Below, in pieces: positions 1 to 64,000 of a stretch of DNA of 64,000 nucleotides. How positions within the stretch are numbered: position 1 is the stretch's first letter; each line of letters begins with the position of its first letter. The translations under genes were made by a program, and so were the position numbers. This stretch comes from an uncultured Flavobacteriales bacterium (GTDB lineage Bacteria > Bacteroidota > Bacteroidia > Flavobacteriales > Flavobacteriaceae): the NCBI GenBank assembly GCA_913020155.1, contig CAJWBA010000005.1:1-64000 (forward strand), read 5' to 3'. A model generated the notes under the pieces. It saw nothing but the letters and a program-made list of their open reading frames with translations, did no database searches and was not told the origin of the DNA.

Positions 1-2
1 GC

Positions 3-374
3 TCAACCTATAACAAGAAAAATCTACCTTTACTCACTTTTTTATACCTAATAACATTGACGTTAATCTTCAGCTGTTCCAGTGATGATAGGGAACTAAC
101 AACCCAAGTTGGCACTTAATACACCTTGACTATTACTAATTTAGCTGGAGGTTCAGTATTACCGGAAGCTACCGGGACTTCCGATAGAGGAGCAACAATG
201 ACACTTTCAGCAGTTCCAGATGAGAGATGTCAGTTTGTTCAAGCGGTTGGAAGTGATAATGATGATGGTATATGCGGCAGTGTATTTGATCCATCTAGGG
301 GAAACTTTAGGAAAATTGTGACTTTATGTTCAAACAGAAATATTCATTTTTATTTTGAAAGTAAATCAAAGTAA
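3..374 (+). pseudogene. Broken lipoprotein gene with InlB-type bacterial repeat
   Basis: One frame runs from the window edge to 374 with a single internal TAA at 117-119. The part before the stop encodes a lipoprotein signal: a hydrophobic stretch ending in the lipobox IFSC (Cys codon at 75-77) followed by a Ser/Asp-rich linker. The part after the stop, beginning YTLTITNLAGG, resembles the start of a bacterial 'InlB B-repeat' domain found in Bacteroidota surface proteins. Signal and repeat share a frame, so I read this as one gene broken by a nonsense mutation and shortened at its 3' end. The true start lies outside the window. A TTG at 126 could be called as an 82-residue protein, but it would have no signal peptide and is unlikely to be real. 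Confidence 0.6.
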
Positions 375-585
375 GTTTATTCCATAACTAATATTAGTTT
401 GAAATTAATAAATCTAAAGTTAACAAGCTTAATAAATGAATTTTCTTTTAAATAATTAAACTCTTGATGGAAAGATAAAAGATCGTCCATAAGTCAGTCA
501 GGGGCCTTTTAGAAATGACTGACACCAAATAAATCTTCATTAGTAAATACATGTACTTCTGAGTTTTAATGGTTAATTTTAATGG

Positions 586-909
586 CTAATTTGTGATACA
601 AGCACCAATCTTAAATTCATTTATCCCCCAAGTAGCAGCAACACATTTATTCGAATAGGTTTTGTTATTACATCCGCAAACAGGAGCATATTCTTTGGTA
701 CAAGCTATTTCTTTCCTGTTTTTTAGTGATTCACACTCATTGTATTTTGGAATACAACCAACAATTATTAGTGATAAAAAAATAAGTGTAGAAAAGATCT
801 TTTTGAAAAAAGTAAAACTAAAATCAAAAGATGCTGATGCGTTACAAAAAAGAATCTTCCCTTTTCCCTCAGAAATAGAGGAGGCGTATGTTATTTTTTC
901 TGATTTCAT
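586..909 (-). CDS. Kazal-type protease-inhibitor domain lipoprotein
   Basis: A 107-residue protein. Residues about 34-51 are hydrophobic and end in a lipobox (IVGC, Cys52), so the mature form is probably a lipid-anchored envelope protein. The C-terminal half has the Kazal pattern: Cys70, Cys78, Tyr85, Cys89 and Cys104 with the usual spacing, and the motif PVCGCNNKTYSNKC, where the extra Cys80 is common in bacterial Kazal domains. Kazal domains inhibit serine proteases; the target here is unknown. The 35 residues before the signal segment are odd for a lipoprotein and no ATG lies closer to it, so the start is uncertain or the 5' end has been altered. It stands alone among decayed sequences. 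Confidence 0.6.
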   Translation of the reverse strand: MKSEKITYASSISEGKGKILFCNASASFDFSFTFFKKIFSTLIFLSLIIVGCIPKYNECESLKNRKEIACTKEYAPVCGCNNKTYSNKCVAATWGINEFKIGACITN

Positions 910-1049
910 TTATGTAATTATAAATTGATTACTTGGCGTTTAATATGTTTGCATCCTCATTTCAAAGACAGCTTTTTTATCAACGAGGACTTTTTACTCT
1001 GAATTTAAAATTAAACAAAAAAACATGAGGTGGAATAAATAAGATCTTT

Positions 1050-1208
1050 CAATTCAACAATACCAAATCAGCTGATGCCAAAAACTAAGAGGAAGTAATT
1101 GAATAATGGTTAACAACTGGAGATGGATACACTGACGTAGATGAGAATGGCAAATAATTTTTTGACTACAATGTTCAAGACATCCAGTTTGCAGATGGTA
1201 AAATATAG
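1050..1208 (+). pseudogene. Decayed coding remnant, family unknown
   Basis: One forward frame reads like protein but is interrupted by TAA codons and ends in TAG. Recognisable stretches are FNNTKSADAKN, TGDGYTDVDENGK and DYNVQDIQFADGKI. The asparagine/aspartate-rich wording looks like an exported Bacteroidota protein, but I cannot name the family. The frame continues less clearly to about 1265. No start codon or signal peptide survives. The stop codons in otherwise protein-like sequence suggest an old gene decaying by point mutation. Confidence 0.35.
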
Positions 1209-1319
1209 TCAACAAAAGAACCAAAGCTCAAGAATCAATGGAATTCTCTTATTAATTTCCCTTGATAAATTAACTAAACAGATTAAAAATAAATGCTTCT
1301 GTGTAAGTTAATTTTACCC

Positions 1320-1448
1320 TTATTTCCCACGTCCAACTTTACGAACTCCAGCATTACTTTTAGAAGCAGTTTTAGCTTTTGGGGTTTTTTTTGCTCCAGT
1401 TTTATCTGTGCTTTTTACGGTTCTATTTCCAAAAAATTTACTTGACAT
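1320..1448 (-). CDS. 42-residue very basic small protein
   Basis: ATG at 1448-1446 opens a 43-codon frame ending in TAA at 1322-1320. The product is very rich in Lys, Arg, Ser, Thr and Ala with only one acidic residue. It begins MSSKFFGNRTVKS, has a Lys/Ala/Thr-rich middle and ends GVRKVGRGK. It has no signal peptide, membrane segment or cysteine. The composition suits a nucleic-acid- or ribosome-associated microprotein, but I do not recognise a characterised family and the function is inference. The frame is intact while the sequence on both sides has decayed, which argues that it is maintained. A near-match to the -7 box (TATATTTA) lies upstream near 1490. Confidence 0.5.
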   Translation of the reverse strand: MSSKFFGNRTVKSTDKTGAKKTPKAKTASKSNAGVRKVGRGK

Positions 1449-1566
1449 TTGTTCAGTTTTTAAAAATATTAATACTGCTGTATGGTAAATATAAGCTTTT
1501 AATTAAAAACAATGTAAAGTAAAAACAGTTCCGTATTTTTAAACTCAAATCTCTCATTGTTGAACG

Positions 1567-2232
1567 ATGACAAATTCTCTGTTTTATCCTCTTTTACTTT
1601 CCATAAGCATTCTTTATTTTCAAAGCTCTAAAGCACAAAGTGGAGACCTTTTAATTCAACAATACGGAAAAGCAGATATAGAAAATGTGGGATTGCGCAA
1701 ATGGAATTATGACTTACACATTGCCCCAAACTTCTTCAATACAAATAACCGAACAACAAAGGGTAAATTAGGAATAAGCTTAGGAGGAACTGTTCGTTAC
1801 AATTTCAAAAAAAGTTATGGTCTACGAACTGGGATCGATATTCACTCGCTTAAATACGCATACAACTCAGAAAAAGATCAATCTGAAGATGAACTAATCT
1901 TTCTTTCCATTCCTTTGACCGGAAGGTTGTATCCAGTAAACAGAGTCAAAATCGAATTGGGGTTTATTTATAATTTTATACTAAGTGCCAAAGGAGATCC
2001 ACCAACAAACACAAAAAAAGTGGCGGTATCATATCCTGATGGAACTTTCAGCAATAGTTTTGGGATGCTTTCTGCGGTTCACTATTCTGTATGGAAGCGA
2101 TTCAGTGTATCTCTACAATATCAATTTCAAAAAAGCGAAACAAACCCCCTCCAACGAGAGACCAATTATTTTAATGGTATTTTACTGGGGATACATTATA
2201 CTTTTTTAAGCTCAAAAAAACCCTCCAACTGA
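1567..2232 (+). CDS. Outer-membrane beta-barrel protein, PorT-like
   Basis: A 221-residue exported protein with an N-terminal signal peptide (hydrophobic residues about 5-18, likely cleavage near SSKAQ at 20-24). The rest has alternating aromatic and polar strands separated by Gly/Asn turns, for example GISLGGTVRYNF and YGLRTGIDIHS, and the chain ends in strands rich in Tyr and Phe. This is the pattern of small Bacteroidota outer-membrane barrels of the PorT type. The size suggests about eight strands. There is no enzymatic motif and the ligand is unknown. The start is the first ATG and gives a good signal peptide. The gene directly precedes a decayed acetyltransferase on the same strand. Confidence 0.6.
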   Translation: MTNSLFYPLLLSISILYFQSSKAQSGDLLIQQYGKADIENVGLRKWNYDLHIAPNFFNTNNRTTKGKLGISLGGTVRYNFKKSYGLRTGIDIHSLKYAYNSEKDQSEDELIFLSIPLTGRLYPVNRVKIELGFIYNFILSAKGDPPTNTKKVAVSYPDGTFSNSFGMLSAVHYSVWKRFSVSLQYQFQKSETNPLQRETNYFNGILLGIHYTFLSSKKPSN

Positions 2233-2234
2233 TA

Positions 2235-2665
2235 ATTACAATTTGCAAAGCAACAAAAAGTTAACTTGACGATTTAACTCTACTTTTCCGTTCTTATCGT
2301 GTGTTTTTTAAAATAAAAAAACCAATCTCAAGGCAGCAAAAGAATTTTTAAAGCAAAGATTAGCCATAAAAACAAAGTGTTGTTTTTATGGCTTATAAAG
2401 ATTCAAAAGCAGTTGGTTTTACACAACTCTACCAGAGTATTCTTCGATTTGCATAACGCCTTTGTGCATCTTAAACTACCTCTTTGTAAGCCCTAAACAC
2501 CGAGGTAAAAAAATAGCAATACAATTACTGGAATCGGCACAAATATTTACTGTGGAAACCAACACAATAGGAATCAGTTTAGAAACCGAAAATACCAACA
2601 CAATGGGAAATCAACTTTATCCAAAAATAGATTTCAAAAAAGACAGGGAACACAATTTTTACTAA
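2235..2665 (+). pseudogene. GNAT-family N-acetyltransferase, multiply broken
   Basis: Reading across frames reconstructs a GNAT acetyltransferase of about 140 residues. In order: ITICKATKS, a TAA at 2262-2264, LDDLTLLFRSYRVFFK, a frame change near 2320, NLKAAKEFLKQRLA, a frame change near 2365, VFMAYKDSKAVGFTQLY, a frame change near 2430, then PEYSSI and LNYLFVSPKHRGKKIAIQLL. The last segment holds the acetyl-CoA-binding motif (R/Q-x-x-G-x-G/A), here HRGKKI. One nonsense and three single-base shifts within 430 bases exclude function. The C-terminal piece (2462-2665) is open from a TTG but is only a fragment. Confidence 0.75.
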
Positions 2666-2675
2666 TGGACAAGTA

Positions 2676-3230
2676 TTAATTTTTCATCTTAATAATTACA
2701 ACTCCATTTTTACCCTTAATGCCCACTTTTTGTTGGGCTTTTTGACCTTTTAATACTTCAATACGCTCAATGTCATCAACATTCAGTTTTTCTAAATCAA
2801 AATCTGGATCCATTTCTTCACCATCTAAAATTACAATAAGACCAAATTCTTCAGAGATGCGTTGAACTTTGATTTTCCCTTTATTTTCTTTAATAAAAAT
2901 CGCCTTCCCAGAAAGTGAATCTTCCTGTTTTGCGATCCAATGGAAGAGTTCTAAAGAATCTTTACTTTCAAAAACAAAAACATTCTTATTAAAATGAGGA
3001 CTGCTTTCTTTTCCTTCAAAATGAACTATTTCCGGGTCTTCTCCAAAAAAATAAATTTCTAAATCCCCAATCATCAATGGGACGATCATTCCTGAAGATA
3101 ATAAGGCTGATTTTTTTTGAATTGGTTCTTTAGGTTCTTCTATCGAATCCTGATCCATCTTGTAAACCTTAACCGTAATACAAGAGCTTAATAACAGAGT
3201 GAACACGATGAACGTAAAAAATCTTTTCAC
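2676..3230 (-). CDS. Lipoprotein with a TonB-plug-like C-terminal domain
   Basis: A 184-residue protein with a lipoprotein signal (LLLSSC, Cys17). The last 50 residues read VILDGEEMDPDF, then DDIERIEVLKGQKA, then GIKGKNGVVIIKMK. This is the wording of the plug domain of SusC/TonB-dependent receptors (normally DGVP, then IESIEVLKD, then YGSRGANGVVLITTK). No beta-barrel follows, so it is a stand-alone plug-like lipoprotein. The middle section (about 60-125) is not recognised. Such isolated domains occur in Bacteroidota, but the role is unknown; binding or gating of a partner is speculation. It follows the LpxR-like gene on the same strand after 68 bases. Confidence 0.5.
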   Translation of the reverse strand: MKRFFTFIVFTLLLSSCITVKVYKMDQDSIEEPKEPIQKKSALLSSGMIVPLMIGDLEIYFFGEDPEIVHFEGKESSPHFNKNVFVFESKDSLELFHWIAKQEDSLSGKAIFIKENKGKIKVQRISEEFGLIVILDGEEMDPDFDLEKLNVDDIERIEVLKGQKAQQKVGIKGKNGVVIIKMKN

Positions 3231-3298
3231 AAATAGGTTGTTTTAGTAGTTGGATTATCAAGTTAATAAAAGGACAGGCTAAGTAAAAAAATTAACAC

Positions 3299-4231
3299 TT
3301 ATTTTTTCCCTTGTTTTTCTAGAAACCGGGTTATTGAAATTTTTAAGTAACGATGACTTTTTTGTGACTGAATCTTGTTGTCTGGGCTTCGATTAAAAAA
3401 AACAGTTGAAATCCGCCAAGGTCCTTTGTGAAATGAATAACCAAACTCAACCAATGCTCGTACCCGATTTAAAGGCAAGGTAAAGGGTCCGTTATCATTA
3501 AACAAACTCCCAGAAAGCATGTAATCATGTGCAATGTATTGGATTCTCCCACCGAAATAAACTCCGCTTCCCTTCTTTTTTTCAAGCAGCACATTACCTC
3601 CAATGGGCAATACAATTTGTTTCCCAAAATTCAAACCCAAAGCAAGTCCGGCAAAAATTCGCTGAGTTCCTAATTTAGAAAATAAATGGGATTGAAGTGC
3701 AACATATTCTCCTACTTGCCAACGTCTAAAAGAGTCCGCAAAAATATTCAAATGGAAAGCTTGGGGTACCTCATCAATCCAAGGTAATTCTTTCAAATTC
3801 AAAAACAAACGATGATACGTATTTTGCATCCATTGGGCTAAAGAAGCATCACCAGTTGCTCCCAGCTCAACACCCCATTGCCATTGTTTATTGCTCGTAA
3901 TCCCTTTTTGAAAAGAAACTTTAATATAGAGCCAGCCGCCATAGGGATAATCGTACCCTGATGTGTCCGTTGTTAACCTATTAGAAGGTGTGTAAATTTC
4001 TTGCCCCAATTCCCAGAGCAAATAACTCTTTGGAAATTCTTGTTCAGCTTTTTCTTTTGGAATTAACTGTTTTCCGTATTGTAAAAAAATTCCACTTGAG
4101 TAGTATTTATCACCCAAGAAATAGAGGTCGTTATCTACACCTAAGCTAAAGTATTTTTGTGCGTGAGAAACCGATTGAGTGAAAAAAAAGATAACACACA
4201 AAAACAGTCTAGAATAATGAATAATATCCAT
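3299..4231 (-). CDS. LpxR-family lipid A 3'-O-deacylase (DUF2219)
   Basis: A 310-residue outer-membrane protein with a signal peptide (cleavage after SHA24). LpxR enzymes are 12-stranded barrels that remove the 3'-acyloxyacyl chain from lipid A. The family's active-site residues are recognisable: Asn34-Asp35 in GVDNDLYF, the YYSSG turn at about 43-47 that follows them in the family, and Gln136 with His140 four residues later in WMQNTYHRL. The motif GQEIYTPSN (about 76-84) is also typical. Length fits the family. Activity on lipid A is inferred from homology; the natural substrate in this lineage is not established. The sequence looks intact. Confidence 0.75.
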   Translation of the reverse strand: MDIIHYSRLFLCVIFFFTQSVSHAQKYFSLGVDNDLYFLGDKYYSSGIFLQYGKQLIPKEKAEQEFPKSYLLWELGQEIYTPSNRLTTDTSGYDYPYGGWLYIKVSFQKGITSNKQWQWGVELGATGDASLAQWMQNTYHRLFLNLKELPWIDEVPQAFHLNIFADSFRRWQVGEYVALQSHLFSKLGTQRIFAGLALGLNFGKQIVLPIGGNVLLEKKKGSGVYFGGRIQYIAHDYMLSGSLFNDNGPFTLPLNRVRALVEFGYSFHKGPWRISTVFFNRSPDNKIQSQKSHRYLKISITRFLEKQGKK

Positions 4232-4261
4232 CCCGAACCAAATATTAGAGTTAAAAAAAAA

Positions 4262-5053
4262 TTAGCAATTTTTCAAAATAAGAACTGGGATATTTACATA
4301 AAACTCTTTTTTGTAAATAACATCAGATTCCATCAACTTTTCAAAAAAACCTCTTTTTCGAGCAAAAACAACAAGTAGGTCGGGATTTACGCTAGAGAAA
4401 TGTTCTAATACTCCTTGATAAACAGTCGCATTATCGGTAGACTTTAATCCTTCGGAGAGTTCTACTATTTCATGGTCTACATCTAATCTTTTATCTTGGT
4501 AGCCTGGAGTTTTAACAAGTAAAAGGCTGATTTTAGTTTTAAAAGTCTGAACCAATTCTTTGAGTGGGTTGAGAGACTTTTCTCCTTCTATTTTTCCCAA
4601 TTTAAAAGCAAACAAGGCACGTCTTGGGATACTAAACGAAACACCAATAGGAACCAATAAGACGGGGATTTTTGTTTTCTTGACAATCTTTCCTGATGTC
4701 TTTCCTAGAAAAAGCTCTACATTAATATCGTTACTTTTTGGGCCAACTAAAATTAAATCCAACCCGATTTCGGAATCTAAAGATTCGATACCTTTCAAAA
4801 GATCTCCTTTGTAATTAACTGTTTTTATTTCAACAGAATCATTCTGAACCGATTGAACCATTTCCTTGACACGATTGAAATTTTGTTGGTGAATTACTTT
4901 CTTTGCCAATGAAATATGTGCAGGCGTCATTGTCGCATTGTAAGAGTCTATAACAAAAAGAGAGGCTTTGTAATATTTTGCTAAAACAATTGCATAAGCT
5001 AAAGTGTTTTTAGCGTTAGGGGAAATACCAATAGGGACAAGAATGTTTTTCAT
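4262..5053 (-). CDS. Universal stress protein, tandem UspA domains
   Basis: A 263-residue cytoplasmic protein. I start it at the ATG at 5053 because MKNILVPIGISPNA is the usual first strand of a UspA domain; the longer open frame adds 33 unrelated residues and would cross the promoter box at 5083-5090. The first domain (about 1-140) keeps the ATP-binding Usp motif, with LVGPKSND followed by GKTSGKIVKKTKIPVLLVP. The second domain (about 145-263) is diverged and lacks a clear nucleotide loop. Tandem Usp proteins are common in Bacteroidota and are linked to energy and redox stress. The gene is monocistronic and divergent from queD. Confidence 0.8.
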   Translation of the reverse strand: MKNILVPIGISPNAKNTLAYAIVLAKYYKASLFVIDSYNATMTPAHISLAKKVIHQQNFNRVKEMVQSVQNDSVEIKTVNYKGDLLKGIESLDSEIGLDLILVGPKSNDINVELFLGKTSGKIVKKTKIPVLLVPIGVSFSIPRRALFAFKLGKIEGEKSLNPLKELVQTFKTKISLLLVKTPGYQDKRLDVDHEIVELSEGLKSTDNATVYQGVLEHFSSVNPDLLVVFARKRGFFEKLMESDVIYKKEFYVNIPVLILKNC

Positions 5054-5082
5054 GATTGAGGGTTTCTTAGTGAAATTTAGTG

Positions 5083-5090
5083 CAAAAGTA
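5083..5090 (-). promoter_or_regulatory. -7 box of the universal stress protein gene
   Basis: TACTTTTG on the minus strand matches the Bacteroidota -7 consensus TAnnTTTG exactly and ends 29 bases before the ATG at 5053. No clear -33 TTG was found. Confidence 0.5.
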
Positions 5091-5265
5091 GCGCTAATGC
5101 GTTTGTAGAGTAAAAAATTATGTGGTTTTTTTGGAATAAAGCAAAAAATCATTGTTCACACTTAATTCAATCCTTCAAAGATTTTATTCAACAACGTTAA
5201 AATTCATAAAAAATATAGAACTTGCAAAAGCCCGTTTTATATAAATACGGATTACACTTTCAATC

Positions 5266-5721
5266 ATGACTCAAAAAATAAGAATCACAAAAGAATTTCA
5301 TTTTGAAACAGGTCATGCCCTTTACGGTTACGATGGCCTATGCAAAAATGTTCATGGTCACAGTTACAAATTAGCTGTGACAGTAATTGGAACTCCAATA
5401 AACGATGCAAAACAAACCAAAAACGGAATGGTCATTGATTTTAGTGATCTCAAAAAAATTGTTAAAGAAGAAATTGTCATTCCCTTTGATCATGCAACAG
5501 TTTTAAATGTTTCCTCGCCACACAAAGAACTTGCAGAAGAAATGGAATCTAGGGGTCATAAGGTGTTGAAAGTCAATTATCAACCAACAAGTGAGATGAT
5601 GGTAATTGATTTTGCAAACAAAATCAAAAATAGACTCCCCAAAGAAATTTCATTGAATGCACTAAAACTCAGAGAAACAGAAACTTCCTTTGCCGAATGG
5701 CATGATTCGGACAACCGCTAA
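5266..5721 (+). CDS. queD: 6-carboxy-5,6,7,8-tetrahydropterin synthase
   Basis: A 151-residue member of the 6-pyruvoyl-tetrahydropterin synthase fold. QueD converts dihydroneopterin triphosphate to carboxytetrahydropterin, an early step toward queuosine. The zinc ligands are visible: His17 (FETGHAL), His30 and His32 (NVHGHSY). The catalytic Cys26 (GLCKN) is present, as are the PFDHA segment and the late acidic motif RETETSFAEW. Length is slightly above the family norm. A PTPS-II/biopterin role is possible for this superfamily, but the Cys-Lys-Asn-x-His-Gly-His arrangement favours QueD. Its stop overlaps the 3' end of the convergent PBP1A gene by four bases. Confidence 0.85.
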   Translation: MTQKIRITKEFHFETGHALYGYDGLCKNVHGHSYKLAVTVIGTPINDAKQTKNGMVIDFSDLKKIVKEEIVIPFDHATVLNVSSPHKELAEEMESRGHKVLKVNYQPTSEMMVIDFANKIKNRLPKEISLNALKLRETETSFAEWHDSDNR

Positions 5722-8054
5722 AATCCGAGGCCCTCTAAATCTTCTTTTTTGTTTTCTTCAAGAAGACTGTCTGTCGAATTCTGTTGGTTACAATTAATAG
5801 GAATCGTTAATTCATCTGGAGCTTCAAAGTCTTCAGCAGAAATTCCCAATTCTGGCATAGCATAGGCTGCTTTCATGTACATTGCCCATATAGGTAGTGC
5901 CATAGTTGCTCCTTGTCCAAAGGCAATGTCCTCAAAATGTACTGCCCGATCTTCTCCACCAACCCAAACTCCAGTAACCAAGTTGGGTACCATTCCCATA
6001 AACCAGCCATCACTTTGGTTTTGAGTGGTTCCTGTTTTTCCGGCAATCGGATTTTTAAATTCATAGGGGTATCCTGTAACAACATTTTTATAAGCATAAT
6101 TGTGTTCATCCGCCCCTTGATGGCGTAAACGAATTCCCGACCCTGATTCAGTAACCCCTTTGAGTAAATCGATGGTAACATAAGCAGCCTCTTGACTCAA
6201 TACATCATTTGTTTCTGGAACTACTTCAAATAATATAGTACCATTTTTGTCTTCAATTCGAGAAATCATTATTGGTTTAACATAAACCCCTTTGTTAGCA
6301 AAAGTACTATAAGCACCTACCATTTCAAATAAGCTAATGTCTGGAGTACCCAGAGCGATTGAAGGTACTTTTGGTAAATAGGAAGTAATCCCCATCTTTC
6401 GAGCCAAATTGACAACGGGCCGGGGTCCTACACGATCCATCAATCTGGCGCTAACAGTATTAATTGAGTTGGCTAATGCATTTTTTAAAGTCCGCATTTG
6501 ACCATACTTATTACCCGAATTCTTTGGACACCAAGCGTCGACATTACCGTGTTTTAGTGGTTCAATACAAAAAAGCGCATCAGGTAAAATATCGCAGGGT
6601 GAAAGACGCAATTGGTCAATTGCAGTAGCATATAAAAACGGTTTAAATGTCGACCCGATTTGGCGACGTCCCTGTTTTACTTGATCGTATTGAAAATGTT
6701 TGTAATTAAAACCACCAACCCAAGCCTTAACGTGGCCTGTTAAGGGGTTCATAGACATCATAGAAGCTCTCAGAAAATGCTTGTAATATTGAATTGAATC
6801 CAATGGACTCATAATAGTATCTCGATCCCCTTTCCAGCTAAAAACTTGCATTTTTACAGGTTTTTGAAAAGTTTCCCAAATAGTTTCTTCGTCTTTACCC
6901 GAAGAGCTCATTTTACGCCAACGTTCGGATCTTCTTGCAGTAGTTTGAAGTAAAGTGTCTATTTCGCCTTCTCTAAGGTCTAAAAAAGGAGCTGTTGGAT
7001 TCGCTTCAGGTGTATTTTGCAAAAAAAACTCTTTCTGCAAATTTGAAATATGAGCCACTACAGATTCTTCTCCTATTTTTTGCAAACGAGAATCAATAGT
7101 TGTGTAAATGCGAAGTCCATCTCGAAAAATATCGTATTTGGAACCGTCCTCTTTAAGATTTTCCAAAGTCCACTTTCGCATAAATTGCTGTAAATAAGCT
7201 CTAAAATATGTGGCCAATCCTTCTCTGTGAGAATCAGGTGTGTAATCAAGTTCCAAAGGAATCGCTTTAAGGGAATCCAGTTCTTTTGGGGAAATGAAAT
7301 TATTACGCTCCATTTGTTGAAACACAATATTTCTTCTTTTTTCAACCCGTTCTGGTCGTCGAAGTGGATTGTACAAAGATGAATTTTTGAGCATCCCAAC
7401 TAGAGTAGCAGATTGCTCAACACGCAGTTTGCTAGGAGTAGTGTTGAAGTATATTTTAGCTGCAGATTGTATACCATCGGCACTGTACCCAAAGTCATAA
7501 ATGTTAAAATACATCGCTATGATCTCCTCTTTAGTATACCGTCGCTCCAGTTGCACAGCCAAGAACCATTCTTTGAACTTTTGAAGAACGGCTTCAACGT
7601 TATTTCGTGAACGAACCCCAACAAACAATTGACGAGCCAACTGTTGACTGATAGTACTCGCCCCTCCTTTTTTGCCCAAATACGCAACTGCACGTAACGT
7701 TCCCTTCAAGTCAATCCCAGAATGGCTAAAAAATCTTTCATCTTCCGTTGCTATTAGGGCTTGAAGTAAATTTTCTGGAAGAGCATCGAAGATAATTGGG
7801 GTTCGATTATCATTAAAATAAAACTTCCCTAAAACAACTCCGTCACTCGATAAAATTTGAGTTGCCAAATTGGTTTTTGGGTTATCAAGTTGTTGTAGTT
7901 CGGGCATTTTACCCAATACTCCAAGTGCAGCACCTGAAAACAAGATGATAACCGATAAAATTCCCAATGCAAAAATTGACCAGAAAAACCACAAAGGTTT
8001 TCTGAAAGGATTGCCTCCTTTTTTAACAATCTTTTTTTTATTTGAAGCCATCAA
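5718..8054 (-). CDS. Class A penicillin-binding protein 1A
   Basis: A 778-residue bifunctional peptidoglycan synthase. A short basic cytoplasmic tail is followed by one membrane anchor (about 21-46). The glycosyltransferase GT51 domain carries EDERFF (catalytic Glu104) and STISQQLARQLF. The transpeptidase domain has Ser468-x-x-Lys471 in GSTFKPF, Ser530-x-Asn532 (SIN) and Lys673-Thr-Gly (KTGT). All catalytic motifs are present, so both activities are expected at the periplasmic face. Its start overlaps the gldH stop in an ATGA arrangement (an in-frame second ATG lies three bases on), so it is probably translated by coupling as the last gene of the ricT-gldH-PBP operon. Confidence 0.92.
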   Translation of the reverse strand: MMASNKKKIVKKGGNPFRKPLWFFWSIFALGILSVIILFSGAALGVLGKMPELQQLDNPKTNLATQILSSDGVVLGKFYFNDNRTPIIFDALPENLLQALIATEDERFFSHSGIDLKGTLRAVAYLGKKGGASTISQQLARQLFVGVRSRNNVEAVLQKFKEWFLAVQLERRYTKEEIIAMYFNIYDFGYSADGIQSAAKIYFNTTPSKLRVEQSATLVGMLKNSSLYNPLRRPERVEKRRNIVFQQMERNNFISPKELDSLKAIPLELDYTPDSHREGLATYFRAYLQQFMRKWTLENLKEDGSKYDIFRDGLRIYTTIDSRLQKIGEESVVAHISNLQKEFFLQNTPEANPTAPFLDLREGEIDTLLQTTARRSERWRKMSSSGKDEETIWETFQKPVKMQVFSWKGDRDTIMSPLDSIQYYKHFLRASMMSMNPLTGHVKAWVGGFNYKHFQYDQVKQGRRQIGSTFKPFLYATAIDQLRLSPCDILPDALFCIEPLKHGNVDAWCPKNSGNKYGQMRTLKNALANSINTVSARLMDRVGPRPVVNLARKMGITSYLPKVPSIALGTPDISLFEMVGAYSTFANKGVYVKPIMISRIEDKNGTILFEVVPETNDVLSQEAAYVTIDLLKGVTESGSGIRLRHQGADEHNYAYKNVVTGYPYEFKNPIAGKTGTTQNQSDGWFMGMVPNLVTGVWVGGEDRAVHFEDIAFGQGATMALPIWAMYMKAAYAMPELGISAEDFEAPDELTIPINCNQQNSTDSLLEENKKEDLEGLGF

Positions 8055-8530
8055 GGCTGAATTTTTGATTCTACAGCAATACCTACATTGAGGATTCCTT
8101 CTAAAAGATGAACCCCCTCTATATCACCATTATTTCGTACTCGTTGAAAAAGATCAACATAATAGGGCCCCTCGTGTTCAGGAATCCATCCCTCTTTCCA
8201 CCATAACTTACTTTCTTTAACATCTAAAAATCCTTTACCAAGCCACTTGCCTTGGGGATCCGCCATTGCATACTCTAGGGTATCTCTAAAGATTGTTTGA
8301 ACAGAATCTCGTATCTCAGCAATCAAAAATAAGTTTGAATAAGGATAATCGTTGTTGTTGCGAATATGAACATAAATGTTTGATGGAGTTTGAGGAATTT
8401 GGGTAATAGAAAACGAAACAGCTTCCGAGGAATACCAACCTTTTGAAAAAGAATAGTATTCTCTAAAAATAACAGTTGAATCACAAGAAGTAATCAGAAT
8501 AAAAACTATGAGAATGCTAAGCTTATGCAT
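8051..8530 (-). CDS. gldH: Gliding motility lipoprotein GldH
   Basis: A 159-residue lipoprotein (ILITSC, Cys16) matching GldH, which is required for gliding in Flavobacterium johnsoniae. Typical features are the FREYYSF segment after the lipid anchor, VHIRNNNDYPYSNLFL, the DTLEYAMADPQGKWLGKG block and the C-terminal GIAVE. The position between ricT and a class A PBP is the usual flavobacterial gene order. It overlaps ricT by eight bases and the PBP gene by four. With sprE elsewhere in the window, it implies that the organism has, or recently had, gliding motility and type IX secretion. Confidence 0.88.
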   Translation of the reverse strand: MHKLSILIVFILITSCDSTVIFREYYSFSKGWYSSEAVSFSITQIPQTPSNIYVHIRNNNDYPYSNLFLIAEIRDSVQTIFRDTLEYAMADPQGKWLGKGFLDVKESKLWWKEGWIPEHEGPYYVDLFQRVRNNGDIEGVHLLEGILNVGIAVESKIQP

Positions 8531-9680
8531 TTTTCTTTCGGTTATTGTTTTTTCTTGATCGCGTCTTGTTTTTATTTATTGTTTGTTTAGGACGATCAAA
8601 ACGATTCAAACTATCCTGACCAACAACATTTTCAAAAACCTTCTCGGGGGCACCTACCTTAATTTCTTGAGAAAAATCTTCTAAGCTTAAAACTGTTTTT
8701 TTGGCGTTATTCAATTCTATTATTTGCTTTACTTGATCTGTTGTCAATAAATGCCAGTTCATCCACTCACCTTTGTAAGCATACCACATGTATCCTTTGA
8801 AAATATCTATTTTTTGACAAACTCCTACTCCTTTGCTAGTCTGAAGTTTCGTTTCGGTTTTTGGAAAAGCCTTTAAAGCATTTCGATAAGAATCTAATTC
8901 ATAGTTCAAGCAACACTTCAATTTTCCGCATTGACCTGAGAGTTTTTGTGGGTTTAGAGACAGTTGTTGGTAGCGTGCAGCAGATGTTGAAACGGATCTG
9001 AAATCTGTCAACCAAGTAGAACAACACAACTCTCTTCCACAAGAGCCAATTCCTCCTAGTCGTGAGGCTTCTTGGCGCAAACCAACTTGTCGCATATCGA
9101 TTCGAATACTAAACGCTTGAGCCATATCCTTGATTAGTTGACGGAAATCAACTCGTTTTTCTGCGGTGTAATAAAAGGTTGCTTTTGATCCATCACCTTG
9201 AAACTCAACGTCAGAAATTTTCATCTCCAAATTTAAAAATATGGCCATTTCACGTGCACGTTTCTGAATAATTTTTTCTCGATCGCGGGCTTGCTGCCAA
9301 ACATCAATGTCTTTTTGACTTGCCTTTCTGTAAATCTTCAAAACCTCCTCGCCGTTCTCTTTAACCTTCTTCTTTCTCATCTGGAAACGAACTAACTCAC
9401 CTGTCAGAGTAACCTGGCCTATGTCATGACCGCTTTGAGTCTCTGTAGCAACTATATCACCAATATTCAGGTTTTGAAGCTCATTTTTACGATAAAATGC
9501 TTTTCTGCTATTTTTAAATCGTACCTCAACAACATCAAACAGCTTCTGTCCATTGGGTAATTGCATATTGGACAACCAATCAAAAACGGTCAGTTTATTG
9601 CAGCTATCTGTCCCACAAGTCCCATTGTTTTTACAGCCCATTGGTAAACCTTCAGATGAAGAACAAGACGCGCAACTCAT
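8523..9680 (-). CDS. ricT: PSP1-domain protein RicT (YaaT family)
   Basis: A PSP1-domain protein of 385 residues from the chosen start. RicT belongs to the Ric complex, which in Bacillus binds iron-sulfur clusters and promotes RNase Y-dependent mRNA maturation. The N-terminus is Cys-rich (SCASCSS, then GCKNNGTCGTDSC), the PSP1 core follows at about 60-240, and the signature GSCGRELCCSTWL and QCGKLKCCLNYE motifs are present. The Lys/Arg-rich tail suits RNA binding. I start at the second ATG (9680) because the family begins with the Cys motif; 9686 is possible. First gene of the operon with gldH and PBP1A. Confidence 0.85.
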   Translation of the reverse strand: MSCASCSSSEGLPMGCKNNGTCGTDSCNKLTVFDWLSNMQLPNGQKLFDVVEVRFKNSRKAFYRKNELQNLNIGDIVATETQSGHDIGQVTLTGELVRFQMRKKKVKENGEEVLKIYRKASQKDIDVWQQARDREKIIQKRAREMAIFLNLEMKISDVEFQGDGSKATFYYTAEKRVDFRQLIKDMAQAFSIRIDMRQVGLRQEASRLGGIGSCGRELCCSTWLTDFRSVSTSAARYQQLSLNPQKLSGQCGKLKCCLNYELDSYRNALKAFPKTETKLQTSKGVGVCQKIDIFKGYMWYAYKGEWMNWHLLTTDQVKQIIELNNAKKTVLSLEDFSQEIKVGAPEKVFENVVGQDSLNRFDRPKQTINKNKTRSRKNNNRKKNA

Positions 9681-9747
9681 AAACAAAATATTAAAATGTG
9701 AAAAGTAAAGATACAGTTAATTCAGACATATAAAAAGCTTCCTTTTT

Positions 9748-10782
9748 TTATTGGCTTTTAAATTTTAAAACCTCTGATCTACCTTTTTTAAAAATTTTAT
9801 TACTGTTTTGAAAGCCCTTCCGGAGTAATTTTTGTTCTTCAAAGGGCAACTGAATAATTGAGGTACAAGTATCAGAACAACAATTTTGTGTTTTTCCTTT
9901 ACAGCTTTTACATTGAATAAAAAGCAAGTGGCATGCTTCATTTGCACAATTTACATGAGTATCACATGGTGCGCCACATTGATGACATTGGGAAATAATA
10001 TCGTCGGTAATACGCTCTCCTCTTCGCTTATCAAAAACAAAGTTTTTCCCTGTAAACTTATTTTCTAGACCCATTTCTTTGACTTGACGGGTATATTCAA
10101 TAATTCCACCTTCTAGTTGATACACGTTTTTAAACCCTTTTTGTTTGAAATAGGCACTTGCCTTCTCACAACGGATTCCGCCAGTACAATATATCAGCAA
10201 CTTTTTATCCTCTTTGAGTTCAGCTAAATCCTCCTCAATGATCGGTAACGAATCCCGAAAAGTATCAACATCAGGGGTTATTGCCCCCTTAAAGTGCCCT
10301 ATTTCACTTTCATAATGATTGCGCATATCTACACAAATAGTGTCATGGTCTTCGAGTAGATCATTGAATCCCTCAGCGTTTAGGTGCTTCCCTTTTTGGG
10401 TAACATCAAAGGTTGAATCATTCAAGCCATCAGCAACAATTTTGTCTCGAACTTTAACTTTCAGTTTTAAAAAGGACTTCAAATCTTGCTCTATTGCTAT
10501 GTTGAGGCGAATGTTTTTTAGAAATCCAATCCCATCTAAATGTGATTTAAATTCTTCAAAACGTGTCGCGGGAACTGAAAGTTGAGCATTGATACCCTCA
10601 TTTGCAACATAGATCCTTCCCAAAACCTCCATGGTGTTCAAAGTCAAAAAAAAATGGTCTCTAAAAAGTTGTGGATTGCCTATTTTAGCATATTGATAAA
10701 AGGAAAGCGTGAGGCGTTCTGTGCCGGCTTCTTCAATAATGATTGCCCGTTCCTTCGCGCTTAATTTATTGTACAGTTGCAT
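9748..10782 (-). CDS. trhO: tRNA uridine(34) hydroxylase TrhO (rhodanese-related)
   Basis: A 344-residue protein of the YceA/UPF0176 family. TrhO uses oxygen to hydroxylate uridine 34 of certain tRNAs, forming 5-hydroxyuridine. Layout: an N-terminal acylphosphatase-like domain with NEGINAQLS (about 61-69), a rhodanese domain with active Cys199 in IYCTGGIRCEKA, and a C-terminal Cys cluster (CHQCGAPCDTHVNC, CKSCKGKTQNCC) that probably binds zinc. Length is normal for the long form. It is monocistronic, with an exact -7 box about 30 bases upstream. Confidence 0.85.
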   Translation of the reverse strand: MQLYNKLSAKERAIIIEEAGTERLTLSFYQYAKIGNPQLFRDHFFLTLNTMEVLGRIYVANEGINAQLSVPATRFEEFKSHLDGIGFLKNIRLNIAIEQDLKSFLKLKVKVRDKIVADGLNDSTFDVTQKGKHLNAEGFNDLLEDHDTICVDMRNHYESEIGHFKGAITPDVDTFRDSLPIIEEDLAELKEDKKLLIYCTGGIRCEKASAYFKQKGFKNVYQLEGGIIEYTRQVKEMGLENKFTGKNFVFDKRRGERITDDIISQCHQCGAPCDTHVNCANEACHLLFIQCKSCKGKTQNCCSDTCTSIIQLPFEEQKLLRKGFQNSNKIFKKGRSEVLKFKSQ

Positions 10783-10812
10783 GCCACACTTATTTTAAGA
10801 TGAATTAAGTTA

Positions 10813-10820
10813 CAAAGATA
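10813..10820 (-). promoter_or_regulatory. -7 box of trhO
   Basis: TATCTTTG on the minus strand matches TAnnTTTG exactly; the ATG at 10782 is 30 bases downstream. Confidence 0.5.
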
Positions 10821-10870
10821 AGAAAAAGTTACCGTTGAAGATTAAAAATCTGATTATTAATTGTTTAACT

Positions 10871-12400
10871 CTAATACGATGCATTCAAAATGGACAAGCA
10901 AATTTTAATTCCTTGTCTTATATTTCCAATTCTAATGTTTTCATTAGGACTATGCTGATTGTTGTCCATGTTTACCATAGGAACAATTACCGTTGGCACT
11001 CTTAATTTATTGATCAGTGGAACAATTGGAACCGTACCTCCCATAAGTCTAATAACAACGGGATCTTTCCCAAAATCTTCTCTAATATGGTTCCGTATTT
11101 TTCTTCCAAAATCAGAATCTGGATTGGTTCTAAAAGAATTCACACTCAAAGTTCCAGTAAATTTCACAATTTTGAGATGGGTTTGTCTTTCTTCATCTGT
11201 TGGATCTCGATCAAGAACATAGAACCCTTGTCCCTCAATATGTGTTTTAATTTTCTGCAATTGACTAACACCCTCTGTTTCTGGAACCAGTCGAACATCA
11301 ATATTTGCAGTTGCATATTCTGGGATTACCGTCTTCAAACCTTTCCCTTTCCAAGAGGTTCCTATTTGTCTTACATTCAAAGAAGGATACTGTAAAGATT
11401 CTTGATAATTAGTCCCCACATTCTCCGAAGAATTAATCCCTAATTCATCATTCAATTCTGATGCATCATAAGGAACTGCTTCCAAAAGACTTGAAACTTC
11501 TGAAGTTATTTCAATACCCTTGTAGTAATCTTTTATCAAAACTCTTCCTTCTGGATCTTTCATGCTGGACAAAAGGTTTGCAAGTCTAAAAACTGGATTG
11601 GGTACATAATTTCCATAATGACCGCTGTGCTGGGGTAGTTTAGATCCAAAAGTAGTTATTGAACAAGAGGCAATTCCTCTACACCCAAAAGTAAGAGTGG
11701 GTTGGTTGGAATTATGAGAAGGTCCGTCCATCACAATAAAATAATCAGAAGCATAACGGTCTTGATATTGATCCAGTGACGATAAAAGTGCCTTAGACCC
11801 GTATTCCTCCTCTGGATCAAAGATGATTTTAAGGTTTATTTTAGGGGATTGGTTTTGATTTTGAAGTTCTTTGAGGGCTGCTAGAAACATTATAATTGGT
11901 GCTTTATCGTCAGCTGCTGCACGTCCAAAAATACGCCATTCATCGTCAATTGTGCCATCCAATTTACTCCAATCAATAACCTGCCAATCTCCATTTTGGC
12001 TCTGCTGTTTTAAAACAGGTTCAAAAGGGTCTTCTTGATTCCAAACATCAGGGTTGACTGGCTGTCCATCTATATGAAAATAAAACAAAACTGTTTTATT
12101 TTCAGGGTCAACTATTTTTTCTGCAATTAAAATAGGAAGGCTGCTTGTATCCAGTAATGAGGTTTTAAAATCTAAGCTCGCGTATTGCTTCGCTACCCAA
12201 TTGATGTTTTCAAGCATCAAATCCTTGTTTTTAGGTAAATTAGGAATACTTACAAGATCCTTATGCATCATTAGAGTATTCTTGATGTTTTTATTGATTT
12301 GGATATCCTCTTCTTTTTTCTGACCATTAATCATAGTTGATAAGAGAACAAAAAAAGCACTTAGAATTGTTTTGGAGAAGCTACACATCGTTATTGTCAT
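10871..12400 (-). CDS. Secreted M20-family metallopeptidase
   Basis: A 509-residue zinc peptidase of the ArgE/DapE/carnosinase (M20) family, exported by a signal peptide (hydrophobic about 11-24, ending MINGQ). The metal-binding set is visible: His109-x-Asp111 (FHIDGQP), Asp164/Asp165 (AAADDK), the catalytic Glu pair near 197-199 (DPEEEYGSK), Asp225 and the dimerisation-domain His in HSGHYGNYVPNP. The DGQPVNPDVW wording is typical of the Bacteroidota M20 dipeptidase group. Likely role: trimming small peptides in the periplasm or outside the cell. ATGs at 12400 and 12388 are both possible starts. It appears monocistronic; I found no clear promoter box. Confidence 0.82.
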   Translation of the reverse strand: MTITMCSFSKTILSAFFVLLSTMINGQKKEEDIQINKNIKNTLMMHKDLVSIPNLPKNKDLMLENINWVAKQYASLDFKTSLLDTSSLPILIAEKIVDPENKTVLFYFHIDGQPVNPDVWNQEDPFEPVLKQQSQNGDWQVIDWSKLDGTIDDEWRIFGRAAADDKAPIIMFLAALKELQNQNQSPKINLKIIFDPEEEYGSKALLSSLDQYQDRYASDYFIVMDGPSHNSNQPTLTFGCRGIASCSITTFGSKLPQHSGHYGNYVPNPVFRLANLLSSMKDPEGRVLIKDYYKGIEITSEVSSLLEAVPYDASELNDELGINSSENVGTNYQESLQYPSLNVRQIGTSWKGKGLKTVIPEYATANIDVRLVPETEGVSQLQKIKTHIEGQGFYVLDRDPTDEERQTHLKIVKFTGTLSVNSFRTNPDSDFGRKIRNHIREDFGKDPVVIRLMGGTVPIVPLINKLRVPTVIVPMVNMDNNQHSPNENIRIGNIRQGIKICLSILNASY

Positions 12401-12469
12401 TTTATTTTAATGATGATCCAGATTAATTGATAAGGCTCAAAGAATTAAGATCTGAAATGTTTTATTGAA

Positions 12470-12847
12470 TCATCTTTCACCGATAAAGATAATTAATTGG
12501 ATTCTTTCATTTGTAATTGATGTAGACTTGTTTTGGATAATTAATTCAATAATGTTTCGTGCTTCTAGATCTAACTTTACCACAACAACATATCAGCCAA
12601 CTTTTCCGTCAAAAGAACTACTCAGTTCATCGACAGCCAAAGCCGATAATTTTTGATGGGTTATTTCTTTATGTAGAACCACTTTTTTAAGTGCAAAATT
12701 CTTAATTAGAACATAGCGTTTCTGAAGAACCTTTTCTCCTTTGAGTCCTTTGGGGGGCTTGGTTAAGATTCTGATTTCTGTAATTTTTAGTGATGTTTTT
12801 AAATTAAAAAGTAATCCTTTCTTAAAAAGTAGCTTTGGAATAAAGCT
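12470..12847 (-). pseudogene. Decayed ORF upstream of recA, one in-frame TGA
   Basis: On the minus strand a protein-like frame of about 125 codons runs from 12847 to the TGA at 12472-12470, interrupted once by TGA at 12595-12593. It includes KPPKGLKGEKVLQKRY, HKEITHQKLSALAVDEL and, after the stop, YVVVVKLDLEARNIIEL. It has no good start codon: the frame opens just after a TAA at 12850-12848. I do not recognise the family. The long open frame with one stop, possibly a former TGG, looks like a recently inactivated gene missing its 5' end. A forward 63-residue ORF over the same bases is a shadow of it. Confidence 0.4.
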
Positions 12848-12961
12848 TTATGAGGGTTTCAACAAATGAAGTAAATTTAAACTATTGTTAATAAACCCTA
12901 GAAAGAAGCGATTGCATCAAAATAAAGATATCTTACCTTAGCAAGAAAGAAAAACACAATT

Positions 12962-13966
12962 ATGGCAGATGAAAAAGAAGCGAAGCTCAAAGCACTTCAG
13001 CTTACTCTAGACAAACTTGATAAGACCTACGGAAAAGGTTCGGTAATGAAATTAGGAGATTCCGCAATTGAAGAAGTAGAAGCTATTTCTTCGGGTTCTC
13101 TTGGTCTTGATATTGCTCTTGGTGTTGGGGGTTATCCAAAAGGGAGGGTTATTGAAATTTACGGTCCTGAATCATCGGGGAAAACAACTTTGACCCTTCA
13201 TGCCATTGCTGAATGTCAAAAACAAGGAGGGATTGCAGCATTCATAGATGCAGAACACGCCTTTGACCGCTTTTATGCCGAAAAATTAGGTATAGATATT
13301 CAAGAACTCATTATTTCTCAACCCGATCATGGAGAACAAGCACTTGAGATTACAGATAACTTAATCCGTTCCGGTGCTGTTGATATTGTAGTAATTGACT
13401 CTGTTGCTGCATTGACTCCAAAAAGTGAAATCGAAGGAGAAATGGGAGATTCCAAAATGGGGCTTCATGCACGCTTAATGTCTCAAGCCCTAAGAAAACT
13501 GACTGGTTCGATTAGTAAAACCAACTGTACCGTGTTTTTTATCAACCAATTGAGAGAGAAAATTGGGGTAATGTTCGGTAATCCAGAAACTACAACAGGA
13601 GGAAATGCCCTTAAGTTTTACTCTTCAGTACGTTTAGATATCCGTCGATCCACTCAAATAAAAGATGCAGAAGCACAAGTCTTAGGGAACAAAACTCGTG
13701 TGAAAGTTGTAAAGAATAAAGTAGCTCCTCCGTTTAGAACTACTGAATTTGACATCATGTATGGAGAAGGAATTTCCAAAATTGGTGAAATCATTGATCT
13801 TGGAGTGAATTATGAAATCATCAAAAAATCAGGATCTTGGTTCAGTTACGGAGAAACCAAATTGGGACAAGGGCGTGATGCGGTAAAAATAATTCTTCTA
13901 GAAAACCCCGATTTGATGGATGAATTGGAAGAAAAAATAATGGGAGCGCTCAAAGCTGTCAATTAA
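12962..13966 (+). CDS. recA: Recombinase RecA
   Basis: A 334-residue RecA, the strand-exchange ATPase of homologous recombination that also triggers LexA-type autocleavage. Walker A is GPESSGKTT (about 68-76), Walker B is [12 protein letters not shown], and the DNA-binding loops include [17 protein letters not shown] and [17 protein letters not shown]. The short C-terminal tail is typical of Bacteroidota. The ATG follows the AT-rich stretch AAAAACACAATT with no Shine-Dalgarno. A weak -7-like TATCTTAC lies about 20 bases upstream. I saw no LexA-type palindrome. It is followed by a hairpin terminator. Confidence 0.97.
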
Positions 13967-13984
13967 ATGATTCAAACCAACCAA

Positions 13985-14012
13985 GACCCGCTGCTAAACT
14001 AGCGGGCTTTTA
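13985..14012 (+). terminator. Intrinsic terminator after recA
   Basis: CCCGCT (13987-13992) pairs with AGCGGG (14001-14006) across an eight-base loop and is followed by CTTTTAGTTTTT. It lies 20 bases past the recA stop. The stop codon of the convergent transporter gene falls at the loop/stem boundary, so the structure may act in both directions. Confidence 0.7.
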
Positions 14013-14868
14013 GTTTTTCAAAATTTCGAGCTCCAAACCCAATTGGAACCAGAGCCATCAAATACATCAAAGGTCCATAAACAGCAGCAACAATTGCCAG
14101 TTCGGGTTTTCCAACAGTAATCACAGCCAAGCTGATGGTAAGAGTTCCGTTTTGAATTCCAGATTCAATAGCAATTGTAATGGCCTCTTTTAAATTTAGC
14201 TTAAATAGTTTGGAGCCAAAAAACCCAATTAACATGGTTATAGCATTTAAAGCACATAATATGCCCACGGTATCTGAAAAGTGCTTTTTAAATAATTCAA
14301 ATTCCTTTACCATAATACTAACAATTACCAAAACCAATAAAATTGAAGAAGCTATCCGCACAGGACCTTCCATTTTCTGAGCAAAATTTGGCGCCTTTTT
14401 TTTGATAAACATCCCAATAGCAAGGGGAACAGCAATGACCACAATCAAAGAAAAAAATATGTCTTTGGTTGGAGGTGCTATTGCACCGATGCTCGTGCTA
14501 AAAAACTCTAACGAAAAATTAATAATCAATGGGATAGTAAAAATCGTTATCAAACTATTAATTGAGGTAAGGGATATGGAAAGAGGTAAATCGCATCTGG
14601 CCAACAACGTAATTATGTTTGAGCTTGTACCCCCGGGGCAAGCAACCAACATCATCAATCCAATAGCAATAAAGGGTTCAGGTTCAAAAATTAGACACAG
14701 AACAAAACCGATAAGCGGCAACAAAATAATTTGATTGAATAATCCGATCAGAACAGGTTTTGGGTTTTCACCTACTCGCCTAAAGTCGTGAAGAGTGAGT
14801 CCAAGACCCATCCCAATCATAATGATCATGATGGAAACTGCTAAAAATAGTGTGGAAGATTCATCCAT
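13999..14868 (-). CDS. Bile acid:sodium symporter (BASS) family transporter
   Basis: A 289-residue inner-membrane protein with about nine or ten hydrophobic helices and the BASS layout. Helix 1 leads into GMGLTLHDFRRV. The crossover helices carry VACPGGTSSNIITLLA (about 95-110, the sodium-site region) and ESGIQNGTLTISLAVI (about 230-245, the second unwound helix). BASS proteins move organic anions with sodium; in bacteria the substrates are often unknown, with keto acids such as pantoate and pyruvate among those reported. Substrate here is unassigned. It lies 15 bases after plsC on the same strand, so the two are probably co-transcribed. Confidence 0.8.
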   Translation of the reverse strand: MDESSTLFLAVSIMIIMIGMGLGLTLHDFRRVGENPKPVLIGLFNQIILLPLIGFVLCLIFEPEPFIAIGLMMLVACPGGTSSNIITLLARCDLPLSISLTSINSLITIFTIPLIINFSLEFFSTSIGAIAPPTKDIFFSLIVVIAVPLAIGMFIKKKAPNFAQKMEGPVRIASSILLVLVIVSIMVKEFELFKKHFSDTVGILCALNAITMLIGFFGSKLFKLNLKEAITIAIESGIQNGTLTISLAVITVGKPELAIVAAVYGPLMYLMALVPIGFGARNFEKLKAR

Positions 14869-14883
14869 AAATATCGTGTGCTT

Positions 14884-15672
14884 TTATTTTTGAATTTTAG
14901 CCATTTCAATAGCTACTGCTTTTTTACTTCGCTGTTTTTTGTCCAAATTTAATCCCGCCAAAATGATGTCACGAGTCTTTTCCTGAAGTTCCTCGAGGTC
15001 ATCCATACTTTTCACAGGACTAATTTCTGGATAAGTTTCAACCCTCAATTCACCAGGAAAACCAAAATCTGGACTCCAGGGAAATTTGCGTTTACAATCC
15101 AAAAAAGTCATAGGAACAATTGGAATTTGATGATTAATTGCCAATTTAAATGCCCCACGCTTAAAGGGGTTTAGTAAAGCTGTATCGTCAACATAATTTA
15201 CTTCCGGAAAAATGCAAACACTTGTCCCGCTTTCGATAATCTTATTTGCACGTTGATAAACACCCCACCTACTCTTAGAACTGCTCCGATCAACCAAGAT
15301 GGCAGCTCGTTTGTAAATACTCCCAAACAAAGGAACTTTGATGTATTCTTTTTTCCCTACAAAAACAAAAGGGTTTTTAGAAACACGAAACATTACAAAA
15401 GGATCCAGATAACTGCTATGATTAGCAACTAACATGAAAGAGGTCCCTTGAGGAAGTGGTTTAGCGAATTTTGTTTTAATGTGAAAACCCATCCCAAATA
15501 ATATAAAAGGCGACCAAATATTCCGAGCGATCCAAAAAAGTGTTGGATATCCTTTTTTATAACTAGCAATAAGTAATAACAATGGAAAAAGGGTAATAAC
15601 GGGTATTGCTGCAAGAATATAAAACCATGCCCTCCATAATAGTAATGTAATCTTTTGAAGTATTTTTAGCAT
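14884..15672 (-). CDS. plsC: 1-acyl-sn-glycerol-3-phosphate acyltransferase (PlsC-like)
   Basis: A 262-residue membrane acyltransferase with an N-terminal hydrophobic anchor (about 8-37). The catalytic H-x4-D motif is NHSSYLD (His85, Asp90), followed by FVGKKEYIKVPLFG and the substrate motif FPEVNYVDD, where the more usual form is FPEGTRS. PlsC makes phosphatidic acid; the altered third motif leaves room for another glycerol- or lipid-acyl acceptor. The ATG lies only four bases after an exact TAnnTTTG box, implying a very short or absent leader. First gene of a likely two-gene unit with the BASS transporter. Confidence 0.82.
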   Translation of the reverse strand: MLKILQKITLLLWRAWFYILAAIPVITLFPLLLLIASYKKGYPTLFWIARNIWSPFILFGMGFHIKTKFAKPLPQGTSFMLVANHSSYLDPFVMFRVSKNPFVFVGKKEYIKVPLFGSIYKRAAILVDRSSSKSRWGVYQRANKIIESGTSVCIFPEVNYVDDTALLNPFKRGAFKLAINHQIPIVPMTFLDCKRKFPWSPDFGFPGELRVETYPEISPVKSMDDLEELQEKTRDIILAGLNLDKKQRSKKAVAIEMAKIQK

Positions 15673-15676
15673 TAAC

Positions 15677-15684
15677 CAAATGTA
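15677..15684 (-). promoter_or_regulatory. -7 box of plsC
   Basis: TACATTTG (minus strand) matches TAnnTTTG and ends four bases before the plsC ATG at 15672, suggesting a near-leaderless transcript. Confidence 0.5.
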
Positions 15685-15882
15685 GGGTTTTACAAACTTT
15701 TATGAAATTTTTAAATAATAAAACCCTTTTAACCCTCTTAAATATCATATTCCAACAAAAAGGGCATCAATTGATTTGAATTTTAGAATAATAGCCGATA
15801 ATTTGAGTTAAATTCTGAATCATGAACTCTAATAAAGCTTTTTTTACTAGCCATACCCATTCTTTTTTTGAGTTGAAAAAAG

Positions 15883-15890
15883 TACCTTTG
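15883..15890 (+). promoter_or_regulatory. -7 box of trpS
   Basis: TACCTTTG matches TAnnTTTG; the trpS ATG at 15907 is 16 bases downstream. No clear -33 element. Confidence 0.5.
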
Positions 15891-15906
15891 TTTAAATAAA
15901 TTTGGT

Positions 15907-16875
15907 ATGGCTAGAATTCTTACAGGCGTGCAAAGTACAGGAACTCCCCACTTGGGTAACCTATTAGGGGCTGTTCTTCCCGCAATTGCAATGGCAAATG
16001 AGCCTGGTAACGAATCTTTTCTTTTTATCGCTGATTTACACTCCCTCACACAAATCAAAGACGGGGCTGTTTTGCGAGAACATACCTTCAACACTGCCGC
16101 CGCTTGGTTAGCTTGCGGTTTGGATATTGATAAAACCATTTTTTACAAACAAAGTGATGTAAGTTTGGTAACCGAACTAAGCTGGTACTTGAATTGCTTT
16201 TTCCCCTATCAGCGTTTGACCTTGGCGCATTCTTTTAAGGATAAAGTTGACTATTTGCCTGATGTTAATGCAGGTCTTTTTGGCTATCCCATGCTTATGG
16301 CTGCTGATATTTTGCTTTATGATGCTGAAATAGTACCTGTTGGTAAAGATCAATTACAACACCTAGAAATGTCGCGTGATGTTGCGGCTCGGTTCAATAA
16401 CCAACTAGGAGAAACTTTTGTTTTACCCAAAGCACAAATTCAAGAAGAATCACAAATTATTCTAGGAACAGATGGTCAAAAAATGAGCAAGTCCAAAAAT
16501 AATACCATCAATATTTTCTTGCCTGAAAAAAAATTGCGCAAGCAAATCATGGGAATTAAAACAGACTCTACAACTCTAGAGGAACCCAAAAACCCAGAAA
16601 CTTGTACTGTTTTTAAACTATATTCTTTGTTGGCAAACGAAGATCAACTTTCAACCCTTCGAAGCCAATACATCGCCGGAGGCATGGGTTATGGGGATGC
16701 AAAACAAGATTTGTTTGAACTGATTCTTGAAACCTTTGGTGAGCCTAGAAAAAAATTCAACTACTTTCAAAACAACCCATCCGAAGTAACAATTGCGCTC
16801 ACTAAAGGAGCTCAAAAAGCCCAAAAAGTTGCATTGGATGTTTTGTTGCGTGTGCGTTCTAAAATAGGATACTAA
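15907..16875 (+). CDS. trpS: Tryptophan--tRNA ligase
   Basis: A 322-residue class I tRNA synthetase that charges tRNA-Trp. The HIGH-type motif is TPHLGN (about 13-18) after the TrpRS signature GVQSTG. KMSKS is present exactly at 192-196 (KMSKSKNN). The AMP-binding PVGKDQLQHLE segment and the C-terminal anticodon-binding helices are intact. Length is normal. It is preceded by an exact -7 box and has no Shine-Dalgarno. Its stop overlaps the stop codon of the decayed convergent dprA by two bases. Confidence 0.95.
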   Translation: MARILTGVQSTGTPHLGNLLGAVLPAIAMANEPGNESFLFIADLHSLTQIKDGAVLREHTFNTAAAWLACGLDIDKTIFYKQSDVSLVTELSWYLNCFFPYQRLTLAHSFKDKVDYLPDVNAGLFGYPMLMAADILLYDAEIVPVGKDQLQHLEMSRDVAARFNNQLGETFVLPKAQIQEESQIILGTDGQKMSKSKNNTINIFLPEKKLRKQIMGIKTDSTTLEEPKNPETCTVFKLYSLLANEDQLSTLRSQYIAGGMGYGDAKQDLFELILETFGEPRKKFNYFQNNPSEVTIALTKGAQKAQKVALDVLLRVRSKIGY

Positions 16876-17950
16876 ATCCGTTCATATTGTTTTCCGGATA
16901 ATGAACGAACATAACCTTCCATTTTTAACTGAAATAAAAGTACTGCTCCCTTGCTAATCGACAATTTTGCTTGAAACCCTAAATCATCCAAACTTTTTTT
17001 GTTTTCTAGTAAAATAAATATGAGTTCCTACTCTTTTGTTAAACTAATAAACAATTGCTTTTGAACATTCTGGGGGGTGCTTTTAGATTCCCATCCCATC
17101 CAATAAGCCAAATCAGCTGCCGATGTATTCATATGGGCTTTATCTTTCCGAATCAAATTTAAACATCCTTCACTTTAAGAATCGATTAGCCTACCAGAAA
17201 CCGTAAAAACATCTCTCCCGAAGTAGTGCGTGCTCTGCAATAACCAAACTTCCCACTTTAATGCACGACTCAATGACCACATCAGCATGTGCTAAGCCAC
17301 CAAAAATTCGATTGCGCTTTAAAGAATCTGATTTTTCAAAATGTGAATTACTCCAAAACTATGATATAAGAGTTCCTTTTTTGCAAATTGGTTTAACATA
17401 AGTTGGTATTCCTTGGAGTAAATTTGATTAAAATCATGATCCAAACAACTACTGTTTCTAAATGTTTTTCCAAAGCCGTTTTATGGGCTACTAAATAAAT
17501 TCCTTTTGTAAATCCTGAAACAATTATCGAATGATAAACTACAAGATCATTTACGAGTTATTTGCAAAAGTCTAGGTCTTTGTTTTGGGATTTTAGGTAC
17601 TTACAATAATCTCAATATGCTCATTTTCCCTTGAACTCTTCCCTTTTTGAAATAGAACCAAAGGGACATTACCACAGAAAGCGTAGTCTCAAGGACTCTA
17701 AAGAATCAGAGTTGTTTTTTCTTTTTTTAAAACTTTTCTTCCTTAAAAATAGTCAAAAATAAATCTCAAATTTATTAAATCCCTGAAAGGGAAAAGTTCC
17801 TATTCTCTTAATTTTAAGTAAATTAATTTAACTTACTTTAAAAACAGCTTGGTCGCTTCCACGATGGTCGACTAATTTTTTTGCGGTAATGTCTCCAATT
17901 CCAGGTAAGCGATGCAACAATAAAGAGATTTTAATTTAGGTTAATTCCAT
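16872..17950 (-). pseudogene. dprA: DNA-processing protein DprA, full length but dead
   Basis: Reading across frames rebuilds almost all of DprA. From the ATG at 17950: IKISLLLHRLPGIGDITA and KKLVDH, then TFPFQGFNKFE, then the Rossmann core pieces HKTALEKHLE, RNRIFGGLAHADVVIES and SLVIAEHALL, then GRDVFTVSGRLIDS, GCLNLIRKDKAHMNTSAADL and the C-terminal winged helix ending VRSLSGKQYERI. Lesions include TAA at 17938-17936 (codon 5), a TAA after VFKVS, frameshifts near 17200 and in the centre, and a TAA in DSKSEG. DprA loads RecA onto incoming single-stranded DNA during transformation. The position beside trpS and the HU/SPOR gene suggests loss in place rather than import. Confidence 0.85.
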
Positions 17951-18014
17951 AAGGTGAAGAAATGAGGTTTGTATTGCAAATTAAAAAAATTGTCGAAACC
18001 TCTTTTAAATTGAT

Positions 18015-18022
18015 TACATTTG
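18015..18022 (+). promoter_or_regulatory. Promoter of the HU/SPOR gene
   Basis: TACATTTG matches the -7 box, with TTG at 17990-17992 as a possible -33 (22-base spacer). The box covers the TTG at 18020, so translation must start after it; GTG at 18026 is the best candidate. Confidence 0.55.
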
Positions 18023-18025
18023 AGT

Positions 18026-19027
18026 GTGGATTTAGTACAATACATAAAAGAACTTCTGTATAAATACGAATGTGTTATCATTCCGCAAATGGGTGCATTT
18101 TTAACCCAACCTTTCGCGATTCGTATTGACCGAGAGCAAGGAATTTTCTTCCCTCCGGGAAAAGAACTTTCTTTTAATGGATTATTGACTCATAATGACG
18201 GATTACTTGCCAACTACATTGCAAAACGCAAATCCATTTCCTATGAAAATGCATTTGAAAAGATACAAGTAGAAAGCCAACAATGGTTGAAAACTCTTGA
18301 TCTCGGTACAGCTGTTATCCTTAATGGTATTGGAGAATTAAAACTCAATTCAGAACAAAAAATAATTTTTTTGCCATACAATAAAGTTAATTTTGATTGG
18401 CACTCGATTGGATTAACTTCCTTTTCAAAAAAACCCATTTCAAAAATAACGGAGGCTAAACCTCCAACAAGTACAATTACCTCTAAAAACAAAGTTCCTA
18501 TGGAAAATTCAAAAAAAGAACCGTTATCGTTTACTCCTGAAAAGAAAAAAGAACGCCCTGCCTATGTAAAATATGCTGCAGTTGGTGTAATTGCCATTGC
18601 ACTAGTAGGGGCTTCTTACTTTTTTGGAAATCAATACTTAGACAGCGAGCGTTTGAAATCAACTGAAATTGCACAAGCAAAAATTAAATCCAATGTTCAA
18701 GAAGCTTCTTTTGACCTTGGCGAACTTACTTCACTCGAACTCAATATTATTTCTGAAGATGAAGTTCTGGATAATAATTCAATTGAAGTTGCAAGTGGAG
18801 AATACTTTAGTGTTATTGCCGGAAGTTTCCGTGAAGAATCCAATGCATTAAAAAAGCTGGATGAACTGAAAATGAATGGTTTTGATGATGCGAGTTTGGC
18901 AAAACAAAGTTCAGAAGGCCTGATCCGTGTGGCATATGGCAGATTTGAAACCAAAGGTGAAGCGATTAGATTGTATTACTTTGTCCTGAATACGCTAGAA
19001 GAAGAAGCTTGGTACTTGACTGAATAA
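18026..19027 (+). CDS. HU/CCDC81-like and SPOR domain membrane protein
   Basis: A 333-residue protein. Residues 1 to about 130 form an HU-like CCDC81-type domain typical of Bacteroidota (VQYIKELLYKYECVIIPQMG). A Lys/Thr-rich linker leads to one membrane helix (about 182-201, AAVGVIAIALVGASYFFG). The C-terminus (about 259-332) is a SPOR domain (YFSVIAGSFREESNALK), which binds denuded peptidoglycan at division sites. It probably links the inner membrane or nucleoid to septal wall. I chose GTG 18026 because a perfect -7 box covers the upstream TTG at 18020; the mRNA may be leaderless. The next gene inward is the convergent EnvC-like gene. Confidence 0.75.
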   Translation: MDLVQYIKELLYKYECVIIPQMGAFLTQPFAIRIDREQGIFFPPGKELSFNGLLTHNDGLLANYIAKRKSISYENAFEKIQVESQQWLKTLDLGTAVILNGIGELKLNSEQKIIFLPYNKVNFDWHSIGLTSFSKKPISKITEAKPPTSTITSKNKVPMENSKKEPLSFTPEKKKERPAYVKYAAVGVIAIALVGASYFFGNQYLDSERLKSTEIAQAKIKSNVQEASFDLGELTSLELNIISEDEVLDNNSIEVASGEYFSVIAGSFREESNALKKLDELKMNGFDDASLAKQSSEGLIRVAYGRFETKGEAIRLYYFVLNTLEEEAWYLTE

Positions 19028-19033
19028 TTTCTT

Positions 19034-20272
19034 TTACATCCTGTAAATCCAACCCTTAGGGTTAACGGGAGTACTCGCTTTAAACACACTGAATTTTAAT
19101 TCTGTTTTCCCTGTTTCAGGATTAGTAAATACTTTTCCTATGGCTTCTTTAGGTATTACTTTCTGTCCCTTGGTTACATAAACTTCTCCCAAGTTAGAGT
19201 ATGTTGTAATGTAATTCCCATGTTGAATAAGCACAGAAGGATTGCTCCCCTTAAAACCGATTATTGACATTACTTTTCCGTCAAATACTGCGCGAGCTTG
19301 AGCATTTTTTGGCGTAGCAATAGTTACTCCATTACTTTGGATTATTGCAGTTTTAACAACGGGATGGGGCTGTCTCCCAAAACGTTGAATTACCACTCCC
19401 TGTTCGACTGGCCACGGAAGTTTTCCTTTGTTTGCTATAATATTATCCGAAATCAATTGGTCTTCTGGAGTCAAACTAAATACTTTAGAATTTCTTTTTT
19501 TTCCTGCAGCTTTATTCGATGCAATAATTGCTTCCCTTATTAGTTTTTGAATTTCTTTATTGATCTCATTTGTCTTTTTTTGTTTCCTCTTGATTTGGGA
19601 AATAAAATTTCTTCCTTTCTTTTTTAATTCTTGAACTAAACTTTCTTGACTGTTTTGTTCTTGTCTGTATTGTTCTTCTGCGGCTCTATTTTGTTTAACT
19701 AAGTTTTCTTTTTTGTGTTTTTGATCAAGTAAACTAATATTCAGTTCCTGTAAGACTTGAGTCTTTTCTGATATTAACTCTCCTTGTTTCTTTCTAAAAC
19801 TTGAATATTGTTTTAAATATTGAAAACGCTTGTAGGCCTGTAAAAAATTCTCAGAAGAAAATAAAAACATCATCCTGCTCTGACCCGACTTGCTCTGGTA
19901 TGATTTTAATATCATTTCAGAATAATCCTTTTTTAATGCCTCAAGTTCTTTGCGCTGTTGACTGATTGACCGCTGATTGACATTAATTTGTTGAGTTAAA
20001 CGGTTTGCTTGTTCGTTGGTAACCCGAATCAATCTTCTACGAACATTTATCTTTAAGCTCAAATCCTCAACTTGGGTCAAGACAGATTTCTTTCTTTTCT
20101 CATTAGAAAACAATAACGTATTGATTTGTTTTATCTCTTGCTGTAATCTTTTGCGCTGAGCTTCTAAATTTTGTTGTCGCTGATCTTGAGCTAATAAGCT
20201 TTCTCCAATAAACATAAACAGCACGAGGCTTGCAATAATATTGAATGAAAAGCTTACTCTAAAACTCATCAT
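19034..20272 (-). CDS. EnvC-like murein hydrolase activator, degenerate M23
   Basis: A 412-residue exported protein. After a signal peptide (to about 28, ESLLAQ) comes a long coiled coil (about 30-260, rich in Gln, Lys and Glu), then a C-terminal LytM/M23 domain. The domain keeps the fold (IQHGNYITTYSNLGEVYV, KGQKV) but lacks the zinc ligands: the H-x3-D and H-x-H motifs are not seen, and the last is replaced by LKFSVF. This is the EnvC/NlpD situation, in which an inactive LytM domain activates amidases at the septum. It overlaps the DUF4292 gene by four bases and closes the dut operon. Confidence 0.8.
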   Translation of the reverse strand: MMSFRVSFSFNIIASLVLFMFIGESLLAQDQRQQNLEAQRKRLQQEIKQINTLLFSNEKRKKSVLTQVEDLSLKINVRRRLIRVTNEQANRLTQQINVNQRSISQQRKELEALKKDYSEMILKSYQSKSGQSRMMFLFSSENFLQAYKRFQYLKQYSSFRKKQGELISEKTQVLQELNISLLDQKHKKENLVKQNRAAEEQYRQEQNSQESLVQELKKKGRNFISQIKRKQKKTNEINKEIQKLIREAIIASNKAAGKKRNSKVFSLTPEDQLISDNIIANKGKLPWPVEQGVVIQRFGRQPHPVVKTAIIQSNGVTIATPKNAQARAVFDGKVMSIIGFKGSNPSVLIQHGNYITTYSNLGEVYVTKGQKVIPKEAIGKVFTNPETGKTELKFSVFKASTPVNPKGWIYRM

Positions 20273-21057
20273 AAACGAAGTTTTTTGTATCCCTTCGGAA
20301 TGGTAAATGGAACCGATAGATTTTTGGGGAAATCTGTCCGTATAAAATCCAAACTGATTTGAACTAAATTAGACCCGTCAAAAATTGAAATTATGATTTC
20401 TTTTGGAAGTGTTTTGCCTTCCATTTTTTGATACTTTGGATATTTGATGCTTAAAGATTGTGATGTCCCTGAAACGATGAAGCGTTGCTCTTTCAAACGA
20501 AAATTACTTGGATCAAAAAAATAGGTTGGACGAAATTGTTCGTTCTTTCGTTTAGGAATCAAAACGTAATATTGGGGATGATCAATGCGATCGAACTTTT
20601 CTTCATTCATGTTATTGGTAATTGGGTTTCCAAGTAAAACATTTTGTATGTCCTGAAAAGTAAAACTCGTTCCCAATTGTTCGTTGATAAAACTCATATT
20701 CCCATCATAAAATGTTTTCTGGAATTTTTCGTAAAACACTACACGATTGGGTGTAATCAATAGCTTGGCAATGGGGACCAGTATGGAGGCACTGATCCAA
20801 AGGGTCTTGTCGAACTCCATGCGAAGGTTTAAATTAATTTGTTGTTCTCTATTGCCGTCTTTATATTGAGCCTTTACACGGGCTCTAAAGGTTTTTGTTT
20901 TTGTCGAAGCTTTTTCAATTTTTTTAGCTAATGATTTAATTTCAACCTTTTTGACAGGTTGTTTTGTTGGTAAAACAGAAACTGATTTACAACTAAATAC
21001 AACTACAAGTAATAATAGTAATGCAAAGTAGAAAATAAAGTTTAGTGCTTTTTTCAT
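20269..21057 (-). CDS. DUF4292 lipoprotein
   Basis: A 262-residue lipoprotein (VVFSC, Cys23). The body matches DUF4292 of Bacteroidota: FRARVKAQYKDGNREQQ, LRMEFDKTLWISAS and ILVPIAKLLITPNRVVFYEK, followed by a beta-rich C-terminus. The fold recalls LolB/outer-membrane lipoprotein carrier proteins, but that relation is inference. It overlaps its neighbours on both sides by four bases, so its dose is tied to the nucleotidyltransferase and EnvC-like genes, consistent with an envelope role. Confidence 0.75.
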   Translation of the reverse strand: MKKALNFIFYFALLLLLVVVFSCKSVSVLPTKQPVKKVEIKSLAKKIEKASTKTKTFRARVKAQYKDGNREQQINLNLRMEFDKTLWISASILVPIAKLLITPNRVVFYEKFQKTFYDGNMSFINEQLGTSFTFQDIQNVLLGNPITNNMNEEKFDRIDHPQYYVLIPKRKNEQFRPTYFFDPSNFRLKEQRFIVSGTSQSLSIKYPKYQKMEGKTLPKEIIISIFDGSNLVQISLDFIRTDFPKNLSVPFTIPKGYKKLRL

Positions 21058-22070
21058 ATGATTTCGGTATGATCTCCGATACTGATTTGAGTAAATTTAC
21101 CATCAAACGTTACTTGATTTCCAATCATGGCTTGATTCAATGTTGCGTTTGAAATTCGACTGTTATTCTGAATTAAACTGTTCGTTATTATGGCATTCTC
21201 AATAACCGTTCCAGTTCCAACTGAAACTCCTGGGCCTAGGGAGGAGTTTTTTAGCTGAACATTTGGTCCAACATAACAAGGAGGTGTAATTTTAGTGTTT
21301 TCAATTTGTGCTGAGGGATGAATCATTTCTTTGCCTTCTGCTTCCAAAAACCCAAGCATTTTGGTGTTTGTTTCTAAAGTAATTTGTTTGTTCCCACAAT
21401 CCATCCATTCGTTAACCTCGCCTGGTAAAAACAAATTTCCTGCTTTCATCATACGTTTTATCCCGTCATTGATTTGATATTCTCCCCCATGGGTAAATTT
21501 TTCGTCTAAGACCGTTTGTAATGATTTTTTTAGTTTTTCGATTTCCTTAAAATAATAAATCCCGATAACCGCTAAATCAGAGACAAAGGATTTGGGCTTT
21601 TCTAACAATTCTGTAATCGCTCCATCAGAATTTAATTGAACCACACCATAGGCTTCGGGTTTTTGAACTTTTTTAACCCAAATGATACTATCTGCTTTGG
21701 GATTCAAAGAAAACTTTGCCCGAATAAGCGTATCTGCATATGCTACAACTGCTGGCCCCAAAAGTGAAGGCTCAGCACACATAATTGCATGTCCTGTTCC
21801 CAAAGGTTCAAGTTGACGATAAATTGTTCCTTTGGCTCCAATTTCTTTGGCTAATTCTATTAATTGATCTACAATTTCTTTCCCAAAAAATGCAGGGTCA
21901 CCTAAAACAAATGCAACCTCTTCAATAGGTTGTTTTACAACATCTGCAATGTCTCGAACCAATTGTTCTACAATCGGAACCCCAGCAACGGGAATTAAAG
22001 GTTTAGGAACTGTTAAAGTATGTGGGCGAAGTCGAGATCCTCTTCCTGCCATGGGTACAATAATTTTCAT
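21054..22070 (-). CDS. Sugar-1-phosphate nucleotidyltransferase with left-handed beta-helix
   Basis: A 338-residue cytoplasmic enzyme. The N-terminal NTP-transferase domain has the glycine-rich loop MAGRGSRLRPHT (7-18) and the PKPLIPV motif. The C-terminus (about 245-338) has hexapeptide repeats forming a left-handed beta helix (IHPSAQIENTKI, VGPNVQLKNSSLG), as in GlmU- and RmlA-long-type enzymes. It should make a nucleotide sugar from a sugar 1-phosphate and NTP. Glucose, mannose or N-acetylglucosamine 1-phosphate cannot be told apart from sequence alone. It is six bases downstream of dut and overlaps the DUF4292 gene. Confidence 0.78.
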   Translation of the reverse strand: MKIIVPMAGRGSRLRPHTLTVPKPLIPVAGVPIVEQLVRDIADVVKQPIEEVAFVLGDPAFFGKEIVDQLIELAKEIGAKGTIYRQLEPLGTGHAIMCAEPSLLGPAVVAYADTLIRAKFSLNPKADSIIWVKKVQKPEAYGVVQLNSDGAITELLEKPKSFVSDLAVIGIYYFKEIEKLKKSLQTVLDEKFTHGGEYQINDGIKRMMKAGNLFLPGEVNEWMDCGNKQITLETNTKMLGFLEAEGKEMIHPSAQIENTKITPPCYVGPNVQLKNSSLGPGVSVGTGTVIENAIITNSLIQNNSRISNATLNQAMIGNQVTFDGKFTQISIGDHTEII

Positions 22071-22076
22071 GTGGTA

Positions 22077-22514
22077 TTATTCTTTTCCAGTGCTTCCAAA
22101 ACCACCAGAGCCACGTTCGGTGGTTTCCAGAGTTTCCTGAAGTTTCCAAGCTGCTTGTTCGTATTTCGCTATGACTAATTGTGCTATGCGTTCTCCAGGT
22201 TGAATAGTAAACGGTTCATTGGATAGGTTGACTAAAATTACGCCTATTTCACCACGGTAATCAGCATCTATAGTTCCAGGAGCGTTAAGTACACTTATTC
22301 CATGCTTAGCGGAAAGTCCACTTCTTGGGCGTACTTGAGCCTCATAGCCTTCGGGTAAAGCCATTTTAAGGCCCGTTCGTATTATTACTCGTTCTAAAGA
22401 ACCTAATGTAATTGAGTTTGCTGTTTTTGCCCGTAGATCTACCCCTGCAGAGTTTGCTGTTGCAAAACTTGGTAGATCATACATACTTTCATTTATGATG
22501 GGTACGGTTATCAT
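22077..22514 (-). CDS. dut: Deoxyuridine 5'-triphosphate nucleotidohydrolase
   Basis: A 145-residue trimeric dUTPase, which hydrolyses dUTP to dUMP and keeps uracil out of DNA. All five family motifs are present: [19 protein letters not shown], the catalytic [24 protein letters not shown] and the C-terminal [10 protein letters not shown] arm. I start at the ATG at 22514 ([10 protein letters not shown]); the longer frame adds 15 residues not typical of the family. First gene of the dut, nucleotidyltransferase, DUF4292, EnvC-like operon. A seven-of-eight -7 box (TATTTTTA) lies just upstream. Confidence 0.93.
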
Positions 22515-22601
22515 CTTTTCATTTTTAATACCCTCTAAAAATACAAAAAAGAACGGCATAAAGCGGAAGGCTGAGCCAAAGAAAATATTACTTACAAACA
22601 G

Positions 22602-22636
22602 AAAAACCCTTTGCTAAAAAACAAGCATAGGGTTTT
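22602..22636 (-). terminator. Probable intrinsic terminator upstream of dut
   Basis: On the minus strand AAAACCCT-AT-GCT pairs with AGC-AA-AGGGTTTT and is followed by a broken T-tract (TTTTTCTGTTTG). It lies just after the stop of the small decayed gene at 22657-22804 and would insulate dut from read-through. Confidence 0.45.
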
Positions 22637-22656
22637 ACTTTCAAGTTTTAATGTAA

Positions 22657-22804
22657 TTATAATTTCTTTTTAACACGTTCTTCAACAAATCCACGAGCTT
22701 CTTTAAAGCCCTATTTTTTAATAGCTTTTTCCTTGTTTATTAATTTTTTTGTGGTTTAAACTTTAGTACTTACGAATGCAAAGTATTTTTATGGTTTTTG
22801 ACAT
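22657..22804 (-). pseudogene. Small decayed gene
   Basis: An ATG at 22804 starts MSKTIKILCIRKY, then comes a TAA, then after a frame change NKEKAIKK, a TAG, and GFKEARGFVEERVKKKL ending in TAA at 22659-22657. Together this would be a basic protein of about 48 residues. The terminator-like hairpin directly downstream supports a former gene. I do not recognise it, and chance open frames in AT-rich DNA remain possible. Confidence 0.3.
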
Positions 22805-23207
22805 TTATATAAAAAAATGAGCCTTAAAAAAAGCCTTTATTAGAAGGTCCTATTTCACCAAAACCTCAAAGAGAACTTTTATCTTACTTTATTATAATTT
22901 TATTTTCTGTTGTTTTATAACAATCAGATTATTTTAAGTGCTTGAATTGGATAAAGTGTTGGATTTCTTTCTGAAAAGGTATTATCCCAAAATTTGATTT
23001 GATTTTTAATGAAAGAGTTAAATTAATTTGTACAGTTAAAAATATATTATTTTAAAATAATCACAATTCTTAATACTTTGTCAGTTATTATTTCTTACAA
23101 TACTAAATTAATTTTTCTTAACATCTTTTTAAAAGGAAGTTAAAGTGGGGATAATTTTTTAATTTCTTTAAACTTTTTAGCTTTTAAGAAATTATTACTC
23201 TAAAAAA
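22805..23207. other. AT-rich intergenic stretch, nothing recognised
   Basis: About 400 bases between the small decayed gene and atpG. I see no open frame of note, no clear -7 box and no GC-containing hairpin. It may hold the 3' untranslated region of the ATP synthase transcript. Confidence 0.5.
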
Positions 23208-24071
23208 TTATGCCTTCAGGGCTTCTGCTCCGCCAACTATTTCTAGTATTTCATTTGTTATTGATGCTTGACGCGCCTGGTTGTAGGTCAATTTTAATTG
23301 ATCTCTGAGGTCAGTAGCATTATCTGTTGCTTTGTGCATGGCGGTCATTCTGGCTCCATGCTCGCTTGCGAAAGAATCTCGTAATGCTTTAAACAATTGC
23401 ATTTTAATACTTTTAGGTAATAACTCGTCTACAATAGCTTCTTGGTTGGGTTCAAAAATATAATCGGTAGAAGTTTTAGTATTTTCGTTTTGAGTTGAAA
23501 TAATTGGTAATAAGGTTTCGGTTGTTGCTATTTGAGTCGCCGCATTTTTAAATCGGTTGTAAACAACTTCAATAAGGTCGAATTTTTTATCTGTAAAAGA
23601 TTTCATAAAACCTTCCGCTAATTCACTAGTATTAGAAAATGTCAATTGATCAAAAATATCGTTGTTATTTTCTTCTATTGAAAAAGATTTTTGGAGAATA
23701 TCATTTCCTTTTTTTCCAAGGGTGGTTAAACTAACATTTTTATTTGCGTAGGTTGTTTCTACTTTCTTGGTAACCTCTTTTATTACACTTGAATTAAAAC
23801 CACCACATAAACCACGATTAGATGTTATTGCTATGATTAGGACGTTTTGAACAGCTCTTTTCTCTGTGTATGGATTTTGAGTATTACCATCAATAGAACT
23901 GCTCAAGTTCTGAATCAATTCGGTTAGTTTATCTGAATATGGTCGCATGGCCATAATGGCATCTTGAGCTTGCTTGAGCTTTGCAGCGGATACCATTTTC
24001 ATTGCTGAAGTAATTTGCATGGTCGATGAAACCGATGCAATCCTATTCCGTATCTCTTTTAAATTAGCCAT
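23208..24071 (-). CDS. atpG: ATP synthase F1 subunit gamma
   Basis: A 287-residue gamma subunit, the rotor shaft of F1. The N-terminal helix (MANLKEIRNRIASVSST, MQITSAMKMVSAAKL) and the C-terminal helix (ARMTAMHKATDNATDL, NQARQASITNEILEIVGGA) that form the coiled-coil shaft are conserved, with ITSNRGLCGGFN in the globular part. Last gene of the run, 12 bases after atpA. No atpD or atpC follows, as expected for Bacteroidota, where beta and epsilon lie at a separate locus. Confidence 0.96.
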   Translation of the reverse strand: MANLKEIRNRIASVSSTMQITSAMKMVSAAKLKQAQDAIMAMRPYSDKLTELIQNLSSSIDGNTQNPYTEKRAVQNVLIIAITSNRGLCGGFNSSVIKEVTKKVETTYANKNVSLTTLGKKGNDILQKSFSIEENNNDIFDQLTFSNTSELAEGFMKSFTDKKFDLIEVVYNRFKNAATQIATTETLLPIISTQNENTKTSTDYIFEPNQEAIVDELLPKSIKMQLFKALRDSFASEHGARMTAMHKATDNATDLRDQLKLTYNQARQASITNEILEIVGGAEALKA

Positions 24072-24083
24072 ACTAATATTCGT

Positions 24084-25661
24084 TTATTCAAATTGAGCTG
24101 CTGTTTCTTTTGCAACACTGTTTAATGTGTCCAAAACTTCATCAGTTAATTTTCCTGCCTTAATTGTATCTAAAACACTTCTGTGCTTGCTGTTCAATGT
24201 TTCAATAAAGATTTTTTCAAAGGCCTTTACTTGATCAACGGGAACGCTTCTCAATAAATTTTTGGATCCTGCATAAATTATCGCCGTTTGATCTTCAACA
24301 GTGTAAGGGTCATTTTGAGCTTGCTTCAATATCTCAACATTACGACGTCCTTTTTCAATAACATTCAAAGTTACTGCATCAAGATCCGACCCAAATTTAG
24401 CAAATGCCTCAAGTTCACGGAACTGAGCCTGGTCTAATTTTAAAGTGCTCGATACTTTTTTCATTGATTTGATCTGAGCTGAACCACCTACACGTGATAC
24501 CGAGATACCTACGTTAATTGCGGGACGAACTCCTGAGTTAAACAAATCTGACTCCAAGAAAATCTGGCCATCTGTAATCGAAATTACATTGGTTGGAATG
24601 TATGCAGATACATCTCCTGCTTGGGTCTCAATAATTGGAAGTGCTGTTAGAGAACCTCCTCCTTTGATTTTATCTTTTAGTGAATCTGGAAGGTCATTCA
24701 TCCCTTTAGCAATATTATCGTCAGCAATAACTTTTGCTGCACGCTCCAATAAACGAGAGTGTAAATAAAATACATCTCCAGGATAAGCTTCACGTCCTGG
24801 TGGACGACGTAACAATAAAGATACCTCACGGTAAGCCACCGCTTGTTTGGACAAATCATCGTAAATAATCAAGGCTGGACGACCTGTATCTCTAAAATAC
24901 TCTCCAATTGCTGCTCCTGCGAAAGGGGCATAAACCTGCATTGGTGCTGGATCAGATGCGTTTGCTGCAACAATTGTTGTATAAGCCAATGCGCCTTTAT
25001 CTTCTAATACTTTCGCAATCCCTGCTACTGTTGAGGCTTTTTGACCAATAGCAACATAGATACAATAAACGGGTTCACCAGCATCGTAAAATTCTTTTTG
25101 ATTCAAAATGGTGTCAATACAAACTGTTGTTTTCCCAGTTTGACGGTCACCAATAACTAATTCACGTTGCCCTCTACCAACTGGAATCATTGCGTCAATA
25201 GACTTGATTCCCGTTTGCATGGGTTCGTTTACAGGCTGACGATAAATAACCCCTGGTGCTTTTCGCTCTAAAGGCATTTCAAACAATTCTCCTTCTAAAG
25301 ATCCTTTTCCGTCAATTGGGTTTCCAAGAGTGTCAACTACACGACCTGATATCCCGTCTCCTATTTTGATAGAAGCAATACGCTCAGTGCGTTTTACGGT
25401 ATCTCCTTCAGAAATTTCTTTTGAAGGGCCCAAAAGTACCACTCCAACATTATCTTCTTCTAAATTCAAAACCATTCCTTCAAGTCCAGAATCAAATCGA
25501 ACTAATTCTCCGTATTGAACATTAGAAAGTCCGTAAACACGAGCGATTCCGTCTCCTACTTGAAGAACTGTTCCTACTTCGTCAAGTGAAGCTAATGATT
25601 CAAATCCTGAGATTTGGTCTTTTAAAATTGCTGAAACTTCAGCGGGTTTAATTGCTGCCAT
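24084..25661 (-). CDS. atpA: ATP synthase F1 subunit alpha
   Basis: A 525-residue alpha subunit forming the non-catalytic nucleotide sites of F1. The P-loop GDRQTGKT is at 171-178, the [19 protein letters not shown] Walker B region follows, and the arginine-finger segment ([12 protein letters not shown]) is intact. Length is slightly long, as is usual in Bacteroidota. It sits 16 bases downstream of atpH. Confidence 0.97.
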
Positions 25662-25677
25662 AGTATTTATTTAAACT

Positions 25678-26223
25678 CTATAAATTGGTTTTTGTCAATT
25701 GTCTTTTAAGTGTATCTAATTGATTGACTACACTTGCATTGTATTGTAAATCTCCTATTCGTAAAATAAATCCCCCTATTATGGAAGGATCTACAACATT
25801 AGTGAGTATTAAAGTTGCTGAAGATAGTTCTTTAGCTTTATTGAGTATTGTTTTTTCAAGGGCTTTTGACAAAGGGACTACAGTGGTTACAATCGCTTTT
25901 TGTTTGCCTTGCTGTATTTGGTGAAGGGCAATAAATTGCTCAGCAACCTGATCAAATAAATTGATTCGGTTGTTGGCTGCTAGTGTGTTTACTAAGTTTT
26001 TACTCCCCTCTGATAAAGAACTAAAAACCTTAAAAACCGTTTCTACTTTTGTTTCTGTTGAAAGTATTGGGTTGTCCAAAAAATCAACTAAGTTTTGGTT
26101 TGTAGAACAAGCATCGATAACATTTACCATATCTTGATCAATAGCAGAGGCATTTCCCTGATCTATTGAAAGACTTAGAGTAGCTTTAGCGTAGCGAAAT
26201 GCGGCACGGTTATTTTTCATCAA
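25678..26223 (-). CDS. atpH: ATP synthase F1 subunit delta
   Basis: A 181-residue delta (OSCP) subunit that ties the alpha3beta3 head to the b stalk. The N-terminal helical bundle (RAAFRYAKATLSLS) and C-terminal motif DPSIIGGFILRIGDLQYNASV are characteristic. The gene lies one base after atpF, so translation is probably coupled. Confidence 0.92.
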   Translation of the reverse strand: MMKNNRAAFRYAKATLSLSIDQGNASAIDQDMVNVIDACSTNQNLVDFLDNPILSTETKVETVFKVFSSLSEGSKNLVNTLAANNRINLFDQVAEQFIALHQIQQGKQKAIVTTVVPLSKALEKTILNKAKELSSATLILTNVVDPSIIGGFILRIGDLQYNASVVNQLDTLKRQLTKTNL

Positions 26224-26224
26224 T

Positions 26225-26725
26225 TTATTTTACGGCAATCTCTTTTACCAATTCTTCTACCAATTTTTCTTGAGCTTCTTTATCCTTCAATTCAGTTTGT
26301 AAAACTTTTTCCGCAATATCAACCGAAAGTTGTGCCACTTGATTTTTTAAGTCATTTATTGCCGCTTTCTTTTCGTTTTGAATCATTTCCTGAGCTTGAG
26401 CAGTAATTTTATCAGCATCTACTTTTGCATCTGCCTTTGCTTGATTGATCATCTGAATACTCGCTTTTTTTGCTTCAGATAAAAGAGCATCTCTTTCAGC
26501 ACGAGCCTCTTTCAAGATACGTTTATTGTCGGCCTGAACAACTTGCATTTCATCACGAGCTTTTTGAGCTGCACTCAACGAGTCTTTTATCGATGTTTCT
26601 CTTTCGTTAACAGCATCTAAAATGGGCTTCCAAGCAAATTTTTTGAGTAACAACAAAAGAGCAACAAACAATAGTAATTGCCAAAAAAAAAGCCCTAATG
26701 AAAACTCGCTTAATAATTTTTCCAT
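26225..26725 (-). CDS. atpF: ATP synthase Fo subunit b
   Basis: A 166-residue peripheral-stalk subunit. One membrane helix (about 10-29, GLFFWQLLLFVALLLLLKKF) is followed by a long charged helix rich in Ala, Lys, Glu and Gln (about 35-150) that forms the stator dimer. It is separated from atpE by 77 bases containing a strong hairpin, so its mRNA level may be lower than that of atpE. Confidence 0.93.
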   Translation of the reverse strand: MEKLLSEFSLGLFFWQLLLFVALLLLLKKFAWKPILDAVNERETSIKDSLSAAQKARDEMQVVQADNKRILKEARAERDALLSEAKKASIQMINQAKADAKVDADKITAQAQEMIQNEKKAAINDLKNQVAQLSVDIAEKVLQTELKDKEAQEKLVEELVKEIAVK

Positions 26726-26762
26726 TCTATTTATTTATAGTTTAATTTTTTTTAATTTAAGA

Positions 26763-26793
26763 ATAAAGCTGCAACCAACCGTTGCAGCTTTAT
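26763..26793 (-). promoter_or_regulatory. Strong hairpin between atpE and atpF
   Basis: Thirteen base pairs (26763-26775 with 26781-26793, core AAAGCTGCAAC/GTTGCAGCTTT) with a five-base loop, starting about ten bases after the atpE stop. The following minus-strand sequence TTATTCTTAAATT is only a weak U-tract. It could attenuate read-through or protect the upstream atpE mRNA, raising subunit c relative to b, delta and alpha. Confidence 0.7.
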
Positions 26794-26802
26794 CAATTTG
26801 CT

Positions 26803-26997
26803 TTAGCTTACCGCAAAAAGTGCAGCAAAACCAATACCTTCGATCAATGCAGCGGCGATTAACATCGCTGTTTGAATCTTTCCGTAAGCTTCAGGTTGAC
26901 GTGCAATTGCATCCATTGCAGAGCCACCAATTCTCCCGATACCGATACCGACGCCGATAACAACTAAACCTGCACCTACCATTACTGGAATTTCCAT
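26803..26997 (-). CDS. atpE: ATP synthase Fo subunit c
   Basis: A 64-residue two-helix hairpin forming the rotor ring. Helix 1 (about 5-28) is glycine-rich (GAGLVVIGVGIGIGRIGG), the polar loop is ARQPE (32-36) and helix 2 carries the ion-binding Glu53 in AALIEGIGFAAL. The Na-type signature (Gln in helix 1 with Glu-Ser/Thr in helix 2) is absent, so protons are expected. I chose the ATG at 26997 (MEIPVMVGAG); the frame is open to 27021, adding eight residues. Followed by a strong hairpin. Confidence 0.93.
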   Translation of the reverse strand: MEIPVMVGAGLVVIGVGIGIGRIGGSAMDAIARQPEAYGKIQTAMLIAAALIEGIGFAALFAVS

Positions 26998-27037
26998 AAT
27001 TGTAAATATTAAATTAAACACTCATTAAATGAAACGC

Positions 27038-28180
27038 TTAATGCGCTTCAATTTCATCGTGATGCTCATGCTCTTCTGATGCAAAACCAAAATACAGCGC
27101 TGATAACATCGTAAAAATATATGCTTGTAGCAATGCTACTAAAACTTCAATTAATGAAATTGCAAAAGCAAGTCCAAATGAAAGTGGACTTCCTAACCAA
27201 CTCTTAAATATAAACATCAGCCCAATCAAACTCATCAAGACAATATGCCCTGCTTGCATGTTTGCATACAAACGAATTAAAAGAGAAAAGGGTTTGATGA
27301 AGATTCCCAAAACTTCTATTGGAATTAAAATGATGTACAATGGGATTTTAGCATACCACTTCAATGTTGATCCCAAAGGGTCAAATATATGTAACCAATA
27401 ATCTTTGGTCCCAGTAAAATTGGTCAACAAGAAAGTTAGTAACGCTAAACAGAATGTAACTGCAATATTTCCCGTTACATTAATCCCTAAAGGAGTAAGC
27501 CCTAAGATATTCAAAAACCAAACAAAGAAAAATACTGTAAGTAAAAAGCTCATGTATTTTTTGTAATGCTTTTCTCCAATGTTGGGAATGGCAATATCAT
27601 CTCTAATGTAAAGTACAATGGGCTCAAAAAAGCGTCCAGCTCCAGAGGCAATTCCACTATTTTTTGAATAAGAATCCGCAAGGTTTTTAAACAAAAAAAA
27701 CATCATAAATACAGTAAACATTATGCTAACAACACCTTTGGTAATCGAAAAATCCAACGGAGCAAAATTTGTTGCATGATGGTCTTCATCGTAAGTGATG
27801 GTTCCCGCTTGATCTGTTTTGTAAATTTTGTTGTGATTGATGGTATAAAAATTGCCGTCAGCTTCTGCAACAGTTTCTCCGTGATGAAATTTAGAAGATA
27901 AAAAAACTTTAAACCCGTTATCCCATAAAATTATTGGAAGGGGAACACCAATATAAACATGAGATCCATCGTCATTGGTGTATGAAAACAAACTGAAATC
28001 ATAAGAATCCTGCAGGTGATGCATGATGTAATCTTTGATCTCCTTTTTTTGAGTTTCTTTGGCAGAAAGATTTTCAGGGGGTTGTTGTTTTTCTTTGGCA
28101 GATACTACTCCCGATAAAAGTAATATTAATAAAAACACTGTTTTTTTCTTAAGTAAAATAAACCTGGTGGATCCGCTCAT
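27038..28180 (-). CDS. atpB: ATP synthase Fo subunit a
   Basis: A 380-residue subunit a, the proton channel half of Fo. Bacteroidota versions are long: here a signal-like N-terminus (about 9-28) and a roughly 115-residue extramembrane region precede the conserved helices. The channel motifs are present: the essential Arg in LLIRLYANMQAGHIVL and the last helix ISLIEVLVALLQAYIFTMLSALYF. The tail is His/Glu-rich (EEHEHHDEIEAH). It follows the AtpI-like gene by 60 bases and precedes atpE by 40. Confidence 0.95.
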   Translation of the reverse strand: MSGSTRFILLKKKTVFLLILLLSGVVSAKEKQQPPENLSAKETQKKEIKDYIMHHLQDSYDFSLFSYTNDDGSHVYIGVPLPIILWDNGFKVFLSSKFHHGETVAEADGNFYTINHNKIYKTDQAGTITYDEDHHATNFAPLDFSITKGVVSIMFTVFMMFFLFKNLADSYSKNSGIASGAGRFFEPIVLYIRDDIAIPNIGEKHYKKYMSFLLTVFFFVWFLNILGLTPLGINVTGNIAVTFCLALLTFLLTNFTGTKDYWLHIFDPLGSTLKWYAKIPLYIILIPIEVLGIFIKPFSLLIRLYANMQAGHIVLMSLIGLMFIFKSWLGSPLSFGLAFAISLIEVLVALLQAYIFTMLSALYFGFASEEHEHHDEIEAH

Positions 28181-28240
28181 TGTTTTTCGAAATGCGATGC
28201 AAATGTAAGGCTTTGCATTAAAAAGAAAAACACTTCCTAC

Positions 28241-28615
28241 TTATATTTTATTTAATTTTCGAACTAATATTCCTGTTTCTAAGAACAAACCTGTAAAATA
28301 CGGTATGAAAAAGGTAATTGCTTCGGTTTTTTGAACAGTTCCATCTGCTTTATAAGTCGGATAAAATACAAGGGAAAAAAGAAGGAATTTTAGTAAACTA
28401 CTCCCCATAAACAAAAAACCAACATGGTCTTTATTCCGATCAAAAACTTTAAATAAAACCCATAAGATTATTGCTGCTAAGACAAAATTTGAACAGTAAC
28501 TCAGTAAGATGTGATTGGACCAGAGGGGAATTCCCAAAAGGAATAAAACACCCAAATGAAGGATTAAAACTAACGTGAAAATTATTGCAAAAATGAGTGG
28601 TGTATTTGCTTTCAA
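28241..28615 (-). CDS. Four-helix membrane protein, probable AtpI equivalent (DUF6168-like)
   Basis: I start this gene at TTG 28615-28613, which overlaps the atpZ stop in a TTGA arrangement; the upstream ATG at 28696 would overlap atpZ by 85 bases. The product has 124 residues and four hydrophobic helices (about 4-28, 34-56, 68-90 and 100-118), with a charged segment VFDRNKDH between helices 2 and 3. It resembles a flavobacterial family I recall as DUF6168. Size, topology and position (after atpZ, before atpB) are those of AtpI, the c-ring assembly or Mg2+-linked factor of other phyla. Equivalence to AtpI is inference. Confidence 0.65.
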   Translation of the reverse strand: MKANTPLIFAIIFTLVLILHLGVLFLLGIPLWSNHILLSYCSNFVLAAIILWVLFKVFDRNKDHVGFLFMGSSLLKFLLFSLVFYPTYKADGTVQKTEAITFFIPYFTGLFLETGILVRKLNKI

Positions 28616-28821
28616 GAATCGTTTAAATGTTTTGATTGTTTTTGTATGATAACCAAAATCCAAATAACTCCCAAAGCAGATAGGGATAGTGCCCAAAAGT
28701 TGCTTTGGGTTTTAAAATGTTGATCAAGCCAATGACCTCCTCGTACAGCTGCATAAACTACTACGGCAATTTGAACAGCTAAAGAGGAAAAAATAAGCCA
28801 ATGTTTAGGCTGTTTTTTCAA
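28612..28821 (-). CDS. AtpZ/AtpI-family small membrane protein
   Basis: A 69-residue protein with two membrane helices (about 8-27 and 41-60) and the family wording LAVQIAVVVYAAVRGGHWLDQHF. AtpZ is found at the head of many atp operons and is proposed to act with AtpI in magnesium/calcium transport or ATP synthase assembly. It overlaps the bactofilin gene by 17 bases and the AtpI-like gene by about four, so it is translationally embedded. Confidence 0.8.
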   Translation of the reverse strand: MKKQPKHWLIFSSLAVQIAVVVYAAVRGGHWLDQHFKTQSNFWALSLSALGVIWILVIIQKQSKHLNDS

Positions 28822-29185
28822 TTTTTCCGTTTATTGATTTTACATCCGAAGCCGAACGCATAGTACATTTAGCATTGAAAATAGCTCCAGATTCTACAAT
28901 GAGTTTTCCTATGACTACTTCTCCATCAAGTTGACACATGGTTTTCAAAGTAAGGCTTTCTTTAACATCTAACTTTCCATTAAATTTTCCTTCAATATCA
29001 GCAAAAGCACAGTCAATAATTCCTTTGATAACACCATCTTTACCGATAACAACCTTTCCAGATGTTTTGATGGAACCTTCTAAGTTTCCGTCTATTCTAA
29101 AGTCTGCTTCAGAGACAATGTCTCCTTTAATTTTGGTGTTTTTCTCGATTCGATTGGGTTGGCCATTGAGTTCGTTATTTTTCAT
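28805..29185 (-). CDS. Bactofilin (polymer-forming cytoskeletal protein)
   Basis: A 126-residue bactofilin. The beta-helix core (about 15-115) is made of repeats such as KIKGDIVSEADFRIDG, GSIKTSGKVVIGKDG and GKLDVKESLTLK with regular glycines and short hydrophobic rungs. Bactofilins polymerise without nucleotides, often at the inner membrane, and position cell-wall or polar machinery. It starts ten bases after sprE and overlaps atpZ. A link to gliding or cell-shape proteins encoded upstream is plausible but unproven. Confidence 0.85.
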   Translation of the reverse strand: MKNNELNGQPNRIEKNTKIKGDIVSEADFRIDGNLEGSIKTSGKVVIGKDGVIKGIIDCAFADIEGKFNGKLDVKESLTLKTMCQLDGEVVIGKLIVESGAIFNAKCTMRSASDVKSINGKIEKTA

Positions 29186-29195
29186 GTTAATATAG

Positions 29196-31664
29196 TTATT
29201 GAATTGCTTTCCAGCTTTTAAACAGTTGAATATCTCTGTATTGGGATGATAAAACTACAAATTTATTTGAAAATGTCGTGGATAAATCAGTTCGTGTTTT
29301 GTCATCGAGTATAAATGACGTATTTAGCTTTTCTCTTAAATCGTTAACCACCAAAAATATATAGTCGCGATCATATACTTCATTGGTAATGCTTCCATAG
29401 GATATTTTTGCCTCTTTAAGGGCTCGGTTTACCTCATCGCTCAGTTCCTGAAATTGTTTTTGATTTTCTTTTAAAACTGGGAAAATTAATTTGTAATTTA
29501 AATAAACCTTGGTTGGTTTTTCTGATTGATTCATGGTTTCCAACGTTGCCAGTGTGTTTTTTGCCAGAGAGGAGGCTTCTGAATTGGGATATATTTCAAT
29601 CAAGTTTTTTAGTTTCTCTTTCCAACTGTCTACCCCGTCTAATCTCCCTGACGCATTGGCCATAAGATGAGCTACTTTTGAAACCAAAAGCGTGCCACTA
29701 AAAATAATCATCAGATCTTCCCCTTGGGCTAAGACCTCTTCATATTGTTGGTTTAAATACAATTGATACAACGATTCATAGCGAATTTCAGGGGTTTCAT
29801 TTTCCTTTAATTTAAAGTTTTCTGGGTCACTTATTATTCTTGCAAAACGAGAATCTGGATACTCCTTTACAATTTTATCTTTATAAACCAATGCCATTTT
29901 TGGGTAATCTAACTCGTTCATTTTGTACAAATGATACCATGCGTTCAACTCTTGATTTTCATTTGGTTTACCAACTAACAGTTTTTTCAGACGGTCACTA
30001 GCTAAAATAGTATTTTTAAATTTTTCCTTGTACAAGATTCCTACTTCTAAGTACGCTTGATTCCTTTGGTTGGATAAACTTTCTAAAAAAGTTGAAGACT
30101 TAGGGAGCAAGTCTACATAGGATTGGGCATTTTCTTTTACAATTGGTGTTTGTTCTGTTTCAACGTTTTCTTCTATTTGATTTGAAACAATACTTCTATT
30201 CAACGATTCTATTCTGTTCCAGTTGTCTATTTTAGGTCGGTTTCCATAATTTGAAGCAAATTCTTGTTTCCCTAAAACTACTAAATTTTCATTGTAGAAA
30301 TAAAAATTTTTCTGGTTTGATCGATTCAAAATTCCAATCAGAGGTTTCTTTTCGAGTTCAATTTTTGCAAGTTCTTTCGTTCTTTTTTGATTAATTGCTT
30401 TTTGGTAATAAGCCAATTGTTCTCCGGGTTGCATTGAGGTAAGCATAAGAATGCTATCCGATATTCTAATAGTTTTTTCATAAACAATAACATCTTGAAG
30501 ACTTTCTCGCTCTCTTAAAACAATTTTCTTTTGACGACTTTCTTGAGGAAATTGCCCCAAAAGACTATCTAGAAATGCTCCTGCAACGACATAATCTCCT
30601 TGGGCAAAAGCTTCATCTGCTAAGTCTCGATAATTTTGTCTTCGGGTGGGTCGATCTATGCTTGGGGATCTCAACGATTTATTAAAAAGTTGTTTTGCTA
30701 AACTATCCTTTCCCTGACTCAAATAATACCGTGCTTGCTGCCTGTAAATTAAATGAGTAAAGTTTTCGTTTTCAAAAGCATTACTTAACTTTTCTAAGGC
30801 TTTTTCTGGGCTCTCGCCACTAATTTCTGACTGTATTCGTAATGCGTTCAATTTGGCATGCATCCAATACAGTCGGGGTACTTTTCGCTTTAAATCTACA
30901 ATAGATGAAAAAGCGAATTGTGCTGAGTCTTTTTGATTTAGCTTTTCAAAAAGTTGAGCTTCGATAAACCGATAACGAGTTTGTAAAGTTCTTTTGCGCT
31001 CGGCGGCAGCCGCAATTTTGATGTATTTAAGTGCCGAATCTGCTTGTCGAATATTTAAAAAAGCCTGAGCTAAAGTTGCGTTAACTTCTGCATAGAGCAT
31101 CTTTTTTTTGGGCATTATTCTTGCAATTGGCTTTAGATTGGAAATCACTAACTCATCATTTCGAAGACGAATATTTGTTTTCTCTCTCCAAAGTTTCCCC
31201 TCGTAAAAAACATCCGCTTCGGAGCTTAAACCAAGTAGAAAGTTGAATGCCTCAAGGGCAGGGAAAAAACGTCTGTCATAATATCGTGCTTTTCCCAAAA
31301 GCAAATACGCTTTGTTGATTTGATCATTCTTTTGTTTTCCATTGAAGTTCATGGAATGCTTTTGAATTGCTTTTACTGCCTTTTCCTCTGCTCGAATAAA
31401 ACTTGGGATTACGGCTGAAGCATTTTCGTCTTCTCCGTCCAAAGCAATCAATTCTACAGGAAGTACATTCAAAAAATCGTCTTGAGCTTCACTTGCTAAA
31501 ATAACTGTTCCAATGCCCAGAGCTTCCTCTCCGTTGAAAAGCACATTGAATTTGGTGTTCAAGCTGTGATACTCACGATTCAAAAAGTGGTCTTTCTGAG
31601 TTGAACAGCTCCAAACCCCCAAAACTAGGAAACCAAAAACGCTAAATTTTAATACCTTTTTCAA
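29196..31664 (-). CDS. sprE: Gliding/type IX secretion lipoprotein SprE (PorW)
   Basis: An 822-residue lipoprotein (GVWSC, Cys20). After CSTQKDHFLNREYHSL the protein is almost entirely alpha-helical with TPR-like repeats (for example AYLLGKARYYDRRFFPAL and EAFAQGDYVVAGAFLDSLL). SprE/PorW is an outer-membrane-associated lipoprotein required for gliding and type IX secretion. Length fits. The gene heads the run that continues into bactofilin and the ATP synthase genes, so it may share a transcript with them. Confidence 0.87.
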   Translation of the reverse strand: MKKVLKFSVFGFLVLGVWSCSTQKDHFLNREYHSLNTKFNVLFNGEEALGIGTVILASEAQDDFLNVLPVELIALDGEDENASAVIPSFIRAEEKAVKAIQKHSMNFNGKQKNDQINKAYLLLGKARYYDRRFFPALEAFNFLLGLSSEADVFYEGKLWREKTNIRLRNDELVISNLKPIARIMPKKKMLYAEVNATLAQAFLNIRQADSALKYIKIAAAAERKRTLQTRYRFIEAQLFEKLNQKDSAQFAFSSIVDLKRKVPRLYWMHAKLNALRIQSEISGESPEKALEKLSNAFENENFTHLIYRQQARYYLSQGKDSLAKQLFNKSLRSPSIDRPTRRQNYRDLADEAFAQGDYVVAGAFLDSLLGQFPQESRQKKIVLRERESLQDVIVYEKTIRISDSILMLTSMQPGEQLAYYQKAINQKRTKELAKIELEKKPLIGILNRSNQKNFYFYNENLVVLGKQEFASNYGNRPKIDNWNRIESLNRSIVSNQIEENVETEQTPIVKENAQSYVDLLPKSSTFLESLSNQRNQAYLEVGILYKEKFKNTILASDRLKKLLVGKPNENQELNAWYHLYKMNELDYPKMALVYKDKIVKEYPDSRFARIISDPENFKLKENETPEIRYESLYQLYLNQQYEEVLAQGEDLMIIFSGTLLVSKVAHLMANASGRLDGVDSWKEKLKNLIEIYPNSEASSLAKNTLATLETMNQSEKPTKVYLNYKLIFPVLKENQKQFQELSDEVNRALKEAKISYGSITNEVYDRDYIFLVVNDLREKLNTSFILDDKTRTDLSTTFSNKFVVLSSQYRDIQLFKSWKAIQ

Positions 31665-31717
31665 AAAACAAATTGATGTATACTAATAACTTAAATTCAA
31701 GGTTTTTAGTATGTGCC

Positions 31718-32413
31718 CTAGACAGAAAAGTAGTCTTCTAATTCTCGAAGTGTTTTAAAGGTAGTTTCTTTATCAATAATTACAGATCCTTTTTCCAACA
31801 GGACAATACGATTACAAACCTCGGTTACATGATTCAAATCATGACTTGATATCAATAAAGTTAGCTCCCGATCTTCTGTTTCCTTTCGGATCAGATACTT
31901 TAATTTTATTTGAGTTGTAGGGTCTAAATTTGCGAAAGGCTCATCCAAAATAATGACTTTTGGTCTCCCAATAAAAGTGGCAATAAGACCTACCTTTTTC
32001 TGATTTCCCTTTGAAAAGTCTCTTAAATACTTTTTTTGATTTAAGATTTCATTATTAAAAAAATCTAAATAATCTTTCAAAAAAATGTCTACCTCTTTTT
32101 GATCAATACCTCTCAAACTTCCAACAAAGTAAAAATATTCTTCTGGTGTCAGATATCCAATCAAAAATGAATCGTCGATGAAAGCAGAAGTGAAATTTTT
32201 CCAGTCCTCGCTTTTAGCTACTACTATTTCATTGGAAATAATTTCACCGGTAGATGCTTTTATTAGGTCTAGCAACAGACTAAAAAACGTGGTTTTTCCT
32301 GCACCATTATTCCCTACTAACCCAAAACACTGTCCTTTGGGTATTTCGAGACGGTCAATAGATAACGCTGTTTTATCTCCATAAATTTTAGTAAGCGAAT
32401 TTGTTGTAATCAT
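31718..32413 (-). CDS. ABC transporter ATP-binding protein
   Basis: A 231-residue ATPase. Walker A is GNNGAGKTT (about 34-42), the signature is DFSKGNQKK (a variant of LSGGQ), Walker B with D-loop is VIILDEPFANLD, and the switch His is in SSHDLNH. It lies four bases after the DUF5687 permease gene, so the two form a transporter, probably an exporter because no binding protein is present. The substrate is unknown. Confidence 0.88.
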   Translation of the reverse strand: MITTNSLTKIYGDKTALSIDRLEIPKGQCFGLVGNNGAGKTTFFSLLLDLIKASTGEIISNEIVVAKSEDWKNFTSAFIDDSFLIGYLTPEEYFYFVGSLRGIDQKEVDIFLKDYLDFFNNEILNQKKYLRDFSKGNQKKVGLIATFIGRPKVIILDEPFANLDPTTQIKLKYLIRKETEDRELTLLISSHDLNHVTEVCNRIVLLEKGSVIIDKETTFKTLRELEDYFSV

Positions 32414-32417
32414 TATT

Positions 32418-33884
32418 TTATTTTTGAGTAAAGGCCTTTAAAGTTTGGTGTTTTTCTTTAACATATAATCGAACCATTTGATTTAGGATTTGATTTTTAA
32501 AAACAATTCCCAAAATCCCAGTCGAAGCTAAAGTGATAAGGCCTAGTGTTGAGTTGGAAATTTTTGCTGGAATTAGATAAAGTAAAACGGGTAAAATCAT
32601 TTTAGGAAGAATCATTAAAAATTGTTTTCCCGAGAAGGCTTGAGTATTCTCAAAAGCATTGGCTTTTACGTTTAACTGCAGTGATTGTTTGTTAAGTAAT
32701 CCTCCGTAAAGGGTTATCCATGTTCCCAAACCAATATTAAAAAAAGCTCCTGATAAAATCATCAAGTAAACATCTACTCCAAAGTAGACGTATGGGATTG
32801 AAAATATTGTGGACACCACTACTGCAAAAGTCATCAAATACCATTTTGAATCTAAATATCGCTTATAAGACAAATTTTGACACATCAAAAAAGGATAGTA
32901 TTCGCTATCCCAAGCTGGCACATAGTTCCCATAGGTCAACAAAAACCCTCCGGTAATGAAAATTGAAGCAAAAGGAATAAAAAACTCTGGCTGATGTTCT
33001 AGTGTAGGGAAAAAAGCTAAGCCATAGAACAAAAAGAGAAAAGACGCCATCACAACATTTCTGGGCCTTAAGTTACGAACAATCAACCTTAAATCATTTT
33101 TTAGAAAAAGCGCGTGCGACCCAAAAATGTCTAAAAAATCGTACCGTTCTGCATTAGCAACCTCCTTTTTTGCCGCAAGGGAACCCTCTAAGTTTAAATT
33201 GTTTTTTAAAAATCTAAAGGTTACAGAATAAAGCCCTAAAAAGATTGATAAGGGTATCAAAGCCATGATGGGTTTCACTAATAGGCTGTCAAAAAAAAGT
33301 CCTGCTAAACTTATGATTTCTATTTTAAGATAATTTTCAGCAACGAAGAGTAGAATTAACCCTAGAATAAAGCCCACTAAAATCTTGTTATTTTTATTTA
33401 CTAAAATTGTGATAAAATTGATGCTTAACGATAAAAGCATAAGAGATACCCACCAAGTAAATGCTTGACTTAAAAGATAATCATCTTTGAACAAAGCAAT
33501 GCTTATTGGCAGATAAAACAAATAAGGAATGGCGTTGTAAATTGAAATTATAGAACGCAATAAAACATTTCTAATGATTCGATTTTTGGGGATAGAGAGC
33601 ATTAACAAAGACTTGATTTCTGTAACTGGGAGCTGCTGTAAAAAATAACGTATTATTAATTCAAAAATAAAGATTAAAGCCAAAGTGCTATTGATGATTG
33701 AAATGGCATCTTGTTCGGGAAATTTTTTGCTCAGTGCGGGATAAATCACAATTCCTCCAAACAAAAAAGATCCCGCAAAATAAAGGAACAGCAGGCCCAT
33801 CAATACTTTGATGGCTAATTTAGCCTCCAGTTGTGGGGCTCGTAAAAACTTTTTAAGCCCAAGATTAAAAAGAGATGATGACAT
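32418..33884 (-). CDS. DUF5687-family ABC permease
   Basis: A 488-residue polytopic membrane protein with about twelve hydrophobic helices in two halves around a central cytoplasmic region (about 225-260, SLAAKKEVANAERYDF). It matches DUF5687, a Bacteroidota permease family. The N-terminus LKKFLRAPQLEAKLAIK is characteristic. It is immediately followed by its ATPase. The family is not characterised; export of a lipid or peptide is only a guess. It is divergent from the PaaE-like gene. Confidence 0.75.
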   Translation of the reverse strand: MSSSLFNLGLKKFLRAPQLEAKLAIKVLMGLLFLYFAGSFLFGGIVIYPALSKKFPEQDAISIINSTLALIFIFELIIRYFLQQLPVTEIKSLLMLSIPKNRIIRNVLLRSIISIYNAIPYLFYLPISIALFKDDYLLSQAFTWWVSLMLLSLSINFITILVNKNNKILVGFILGLILLFVAENYLKIEIISLAGLFFDSLLVKPIMALIPLSIFLGLYSVTFRFLKNNLNLEGSLAAKKEVANAERYDFLDIFGSHALFLKNDLRLIVRNLRPRNVVMASFLFLFYGLAFFPTLEHQPEFFIPFASIFITGGFLLTYGNYVPAWDSEYYPFLMCQNLSYKRYLDSKWYLMTFAVVVSTIFSIPYVYFGVDVYLMILSGAFFNIGLGTWITLYGGLLNKQSLQLNVKANAFENTQAFSGKQFLMILPKMILPVLLYLIPAKISNSTLGLITLASTGILGIVFKNQILNQMVRLYVKEKHQTLKAFTQK

Positions 33885-33965
33885 TTTGTGAAATAGTGGT
33901 TTTTAAAATAAGTAGAATAAAGATAAATAATGCTACAATTTCACAAAGTTTTCTTAAGGTTTATT

Positions 33966-33973
33966 ATTTTTGT
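33966..33973 (+). promoter_or_regulatory. -7 box of the PaaE-like gene
   Basis: TATTTTTG matches TAnnTTTG and ends ten bases before the ATG at 33984. It supports that start over the in-frame upstream ATG at 33930, which would lie before the promoter. Confidence 0.5.
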
Positions 33974-33983
33974 AAAAAAAACA

Positions 33984-35024
33984 ATGGCTGCATATCACAA
34001 GCTAAAAATCAAAAACATCAAAGTACTTACATCTGAGGCATCAACTATTGGTTTTGAGGTTCCTTCTTCGCTTAAAGAACGTTTTCAATTCCAATCGGGA
34101 CAATACATCAATCTCAAAACAACCCTTGAGGGTGAAGGGGTTAGAAGGTCATATTCTTTATGTTCTGCTCCGTTTGAAAGCCTTCTAGAAGTTGGGATTA
34201 AACGGATTCGAAACGGTCTTTTTTCAACTTATGCAACTCAGAAATTAGAGGTTGGAGACTCCCTTGAGGTCGCTGTACCCGAGGGGCGATTTGTTTATGA
34301 TAGTAACGCCAAAAATGTGACTGCCTTTGCTGCAGGTAGCGGAATTACTCCCATTTTCTCTATTCTCAAAACAGCGTTAAATATCGGTAAAGACACACAT
34401 TTTACTTTAGTTTACGGAAATAAAACCCCAGAGCAAACACTTTTTTACACCGAATTAAAAGCATTAGAGGCTGAGCATCCCTCACAATTAAAAATCCTAT
34501 GGCTCTTCAGTCAATCCAATGAAAAAAAGAGTCGTTTTGGCCGTATCGATTCCAGTATTGTAAAATACGCTCTCCAAAATTCGGGACAACTGTCTACAGC
34601 GTTTTATCTTTGTGGTCCCGAAGCTATGATCCTTGAGGTTAAAAATACGCTACTGAATAATGATATTCAAGAACATGTAATTTATTTTGAACTTTTTTCG
34701 CCTTCCACAGAAAAACCTGCAGAAAAAATTAATTCCTCTTCTCACCTAACTACCATTGAAATTATTGCAGATGATAGTACTTACACCGTTGAAAGCAACT
34801 CTTCAAGTACAATTCTTGATGCTGCATTGAACAAAAAAATTGATGTCCCCTATTCTTGTCAAGGTGGGGTTTGTTGCAGTTGTATTGCTAAAATCACTGA
34901 GGGATCAGCTGCTATGACCAGCAATCAGGTTTTAACAGATGAAGAGGTTGCAGATGGATTGGTTTTAACCTGTCAAGCTTTGCCAACCTCCTCAAAAGTA
35001 GTTGTCAATTATGATGACGTTTAA
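33984..35024 (+). CDS. PaaE-like NAD(P)H-dependent flavin/2Fe-2S reductase
   Basis: A 346-residue modular reductase. The FAD domain carries RRSYSLCSAP, the NAD(P) domain AGSGITPIFSIL and YLCGPEAM, and the C-terminal plant-type ferredoxin domain has the cluster cysteines in CQGGVCCSC with the distant LVLTCQA. This is the order of PaaE, the electron-transfer subunit of phenylacetyl-CoA epoxygenase. No paa oxygenase genes are nearby, so it may serve another oxygenase or desaturase. I start at ATG 33984 (MAAYHKLKI) because of the family start and the -7 box just upstream. Confidence 0.82.
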   Translation: MAAYHKLKIKNIKVLTSEASTIGFEVPSSLKERFQFQSGQYINLKTTLEGEGVRRSYSLCSAPFESLLEVGIKRIRNGLFSTYATQKLEVGDSLEVAVPEGRFVYDSNAKNVTAFAAGSGITPIFSILKTALNIGKDTHFTLVYGNKTPEQTLFYTELKALEAEHPSQLKILWLFSQSNEKKSRFGRIDSSIVKYALQNSGQLSTAFYLCGPEAMILEVKNTLLNNDIQEHVIYFELFSPSTEKPAEKINSSSHLTTIEIIADDSTYTVESNSSSTILDAALNKKIDVPYSCQGGVCCSCIAKITEGSAAMTSNQVLTDEEVADGLVLTCQALPTSSKVVVNYDDV

Positions 35025-35030
35025 CCCTTT

Positions 35031-36008
35031 TTAGACTGTCCTTAGTTTTTTGTATTGCTCAAATAGTTTTTGAGCGGAAACCTCAGTACTCCAGTCTATT
35101 AATATGCCCTGACGAATTTGTTTTGGTTCCAAAATACTTGGGTTTTCAAATACTTTTTTAATAATTTCTCTCAAAGAACTTATGGATCCTTTTGGATACA
35201 AAAAGCCATTTTTGTTGTGTTCGATTACCTCAGAGTGAATCCCTACCTGCTCGGTTGCTATTGTATTACATCCGCAGGACATAGCTTCTAAACAAACCAA
35301 AGAAAATCCCTCGGTGTAAGAGGCTATGATAACTCCAGAGCTGTTCTGATAATAGCTTTTCATTTGATTGGTTTGCGAAATAAATTGAAGCTGATTTTCT
35401 ACGGCATTATTCTTTGCTATTGTTTTGATTTCTCGAGCATATTGTTCAGAATCTACAGTTCCAATAAATTGTACTTTCCATTTTGGGTTTTTACGTAACA
35501 AGGGAGCAGCGGCTTCAATTACATCACGTTGTCCTTTGGATTTCCTAATACGTCCAAAGACACTTATTATTTTGTCTTTTGGGGTTGAAAGGTGTTTTGG
35601 GGGTTGAAAATAACTTGTGTCAACTCCATGCCCTATTGTAGTGGTTTCTATTTTTAGGTTTTGACCCATTTGCTTGCTTAAGCTAATCCTTGAGTCAGCT
35701 TTGGACATCAAATAATAGGTAAATCGAGAAGGTTCAGAATCTGAGTGGCGAGTAGAAAGTAACTTAAATTTCCCTCCAAAAAACCGCAGTATTAATGCCA
35801 ATAACATTTCGTTATTTCTGTGGATATGAATTACCGTTTTGTCTTCTGAAAATACTGCCTTTAAAACTTTAATAAAAGAAATTCTATAGCTTGAGATTCC
35901 ATACCCAAACACTTTTGTCTCTTCAAATTTATTCAAACAAGGAACAATGCTTTCCACACTTCGTGTAACCCCTGTAATTTTAAAATGAAAATGAAAATGA
36001 ATAATCAT
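35031..36008 (-). CDS. Glycosyltransferase family 4
   Basis: A 325-residue GT-B glycosyltransferase. The C-terminal donor domain has ISVFGRIRKSKGQRDVIEA and the EX7E-type motif ASYTEGFSLVCLEAMSCG. The N-terminus starts with FHFHFKITGVTRSVE, as in acceptor-binding domains of this family. It probably adds a hexose to a lipid-linked surface glycan. It directly follows the DUF6427-like gene (12 bases), with which it may be co-transcribed, and is convergent with the PaaE-like gene. Confidence 0.82.
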   Translation of the reverse strand: MIIHFHFHFKITGVTRSVESIVPCLNKFEETKVFGYGISSYRISFIKVLKAVFSEDKTVIHIHRNNEMLLALILRFFGGKFKLLSTRHSDSEPSRFTYYLMSKADSRISLSKQMGQNLKIETTTIGHGVDTSYFQPPKHLSTPKDKIISVFGRIRKSKGQRDVIEAAAPLLRKNPKWKVQFIGTVDSEQYAREIKTIAKNNAVENQLQFISQTNQMKSYYQNSSGVIIASYTEGFSLVCLEAMSCGCNTIATEQVGIHSEVIEHNKNGFLYPKGSISSLREIIKKVFENPSILEPKQIRQGILIDWSTEVSAQKLFEQYKKLRTV

Positions 36009-36020
36009 GTAGTTGAATTT

Positions 36021-36956
36021 TTAAAACAATATACTGGTAATTTCATTTTGAAAAACAACTAAAAAGCAGGTAAAGAAAAACAGCTCCACAAGCCATTTTC
36101 TGTTGAAGCTTTTAAAATATTGTGTTGATAAAATTGATGTGACCATCAGAAAGGAAACCCAAGAAATCATATTCCCACTCCCACCAAAAAGAATAATTAT
36201 TATGCTCGAAAATAAAATCAAGGTAGTATTGTAAAAATTGATTTTTTGAGAATTTCGGCTGTAAATCAACATTCTAAAATGTTTTAGAACAATCAGAATC
36301 GTGGTTATGATCACCAAAAACAAACCCAAACTGTCCGAATAAAGCTCACTCCACAGAAAAGAAAAATTACTGGGTAATACGTTGACTGTTTGCAAAGATG
36401 GAAATTTTGGGATAAGAATAAACAAGGTTGCCCAAATAATACTGATAAAGAAAACAGGAAGTAGAGTAATGAATATATTTTTAAAACTCAATTGTCCTTT
36501 AAAGTAAAGCATTCCCCATATGGTCAGATAAAAATAAAAAAAGTCAACTTTAAAAAATATGGAGAAAACCAACCAAAACCCAGCATTGAAAATAAAGTTG
36601 TTACTGTTTCTCTTGTCGTCAACTTTTATGATGTTTATGAAGCTAAGCCATAAAAGTAAAGAAGCAATCCAAAGCCAGATATCCCAGCGATTAATGGGTA
36701 AAATCCAAAAAAACAAAGGGAATAATAGTAAATGGTAACTCCCTGTTTGAAACAAAAGTTGTCGTCTTACCGTCCATTCAACAAATATTAAACTAATGAC
36801 AGATAATATACCTGCTACAATCAATTTAAAAGTACTCCCTTCCAAAGGATTGTTGATCAAAATAGCTTTGTGATGGGAATATACTGCTAACAAAAGCACT
36901 GCAAAAGCGATAAAATAACCCAATAGGGCGGTTTTACTAAAGATTTTTGTAAACAT
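36021..36956 (-). CDS. Polytopic membrane protein (DUF6427-like)
   Basis: A 311-residue integral membrane protein with about ten hydrophobic helices and short polar loops (INRWDIW, KVDDKRNSN). It resembles a flavobacterial family I recall as DUF6427, but I see no functional motif. The glycosyltransferase downstream suggests a role in surface glycan handling, which is inference. The 245 bases upstream (36957-37201) contain a short open frame (36962-37081, 39 codons, minus) and a stop-interrupted piece KKLAQKQIDEALVNLN, possibly decayed coding sequence. Confidence 0.6.
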   Translation of the reverse strand: MFTKIFSKTALLGYFIAFAVLLLAVYSHHKAILINNPLEGSTFKLIVAGILSVISLIFVEWTVRRQLLFQTGSYHLLLFPLFFWILPINRWDIWLWIASLLLWLSFINIIKVDDKRNSNNFIFNAGFWLVFSIFFKVDFFYFYLTIWGMLYFKGQLSFKNIFITLLPVFFISIIWATLFILIPKFPSLQTVNVLPSNFSFLWSELYSDSLGLFLVIITTILIVLKHFRMLIYSRNSQKINFYNTTLILFSSIIIILFGGSGNMISWVSFLMVTSILSTQYFKSFNRKWLVELFFFTCFLVVFQNEITSILF

Positions 36957-37172
36957 GGTTTTTAATTAATCTTGGATAAAGAAGTTTTTTCAAAAACTCT
37001 CTCGTAAATATTATTTATAATTTTATTCAACTCATTTTTGAACCAAAAGAACTCTTTAAATAGAATATAAAGGTAAAACATTGTTTTTTATACTTGGTCT
37101 GGATGCTAATTTAAATTCACCAATGCTTCATCTATTTGTTTTTGGGCTAACTTTTTGACGTGAATATTAGTT

Positions 37173-37180
37173 TATCTTTG
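37173..37180 (+). promoter_or_regulatory. -7 box of the GT2 gene at 37202
   Basis: TATCTTTG matches TAnnTTTG and ends 21 bases before the ATG; TTG at 37155-37157 is a possible but close -33 element (15-base spacer). Confidence 0.5.
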
Positions 37181-37201
37181 AGACTATAAAATGTTAATTT
37201 C

Positions 37202-38095
37202 ATGTTAGATTTAACTATTGTTGTTGTTAATTATCGCTGTTGGGATACGCTCTCAAAATGTCTTAAAAGCTTAGATAAACAGACCGTCCCAATAAAAAAA
37301 GTTGTTGTTTCAGATAATTTTTCAAATGATGGGAGACTATCTGATTTTAAAGAACAATTTCCATGGGTAGACTGGGTAGAAGAAAAAATTAATGGTGGAT
37401 TTTCCTATGGTTGTAATGCTGGTGCTCGCCTAGCTGATAGTGAGTGGTTGCTGTTTCTTAATCCCGATACCGAAATTCCAAGCGATTGTTTAGAGGGATT
37501 ACTCACTCATTGTGACAAAAACCCAAACTACAAGCTTATTTCTATTAAACAAATAAACAGTAATGCAGAAAACTGTTATCCTTATGGAATTTTCCCAAAT
37601 GCTCTAAACGTGTTAGGCCCTTTGAGAAGTTTAGAAAGAAATATAATTTCCCGAACTCAATCCAAAAAAGTAATGAGTTCAACTTCGGTTGGTTTCCCAG
37701 ATTGGATTTCAGGTGCTTTTGTTCTAATTCGTCAGAGTGATTTTAAAAAGCTTACTTCTTGGGATGAATTTTTCTGGATGTATTATGAAGATATAGATCT
37801 AAGTAAAAGAGCTTCAGAGCTTGGAATGAGAAGGGTTCTTCTAAACGACTGGTATTGTATTCATAACCATGGTGGAGCGTCGAGAAAAACAATAGACACA
37901 ACTATTTTAACAAAAGCTGAAGTTATAATTTCATCTCACAAATACATTCAAAAACATTTTAAGAGTATTTCGAGACTGGTGGCACACACCCTTGTTTTTA
38001 GCTCAACTTTTATTGAATTGAGCATTCTTTCTGTTTTTTCTAAAATAAAACGCAGAATTTTACAAAAACTTTTAAGCTATTGGTTTGGAATATAA
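37202..38095 (+). CDS. Glycosyltransferase family 2, rhamnosyltransferase-like
   Basis: A 297-residue GT-A enzyme. It has the start LTIVVVNYRCWDTLSKCL, VVSDNFSNDG, the donor-binding NGGFSYGCNAGARLA, the metal-binding NPDTEIP and the late MYYEDIDLSKRA motif. These features place it with the WcaA/rhamnosyltransferase-like GT2 enzymes. A C-terminal hydrophobic segment (about 262-285) may contact the membrane. The sugar is unassigned, though the rhamnose pathway at 43.5-46.8 kb could supply the donor. Confidence 0.82.
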   Translation: MLDLTIVVVNYRCWDTLSKCLKSLDKQTVPIKKVVVSDNFSNDGRLSDFKEQFPWVDWVEEKINGGFSYGCNAGARLADSEWLLFLNPDTEIPSDCLEGLLTHCDKNPNYKLISIKQINSNAENCYPYGIFPNALNVLGPLRSLERNIISRTQSKKVMSSTSVGFPDWISGAFVLIRQSDFKKLTSWDEFFWMYYEDIDLSKRASELGMRRVLLNDWYCIHNHGGASRKTIDTTILTKAEVIISSHKYIQKHFKSISRLVAHTLVFSSTFIELSILSVFSKIKRRILQKLLSYWFGI

Positions 38096-38105
38096 ATATA
38101 AAAGC

Positions 38106-38135
38106 ATGTTTTTTTACTAAATTTTAAAAAAACAT
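38106..38135. repeat. AT-rich inverted repeat after GT2
   Basis: An 11-bp perfect inverted repeat (38106-38116 with 38125-38135) with an eight-base loop, just after the GT2 stop. It is all A/T except one pair and lacks a following T-tract, so it is only a weak candidate for a terminator. Confidence 0.3.
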
Positions 38136-38187
38136 TGGATTCACAGAAGCTTTTTATAAATTTACAATAGAATTTATATTTTATAAA

Positions 38188-38415
38188 ATGAAAGAATTTT
38201 TTGAAGCTATTTCGTGGTTATTTGAAGAGGTTTTGTTTTTACCTTACAACGTCTTGAGAGAACTCGAATTGAATAACTGGTGGTTAGCAAATTCAATCAA
38301 CTGGATATTTGCAATAGTTATTTTTTCTTTATTGGTTTATTGGACCCATCAACTAAAGATTTTTAACGATAAAGGTGAAGAAAATAAAGATCCATCTGCA
38401 CACTCCTTTTTATAA
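38188..38415 (+). CDS. Small single-helix membrane protein (DUF6341-like)
   Basis: A 75-residue protein with an amphipathic N-terminus rich in Phe, Trp and Glu (KEFFEAISWLFEEVLF), one membrane helix (about 35-52, SINWIFAIVIFSLLVYW) and a charged tail. It resembles a short flavobacterial family I recall as DUF6341, found near purD. Function unknown. Its stop overlaps the convergent purD 3' end by six bases. Confidence 0.6.
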   Translation: MKEFFEAISWLFEEVLFLPYNVLRELELNNWWLANSINWIFAIVIFSLLVYWTHQLKIFNDKGEENKDPSAHSFL

Positions 38416-39681
38416 ATCGAATCCTAGGTCTTTTCGATAATACATTCCTTGAAAATGAATTTTCTCTAAAGTTTTGTATGATTGTTCAAGAGCCTCTTTA
38501 TGGTCTTTCCCAAAAGAAGTAACCGCCAATACTCTTCCACCTGAGGTTTTTACTATCCCCTTATCTATTTGAGTACCTGCATGAAAGACAGTGCTAGCTT
38601 TTACTGCAGATATCCCTGTGATTTTTTTTCCTTTTTCATAAGCTTCTGGATATCCTCCTGAAACCGCCATAATCGTGGTTGCTGTTCTAGGGTCTATTTG
38701 CAATTGATGTTGATCTAAGGTTTGAGTTCCAACCGCTTTAAAAAGTTCTACCCAGTCGTTTTGGATTCTTGGAAAAACAACCTCAGTTTCTGGATCTCCC
38801 ATCCGAACATTGTATTCAATTACAAAAGGGTCTTCACCAACCTTAATAAGTCCAATAAAAACAAAGCCTTGGAAAGGTAAGTTGCTTTTTTGAAACCCAT
38901 CCATTGTAGGTTTAATTATTCGATCTTTTATTTTCTTAGTGAACTCTGGAGAAGCAAAAGGGACCGGTGAAATGGCTCCCATTCCTCCAGTATTGAGTCC
39001 TGTATCCCCTTCTCCAATTCGCTTGTAGTCTTTGGCCATAGGAAGTGTCAAGTAGTTTTTACCATCTGTCAAAACAAAACAAGACAACTCTATTCCATCC
39101 AGAAATTCTTCAATAACAACTTTTTTTGAAGCCTGTCCGAATTTTTGTTCAACCAACATTTCCCTCAATTCGTTTTGTGCATCCGCCAAGCTTTCCAAAA
39201 TTAACACCCCTTTTCCAGCTGCTAGTCCATCTGCTTTCAGTACATAAGGAGCCTTCATTGTTTCCAAAAAACGACAGCCTTTTTCTACTGTTTCCGCTGT
39301 AAAACTATCGTATCGTGCCGTCGGAATATTGTGGGCTTTCATAAATTCTTTGGCAAACTCTTTGCTTCCTTCTAGGGTTGCGGCTGCTTGCTGCGGTCCT
39401 ACAACGATAATGCCTTGTAATTGTTCCTCTGCTAAAAAGAAATCGTGAATTCCTTTAACCAAAGGATCTTCTGGACCCACAATTACCATTTTGATGCTTT
39501 TGGCGATTACGGCTTCTTTGATGGCTTTAAAATCGGACACCCCAATGGAAAGGTTCGTTGCAATTTGATGGGTTCCTGCATTTCCTGGAGCAACAAAAAG
39601 TTGCTCACATTCTTTGCTTTGTGCTAATTTCCAAGCAATCGTATGTTCCCGACCGCCACTGCCAATGATCAAAATATTCAT
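38410..39681 (-). CDS. purD: Phosphoribosylamine--glycine ligase
   Basis: A 423-residue ATP-grasp enzyme that joins phosphoribosylamine and glycine in purine synthesis. The N-terminal NILIIGSGGREHTIAWKL, the ATP-grasp stretch APYVLKADGLAAGKGV, DGIELSCFVLTDG and GDTGLNTGGMGAISPVP, and the metal site in EYNVRMGDPETE are all intact. I start at the ATG at 39681 (MNILIIGSGG); a longer frame adds seven residues. An exact -7 box precedes this start. Confidence 0.95.
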   Translation of the reverse strand: MNILIIGSGGREHTIAWKLAQSKECEQLFVAPGNAGTHQIATNLSIGVSDFKAIKEAVIAKSIKMVIVGPEDPLVKGIHDFFLAEEQLQGIIVVGPQQAAATLEGSKEFAKEFMKAHNIPTARYDSFTAETVEKGCRFLETMKAPYVLKADGLAAGKGVLILESLADAQNELREMLVEQKFGQASKKVVIEEFLDGIELSCFVLTDGKNYLTLPMAKDYKRIGEGDTGLNTGGMGAISPVPFASPEFTKKIKDRIIKPTMDGFQKSNLPFQGFVFIGLIKVGEDPFVIEYNVRMGDPETEVVFPRIQNDWVELFKAVGTQTLDQHQLQIDPRTATTIMAVSGGYPEAYEKGKKITGISAVKASTVFHAGTQIDKGIVKTSGGRVLAVTSFGKDHKEALEQSYKTLEKIHFQGMYYRKDLGFDL

Positions 39682-39699
39682 CTGTTTGTTTTTACCCCG

Positions 39700-39707
39700 C
39701 AAATATA
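39700..39707 (-). promoter_or_regulatory. -7 box of purD
   Basis: TATATTTG on the minus strand matches TAnnTTTG exactly and ends 18 bases before the purD ATG at 39681. Confidence 0.5.
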
Positions 39708-39824
39708 AAAAGACTCCGGGGAATGTACCCCTTTGTTTGAAAGAAAGAGTTGAACTCTAAAACTTTTCCTTCTGATTGAATTGATTTTTGAATAATTAAA
39801 ACAAAAACTTCTGTTAAATTTTTA

Positions 39825-41265
39825 TTATTTTTTCTTGTAGTCGGTTCCACTAGGCTTCTCATTTTCTTGAAGTACAATCTCGGAATGAAAAAATTGTGCA
39901 GCAGGGGCAGAGTCATTCACTTTTGAAGCTGTACGTTCTAACATTGCTGATTCAATGGCATTCAATACACTTGCCCTTATTCCTATTGATCTCCATTGAG
40001 AACCAGATCTACAACCTTTGGATATTGCTCGAGCCAATCCTAAAGCATCCAGTAAAGCTTGATTGGCTCCCTGCCCTTTGAATATACTCATTGGGTGAGC
40101 TGCATCACCAATCAACGTTATCTGGTCTCCTTTACCCAATAATTCCAGATGATATAGTTTACGGTCATAAACGGGATAACCCAAAACTTGTGTTTCATCA
40201 GTTGCTTCCAAAATCTGTGGAATAGGATCATGCCACTGGGTTCTTCGACAAGCTTTTTTTTGAGCGCAAAAGCTCCTTGAGTACTTAACCTTTTTACCTC
40301 TTTTTCTTTCATTGGAAAACTCAACTGCCACACTACAGCTTCTGACAAAAAGGCATCATGTAAATGCGTTCATTCCCGTTAGCGGTTTGGAATAAAGTAG
40401 CAGAATCCAATAAAGACTGATTAAGGTTTTTGAGTTTATCCAAAGGGCAAATACCCAATATTACAATACAACCTAAATATCGTAAAAGTAAAATTTGTTC
40501 GCCTATCAATCTTTTTCTAACAAAACTTCGAATTCCATCGGCTCATATCACAAGTTCCACTTTGACTTTTTTATTAATCCATTTACCCGAAAAGTTAAAT
40601 CTACTCCTTCTCCGTTGGTTTATTTGAAACCTGTCAACTGATGCCTCCAATGAACCTGATCATGCCCTCCAAGTTGTTGAATCAGAGTTAACTGCAATGA
40701 TTGTCTAGCAACATGTATGTTGGTTCGCCTAAGGGGTTTTCCAGAATCTGATTAAATCCATTTTCTCATTTCCAATTCCCCCATCACTTTTCCTTCGGTG
40801 TTGTGAACGATGTGACTAGTTGAGATAACCCCTTCTGCTAAAGAAAAAATACCAAAAGTCTAAATGGATTTACTTGCTTGCTGCAAAGTAAGCCCATAGC
40901 CTTGCGACCGAATATCAAAATTGATGTCTCGCTCATAAAGAGTAATAGGAATTTGTCGGTGCAAACAGGCAACAGCTAAAGCGACTCCTCCAATTCCGCA
41001 GCCAATTATTGTTAGGAAAGTTTTTTGTGTCTGGTAAAGAGAGGCTTTCTTCTGGAAGTAATCCTGATCCAAAACAATTCTTACAAGAATTTAAATGTCC
41101 TTTTGGACGAGCTGGTTGTTGACCTCCATTCTTCGTTTCCTCAAATTTCTTTTGTTCTTTCTGATGACTGAGCCGTTTTTTTTGAATCTGTTGTCTTTTT
41201 TTGCCACTTCTATAACATTCGTTAAAACGGATCGAGTAAGGTGAGTTTTTTTGTGCATTTTTCAC
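39825..41265 (-). pseudogene. FAD-dependent monooxygenase, multiply broken
   Basis: Merging frames rebuilds a flavoprotein monooxygenase of about 470 residues. From the ATG at 41265: a Lys/Gln-rich N-terminus, the motif CKNCFGSGLLP, a frameshift near 41050, the FAD loop IIGCGIGGVALAVACL with YERD, SQGYGLTLQQASKSI, a stop near 40860, then fragments in several frames (HIVHNTEGKVMGE, RQSLQLTLIQQLGGHD, ADGIRSFVRKRL) and finally the second FAD motif GDQITLIGDAAHPMSIFKGQGANQAL, which is open from 40331 to the stop at 39825. Many stops and shifts show an old loss. The family hydroxylates aromatic or polyketide-like substrates; this gene's original substrate is unknown. No partner genes adjoin. Confidence 0.8.
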
Positions 41266-41362
41266 TTCTTCCTTTTTTTATTTTTTATATTGTGCGGATA
41301 CTGCCGAAGAAATGAAATTTACAAGACCATTATTTTAAAATGATTGAGATGAAAAAAAATTC

Positions 41363-42661
41363 TTAGCGCCCAACAGAGTAGTACATAATTCCTGCTGCTT
41401 TCATTTCCTGAGGATCAAAAACATTACGACCATCAAAAATTAAAAGTTTACGCATATTGTTTTTAAAAAAAGTTATATCGAGGTTGCGAAACAAATTCCA
41501 CTCAGTACATACAATCAAAGCATCTGCATTATTAAGGGCATCGTTTGGAGAAGAACTATAAACTATGCGATCTCCAAAATACTGGCGTGTATTTTCTATG
41601 GCAACAGGATCAAAAACCGAAAAGCTTGCCCCTTGTGCAAGTAAAGTTTCAATGATAAAAAAAGAGGGGGCCTCGCGCACATCATCTGTACCAGGTTTGA
41701 ACGAAAGCCCCCAAAGAGCAAATTTTTTGCCTTCAATATTTTTTTGAAAATGAGTTTCTATTTTGAATGTAAAACGTTTTTTCTGTTGCGTGTTTACCCG
41801 ATCAACAGCTGTAATAATTTCAAAAGGTTGTTCTTGATCATTGCCTAATTTTTTTAAGGCTTTTACATCTTTTGGAAAACAAGAACCTCCATATCCAATC
41901 CCAGGAAACAAAAACCGGTTTCCAATTCTAATATCACTGCCCATTCCCTGACGAACCTGATCAACATTGGCACCTACCAATTCGCAATAATTTGCAATTT
42001 CATTCATGAAACTGATCTTTGTGGCTAAAAATGCGTTGGAAGCATATTTAGTTAACTCTGCTGAAACAGGATCCATCAATTGAATTCGATTTCCCGTTCG
42101 CATGTATGGGGCATAAAGTTTTTGAAGTTGTGCAATTGCTTTTTCTGAGGAGGACCCTATGACAATCCTCTGGGGTTTCATAAAGTCTTGAACAGCAAAT
42201 CCTTCTTTTAAAAATTCAGGGTTCGAAACCACATCAGCCTCAACTGCACTTTGAGCGTCAAATATTTCTTGAATGCGGTCAGAGGTTCCTACAGGCACTG
42301 TGCTCTTGTTCACAATAATTTTATAGTCTTGAACTAATTCTGCTATGGCTGTTGAAGTTTCCAAAACATAACTCAAATCTGCTGATCCGTCTTCAGTTTC
42401 AGGGGTTGGAAGTGCTAAAAAAATGAGGCTTGCGAAAGCCACTGCTTCTGCTAGGTCATCAGTAAAATGAAGCCGATTTGCTTTGGTGTTTCTTTGAAAA
42501 AGAGTCTCGAGTTCAGGTTCATAAATGGGAATCTTTCCATGTTTCATGGCCTGGATCTTTGATATATTGTTGTCAACACAGAGAACCTCATTCCCTGTTT
42601 CTGCAAAACAAGTCCCTGTAACCAATCCTACATATCCAGATCCTATTACGGCTATTTTCAT
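41363..42661 (-). CDS. ugd: UDP-glucose 6-dehydrogenase
   Basis: A 432-residue enzyme that oxidises UDP-glucose to UDP-glucuronate with two NAD+. The Rossmann start is MKIAVIGSGYVGLVTGTC, the substrate region includes NPEFLKEGFA, and the catalytic Cys261 is in GYGGSCFPKDVKAL. The C-terminal domain has LWGLSFKPGTDDVREAPS. Last gene of the surface-polysaccharide run, 55 bases after the glycosyltransferase. UDP-glucuronate would feed an acidic capsule or exopolysaccharide. Confidence 0.93.
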   Translation of the reverse strand: MKIAVIGSGYVGLVTGTCFAETGNEVLCVDNNISKIQAMKHGKIPIYEPELETLFQRNTKANRLHFTDDLAEAVAFASLIFLALPTPETEDGSADLSYVLETSTAIAELVQDYKIIVNKSTVPVGTSDRIQEIFDAQSAVEADVVSNPEFLKEGFAVQDFMKPQRIVIGSSSEKAIAQLQKLYAPYMRTGNRIQLMDPVSAELTKYASNAFLATKISFMNEIANYCELVGANVDQVRQGMGSDIRIGNRFLFPGIGYGGSCFPKDVKALKKLGNDQEQPFEIITAVDRVNTQQKKRFTFKIETHFQKNIEGKKFALWGLSFKPGTDDVREAPSFFIIETLLAQGASFSVFDPVAIENTRQYFGDRIVYSSSPNDALNNADALIVCTEWNLFRNLDITFFKNNMRKLLIFDGRNVFDPQEMKAAGIMYYSVGR

Positions 42662-42716
42662 AACACTTATTATGTTTATTGTTTAAACGGAATATCTTCC
42701 CAAATCGTATCTGTTT

Positions 42717-43568
42717 TTAATTCGTCTTTTTTAAAATCTTGTTCCATCGATACGTTCGGATAAACTTTCCTTGGTTTACATTGACCAAAAATGGTTGTTG
42801 CTCCCATTTTGCTTTTTGATATCCCTTCAATAGCCTAAAAAAAACAAGTACACTCCTTTTTTGGAAAGCGTTTTTCAAACTTGCTAATAAGGTAAGGGTT
42901 TTTCCATATCGTAAAACATAAAAAGCAGCTCCTTGCAATTCATCGGCTTTTAGGGCGTATCCAGCTCTTAACGGCCTTAAGTGTTTCACGTGAACGTTTT
43001 CTAGAGTTTTTACTTCAAAGCCATAATATCGCGCCAAAAGCTCGTCGGCGGTGTCCCAGCCCATGGCTGGAAAAAGACCTCCAATCTTTAAATAACATTC
43101 TTTAGAATAGGCCTTAAAAGCTCCTCGAACATGATTTTGTTCCATGGGGTGGTTTAGCTTCCAAATGCCTTGGGTGTCTACCTCATAACAAAAGCCTCCT
43201 GCGATTCCAATTTTTTTGTCTTTAAAAACATTCATCATAACCTCAAAGTAATTGACTGGTAAAAGGAGGTCGGCATCCATTTTTATAATTACATCAAAAG
43301 GATTTTTCAGTTTTTTGTATCCTACTAAAAAAGCATCTATTACTTTAGATCCAGGTAAGTGTTTTTTCGATGAATTGTGATTGATGTATGTAATGTTTTT
43401 GTAATCTGTCGCAAAACGCTGCATAATTTCTTCGGTATCATCCGTTGAATTATCATTTACCAAAAGAATTTCAGATGCAGGAATAGTCTGTTCAGACAAA
43501 GTCTGAAGCATTCCCGCTAAGAACTTATCTTCGTTATGAGCTGGTATTATTACACTATATTTTTTCAA
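42717..43568 (-). CDS. Glycosyltransferase family 2
   Basis: A 283-residue GT-A glycosyltransferase beginning KKYSVIIPAHNEDKFL. It has LLVNDNSTDDTEEIM, the metal motif in IIKMDADLLLP and a later GWDTADELLARYYGFE segment, all typical of family 2. The start is TTG at 43568, overlapping the stop of rfbD in a TTGA arrangement, and rfbD is shorter than usual at this junction. Near its 3' end a second frame holds a 23-residue ORF (42676-42747). It probably extends a surface glycan using a donor from this operon. Confidence 0.8.
   Translation of the reverse strand: MKKYSVIIPAHNEDKFLAGMLQTLSEQTIPASEILLVNDNSTDDTEEIMQRFATDYKNITYINHNSSKKHLPGSKVIDAFLVGYKKLKNPFDVIIKMDADLLLPVNYFEVMMNVFKDKKIGIAGGFCYEVDTQGIWKLNHPMEQNHVRGAFKAYSKECYLKIGGLFPAMGWDTADELLARYYGFEVKTLENVHVKHLRPLRAGYALKADELQGAAFYVLRYGKTLTLLASLKNAFQKRSVLVFFRLLKGYQKAKWEQQPFLVNVNQGKFIRTYRWNKILKKTN
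42982..42997. other. Weak parS-like site
   Basis: TGTTTCACGTGAACGT matches 13 of 16 positions of the parS palindrome TGTTTCACGTGAAACA, including the central ten. It lies within the GT2 coding sequence. Chance is possible, but two better sites lie 11-13 kb away. Confidence 0.3.
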
Positions 43569-44344
43569 AACTTTTTATTGGAAAAAATTGGACTGTAATA
43601 CGGGCGTATAACTCCTGATTCTGCAGTAGCAATTGGAGTAACTGGATTATCAAGCTGATGTTCCTCTAAGATTTTCACTGCTAAATCAAACCAACTCATT
43701 ATTTGTTCATCCGAAAAATGATACAATCCTTTTGGAGGTTCTTTTAAAATCAACCGCATGACAAACGCTGCTAAATGATCGACATTTGTAGGGGTTCCTA
43801 TTTGATCATTCACAATAAAGAGTGCTTCTCCCTTTTTGGATTTGTTCAAAATTGCACTGTAAAAATTTGACCCAAGTGTCTTGCTGTACAACCAAGAGGT
43901 TCGAATAATATAAAATGCTCTTGCATTTTTCTGAATCTCCTGTTCCCCTAGTAATTTACTTTTTCCATATTGATTCAAAGGGTCAGTAGCATCCGATTCT
44001 AAGTATGGGGTTTTTTTGTTACCATCGAATACATAGTCTGTAGAAATGTGGATAAGAGTAATTTGATTTTGATTACATGCGTGAACAAGTTTTTTAACTG
44101 CTTCAAAATTTATGGCTTGCGCTTGGTCTGCCTCTTGTTCTGCCTTTACAACATTGGTATAAGCTGCACAATTGATGCAATAATCAAAATGTTTGTTGTT
44201 CAAAAAAACTGCTATAGCTTTTGAATCTGTAATATCAAATTCATCTCGCCCACAAAACACCCAATGATCTTTACTCGAACGAGCTTTTTCTTTGAGGGTA
44301 CTTCCTAGTTGACCTTTGGCTCCTGTTACAAGAATTTTTTTCAC
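43565..44344 (-). CDS. rfbD: dTDP-4-dehydrorhamnose reductase
   Basis: A 259-residue short-chain dehydrogenase that completes dTDP-L-rhamnose synthesis. The NAD(P) loop is GAKGQLGSTL, the catalytic motif is Tyr-x3-Lys in QYGKSKLLGEQ, and the STDYVFDG block is intact. It starts with GTG (GTGA overlap with the rfbC stop). The C-terminus stops at YYSPIFSNKKF, about 25 residues short of usual family members, where the next gene begins by a TTGA overlap. The core active site is complete, so it may still work. Confidence 0.88.
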   Translation of the reverse strand: MKKILVTGAKGQLGSTLKEKARSSKDHWVFCGRDEFDITDSKAIAVFLNNKHFDYCINCAAYTNVVKAEQEADQAQAINFEAVKKLVHACNQNQITLIHISTDYVFDGNKKTPYLESDATDPLNQYGKSKLLGEQEIQKNARAFYIIRTSWLYSKTLGSNFYSAILNKSKKGEALFIVNDQIGTPTNVDHLAAFVMRLILKEPPKGLYHFSDEQIMSWFDLAVKILEEHQLDNPVTPIATAESGVIRPYYSPIFSNKKF

Positions 44345-44886
44345 AGAAAGCTGTTTTTTAAATCCCTCCAGAGGGTGTCTTTTTCACTCAAAATTTGATC
44401 TTTTTCTGTAATGCGCCAATCAATATTGAGTTCTGGATCGTTGTACAAAATTCCCCCCTCAAATTCAGGATGATAATAAGCGTCTGTTTTGTAAAAAACG
44501 ACTGCATCGGAGCTGAGAACGGCATAACCATGTGCACACCCTTTGGGTACAAATAATTGTTCCTTGTTTTTTTGACTCAATTCAAATGTTACAACTGCTC
44601 CATATGTTCTGCTGTCTTTTCTTAAGTCTACAGCTACATCTAAAATCGTTCCTCTTAAGGCACGAACAAGTTTCGCTTGTGCAAAAGGTTCTTTTTGAAA
44701 ATGTAATCCTCGTATTACGCCATAAGTAGAGTAAGTTTCGTTATCCTGAATGGGATTAAAAGAGAGTTGAGTTGCTTGTTCAAAACGTTCTTTTTGAAAA
44801 CTCTCGTAAAAATAGCCTCTAGGATCTTCATAAACTTTCGGTTTAATCAACCAACACCCATCTATTTTTGTTTGAATTGCTTCCAT
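44341..44886 (-). CDS. rfbC: dTDP-4-dehydrorhamnose 3,5-epimerase
   Basis: A 181-residue cupin-fold enzyme that epimerises C3 and C5 of dTDP-4-keto-6-deoxyglucose. It has the signature DPRGYFYESFQ, the active-site His in IRGLHFQKEPF, DVAVDLRKDS, FVPKGCAHGYAVLS and the C-terminal LNIDWRI. It lies one base after rfbA and overlaps rfbD by four. Confidence 0.94.
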   Translation of the reverse strand: MEAIQTKIDGCWLIKPKVYEDPRGYFYESFQKERFEQATQLSFNPIQDNETYSTYGVIRGLHFQKEPFAQAKLVRALRGTILDVAVDLRKDSRTYGAVVTFELSQKNKEQLFVPKGCAHGYAVLSSDAVVFYKTDAYYHPEFEGGILYNDPELNIDWRITEKDQILSEKDTLWRDLKNSFL

Positions 44887-44887
44887 A

Positions 44888-45751
44888 CTAATTCGAGATC
44901 AATGACTTTAAATAATCCCCATAAACATTTCCTTTGAATTCTTCTGCCAAATGACGCAACTGCTCTTGGTCTATTGATCCAGAATGGTATGCTGCGGCTT
45001 CAATAGCTCCAACCAAAACACCTTGTCTGGACTGAATAACTTGTACAAACTGACTGGCCTCCATCAATGATTCAATGGTTCCTGTATCCAACCATGCTGT
45101 TCCGTGATCTAAGACTTCTACCTGTAAGCGCTCTTCTACCATGTACAATCGGTTGAGGTCCGTAATTTCAAGTTCTCCTCGTTTACTGGGTCTTAATTTT
45201 TTTGCTTTTTCTACTACTGTATTATCATAAAAATAAATTCCGGGAACAGCAAAAGAAGACTTGGGATGAGTCGGTTTTTCTTCTATGTCTATTACCTTTT
45301 TATTGGAATCAAATTGAACTATTCCATAACGTTGCGGATCGCATACTTTACTTGCAAAAATCATTCCTCCATCGAGAGAGGCATGTTTTTTTAATTGATC
45401 AATAAAACGTGTTCCATAAAATAAATTATCTCCTAAAATTAAAGCTACGGGTTCATTGTTTATGAATTCTTCTCCTAAAATAAAGGCTTGTGCTAAACCG
45501 TTTGGCTCTGCTTGTTCTATATATGAAAAACTACACCCTATTCTAGATCCGTTTCCTAATAGTCTTTGATACAAAGGAAGGTCTTGTGGGGTGGTTATGA
45601 TCAAAATTTCATGAATCCCTGCTTCAATTAAAGTTGCTAGAGGGTAATAAACCATCGGTTTGTCATAAATGGGCATAAGCTGCTTACTTACTGCTTTGGT
45701 CAGCGGATACAAGCGTGTTCCATTTCCCCCTGCTAAGATTATTCCTTTCAT
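44888..45751 (-). CDS. rfbA: Glucose-1-phosphate thymidylyltransferase
   Basis: A 287-residue enzyme that makes dTDP-glucose, the first step of dTDP-rhamnose synthesis. It begins MKGIILAGGNGTRLYPLT with the nucleotide-binding G-x-G-T-R loop, followed by SKQLMPIYDKPMVYYPL and LGDNLFYG. I start at the ATG at 45751; an in-frame ATG nine codons earlier would overlap rfbB. It follows rfbB by ten bases. Confidence 0.95.
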   Translation of the reverse strand: MKGIILAGGNGTRLYPLTKAVSKQLMPIYDKPMVYYPLATLIEAGIHEILIITTPQDLPLYQRLLGNGSRIGCSFSYIEQAEPNGLAQAFILGEEFINNEPVALILGDNLFYGTRFIDQLKKHASLDGGMIFASKVCDPQRYGIVQFDSNKKVIDIEEKPTHPKSSFAVPGIYFYDNTVVEKAKKLRPSKRGELEITDLNRLYMVEERLQVEVLDHGTAWLDTGTIESLMEASQFVQVIQSRQGVLVGAIEAAAYHSGSIDQEQLRHLAEEFKGNVYGDYLKSLISN

Positions 45752-45761
45752 AATTCTTGTT

Positions 45762-46781
45762 TTATTTTCTTTTGGCAAGATAGTGCTCCACTGTCATTTT
45801 TAACCCTTCTTCAAAAGGTGTTTGAGGAGCCCATTTTAAATCATTTATAATTTTAGTTGCATCGATAGCATATCGATAATCATGCCCCAGTCGATCGGTA
45901 ACGTAAGTTATTAATTTAGAATACGACTCGCCGTTGGTTCGGGGTTCAATTTTATCTAAAATATCTGTTACCAAAGTACATAACTCGAGATTGGTTTTTT
46001 CATTATCTCCACCAACTGCGTAGACTTCCCCCAAAACGCCTCTTTCAAAAACGATTTGAATTGCCTTGCAGTGATCTTTTACAAAAAGCCAATCTCTAAT
46101 ATTTTCACCCTTCCCATAAATTGGAATTGGTTCTTCTTGAATTGCTTTTCTGATAATTGTTGGTATCAATTTTTCATGATGTTGATGTGGTCCAAAGTTA
46201 TTGGAACAATTTGTAGCCACTACAGGTAAACCATAGGTGTGAAAATAACTTCGAGCTAAATGGTCTGAGGCTGCCTTAGATGCACTGTAGGGGCTGTTGG
46301 GGGCATATGGTGTCTTTTCTGTGAAAGCTCCTTCTAACCCCAGAGTCCCGTATACCTCATCTGTAGAAATATGATGAAAACGGGCTGTTTTGAAAGTTGA
46401 TTTAAACTTTTGATCATCATCTAGCCAGCTTTTTCTGGAAGCTTCTAAAAGCTGAAAAGTTCCCATAATATTGGTTTCTACGAATGCCTTTGGTCCACTT
46501 ATTGAATTGTCAACATGTGATTCTGCAGCAAAATGAATAACTCCTTGAATATTGTTCTCACGAAAGAGTTTTTCCAAAAGAATTGCATCACAAATGTCTC
46601 CTTCTACAAAAGAAACCTGAGTGTTTCCTTTCCAACGATCAAGAGCTTTTAAATCAGCCGCATAAGTTTTTTTGTCTAAAATTAAAAGGTTTTGATCTGG
46701 CTTTATTTCTATCAGATAATCTATGAAGTTGGAGCCAATAAACCCTAATCCTCCTGTTATTAGTATTGTTGTTTTTTGCAT
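45762..46781 (-). CDS. rfbB: dTDP-glucose 4,6-dehydratase
   Basis: A 339-residue extended short-chain dehydrogenase. NAD binding is by GGLGFIGSNFID; the catalytic region has STDEVYG and the Tyr-x3-Lys motif YSASKAASDHL; SNNFGPHQHHEKLIP and YGKGENIRDWLFV are typical of RmlB. It converts dTDP-glucose to the 4-keto-6-deoxy sugar. It starts two bases before the end of the GH3 gene's downstream gap, so it is part of the same tight operon. Confidence 0.95.
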   Translation of the reverse strand: MQKTTILITGGLGFIGSNFIDYLIEIKPDQNLLILDKKTYAADLKALDRWKGNTQVSFVEGDICDAILLEKLFRENNIQGVIHFAAESHVDNSISGPKAFVETNIMGTFQLLEASRKSWLDDDQKFKSTFKTARFHHISTDEVYGTLGLEGAFTEKTPYAPNSPYSASKAASDHLARSYFHTYGLPVVATNCSNNFGPHQHHEKLIPTIIRKAIQEEPIPIYGKGENIRDWLFVKDHCKAIQIVFERGVLGEVYAVGGDNEKTNLELCTLVTDILDKIEPRTNGESYSKLITYVTDRLGHDYRYAIDATKIINDLKWAPQTPFEEGLKMTVEHYLAKRK

Positions 46782-46783
46782 TT

Positions 46784-48268
46784 TTAAACCTTTTTTTCTA
46801 GAGAGTCTGCTATTTTGCGATCGTTAGATAAACGAGGAACTTTGTTTTGTCCTCCTAATTTTCCTATAGATTTCATGTAAGCTTCAAATCCTTGTTTTGC
46901 AACTGATTTGACAACAAGTTTCCTAAGAACTTTCCCTTGAATCAAATCTTGATAATAAACGTTCTGTTTCTCCATTTCTTGATCCAATACTTTTTCAAAA
47001 GCTTCAATGTCTTTTGGCGGAAGATCAAATTCAATACACCATTCGTGGTAGGGCAAGCCTTTTTCTGGTTTCACTTGGGGAGCAACTGTAAACTCACGAA
47101 CACGAATATCAGTGCCTTCTGTTGCTTTTTTGAGAGCCGTTTCTACTTCTTTTCCGATAACATGTTCTCCAAAGGCAGAAATAAAATGTTTTATTCTACC
47201 TGTAACAATTAGTCGATAAGGTGCCCTAGATAAAAAACTAACAGTGTCTCCGATGTTGTATGCCCAAAGTCCTGCACTTGTCGAAATGATAAGAGCATAA
47301 TTTACTCCCAACTCTATTTCGTGTAAGAAATGACGTTTTGGGTTTTCTTGCTGAATCTGGTCAACTCGAATAAATTCATAAAAAATATCGTTGTTTAACA
47401 ACAACAGTAATCCATCTTTTTCTGTAAGATCTTGATAGGCAAAAAACCCTTCGGATGCTGGAAAAAGTTCTATTGTATCTACCTTTCGTCCAATAAGATT
47501 ATTAAATACACTTTTATAGGGTTCAAAATTAACTCCACCATAAACTAAAAGAGAAAAATCTTTAAAGATGTCCCCAACATTTTTATTTGTTTTCTTTTTT
47601 AATTTTTCGAAATACATCTGAACCCATGAGGGAATTCCTCCAATTAGAGTCATGTTTTTTGTTAATGTCTCCTCAACAATTGTGTCTACTTTTTGTTCCC
47701 AATCTTCTATGCAGTTTGTTTCCCAACTGGGCATTCTGCTTTTTTGTAAATAACGTGGAACATAATGTGCAACGATTCCAGATAAACGTCCCAACGCAAC
47801 TCCATTTTTATCTTCTAGCTCGGGACTCCCTTGAATAAAAATCTGTTTCCCTTTTAAAAACCCTGTTTTCCCTGTTCTGTGAATATAGTTTAACAATGCA
47901 TCCCTTGCAGCGTTTATGTGAGTAGGCATAGACTCTTTGGTTATTGGAATGTGTTTTGCTCCTGAGGTTGTTCCGCTTGTTTTAGAAAAATAGATTGGTT
48001 TTCCGGGCCACAGTATGTCCTCTTCCCCTGCAACCATTCGATCAATGTATGGGCTCAATTCTTCATAATCCCTTACGGGTACAAATTGAGAGAAATCGGC
48101 GAGAGTCTTTATCGATCTAAAATTGTGGTCTTTTCCAAAGGTTGTGTCTCGTGCAGTTGCAATTAGTTTTTGAAAGGTTTTTTTTTGAGATTCGATAGGG
48201 CTTTTTATCCACTTTTGATTTCTTCTGAATATTATCCTAGCAAAAAGTTTTGCTGCTATTTGCTTCAT
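46784..48268 (-). CDS. GH3-family adenylate-forming (acyl-acid amido) synthetase
   Basis: A 494-residue member of the GH3 superfamily, named for plant enzymes that adenylate carboxylic acids and join them to amino acids. The ATP-binding motif TSGTTSGAKHIPIT is clear, and the C-terminal part has RLIVTGRIKHFISAFGEHV. GH3 proteins are widespread in Bacteroidota but uncharacterised there. Its place directly after the M23 peptidase (three bases) and before rfbB suggests a link to envelope or glycan biology, which is inference. Confidence 0.82.
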   Translation of the reverse strand: MKQIAAKLFARIIFRRNQKWIKSPIESQKKTFQKLIATARDTTFGKDHNFRSIKTLADFSQFVPVRDYEELSPYIDRMVAGEEDILWPGKPIYFSKTSGTTSGAKHIPITKESMPTHINAARDALLNYIHRTGKTGFLKGKQIFIQGSPELEDKNGVALGRLSGIVAHYVPRYLQKSRMPSWETNCIEDWEQKVDTIVEETLTKNMTLIGGIPSWVQMYFEKLKKKTNKNVGDIFKDFSLLVYGGVNFEPYKSVFNNLIGRKVDTIELFPASEGFFAYQDLTEKDGLLLLLNNDIFYEFIRVDQIQQENPKRHFLHEIELGVNYALIISTSAGLWAYNIGDTVSFLSRAPYRLIVTGRIKHFISAFGEHVIGKEVETALKKATEGTDIRVREFTVAPQVKPEKGLPYHEWCIEFDLPPKDIEAFEKVLDQEMEKQNVYYQDLIQGKVLRKLVVKSVAKQGFEAYMKSIGKLGGQNKVPRLSNDRKIADSLEKKV

Positions 48269-48271
48269 ATG

Positions 48272-49147
48272 CTATTTTTTAGAAAAATCAATGAAGTTTT
48301 CAGGATTCATAGGATATCCATCACTCCAAAGTTCAAAATGTAAGTGCCAGCCTGTTGTAAATTCACCCGTATTTCCTGCTGTAGCTATTACCTCTCCTGG
48401 TTTTACAAAATCTCCTTGTTGCTTACTTAAAGAAGCATTGTGCTTATAGGCAGAAATTAACCCATAGGGGTGTTCAATTATAATGACGTGACCAGTCCCT
48501 GATGTCCATTCTGAAAAAATCACCCTTCCCTCGGCTACTGATTTAATGGGGTCATTTTCTTTGAGAACGATATCTACTGCATAATGTTTGTTTGCAAGAT
48601 TATAAACTTGAGATAAATTACCTTGAGCTGGAGGAAAAAGAACAAAATCAACTTTGTTTTTGGAGTTTCCAGGGAGATTGTATTTATCCTCTTGGTGTAC
48701 TATTGCCCTGAGTAAAGAGTCGTCTGCACTTGTTGAAACAATTTCTTTTGGTTTTTTTTGGAAGCTATCCAGCTCTATTTTACTTTCTTCTAGATCATCA
48801 GATTTCAGATCGCCTGCCAAAACCCTTTGAATCGAGTTTAAGTAGCGTATGGACTGATCGTAAGCTTTGCTTAATGAATCTAACTTAAAAGCATTTTCTG
48901 CGGTTTGAGCTCGCATCTCCGTTGAAGAGTATCCAGGAATAAATTCTTTTAATGGAGTTGACGCTATTAAAAAAAAAGTTGCTATTGCAAAGATTGAAAT
49001 TAAAAGAATAGATATAATCATTACGTTCAATCGAGTCAACCGAAAATACATTTGCTCTTCAAATGTCTCTTCATTTAGTACTACTAATCGATACTTATTT
49101 AATAGTTTTTGTTTGAAATTTCCTCTTTTCTCTGGTGTTTTTTTCAT
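48272..49147 (-). CDS. M23-family peptidoglycan metallopeptidase, active-site intact
   Basis: A 291-residue membrane-anchored peptidase. A cytoplasmic N-terminus is followed by one helix (about 45-65, VMIISILLISIFAIATFFLI), a coiled linker and a C-terminal LytM domain. The zinc ligands are complete: His-x3-Asp in KHYAVDIV and His-x-His in GWHLHFELW, with GHVIIIEH between. It should cut cross-linked peptidoglycan peptides in the periplasm. I start at ATG 49147 (MKKTPEKRG). First gene of the polysaccharide operon. Confidence 0.87.
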   Translation of the reverse strand: MKKTPEKRGNFKQKLLNKYRLVVLNEETFEEQMYFRLTRLNVMIISILLISIFAIATFFLIASTPLKEFIPGYSSTEMRAQTAENAFKLDSLSKAYDQSIRYLNSIQRVLAGDLKSDDLEESKIELDSFQKKPKEIVSTSADDSLLRAIVHQEDKYNLPGNSKNKVDFVLFPPAQGNLSQVYNLANKHYAVDIVLKENDPIKSVAEGRVIFSEWTSGTGHVIIIEHPYGLISAYKHNASLSKQQGDFVKPGEVIATAGNTGEFTTGWHLHFELWSDGYPMNPENFIDFSKK

Positions 49148-49156
49148 GGTGTAATA

Positions 49157-49164
49157 CAAATATA
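49157..49164 (-). promoter_or_regulatory. -7 box of the M23-GH3-rfb operon
   Basis: TATATTTG on the minus strand matches TAnnTTTG and ends nine bases before the ATG at 49147. It would drive the whole run down to ugd. Confidence 0.5.
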
Positions 49165-49232
49165 AAGAAACCCTAGATTAAAAATTACTGCTTTCCTTAC
49201 ACAAAATATAGATTCCCTATAATTTTTATTTT

Positions 49233-49240
49233 TACATTTG
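49233..49240 (+). promoter_or_regulatory. -7 box of tatA
   Basis: TACATTTG matches TAnnTTTG and ends 15 bases before the tatA ATG at 49256. Confidence 0.5.
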
Positions 49241-49255
49241 TGAAAAATCAATGTT

Positions 49256-49453
49256 ATGATAAAATTAATAACTTTTTTAGGAATGATAGGAGGTCCACAA
49301 ATAATCCTCATCGTTATTGTCGTTTTATTACTTTTTGGTGGCAGAAAAATTCCTGAACTGATGCGTGGTCTTGGAAGCGGTATCAAAGAGTTTAAAAATG
49401 CTACCAAAGAAGAGGAAGAAGATTCTTCAAAAATTGAAAATGAGAAAGATTAA
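49256..49453 (+). CDS. tatA: Twin-arginine translocase subunit TatA
   Basis: A 65-residue protein: an N-terminal membrane helix (about 11-27, GGPQIILIVIVVLLLFGG), the hinge RKIPELMRGLGSGIKEFK that defines TatA/B amphipathic helices, and an acidic tail. TatA forms the pore for folded, twin-arginine proteins at the inner membrane. tatC is not in the window. It is divergent from the M23 gene and its 3' end overlaps the convergent DUF4837 gene by four bases. Confidence 0.92.
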   Translation: MIKLITFLGMIGGPQIILIVIVVLLLFGGRKIPELMRGLGSGIKEFKNATKEEEEDSSKIENEKD

Positions 49454-50424
49454 TTCTCTATTTTAGTTGCTTGACTAAAAGAGGATATGATGGTGTTTAA
49501 TTCAAACATAAAATCTCGCTTACTTAATGAAGGAGCAAAAGCAAAGCCTTCTACCACTATCCATTTTTTGTTTAGTTCATCCTTAAGCATATAGTTCGTA
49601 AAAGGGCCCGCCATAAAGTCTTTTTTAACCTCCCACATCCCTTTTGTCAAATAAGCCTCTTTATCATCCAAAGTTGTTTTATAAAGATAGGGAAGATATG
49701 CTTCCTCTGTAATCATATGGCTTCCAGGAAGTCTCCCTGGGATATAAACCTCACCTATAGAGTCTCTAATTTTTACAATCTCATTCAAAGGGTTTGAGGA
49801 GAGATCTTTTAAGGGCAATGTGTAAGCAATCAAATTTAGGGTTCCTTTTTGAATTTGTTTTTCAATCCAAATAAAGTTGAACGTGTCTTTTACGGTCTTG
49901 TAGGCCGTTGGATAGGTCAAACTAAAATTGAACCGATTTTCCAAACTACTGTCTTTTGATAAAGCCTTGCGTATTCGTCTCAGTTTTTCCTTTCGTTCAT
50001 TTTCTTGAAATAAGCCTTGTATTAGTCGCTTGTTCTCTCGAACATATTCTTTCATGATTTCTTCATCTTCACCTCTAAAGAATGCAACTATTTGAGGTCG
50101 TGCAAAAGGGTTTTGTTTCAACTCAAAGCGAGCTAAACTGTCTTTTGCGAACCAAAGTATATTTCTGCTGTTTCTGGCAAAGCCATCAAAATTTTTAGGG
50201 TGAAGTTGTTTTAAAGAAAACCTTGGCTCATTCATGGGAAGACCTTCGTATTCTGAGGCAAGTTCATTGCGGACAGCTTCTCCCAAATCTCCTTTCCATT
50301 GAGCTTTGCTCATCACAACAGTAACGTGATTTAAATTTCCGTTTGAATCAGGAACATAACGTTCTGCCTTTTTGGAGGAACATCCTAATGAAACTAAAGT
50401 TAAAGCAAAGAGGAGTTTTTTCAT
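49450..50424 (-). CDS. DUF4837 lipoprotein
   Basis: A 324-residue lipoprotein; from the ATG at 50424 the signal MKKLLFALTLVSLGC places the lipid Cys at 15. The body matches DUF4837 of Bacteroidota: GDLGEAVRNELA, YEGLPMNEPRFSLKQ, the basic helix RKEKLRRIRKALSK and the final EGFAFAPSLSKRDFMFEL. Function is unknown; the protein is expected at the periplasmic face of a membrane. It is 76 bases downstream of pgk on the same strand. Confidence 0.78.
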   Translation of the reverse strand: MKKLLFALTLVSLGCSSKKAERYVPDSNGNLNHVTVVMSKAQWKGDLGEAVRNELASEYEGLPMNEPRFSLKQLHPKNFDGFARNSRNILWFAKDSLARFELKQNPFARPQIVAFFRGEDEEIMKEYVRENKRLIQGLFQENERKEKLRRIRKALSKDSSLENRFNFSLTYPTAYKTVKDTFNFIWIEKQIQKGTLNLIAYTLPLKDLSSNPLNEIVKIRDSIGEVYIPGRLPGSHMITEEAYLPYLYKTTLDDKEAYLTKGMWEVKKDFMAGPFTNYMLKDELNKKWIVVEGFAFAPSLSKRDFMFELNTIISSFSQATKIEN

Positions 50425-50500
50425 AATACCAATTCGTTTCTTATATATTGAGATTAACAAAAATCATTCCAAAGGAGGTTTCGTTAAAAATGTCTTCTAT

Positions 50501-51688
50501 TCAAACTCTTAAAGCTGCAATCCCTGGTAAGTCTTTACCTTCAAGACTTTCTAGCATGGCTCCGCCCCCTGTTGACACATAACTTACTTGATTTATAAAA
50601 CCAAATTGTTTTACCGCAGCAACTGAATCCCCTCCTCCTACAAGTGAAAAAGCTCCTTTAGATGTACTTTCAGCAATCGCCTTTCCCAATGCAATTGTTC
50701 CTTTTGCAAAGTTGGGAAATTCAAAAACTCCAACAGGACCATTCCATAATATCGTTTTAGATTCTAAAATAACAGCTCTGAATTTACTAATAGTGTCTGG
50801 ACCAGAATCAAGACCCATACATTTCTCTGGAATGGAACCAATGGGTTTAATTTGACTTTGAGAATTATTATCAAACTCCTCGGTACATACCACGTCTATT
50901 GGTAGGTGTATTTGTACATTCTTCTCCGCTGCCAGAACCAATAAATCTCTTGTGTATTGGAGATAATCGTCTTCACATAAAGAATGTCCAATACTTCCGC
51001 CCTGTGCCTTGATAAAAGTGTACGCCATTCCTCCTCCAATAATCAAATGGTCTATCTTTTCTAGTATGTTTTCAATGATAGTAATTTTTGAAGAAACTTT
51101 TGCTCCTCCCAAGATTGCTAAAACAGGTTTCTCTCCCGTATTCATGACTTTGTCGATTGACGAAACTTCTTGTTCTAAAAGTTTGCCAAAAGCTTTTTTG
51201 TTTTCGAAAAAAGAAGCGATGACTGCCGTTGAAGCGTGTGCTCTGTGCGCTGTTCCAAAAGCATCATTTACATAAACAGATCCTAAGCTCGAAAGTTGCT
51301 TCGCAAAATCTTTATCTCCTTTCGTTTCTTCTTCATAAAAACGAAGATTTTCCAAAAGTAAAACTTGACCATTTTGAAGCGAATTTGCCCTTTCTTGGGT
51401 TTCTGTTCCAATGCAGTCTTTAGCAAAAATGACCGGTACTTCCAGGGTTTTAGACACCGTTTCTTGTATTTTACTCAAAGAAAACTGAGCATCTTTACCT
51501 TTTGGACGACCTAAGTGCGACATCAAAATACAACTGCCTCCATTAGAAAGGACATAATCAATTGTCGGTTTTGCTGCTCGAATTCTTGTATCGTCTGTTA
51601 CTTTACCTTGGTCATTCAAGGGAACATTGAAGTCCACGCGAATTAAAACTTTTTCGTTGTTGAGAGATAATTTACTGAGAGTGTTCAT
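50501..51688 (-). CDS. pgk: Phosphoglycerate kinase
   Basis: A 395-residue glycolytic kinase that transfers phosphate between 1,3-bisphosphoglycerate and ADP. The substrate site RVDFNVPLND is near the start, followed by LMSHLGRPKG and LLENLRFYEEE, the hinge region VLAILGGAKVSSKI, and the nucleotide site ILWNGPVGVFE and LVGGGDSVAAVKQFG. All are intact. It is divergent from holB. Confidence 0.96.
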   Translation of the reverse strand: MNTLSKLSLNNEKVLIRVDFNVPLNDQGKVTDDTRIRAAKPTIDYVLSNGGSCILMSHLGRPKGKDAQFSLSKIQETVSKTLEVPVIFAKDCIGTETQERANSLQNGQVLLLENLRFYEEETKGDKDFAKQLSSLGSVYVNDAFGTAHRAHASTAVIASFFENKKAFGKLLEQEVSSIDKVMNTGEKPVLAILGGAKVSSKITIIENILEKIDHLIIGGGMAYTFIKAQGGSIGHSLCEDDYLQYTRDLLVLAAEKNVQIHLPIDVVCTEEFDNNSQSQIKPIGSIPEKCMGLDSGPDTISKFRAVILESKTILWNGPVGVFEFPNFAKGTIALGKAIAESTSKGAFSLVGGGDSVAAVKQFGFINQVSYVSTGGGAMLESLEGKDLPGIAALRV

Positions 51689-51704
51689 TGTAAAAATATT
51701 TTTG

Positions 51705-51712
51705 CAAAAATA
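51705..51712 (-). promoter_or_regulatory. -7 box of pgk
   Basis: TATTTTTG on the minus strand matches TAnnTTTG and ends 16 bases before the pgk ATG at 51688. Confidence 0.5.
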
Positions 51713-51770
51713 AAGAATTCCCTTCAGCTGTTGCCTTTAGATCGCCAAGCATTTAAAATTAATTTTATAT

Positions 51771-51778
51771 TATCTTTG
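51771..51778 (+). promoter_or_regulatory. -7 box of holB
   Basis: TATCTTTG matches TAnnTTTG and ends three bases before the ATG at 51782, so the transcript would be leaderless or nearly so. It argues against the in-frame start at 51731. Confidence 0.5.
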
Positions 51779-51781
51779 AGA

Positions 51782-52924
51782 ATGTTTCTAAGCGAAATTA
51801 TTGGGCAAGATTACCTAAAAGGGAAACTTTTTTCTTCCCTAAAAAAGGGCCAAGTTCCTCACAGTCAGTGTTTTATTGGTCCTTCTGGTCGTGGTGGCCT
51901 ACGTTTAGCTGTTGCTTTTGCTCTTGAGCTGTTATGGGATTCAAAACGTGTTGAGAAGCACCGGAGAGAAGAAAAAAGGGCTTCCTTTTTTTTGGAACAC
52001 CCCGATATTCATTTTATTTTCCCTGTAGCAGCATCCGCGTCGATCAGCAGCAAACCAAAATGTTCGGAATACTTAAAACAATGGAGAAGTTTTGTTTCAG
52101 AAACTCCATATGGAAGTTCAAATGAATGGATGTTATCCATTGGATCGGAAAACAAACAGGGTAACATAAGTGTTAATGAAATTGATTTGTTATTCAAGAG
52201 CTTACACCTTAAATCTTTTTCTGGAGGAGCAAAGGTTTGTGTTTTATGGGGGGTTAATAAATTAAATATCCAGTCCAGCAATAAACTATTGAAATTAATA
52301 GAGGAACCTCCAGCCAAAACATTCTTTATTTTCGTTGCCGAGAATGAATTTGATTTGCTGCCCACAATCAAATCCCGTTGTCAAATATCAACCCTTAAAC
52401 CTATCGACACGGATGAAATTAAAGCCTTTTTAATTCGTTCAAATTGTGACGAAAAGCTTGCTGAATTTTATGCTTCTAATGCGGAGGGTAGTTTAGGAAA
52501 AGCCATAGAATCATTTCAAAATATTGAACAACAAAGGGAATTTGAAACACTTTTTGTACAATGTCTAAGAAGCGCATTCAAAGCAAGCGGAAATAAAAGT
52601 GTAGTAATTGACCTCATGTCTTGGGCTAATAAAATGGGTACATTGGGAAGGACTGTCCAAAAAGAATTTCTCTTATACTGCCTCAACTTTATTCGACAAG
52701 CTTTATTGTTGTCTTACGGAGCAGAGGGTCTTGTTAATTTTCAATCTATGACAGGATTCCAAATAGGAAAGTTTGCTCCGTTTGTTCATAGTTGTAATGC
52801 TCAGGAATTGATAGAGCTGCTTGAAGACACAACTTATGCTGTTGATCGGAATGCAAACGGTAAAATACTTTTTTCTGACTTTGCCTTAAAAATGACTCGT
52901 CTCTTAAACAAAAAAGAGCTTTAG
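51782..52924 (+). CDS. holB: DNA polymerase III delta' subunit
   Basis: A 380-residue AAA+ clamp-loader subunit. It begins MFLSEIIGQDYLKGKL. The Walker A region is CFIGPSGRGGLRLA, without the usual GKT lysine, so it probably does not bind ATP, as in other delta' proteins. Later motifs include LLKLIEEPPAKTFFIFVAE and the SRC arginine-finger motif in IKSRCQIST. The C-terminal collar domain is present. It sits between the pgk promoter and the convergent methyltransferase (one base apart). Confidence 0.85.
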   Translation: MFLSEIIGQDYLKGKLFSSLKKGQVPHSQCFIGPSGRGGLRLAVAFALELLWDSKRVEKHRREEKRASFFLEHPDIHFIFPVAASASISSKPKCSEYLKQWRSFVSETPYGSSNEWMLSIGSENKQGNISVNEIDLLFKSLHLKSFSGGAKVCVLWGVNKLNIQSSNKLLKLIEEPPAKTFFIFVAENEFDLLPTIKSRCQISTLKPIDTDEIKAFLIRSNCDEKLAEFYASNAEGSLGKAIESFQNIEQQREFETLFVQCLRSAFKASGNKSVVIDLMSWANKMGTLGRTVQKEFLLYCLNFIRQALLLSYGAEGLVNFQSMTGFQIGKFAPFVHSCNAQELIELLEDTTYAVDRNANGKILFSDFALKMTRLLNKKEL

Positions 52925-52925
52925 G

Positions 52926-53765
52926 CTATTTGATCTTTTTGAAAACATAAACCAGAGAAGAATATTCTCCAGAAAAAAAGGCCCTAATATTTGATTCTAT
53001 CCCTCTGAACATTCCTCGCAAAAATGGAAATCGTGATCCTTTATGCTGTTCAGAAATATATCCTATGTAAAGTGCGTCTAGCATCAAAGGATATTTTCGG
53101 ACCAATTCAAAGCCAAAAGGCTCTACCAGCGTTTTCATTCCCTCTTTAGAAAAATGCCAAAGATGTCTTGGCACATCAAAAGCGGCCCAATATTTCTCAT
53201 AATATTTAGCATCAAAAGAGTTAAGGTTAGGGACCGCAATTAACAGAGTCCCTTTTTTTTTAAGTTGAGTTTTGATTGATCTAAGGCATTGTTCCAAGTC
53301 TGGCACATGCTCCAAAACATGCCAAAGAGTGATCAAGTCATGTTCATTGTTTAGCAGCTGTTCCAATGAAGAAACAACATTTAACCCTTTTTGTTTACAT
53401 TGGCTCCGAGCGTGGAAATTCGGTTCAATGCCTGCCGTTTGGTGTTTCTTTTTAGATAGGTAATTTAAAAACTCCCCTGTTCCGCAACCATAATCAAGAA
53501 CTTTTGCCTTGTTAGGAATTCGGCTTTTGAACATTCTATATTTTACTCTAAACATCCAATTTCTTGAAATTCGATATGTTAATGCAAAAGGGTTTTTGTT
53601 GGAATCATTATGAGAAATGTAGTTTTCGGAGGCATGATAAAAATCCAATTGTTGGTTTATGGGCCTTGGGTGGGTGTGGGCATATTGTGTTGTATTGTCC
53701 CAAACTATTGAAAAGGCTTCGCCTGAAATTAGATAATCTTTAGTTGAACATATTAGTTTTTTCAT
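52926..53765 (-). CDS. Class I SAM-dependent methyltransferase
   Basis: A 279-residue methyltransferase. The SAM motif VLDYGCGTGEFL is near residues 89-100, followed by TLWHVLEHVPDLEQCL, IAVPNLNSFDAKYY and PRHLWHFSKEGM, the layout of the UbiG/methyltransferase-11-type enzymes that act on sugars, quinones or small molecules. Substrate unknown. I start at the ATG at 53765 (MKKLICSTKD); ATGs at 53798 and 53795 would add residues encoded by the parS-like palindrome (MFHVEH), which is an artefact of that site. Confidence 0.78.
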   Translation of the reverse strand: MKKLICSTKDYLISGEAFSIVWDNTTQYAHTHPRPINQQLDFYHASENYISHNDSNKNPFALTYRISRNWMFRVKYRMFKSRIPNKAKVLDYGCGTGEFLNYLSKKKHQTAGIEPNFHARSQCKQKGLNVVSSLEQLLNNEHDLITLWHVLEHVPDLEQCLRSIKTQLKKKGTLLIAVPNLNSFDAKYYEKYWAAFDVPRHLWHFSKEGMKTLVEPFGFELVRKYPLMLDALYIGYISEQHKGSRFPFLRGMFRGIESNIRAFFSGEYSSLVYVFKKIK

Positions 53766-53778
53766 GCCTTCTTTATTA

Positions 53779-53794
53779 TGTTCCACGTGAAACA
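53779..53794. other. parS-like site (ParB binding), full match
   Basis: TGTTCCACGTGAAACA fits the consensus TGTTNCACGTGAAACA at every position. It lies between the mnmG stop (53795) and the methyltransferase ATG (53765). ParB binding here is inferred. Confidence 0.75.
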
Positions 53795-55666
53795 TCATCT
53801 CCCTAATTGAACCAAAAGAACACTAATATCGCTTGGTTTAATGCCGCTAATTCTAGATGCTTGAGAGATTGATTTTGGCCTGATTTTGTTCAGTTTTTCT
53901 TTTGCTTCGTGTGACAATGAAGCCAAAGAATTATAATTAAACGTGGCAGGAATACAAACTGCCTCAAGTCTATTGAGCTTATCCGCATTTAACTTTTCCT
54001 TCTCAATATATCCCGAATATTTAATTTGTACTTCAACTTGTTCCTGAACGTCCTTATCGATATTATGCTCTTCGATAAAAGAAGAAACGCTATTCAAGGA
54101 GCTCATGTCTATGAGGTCAATCCCGGGACGAGAATAAATTTTGACCAGTTTATCCGATTGACGCATCGGCGAGGAACCCTTTGCTTCAAGAAATGGGTTT
54201 GCGTCGCTTGGGTGCACGCTTGTTTTTTCATAAAAGTCTCTAAGGAGAGCTGTTTGTGTAACTTTGTGTTCAACAGCGACCAATCGCTCATCACTTGCAA
54301 GGCCAATCGAATTTCCCAAAGGGGTAAGTCGAAGATCAGCATTGTCTTGTCTGAGGAGCGTTCGATATTCGGCGCGTGATGTAAACATGCGGTAGGGTTC
54401 TTCTGTGCCTTTTGTTATTAGGTCATCAATCAAAACTCCTATGTATGCTTCACTTCTTTTTAAAATAAAATCAGATCCACCATTTAGAAAATTATGTGCA
54501 TTAATCCCTGCTATCAGGCCTTGAGCTGCTGCTTCCTCATATCCTGTCGTCCCATTAATTTGACCCGCGAAGAATAAACCTTTAACCAATTTCGTTTGTA
54601 AAGTATGATGCAGTTGGGTGGGTTGGAAATAATCATACTCTATTGCATAACCCGGTCTGAAAAATTTTACGTTTGCAAAACCTTTAACTTTTCGTAAAGC
54701 GTCGAACTGAATATCTTCAGGAAGAGAGGTTGAAAAGCCATTGATGTAATACTCAACAGTGTTCCATCCTTCGGGCTCTACAAAAATTTGGTGTCTGTTT
54801 TTATCAGCGAAGCGATTGACTTTATCTTCAATAGAAGGGCAATATCGAGGCCCTATACTTTTAATGCTCCCGTTAAACATTGGAGAACGATCAAAGCCAG
54901 ATCTTAATGTGTCATGGACCTCATTACTCGTATAAGTTATGTGGCAAGAACGTTGACGTATTAGTGGTTGTGTTTCAGGAGAATAACTGAACTTTAACGG
55001 GTCTTCGTCTCCCGGCTGTTCTTCCATAGAATTAAAATCAAGAGAACGGCCATCAACACGAGGAGGTGTTCCTGTCTTCATCCTTCCAGATGTAAACCCT
55101 TTGTCGATTAAAGTAGAGGTGAGACCCGTTGAGGCACTTTCACCTGCTCTACCGCCGCCGAAGTTTTTTTCCCCAATGTGTATTAATCCATTTAGAAACG
55201 TCCCGTTAGTTAGAATGACCGTCTTGGTATAAATCTTGAGACCTAAACTAGTTACAACTCCTGTCACAATATCACCATCAAAAAGAAGATCTTTGACCAT
55301 TTCCTGATAAAAATCTAAATTGGGTGTTTGTTCAAGACGATCTCTCCAAGCTTGTGAAAACATCATTCGGTCTGATTGAACACGGGGACTCCACATTGCG
55401 GGTCCTTTAGAACGATTAAGCATTTTGTATTGTATCGCGCTTACGTCTGATACTATTCCGCTGTAACCACCGAGTGCATCAATTTCACGAACAATCTGAC
55501 CTTTGGCAATTCCTCCCATGGCGGGGTTGCAAGACATTTGTCCAATAGTTTGCAAATTCATCGTCACGAGCAAAGTCTTGGATCCCATGTTTGCGGATGC
55601 AGCAGCTGCTTCTGCTCCTGCATGTCCAGCTCCAACAACAACAACATCATAGGGTTTAGAAAACAT
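53795..55666 (-). CDS. mnmG: tRNA uridine-5-carboxymethylaminomethyl synthesis protein MnmG
   Basis: A 623-residue FAD enzyme (GidA) that with MnmE modifies uridine 34 of tRNAs. It begins MFSKPYDVVVVGAGHAGAEAA with the FAD GxGxxG loop, followed by NPAMGGIAKGQIVREID, GGRAGESASTGL, MKTGTPPRVDGRS, GYEEAAAQGLIAGINA and the C-terminal helical domain. I start at the ATG at 55666; the ATG at 55699 lies inside ybeY and would add residues encoded by the second parS-like site. mnmG is often near the replication origin. Confidence 0.95.
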   Translation of the reverse strand: MFSKPYDVVVVGAGHAGAEAAAASANMGSKTLLVTMNLQTIGQMSCNPAMGGIAKGQIVREIDALGGYSGIVSDVSAIQYKMLNRSKGPAMWSPRVQSDRMMFSQAWRDRLEQTPNLDFYQEMVKDLLFDGDIVTGVVTSLGLKIYTKTVILTNGTFLNGLIHIGEKNFGGGRAGESASTGLTSTLIDKGFTSGRMKTGTPPRVDGRSLDFNSMEEQPGDEDPLKFSYSPETQPLIRQRSCHITYTSNEVHDTLRSGFDRSPMFNGSIKSIGPRYCPSIEDKVNRFADKNRHQIFVEPEGWNTVEYYINGFSTSLPEDIQFDALRKVKGFANVKFFRPGYAIEYDYFQPTQLHHTLQTKLVKGLFFAGQINGTTGYEEAAAQGLIAGINAHNFLNGGSDFILKRSEAYIGVLIDDLITKGTEEPYRMFTSRAEYRTLLRQDNADLRLTPLGNSIGLASDERLVAVEHKVTQTALLRDFYEKTSVHPSDANPFLEAKGSSPMRQSDKLVKIYSRPGIDLIDMSSLNSVSSFIEEHNIDKDVQEQVEVQIKYSGYIEKEKLNADKLNRLEAVCIPATFNYNSLASLSHEAKEKLNKIRPKSISQASRISGIKPSDISVLLVQLGR

Positions 55667-55668
55667 GT

Positions 55669-56091
55669 TTATTGTTTCTCGTGGAACATTTGAAGACATC
55701 GATCCTCATGTTCCGTCATTAATCTTTTTTGTTCGGGTTTATTATCTGAATACCCTAATGTGTGTAAAAAACCATGAGAAATAAGTCTAAGAAGCTCATT
55801 TTCAATGCTTTGTGTGTTTTCGCCGGCATTAAAGACAGACATGTATTCCGAGACAAAAAGCTCCGCTTTGATAACTTGCTGATTTCCATAGTCAAACGTT
55901 AAAATATCCGTGTGTGTATCATGATTTAAATGATTTTGATTCATTTCCAACATTTCTTCTTTTCCGATAACATTAACAATGAAATTCTCAATTTCGACTC
56001 CATAATGATGTGCTAATCTTTCAACCCAGAGTTTCAATTTTGATGGAACTAAACGTGATGATGGAATGTTAAAAAATTGTATGCGTTTCAT
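55669..56091 (-). CDS. ybeY: Endoribonuclease YbeY (rRNA maturation)
   Basis: A 140-residue zinc-dependent endoribonuclease for 16S rRNA 3'-end maturation and ribosome quality control. The metal motif is LISHGFLHTLGYSD: two of the three usual histidines are present and the third (GYDH) is Ser-Asp, as I recall for Bacteroidota YbeY. I start at the ATG at 56091 (MKRIQFFNIPSS), seven bases after an exact -7 box. Its last codons (MFHEKQ) are encoded by a parS-like palindrome, and mnmG begins two bases after the stop. Confidence 0.88.
   Translation of the reverse strand: MKRIQFFNIPSSRLVPSKLKLWVERLAHHYGVEIENFIVNVIGKEEMLEMNQNHLNHDTHTDILTFDYGNQQVIKAELFVSEYMSVFNAGENTQSIENELLRLISHGFLHTLGYSDNKPEQKRLMTEHEDRCLQMFHEKQ
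55673..55688. other. Second parS-like site, 15 of 16
   Basis: TGTTTCTCGTGGAACA differs from the reverse-complement consensus TGTTTCACGTGNAACA at one position. It lies over the ybeY 3' end, six bases upstream of the mnmG ATG. Confidence 0.6.
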
Positions 56092-56098
56092 TTCTACG

Positions 56099-56106
56099 CA
56101 AATATA
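56099..56106 (-). promoter_or_regulatory. -7 box of ybeY-mnmG
   Basis: TATATTTG on the minus strand matches TAnnTTTG and ends seven bases before the ybeY ATG at 56091. Confidence 0.5.
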
Positions 56107-56143
56107 CAGAAACTTAAATGATGTAAAAACGAAGTAGAGGAAG

Positions 56144-56151
56144 TATCTTTG
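56144..56151 (+). promoter_or_regulatory. -7 box of gltX
   Basis: TATCTTTG matches TAnnTTTG and ends 11 bases before the gltX ATG at 56163. Confidence 0.5.
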
Positions 56152-56162
56152 TAAAAAAAGTA

Positions 56163-57647
56163 ATGACTGAACGTGTTCGTTTTGCACCAAGCCCAACGGG
56201 ACCTCTTCACATAGGAGGACTAAGAACAGCTTTGTTTAATTATCTGTATGCTAAAAAAAACAATGGCGTCTTCGTTTTAAGAATTGAAGACACGGATCAA
56301 AAAAGAAAGGTTGAAGGGAGTGAAGAATATATTTTTGATAGTTTAGAATGGGCAGGAATCAGTCCGGATGAGAGTGTTAAAAACCCTGGAAAACATGGCC
56401 CGTACAGACAAAGTAAACGAAATGATATCTATAAGAAATACGTAAAGGCCCTTCTTGAAAAAAAAGGGGCATATTATGCATTTGATAACGCAGAGGTATT
56501 AACTAAAGCTCGTGAGTTGGATGAAGAAGAAAAAGGAGCTTTTAAATACAATTACGAAAACAGAGGCTCCTTTGAAAATTCGTTGAGTCTGTCTCAAGCT
56601 GAAACTGAAAAGAGAATAGATGACGGTGTACCGTATGTTATTCGATTATGGGTAAGCCCTAATGAAGAAATTATTGGTGAAGATGAAATCAGAAACACTG
56701 TACGAATAAATAGCAGCGAATTAGAGGACAAGGTCTTGGTTAAAGCTGATGGAACTCCAACCTATCACTTAGCCAACGTAATTGATGATCACTGCATGGA
56801 GATTACTACGGTGATACGTGGAGAAGAATGGCTACCATCACTACCCATACACGTTCTTTTATATGAAAAATTCGGGTGGGAAAAACCAAAGTTTGTTCAC
56901 TTACCCTTGATTCTTAACCCCTCGGGTAAAGGGAAATTGAGTAAACGTGATGGGGATAAAAACGGTTATCCAGTATTTCCGATTCGTTGGAAAGATGTAT
57001 TTGAAGGATACAAAGAAAAAGGCTTTTTGCCTGCTGCACATCTTAACTACATCGCTCAATTAGGGTGCAGTTCAAGAGGTGAAGATGAAATTATGAGTCT
57101 CAAAAATATCATTGATGAGTTTGACCTAGCTAATGTCCAGAAAGGTGGTGCACGTTTTGATTATGAAAAAGCGAAATGGGTAAACCAACAACATATCAAG
57201 CGTTTAAAGAAAGAGGAACTTGTAAGCATAATTAAGAGGAAAAGGAAAGATCTAGAAAAATCTTTTAACGATAATGAAATCCATGAAATCGCAGAATTGA
57301 TACAAGATCGCATTGTATTACTTGAGGACATAGAAAGCTTGTGTGTTATGTTCCTTGAATCGCCTAAGAAATACGACGAAATGATACTCCAAAGATTAGA
57401 AAAACAAGACTTGGGTGAATTAGTAAATAAATTAAAAAAGCTGGTAGAAAATGAAGAAATTTCTAAACTAAAAGACGCCGTTTTCAGATTTTGTAAAAAT
57501 GAAAATATAGGAATGGGGGTTGTGATGCAAACACTAAGAATCGCTGTTGTTGGAACGCTTTTTGGGCCAGACATCATTCGTGTTATCAATGTTATTGGAA
57601 AATACAGTACATTAGAACGATTAAAGCAAATGAAAAATTTAACCTAA
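56163..57647 (+). CDS. gltX: Glutamate--tRNA ligase
   Basis: A 494-residue class I synthetase. The HIGH motif is PSPTGPLHIGGLRTALFN (about 9-26), the KMSKS-type loop is GKLSKRDGDK, and the family motif RIEDTDQKRK is present. The C-terminal anticodon-binding helices are intact. glnS is also present in the window, so this enzyme probably charges only tRNA-Glu. It is followed by the SPFH gene after ten bases. Confidence 0.95.
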   Translation: MTERVRFAPSPTGPLHIGGLRTALFNYLYAKKNNGVFVLRIEDTDQKRKVEGSEEYIFDSLEWAGISPDESVKNPGKHGPYRQSKRNDIYKKYVKALLEKKGAYYAFDNAEVLTKARELDEEEKGAFKYNYENRGSFENSLSLSQAETEKRIDDGVPYVIRLWVSPNEEIIGEDEIRNTVRINSSELEDKVLVKADGTPTYHLANVIDDHCMEITTVIRGEEWLPSLPIHVLLYEKFGWEKPKFVHLPLILNPSGKGKLSKRDGDKNGYPVFPIRWKDVFEGYKEKGFLPAAHLNYIAQLGCSSRGEDEIMSLKNIIDEFDLANVQKGGARFDYEKAKWVNQQHIKRLKKEELVSIIKRKRKDLEKSFNDNEIHEIAELIQDRIVLLEDIESLCVMFLESPKKYDEMILQRLEKQDLGELVNKLKKLVENEEISKLKDAVFRFCKNENIGMGVVMQTLRIAVVGTLFGPDIIRVINVIGKYSTLERLKQMKNLT

Positions 57648-57657
57648 ATTAAAAATT

Positions 57658-58587
57658 ATGAGCATTGTAACATCTTTTATTTTATTCGTCATTGTAGTAT
57701 TAGTAGCTTCTGGCCTATTTGTTGTTAAACAGCAAACTGCTGCTATTATAGAGCGATTTGGTAAGTTTGTTGCCATACGTCAACCAGGACTTCACATAAA
57801 AATTCCTTTGGTAGATAAAGTTGTTGGTAGAATGAGCTTAAAAATACTTCAACTCGATGTCATTGTTGAGACGAAAACAAAAGATGATGTGTTTGTAAAG
57901 CTTAAAGTATCTGTTCAGTACAAAGTAGTATCAACAAGTGTTTATGATGCTTTTTACAAGTTAGATTTCCCACAAGATCAAATAACATCCTATGTCTTTG
58001 ATGTAATTCGTGCCGAAGTTCCCAAAATGAAGTTAGATGATGTATTTGAAAAGAAAAATGATATTGCGAATGCGGTAAAAGGGGAGCTCAACGAAGCGAT
58101 GACGAACTATGGATATGATATCATTAAAGCTCTAGTTACTGACATCGATCCCGATGGACAAGTAAAAGAGGCTATGAATAGAATAAATGCTGCTGAGCGT
58201 GAAAAGGTTGCAGCGCAATATGAAGGTGATGCTGCACGGATTTTGATTGTTGAGAAGGCAAAAGCTGAAGCTGAAAGCAAACGATTACAGGGGCAAGGAA
58301 TTGCCGATCAAAGAAGAGAAATTGCAAGAGGTTTAGAGGAGTCCGTAGATGTACTTAATGGGGTTGGTATTAATTCACAAGAAGCTTCTGCTCTTATTGT
58401 GGTTACACAACATTACGATACGCTTCAATCCATAGGGGAACACACAAACAGCAACTTGATTTTACTGCCTAATTCGCCTCAGGCTGGAAGCGATATGCTT
58501 AACAATATGGTAGCTTCTTTCACTGCTAGTAATCAAATTGGAGAGGCGATGAAAGAAAGTAATGAAAAGAAAAAAAACAAAGAATAA
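57658..58587 (+). CDS. SPFH/Band 7 protein, QmcA/stomatin-like
   Basis: A 309-residue inner-membrane protein. An N-terminal membrane helix (about 5-23) leads into the SPFH domain (about 24-190, AIIERFGKFVAIRQPGLHIKIP), then a helical coiled coil rich in Ala, Glu and Lys (about 180-230, AEREKVAAQYEGDAARILI) and a C-terminal oligomerisation segment. Such proteins form membrane cages or rafts, often with FtsH- or NfeD-type partners; none is adjacent. It is probably co-transcribed with gltX. Confidence 0.88.
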   Translation: MSIVTSFILFVIVVLVASGLFVVKQQTAAIIERFGKFVAIRQPGLHIKIPLVDKVVGRMSLKILQLDVIVETKTKDDVFVKLKVSVQYKVVSTSVYDAFYKLDFPQDQITSYVFDVIRAEVPKMKLDDVFEKKNDIANAVKGELNEAMTNYGYDIIKALVTDIDPDGQVKEAMNRINAAEREKVAAQYEGDAARILIVEKAKAEAESKRLQGQGIADQRREIARGLEESVDVLNGVGINSQEASALIVVTQHYDTLQSIGEHTNSNLILLPNSPQAGSDMLNNMVASFTASNQIGEAMKESNEKKKNKE

Positions 58588-58598
58588 GTTCGTAGAAC

Positions 58599-58619
58599 AT
58601 TAATGTTATTTACATTAAT
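58599..58619. terminator. Possible terminator between convergent genes
   Basis: ATTAATGT (58599-58606) and ACATTAAT (58612-58619) form an eight-bp AT-rich hairpin with a five-base loop, between the convergent SPFH and glnS genes. There is no clear U-tract, so the call is tentative. Confidence 0.3.
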
Positions 58620-58645
58620 ATTCCTTGATAAATTTAGATAAAAAA

Positions 58646-60325
58646 TTATTGCTTCTTATTTGCCCAATTATCACGCAGGCCCACGGTCTTATTAAACACA
58701 AGATTGTTTTCTGTTGAAACATCATCAACAACAAAATAACCTAAACGCTGAAACTGGACGTTTGTTCCTGCTGTTAGATTTACCAAAGAAGGTTCAACTT
58801 GAGCTGTTACTTGTTGGAAACTTCCAGTATTTATAAAATCAGTAAATTGTTGATCTTTATTTTGATCCGGGTTTTCAACATTAAATAAACGATCGTATAG
58901 ATTTACTTTAGCTTGATTTGCTGTTTCTTGATTAACCCAATGTATCGTGCCCTTTACTTTTCTTTGACTTGCCAAGGAGCCTGATCCACTTCTACTATCT
59001 GGATCATAAGTACAATGAACTTCGACTACATTTCCGTCATTATCTTTGATAACCTTTTGTCCTTTTATTATATAACCATTTTTGAGACGAACTTCTTTGC
59101 CAATTGTCAATCGAAAGTATTTTCGATTTGCTTCCTCTTTAAAGTCATTGTGTTCAATAAAAAGATTCTTTGAAAATGGAAGTAAACGTGAACCCTGAGA
59201 AGCATCCTCTGGATTGTTTACGGCCTCCATCATTTCTGTAGATCCCTCGGGATAATTAGTAATCACTAATTTAATAGGGTCTAGAACTGCCATAAACCGA
59301 GAAGCTTTGGTGTTAAGATCTTCACGAACACAAAATTCTAGTAAGGAAACGTCAATTATGTTTTCTCTTTTAGAAATTCCTGCTGTTTCAACAAAGTTAC
59401 GTAATGATTGCGGGGTGTAACCCCTTCTTCTTAAACCTGAAATGGTAGGCATTCTTGGATCATCCCACCCTGTTACGATTCCATTTTCAATTAAAACGGC
59501 TAATTTTCTTTTGCTAGTAACCGTGTAAGACAAATTTAGTCGCGCAAACTCTCTTTGTTTAGGGTACTTGTGATCTATTGGCCTTATGTGGTTAAGAAAC
59601 CATTCATACAGGTCTCTGTGTGGTTTAAATTCTAGTGTACATAAAGAGTGTGAGATAGACTCAATGTAATCAGACTCACCATGTGTCCAATCATACAAGG
59701 GATAAATACACCATTGATTGCCTGTTCGGTGATGCTCTTTATTGAGTATTCTGTAAATAACAGGATCTCGCATAAGCATATTTGGAGATGCCATATCAAT
59801 TTTTGCTCGGAGAACTAAACTACCTTCATCGTGTTTTCCATCAGCCATTTCTTTGAATAGCCTCAGATTCTGTTCTGGTGATGTGTCTCTAAAAGAGCTG
59901 TTTGTTCCTGCTTGTGTTGGTGTTCCTTTTTGAGAGGCAATATGTTCAGAATTTTGGGCGTCAACATAGGCTAATCCTTTGGCAATCAGTTGATTTGCCC
60001 ATGTAAACAGTTGTTCAAAATAATCTGACGCATAGCATTCTTTTGCCCACTGATAACCTAACCACTGAATATCCTTTTTGATTGCGTTGACATATTCTAC
60101 ACTTTCTTTTGCCGGATTTGTATCATCAAAACGGAGATTTACCGGGGCATCAAAGCGTTTTCCCAGATTAAAATTTAAGGCTATTGCTTTGACATGACCA
60201 ATATGCAAATAACCATTTGGTTCAGGAGGAAAACGAAAACGTAATTCTTTTGAAGAAAAACCAGCATCTAGGTCATCTTGGATAATCTGTTCTATAAAAT
60301 GTAATGAATCTGTTTTTTCGGACAT
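58646..60325 (-). CDS. glnS: Glutamine--tRNA ligase
   Basis: A 559-residue class I synthetase. The HIGH motif is FPPEPNGYLHIGHVKAI and the KMSKS-type motif is VTSKRKLAVLIENG; NLRFDDTNPAKE and the WGYQ-type DIQWLGYQW block are present, and the C-terminal beta-barrel anticodon domain is complete. I start at the ATG at 60325 (MSEKTDSLHF); the longer frame runs through the folB promoter and is not plausible. The gene probably entered Bacteroidota from gammaproteobacteria or eukaryotes, as is general for bacterial GlnRS. Confidence 0.94.
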   Translation of the reverse strand: MSEKTDSLHFIEQIIQDDLDAGFSSKELRFRFPPEPNGYLHIGHVKAIALNFNLGKRFDAPVNLRFDDTNPAKESVEYVNAIKKDIQWLGYQWAKECYASDYFEQLFTWANQLIAKGLAYVDAQNSEHIASQKGTPTQAGTNSSFRDTSPEQNLRLFKEMADGKHDEGSLVLRAKIDMASPNMLMRDPVIYRILNKEHHRTGNQWCIYPLYDWTHGESDYIESISHSLCTLEFKPHRDLYEWFLNHIRPIDHKYPKQREFARLNLSYTVTSKRKLAVLIENGIVTGWDDPRMPTISGLRRRGYTPQSLRNFVETAGISKRENIIDVSLLEFCVREDLNTKASRFMAVLDPIKLVITNYPEGSTEMMEAVNNPEDASQGSRLLPFSKNLFIEHNDFKEEANRKYFRLTIGKEVRLKNGYIIKGQKVIKDNDGNVVEVHCTYDPDSRSGSGSLASQRKVKGTIHWVNQETANQAKVNLYDRLFNVENPDQNKDQQFTDFINTGSFQQVTAQVEPSLVNLTAGTNVQFQRLGYFVVDDVSTENNLVFNKTVGLRDNWANKKQ

Positions 60326-60393
60326 GAAAAATATATTTTTATAAAGATATTGAAAAAGAAAAGGGGATCGAACTATTATTAACTCCTCTTTTT

Positions 60394-60401
60394 TATATTT
60401 G
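60394..60401 (+). promoter_or_regulatory. -7 box of folB
   Basis: TATATTTG matches TAnnTTTG and ends 14 bases before the folB ATG at 60416. It may also serve the tRNA-Cys downstream. Confidence 0.5.
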
Positions 60402-60415
60402 CCGAAAATCAATCT

Positions 60416-60781
60416 ATGGGAATTATTCGTGTTAAAAATATCAGGCTCTATTCGAACCACGGTTGTATGGTTGAAGAGGGTAAGATCGGTGGTGATTATG
60501 TGGTTAATGTAAAAGTAAAAACAGGTTTGTCAAAATCTGTCGAAACGGATAACCTTATCGACACAATAGACTATGTATCAATCTATTCTATTGTTAAGAA
60601 AGAAATGTCTCAAAGAGTAAAACTTCTCGAAGTTGTAGTTCAAAAAATAATTGATCGGATTTTAGATGAGCATAAAACGGTACAGTCTGTTCGAGTTAAT
60701 GTGGCTAAGAAAAATCCACCAATTGGTGGAGAGGTAGAAGAAGTGAGTGTAGAACGAAAAGGGAAAAGAAAAAAGGAATAA
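60416..60781 (+). CDS. folB: Dihydroneopterin aldolase
   Basis: A 121-residue folate-pathway enzyme that splits dihydroneopterin to 6-hydroxymethyl-dihydropterin and glycolaldehyde. Signature pieces are IRVKNIRLYSNHGCMVEEGKIG (the catalytic Glu in the first loop), DTIDYVSIYSIVKKEM and the late VRVNVAKKNPPIGGEVEEVSV with the active Lys. The C-terminus is basic. A tRNA-Cys gene begins 29 bases downstream on the same strand. Confidence 0.9.
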   Translation: MGIIRVKNIRLYSNHGCMVEEGKIGGDYVVNVKVKTGLSKSVETDNLIDTIDYVSIYSIVKKEMSQRVKLLEVVVQKIIDRILDEHKTVQSVRVNVAKKNPPIGGEVEEVSVERKGKRKKE

Positions 60782-60810
60782 AACATTTTATTTATTACTT
60801 TTACCCAACT

Positions 60811-60881
60811 GGCATCGTGGCCGAGTGGCTAGGCAGAGCTCTGCAAAAGCTTGTACAGCGGTTCGAATCCGCTCGATGCCT
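60811..60881 (+). tRNA. tRNA-Cys (GCA)
   Basis: A complete cloverleaf. The acceptor stem GGCATCG pairs with CGATGCC (60874-60880), the D arm is GCC/GGC, the anticodon stem GAGCT/AGCTT encloses loop CTGCAAA with anticodon GCA, and the T arm is GCGG-TTCGAAT-CCGC. The discriminator base is T, as required for cysteine. CCA is not encoded. A terminator follows immediately. Confidence 0.95.
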
Positions 60882-60882
60882 C

Positions 60883-60914
60883 AAAAACCCGTGTTTTAAA
60901 TACGGGTTTTTTTT
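60883..60914 (+). terminator. Terminator after tRNA-Cys
   Basis: AAAAACCCGT (60883-60892) pairs with ACGGGTTTTT (60902-60911) around a nine-base loop and runs into a T-tract. It ends the folB-tRNA unit. Confidence 0.8.
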
Positions 60915-60943
60915 ATAAATTCTTTGAGCCTGTTTGACAAATA

Positions 60944-61669
60944 CTAATTCATTTCTGTAATTGTTCCGCCTATTCTTTTTGTTTTTATGAGTTTGGTTGG
61001 TCTACCGTGGATTCTTACCGTTCCTCCGACATTTACAGTGGCTTCTAAGAGATCCGAAGCATAAATGTAGGCAACACCCCCGGCGGTGACTTTTACAGTT
61101 GTTTGTTTTGTTAAAAGCGTTTCTGATTCACAAATTCCTCCTCCTAATATTTTTAGCTCGTGATTTACAGTTGATCCTTCAATGCTTAATGTTGCTCCGG
61201 TATTTACACTGGATTTGATTTTTTTACATTCAAGATTAAGTTCGATACTGGATCCTTCGTGTGCTTTTAATTCTATACTTGTTGTTTTTAAAACTGCTTT
61301 TGACTCAACTATTGAACCTTGGTAAGTGTGAATTAAATCTAAAGGTTTAGAAAAATAAATTTCTATGAAGGTGTTTTTGGGGTTAAAAATCTGATCTAAG
61401 GAGTGTTTAATTCGTAATACATCTTTTTTGAGTGTAGTAACAACCGTTTCAAAGTTTTCTCCTGATAAAATAAGTTTATTCTCTGTTGAAGGAATCAATT
61501 TTACTTGAATTCCCGAAAAGACCTTAATCCCTGTAAAAGGACTCATCATAATAGTTTTAGAGCGCGCAATACGTTTATTTTCTTGAACAGATACAGAATC
61601 TTGAACAGCTGTTTGTGCAGAAATGAAATGCCCTAAAAAAAGGGATAATAAAATAAATTTTGATTTCAT
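60944..61669 (-). CDS. DUF2807 (head GIN domain) exported protein
   Basis: A 241-residue protein with a signal peptide (to about 18, HFISAQ). The rest is the DUF2807/GIN beta-helix: MSPFTGIKVFSGIQVKLIP, LDLIHTYQGSIVESK, IELKAHEGSSIELNL, SSVNTGATLSIEGS and VNVGGTVRIHGRPTK, a ladder of short repeats. These proteins are common in Bacteroidota and their role is unknown; a surface or periplasmic scaffold or binding role is inference. It is 35 bases downstream of rnr on the same strand. Confidence 0.82.
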   Translation of the reverse strand: MKSKFILLSLFLGHFISAQTAVQDSVSVQENKRIARSKTIMMSPFTGIKVFSGIQVKLIPSTENKLILSGENFETVVTTLKKDVLRIKHSLDQIFNPKNTFIEIYFSKPLDLIHTYQGSIVESKAVLKTTSIELKAHEGSSIELNLECKKIKSSVNTGATLSIEGSTVNHELKILGGGICESETLLTKQTTVKVTAGGVAYIYASDLLEATVNVGGTVRIHGRPTKLIKTKRIGGTITEMN

Positions 61670-61704
61670 ATTATGAATTTAAACGTTTTCTAAAAATAAT
61701 AAAT

Positions 61705-63879
61705 CTATGCAAGAACTTTCTCTTTGATATTGAAATCCAAATGTCGTTTAACTAAATTAGCCCTTATAACACTAACAGCAATGGAGTCGCCTAATTGATA
61801 TCTTTTTTTTGTTCGCTCTCCTATCAAAGCATGTGCTTTTTCATCATAAGTAAAAAAGTCTCCTGTGATATCTTTTATTCGAACCATTCCCTCACATTTA
61901 TTTTCAACCAACTCAACATAAATGCCTCGATCAGTGACTCCCGAAATTACTCCTTCAAATACCTTACCAACCTTATCAACCATGAATTTAATTTGCATGA
62001 ATTTAATAGAATCACGTTCAGCTTTCGTTGCCAACTGTTCTCTTTGAGATGAATGAACACAAGCTGTTTGATAAAAATCAATATTCTTTACTTCTTGCTT
62101 TTTTAAATGTTTTTCTAGTAATCGGTGGACCATAATATCAGGATAACGACGAATAGGCGAAGTAAAATGCGAATAAAAATCAAAGGCTAAACCGTAATGA
62201 CCAATATTTTCCATTTTATATTCTGCTTTGCTCATACATCGAATGGTAAGAGTGTCTATCATATTCTGTTCTTGCTTTCCTTGAATATCAGACAATAAAC
62301 GATTCAATGATTTACTTATGTTTTTTGTTTTTAAGTCCAATTTATGACCGAAATTAGATACCACCATCTGTAAATTATTTAATTTTTCGACATCAGGTTC
62401 GTCATGGGTTCGATAAACAAAAGGCAATGGTGTTTTTCTATTTCCCACAAAAGAAGCTACCCTTCTATTTGCAAGCAACATAAATTCTTCGACTAACTTA
62501 TTAGCGTCTTTGGATGTTTTAAAAAAAACACTTTCTGGAGTATCATCTTCTTTTAAAATAAAACTTACCTCAACTCGATCAAAAGATAACGCCCCTTGAT
62601 TCATTCGCTCAACACGAAGTTTTTTAGCTAGTTTGTCTAAGCTAAGGACTGCTAATAAGGTTTCATTATCAACAGAGTAAGCTTTACCTGTTAACGAAAT
62701 ATCGTTTGATATTTTGTTCTTTTGAGTTTCTAATAATTCTTGGGCTTCTTCATAAGCAAAACGATGATTGGAATAAATTACTGTTTTTCCAAACCATTCT
62801 TCTAATATTTCTGCTTTTGAATTCATTGTAAAGACTGCAGAAAAACAATATTTTTCTTCTCTAGGACGTAATGAACAAACACCGTTAGATAATACTTCTG
62901 GTAACATAGGAACAACACGATCAACCAAATAAACTGACGTTGCTCTTTCAAATGCTTCTTGGTCTAAAATACTATTTGATTTCACATAATGCGATACATC
63001 AGCAATATGAATACCTATTTCAAAACGACCATTATCCAAAACTTTAAAAGATAAAGCGTCATCAAAATCCTTAGCTGTTTTTGGATCTATTGTAAAGGTG
63101 AGTGTTTTTCTAAAATCTCTTCTTCTTTTTATTTCTTCTTCTCGGATAATCTGATCAATTGAATTCGCTTCATCTTCTACTTCTTGAGGAAAACGGAGGG
63201 GTAAACCATAATCAGATAAAATAGCATGCATTTCTGTTCGTGTGTCACCTGGAGGGCCAAATGATTCAATTAGTTTTCCATAGGGAGAATCTGCTCTTTT
63301 TGGCCAATCAATGTATTCTACCAAGACCTTGTCACCATTGTTGTAACCCGTTAATTGTTTTTTGTCAATAAAGAAATCTGTATACATTTTAGATCCACGT
63401 GTTAAAACAAAGGCATATTTTTTTTCTATCTGTAAAACACCTACAAATTGTGTTTTATTTCTTTCCAAAACAGTTATTATTTCTCCTTCTAAAGCACCTG
63501 ATTTTTGTTTTCGTTTGTAAACATAAACTTCTACTAAGTCTCCTTGAAAAGCTTTATTTAAATTGTTTTTTGGGATAACAATATCTTGGTCCAGTTCTTC
63601 ACAAATAACAAAACCTCTGCCTGTTAGTGTTACATCGAGTACTCCTTGGTAATATTGATTTCCTTTTGTCTGTAATTCATATTTTCCTTTCGATGGACTA
63701 CAAAGTATTTTATTTATTATAAAACGATTTAAAATTTCAATAATTTCATTTCGCTTTTTGATATCCGTTATTTCAAAAATAGCCGCAACTTGCTTGTAAT
63801 TGTATTCTTTATTAGGATTATTTCGGAAATGTTTTATTAGTTTTCGTTCTAAAGAATTGTTTTTTTTCTTTTTAGCCAT
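61705..63879 (-). CDS. rnr: Ribonuclease R
   Basis: A 724-residue 3'-5' exoribonuclease. It has an N-terminal helix-turn-helix-like segment (about 10-60), cold-shock domains, the RNB catalytic domain with TIDPKTAKDFDDALSF (catalytic Asp cluster) and HIADVSHYV, GLAFDFYSHFTSPIRRYPD, and a C-terminal S1 domain (VFEGVISGVTDRGIYVEL). It degrades structured RNA and acts in rRNA and mRNA turnover. The ATG is four bases after an exact -7 box, so the transcript may be leaderless. Confidence 0.93.
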   Translation of the reverse strand: MAKKKKNNSLERKLIKHFRNNPNKEYNYKQVAAIFEITDIKKRNEIIEILNRFIINKILCSPSKGKYELQTKGNQYYQGVLDVTLTGRGFVICEELDQDIVIPKNNLNKAFQGDLVEVYVYKRKQKSGALEGEIITVLERNKTQFVGVLQIEKKYAFVLTRGSKMYTDFFIDKKQLTGYNNGDKVLVEYIDWPKRADSPYGKLIESFGPPGDTRTEMHAILSDYGLPLRFPQEVEDEANSIDQIIREEEIKRRRDFRKTLTFTIDPKTAKDFDDALSFKVLDNGRFEIGIHIADVSHYVKSNSILDQEAFERATSVYLVDRVVPMLPEVLSNGVCSLRPREEKYCFSAVFTMNSKAEILEEWFGKTVIYSNHRFAYEEAQELLETQKNKISNDISLTGKAYSVDNETLLAVLSLDKLAKKLRVERMNQGALSFDRVEVSFILKEDDTPESVFFKTSKDANKLVEEFMLLANRRVASFVGNRKTPLPFVYRTHDEPDVEKLNNLQMVVSNFGHKLDLKTKNISKSLNRLLSDIQGKQEQNMIDTLTIRCMSKAEYKMENIGHYGLAFDFYSHFTSPIRRYPDIMVHRLLEKHLKKQEVKNIDFYQTACVHSSQREQLATKAERDSIKFMQIKFMVDKVGKVFEGVISGVTDRGIYVELVENKCEGMVRIKDITGDFFTYDEKAHALIGERTKKRYQLGDSIAVSVIRANLVKRHLDFNIKEKVLA

Positions 63880-63883
63880 GTAA

Positions 63884-63891
63884 CAAAATTA
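63884..63891 (-). promoter_or_regulatory. -7 box of rnr
   Basis: TAATTTTG on the minus strand matches TAnnTTTG and ends four bases before the rnr ATG at 63879. Confidence 0.45.
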
Positions 63892-64000
63892 CTCTATTAA
63901 TCTTGAACATCGATCTTAATTATGAACAGTCTTAACAATGATAATAATTTGTTTTAATTTAGTTTAAGAATAAATGATGTCTATTATGTAGTGTTGATAG

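Follow-up and report, generated by a model that had tools for sequence, protein, structure and literature searches.

It has long been asked how one and the same ATP synthase operon can yield many c subunits but one a subunit, and most of the answers come from E. coli; to our knowledge post-transcriptional control is little known in the large bacterial group studied here. The window (the whole stretch of DNA analysed, 64 kb) raises this question at one locus: its atp operon, which runs atpB, atpE, atpF, atpH, atpA, atpG on the minus strand, contains a long hairpin at the boundary between the genes for subunits c and b. We asked whether this is an ordinary intercistronic hairpin or an element under selection, and what it may do. 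The features concerned are the following.

27038-28180, minus strand: atpB, subunit a, upstream of atpE (ORF; PF00119, E 4e-51)
26803-26997, minus strand: atpE, F-ATPase subunit c (ORF; PF00137, E 3.3e-11; ATG at 26997, while an in-frame GTG at 27021 also opens the ORF)
26763-26793, minus strand: intercistronic hairpin with a perfect 13-bp stem (14 bp if the G-U pair 26794/26762 is counted) and a 5-nt loop (fold, inverted-repeat scan, conservation in relatives)
26776-26780, minus strand: GGUUG pentaloop, the core of the element, GNUUG in relatives (loop counts in relatives)
26774-26782, minus strand: conserved apex ACGGUUGGU, the loop with two closing pairs (alignment, in which the seven central letters are fixed by sequence selection)
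26726-26761, minus strand: A/U-rich, mostly unpaired stretch from the hairpin to atpF, a candidate site of endonuclease cleavage and the putative atpF ribosome site (sequence, fold)
26225-26725, minus strand: atpF, subunit b (ORF; PF00430, E 4e-29)
25678-26223, minus strand: atpH (named from position and sequence)
24084-25661, minus strand: atpA, downstream in the same operon (ORF; Pfam)
23208-24071, minus strand: atpG (named from position and sequence)

Read on the mRNA strand, from 26793 to 26763, the hairpin is AUAAAGCUGCAAC-GGUUG-GUUGCAGCUUUAU. Its 13-nt arms are 100% complementary with 5 nt between them, exactly the perfect stem and five-base loop of the original prediction, and the stem begins 9 nt after the atpE stop codon (26803-26805), where about ten had been estimated. 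The spacer, 77 nt from stop to start, folded at -21.2 kcal/mol, as compared to -8.96 ± 2.63 kcal/mol in 200 shuffles (z -4.65), one of which folded as well as the native sequence. By the ORF list the remaining spacers between atp genes are at most 40 nt long, and these values fit the claim that the hairpin is the strongest intercistronic structure of the operon. An inverted-repeat scan of the window, allowing up to 60 nt between arms, placed two perfect 13-bp stems among the 25 repeats listed of the 31 found: the atpE-atpF hairpin and an A/T-rich repeat at 12075-12104, which has a 4-nt loop and just two G-C pairs.

Two roles had been suggested for the hairpin, stabilisation of the upstream mRNA or partial termination, along with a weak U-tract. 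The tract is weak indeed: the tail 3′ of the stem reads UCUUAAAUU, and counted from the 13-bp stem the downstream sequence UCUUAAAUUAAAAAAAAU makes a poor U-tract. A scan with a terminator consensus flagged the site as terminator-like on the opposite strand only, with no listing on the mRNA strand, and the G+C-rich stem followed by a U run that characterises intrinsic terminators was not found at the window site. The weak tract favours stabilisation over full termination, and this part of the suggestion stood, while neither role explains the kept pentaloop and the flipped closing pair described below. It seems to us improbable that transcription ends here in part, at an intrinsic terminator in the atpE-atpF spacer which a fraction of the polymerases would pass. 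In many spacers the 3′ foot does include a few U (columns 39 and 40 of the alignment are U in 66 and 61 of 69 sequences), but the longest U run near the foot has a median of 4 over 167 hairpins with a GNUUG loop versus 6 in 19 non-atpE controls, a rough comparison since several control windows were misdrawn. Runs of 6-7 U occur in 12 of the 167. Moreover, termination needs no fixed loop.

To follow the hairpin in relatives we searched for atpE in 19 genomes of the genus (match in 17) and in 299 of the family (match in 290), and obtained 45 atpE loci (L002-L046, the window's own included), of which 44 were readable past the stop codon and one, L018, ended at a contig edge. A hairpin with the letters CGGTTGG lay directly after atpE in 43 of the 44, the exception being L038; some members of the window's genus have an apex variant, CGC-GGUUG-GCG, with an adjacent bulge. 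As an independent sample we used a public set chosen by similarity of the AtpE protein alone. Among its 80 loci, one of which ended at a contig edge, 76 of the 79 readable ones carried a GNUUG hairpin directly after atpE (GGUUG in 74, GAUUG in 2) and three carried none. The organisms in this set include Flavobacterium, Flagellimonas, Arenibacter, Maribacter, Psychroserpens, Winogradskyella, Aquimarina, Myroides, Chryseobacterium and uncultured Flavobacteriaceae.

A first covariance model built from 32 sequences (R1) matched in 253 of the 299 family genomes at E <= 0.1, and in 223 of the 248 good ones, with part of the matches checked to lie at atpE. When 40 of the weaker matches were fetched, 39 were located directly after atpE and one was a terminator-like hairpin. 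Twenty genomes missed by R1 were also read: five of them still had the GNUUG hairpin (four GGUUG, one GUUUG) and 15 lacked it, the latter having genomes of 1.3-2.7 million bases and spacers of 15-74 nt. The window's genome, of 1.7 million bases at 80% completeness, retains the element. Overall, the element is dispensable in its own family, as 19 of 128 distinct spacers lack GNUUG, although 15 of these 19 came from the 20 genomes fetched as model misses. Among the small-genome members without GNUUG (L118, L119 and L131, and the short-spacer loci L120-L122, L124, L125, L128, L132, L134 and L136), some have an unrelated hairpin and others a spacer of 15-52 nt.

The stem was analysed in three successive alignments, A1-A3, whose sequences were picked by the letters CGGTTGG, so that loop invariance within them is by construction. 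Between A1 (41 sequences) and A2 (32) we removed eight sequences that are bulged next to the apex, and L007 as a near-duplicate; from A2 to A3 four near-duplicates were removed (L004, L029, L033 and L039), and L123 and L137 were excluded from A3 for weak apical pairing. Compensatory changes in relatives had been named beforehand as a check on the stem, and they were found. In 69 distinct sequences 91.0% of the cells pair, and both sides have changed in 15 of the 16 pairs; the covariation score is 0.703, compared with 0.215 ± 0.013 in shuffles and at most 0.186 when partners were slid by 1-3 columns, the sliding being the one control for relatedness of the sequences. The first round, with 32 sequences, had given both-side changes in 13 of 16 pairs and a score of 0.599 versus 0.248 in shuffles and at most 0.217 when slid. 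Columns distant from the apex are near free variation, with entropies of about 1.5-1.9 bits, and the apex is nearly fixed, its central seven letters by selection of the sequences. Over the inner 11 pairs read on the mRNA strand, G-U pairs outnumber A-C mismatches by 45 to 9, so it is in the mRNA, and not in the DNA or in an antisense RNA, that the structure is maintained. These comparisons show a hairpin under selection at the RNA level, in the atp transcript, with the letters of its stem free to change. The hairpin is neither an ordinary one nor an artefact.

We then examined how far beyond the family the element extends. A second covariance model, from 69 sequences (R2), matched at E <= 0.01 in 83 of the 196 genomes scanned for the order and 65 of the 395 scanned for the phylum, both sets including family members. 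The new loci from these scans (L158-L193) were at atpE in 35 of 36 cases, while of 40 weaker R2 matches that were fetched, 23 were at atpE and 17 elsewhere. In 60 genomes we then read the spacers themselves. Of these genomes 54 belong to other families, and none had a model match known at atpE; a GNUUG hairpin was present in 27 and absent from 33. Pooling gave 216 distinct spacers, a mixture of atpE-similarity loci, model matches and model misses: 167 have a hairpin with a GNUUG pentaloop (GGUUG 155, GAUUG 10, GUUUG 2), 34 another hairpin of at least 7 pairs, 11 none, and 4 are shorter than 12 nt. Counted by family label, GNUUG occurs in 15 of 31 families. The order accounts for 12 of its 16 families, the rest of the class for 3 of 8, and the seven families outside the class (seven genomes, one per family) for none. 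The class in this search is that of GTDB (Bacteroidia), wider than NCBI's Flavobacteriia. The geometry is regular, with medians of 10 nt from stop to stem, 16 bp of stem and 35 nt to the atpF start. The place directly after atpE is kept in relatives. Neither this wide conservation nor the constancy of the loop was part of the original prediction.

One family (f18) has a version of its own, a GC-closed ACAGG, AAAGG or GAAGG loop in 7 of 8 spacers, which suggests that a hairpin at atpE-atpF outlives the GGUUG-type loop. In the seven loci (L250, L258, L259, L261, L262, L289 and L291) the loop sits on a short GC-closed helix above an internal loop. In another family (f22) the atpE-atpF hairpins of L246, L278, L279 and L280 carry four different five-base loops, AAUGG, ACUUG, GUUAG and GCUAG.

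The pentaloop is constant also in the counts that were not selected by letters, those of the 216 spacers and the 79 public loci, and it stays so when the pairs beneath it change. Most hairpins of families f8, f9, f11 and f19 close the loop with G-C, not C-G, and the loop is GGUUG (once GAUUG, in f19); in f5 the second pair is G-C, not A-U, in 11 of 15 spacers, and the loop is again GGUUG. Elsewhere in these genomes the loop is rare. In 400 kb of a relative (G218) we counted 451 hairpins with stems of 8 bp or more, of which a single one, at the atpE site, has the GGUUG loop, and the same holds for one of 15 hairpins in the window; the idea of a generic stable loop was rejected on the G218 count. 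A model scan of the window's own genome gave one clear sense match (E 1.1e-11); the two further rows were the same site read on the other strand (E 0.02) and a weak match (E 2.7), and in 25 carrier genomes the top match was always the atpE element.

For a second site or regulon, we surveyed the 48 secondary matches in these 25 genomes and read 20 regions covering the best ones. A GGUUG loop was found in two. One, 3′ of a transaldolase gene, reads GGUUG only on the strand opposite to the gene. The other (L375:501-543, minus strand) is a sense-strand hairpin flanked by an ftsH-like (Peptidase_M41) gene on one side and a LUD-domain gene on the other; it did not recur in five other genomes of that genus, and the one other second match there (L395) has a different loop. 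Both were treated as chance or local occurrences, and a second conserved site was rejected among the best of the 48 matches. The 19 model matches away from atpE (L117, L192 and the 17 of the 40 fetched) resemble ordinary terminators and have other loops. In the genomes sampled, the element is thus essentially confined to the atpE site.

Two kinds of constraint were therefore observed, on pairing in the stem and on letters in the loop, and the GNUUG loop appears to be selected as a sequence while the stem changes. That these five letters persist through turnover of the stem and flips of the closing pair makes recognition of the loop likely. A stabiliser of the mRNA that is blind to sequence, in which the strength of the stem alone matters and GNUUG is an inherited or an especially stable loop, would account for a strong stem with a weak U-tract in the right place, and also for the other loops of some lineages, such as those in 7 of 8 f18 spacers and the four in the four f22 spacers. 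It does not readily account for a stem that is almost wholly turned over beneath a constant loop, for a closing pair that flips below the kept loop, or for the many loops found on other hairpins of a carrier genome, and we consider it unlikely, if worth keeping in mind.

The loop could also be kept by a kissing interaction or pseudoknot, its partner being a second RNA or the coding part of atpE. One such partner would be CAACC, the complement of GGUUG, at the Gln-Pro codons of the RQP motif. Many atpE genes do have it there as CAA-CC, but in carriers the Gln codon is often CAG (22 CGTCAGCCA and 15 CGTCAGCCT among 134), and GAUUG and GUUUG loops occur without matching codon changes. Following the codon comparison in 134 sequences, kissing with the RQP codons was rejected as a conserved pairing, and pairing of the loop in general seems to us very improbable.

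We searched for earlier records of the element. At gathering score a tRNA was the only Rfam match in the window, with none in atpE-atpF, and ten relatives (E up to 10) gave nothing near gathering score; sub-threshold overlaps were ohsC at L042 (26.7 of 50) and, both on the other strand of L045, Spy1186876 (27.3 of 208) and mir-26 (20.1 of 57). Searches of an open full-text library listed no paper that describes it. Weinberg 2010 (PMC2864571) uses neither atpC nor ATP synthase as a term in its main text, atp is absent from the main text of a human-microbiome RNA survey (PMC8040213), and a Flavobacterium transcriptome study names structured 5′ elements and Flavo-1, with nothing on atpE in the portion available to us (PMC9723704). 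From the main text of Weinberg 2010, the L17 downstream element (RF01708) is likewise a conserved structured RNA downstream of a gene, but it belongs to ribosomal protein L17 of Lactobacillales and Listeria, whereas the present element has no Rfam match (PMC2864571). Flavo-1 (RF01705) and GUCCY-hairpin are, by the same text, computationally found motifs that include Bacteroidetes; GUCCY-hairpin, which has no Rfam number in the table there, is set apart from the element by its name alone, a misfit to GGUUG. This is apparently an unrecorded, deeply conserved RNA element of the ATP synthase operon.

As to function, the nearest parallel is with the intercistronic hairpins of the malE-malF type, which in E. 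coli stabilise the upstream gene without a terminator U-tract, as given in the part of Dar and Sorek 2018 that we consulted (PMC5927463). On that account the likeness is in a strong hairpin just 3′ of a gene needed in excess, within an operon, and perhaps in the want of a proper U-tract, and the stabilised tatA segment of E. coli corresponds to a ring-forming subunit needed in excess (PMC5927463). A stable hairpin at the 3′ boundary of such a gene is also what we find at atpE. The malE-malF type is there described by position and stability, unlike the kept loop and covarying stem found here in many genera at one operon (PMC5927463). A second parallel concerns the same enzyme. According to the passages seen of PMC6474325, RNA-binding proteins with sequence specificity delimit the c-subunit transcript in chloroplasts, and the RNA ends around the subunit-c gene (atpH/atpF boundaries) are protected by their binding; plants use PPR proteins, PPR10 at atpI-atpH and BFA2 at atpF-atpA, in contrast to the hairpin loop found here where the c gene gives way to the b gene.

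We favour, at close to an even chance, a cis-acting RNA element that marks the atpB-atpE segment at its 3′ end and shields it there, and whose loop is read by a putative factor. The barrier we infer because the layout matches that of intercistronic decay barriers, and the loop reader because the loop is kept. The transcript would be cleaved in the A/U-rich stretch before atpF, the hairpin would then stop 3′-to-5′ exonucleases, and the atpB-atpE segment would outlive the atpFHAG segment, so that the c subunit, present in many copies per enzyme, could be made in excess. The kept loop may serve for recognition by a protein, or with less likelihood by an RNA, through which the boundary is reinforced or controlled. 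Several points speak against this proposal. A plain exonuclease block needs no fixed loop; no binding partner was found, and RRM proteins, the class tested, are absent from 21 of 26 carriers; and GNUUG hairpins are lacking from 19 of 128 family spacers, from 33 of the 60 genomes read directly and from the seven genomes outside the class. By analogy, a role in c-subunit stoichiometry is plausible. A compact, deeply conserved RNA element sits exactly at the boundary of the c and b genes, and its loop would be a handle for finding the binding factor and for testing operon stoichiometry by point mutations.

The kept loop on a covarying stem, as seen in protein-binding cis-regulatory RNAs such as ribosomal-protein leaders, points to another possibility, a feedback or assembly-linked site at which an ATP synthase subunit or assembly factor binds GNUUG and controls how the cistrons on either side are translated or degraded. 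With one site per genome, this is the expected look of a single-target RNA-protein pair, and RRM proteins are excluded as a general binder, but no binder was found and nothing here links a subunit to RNA; we rate the possibility as rather remote. More specific, and doubtful to a slightly greater degree, is the proposal that across much of Flavobacteriales and parts of the class one such pair persists, in which an ATP synthase subunit or assembly factor reads GNUUG and feeds back on subunit balance. If true, it would be a feedback loop for the rotary ATP synthase resembling those of ribosomal-protein leaders.

RRM proteins (PF00076), RNA binders of a class established for this phylum (PMC11697453), were found in 5 of 26 carriers and were absent from 21, as from all 16 non-carriers tested, and with 5 of 26 carriers encoding one they were rejected as a general loop binder. 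RbpB of Bacteroides is a well-studied general RNA-binding protein of the same phylum and, as far as the accessible part of PMC11697453 describes it, prefers single-stranded AU-rich sites, unlike the hairpin loop here. Elsewhere in the window, at 60811-60911, a tRNA-Cys is directly followed by a terminator-like 14-nt inverted repeat with 1 nt between its arms.
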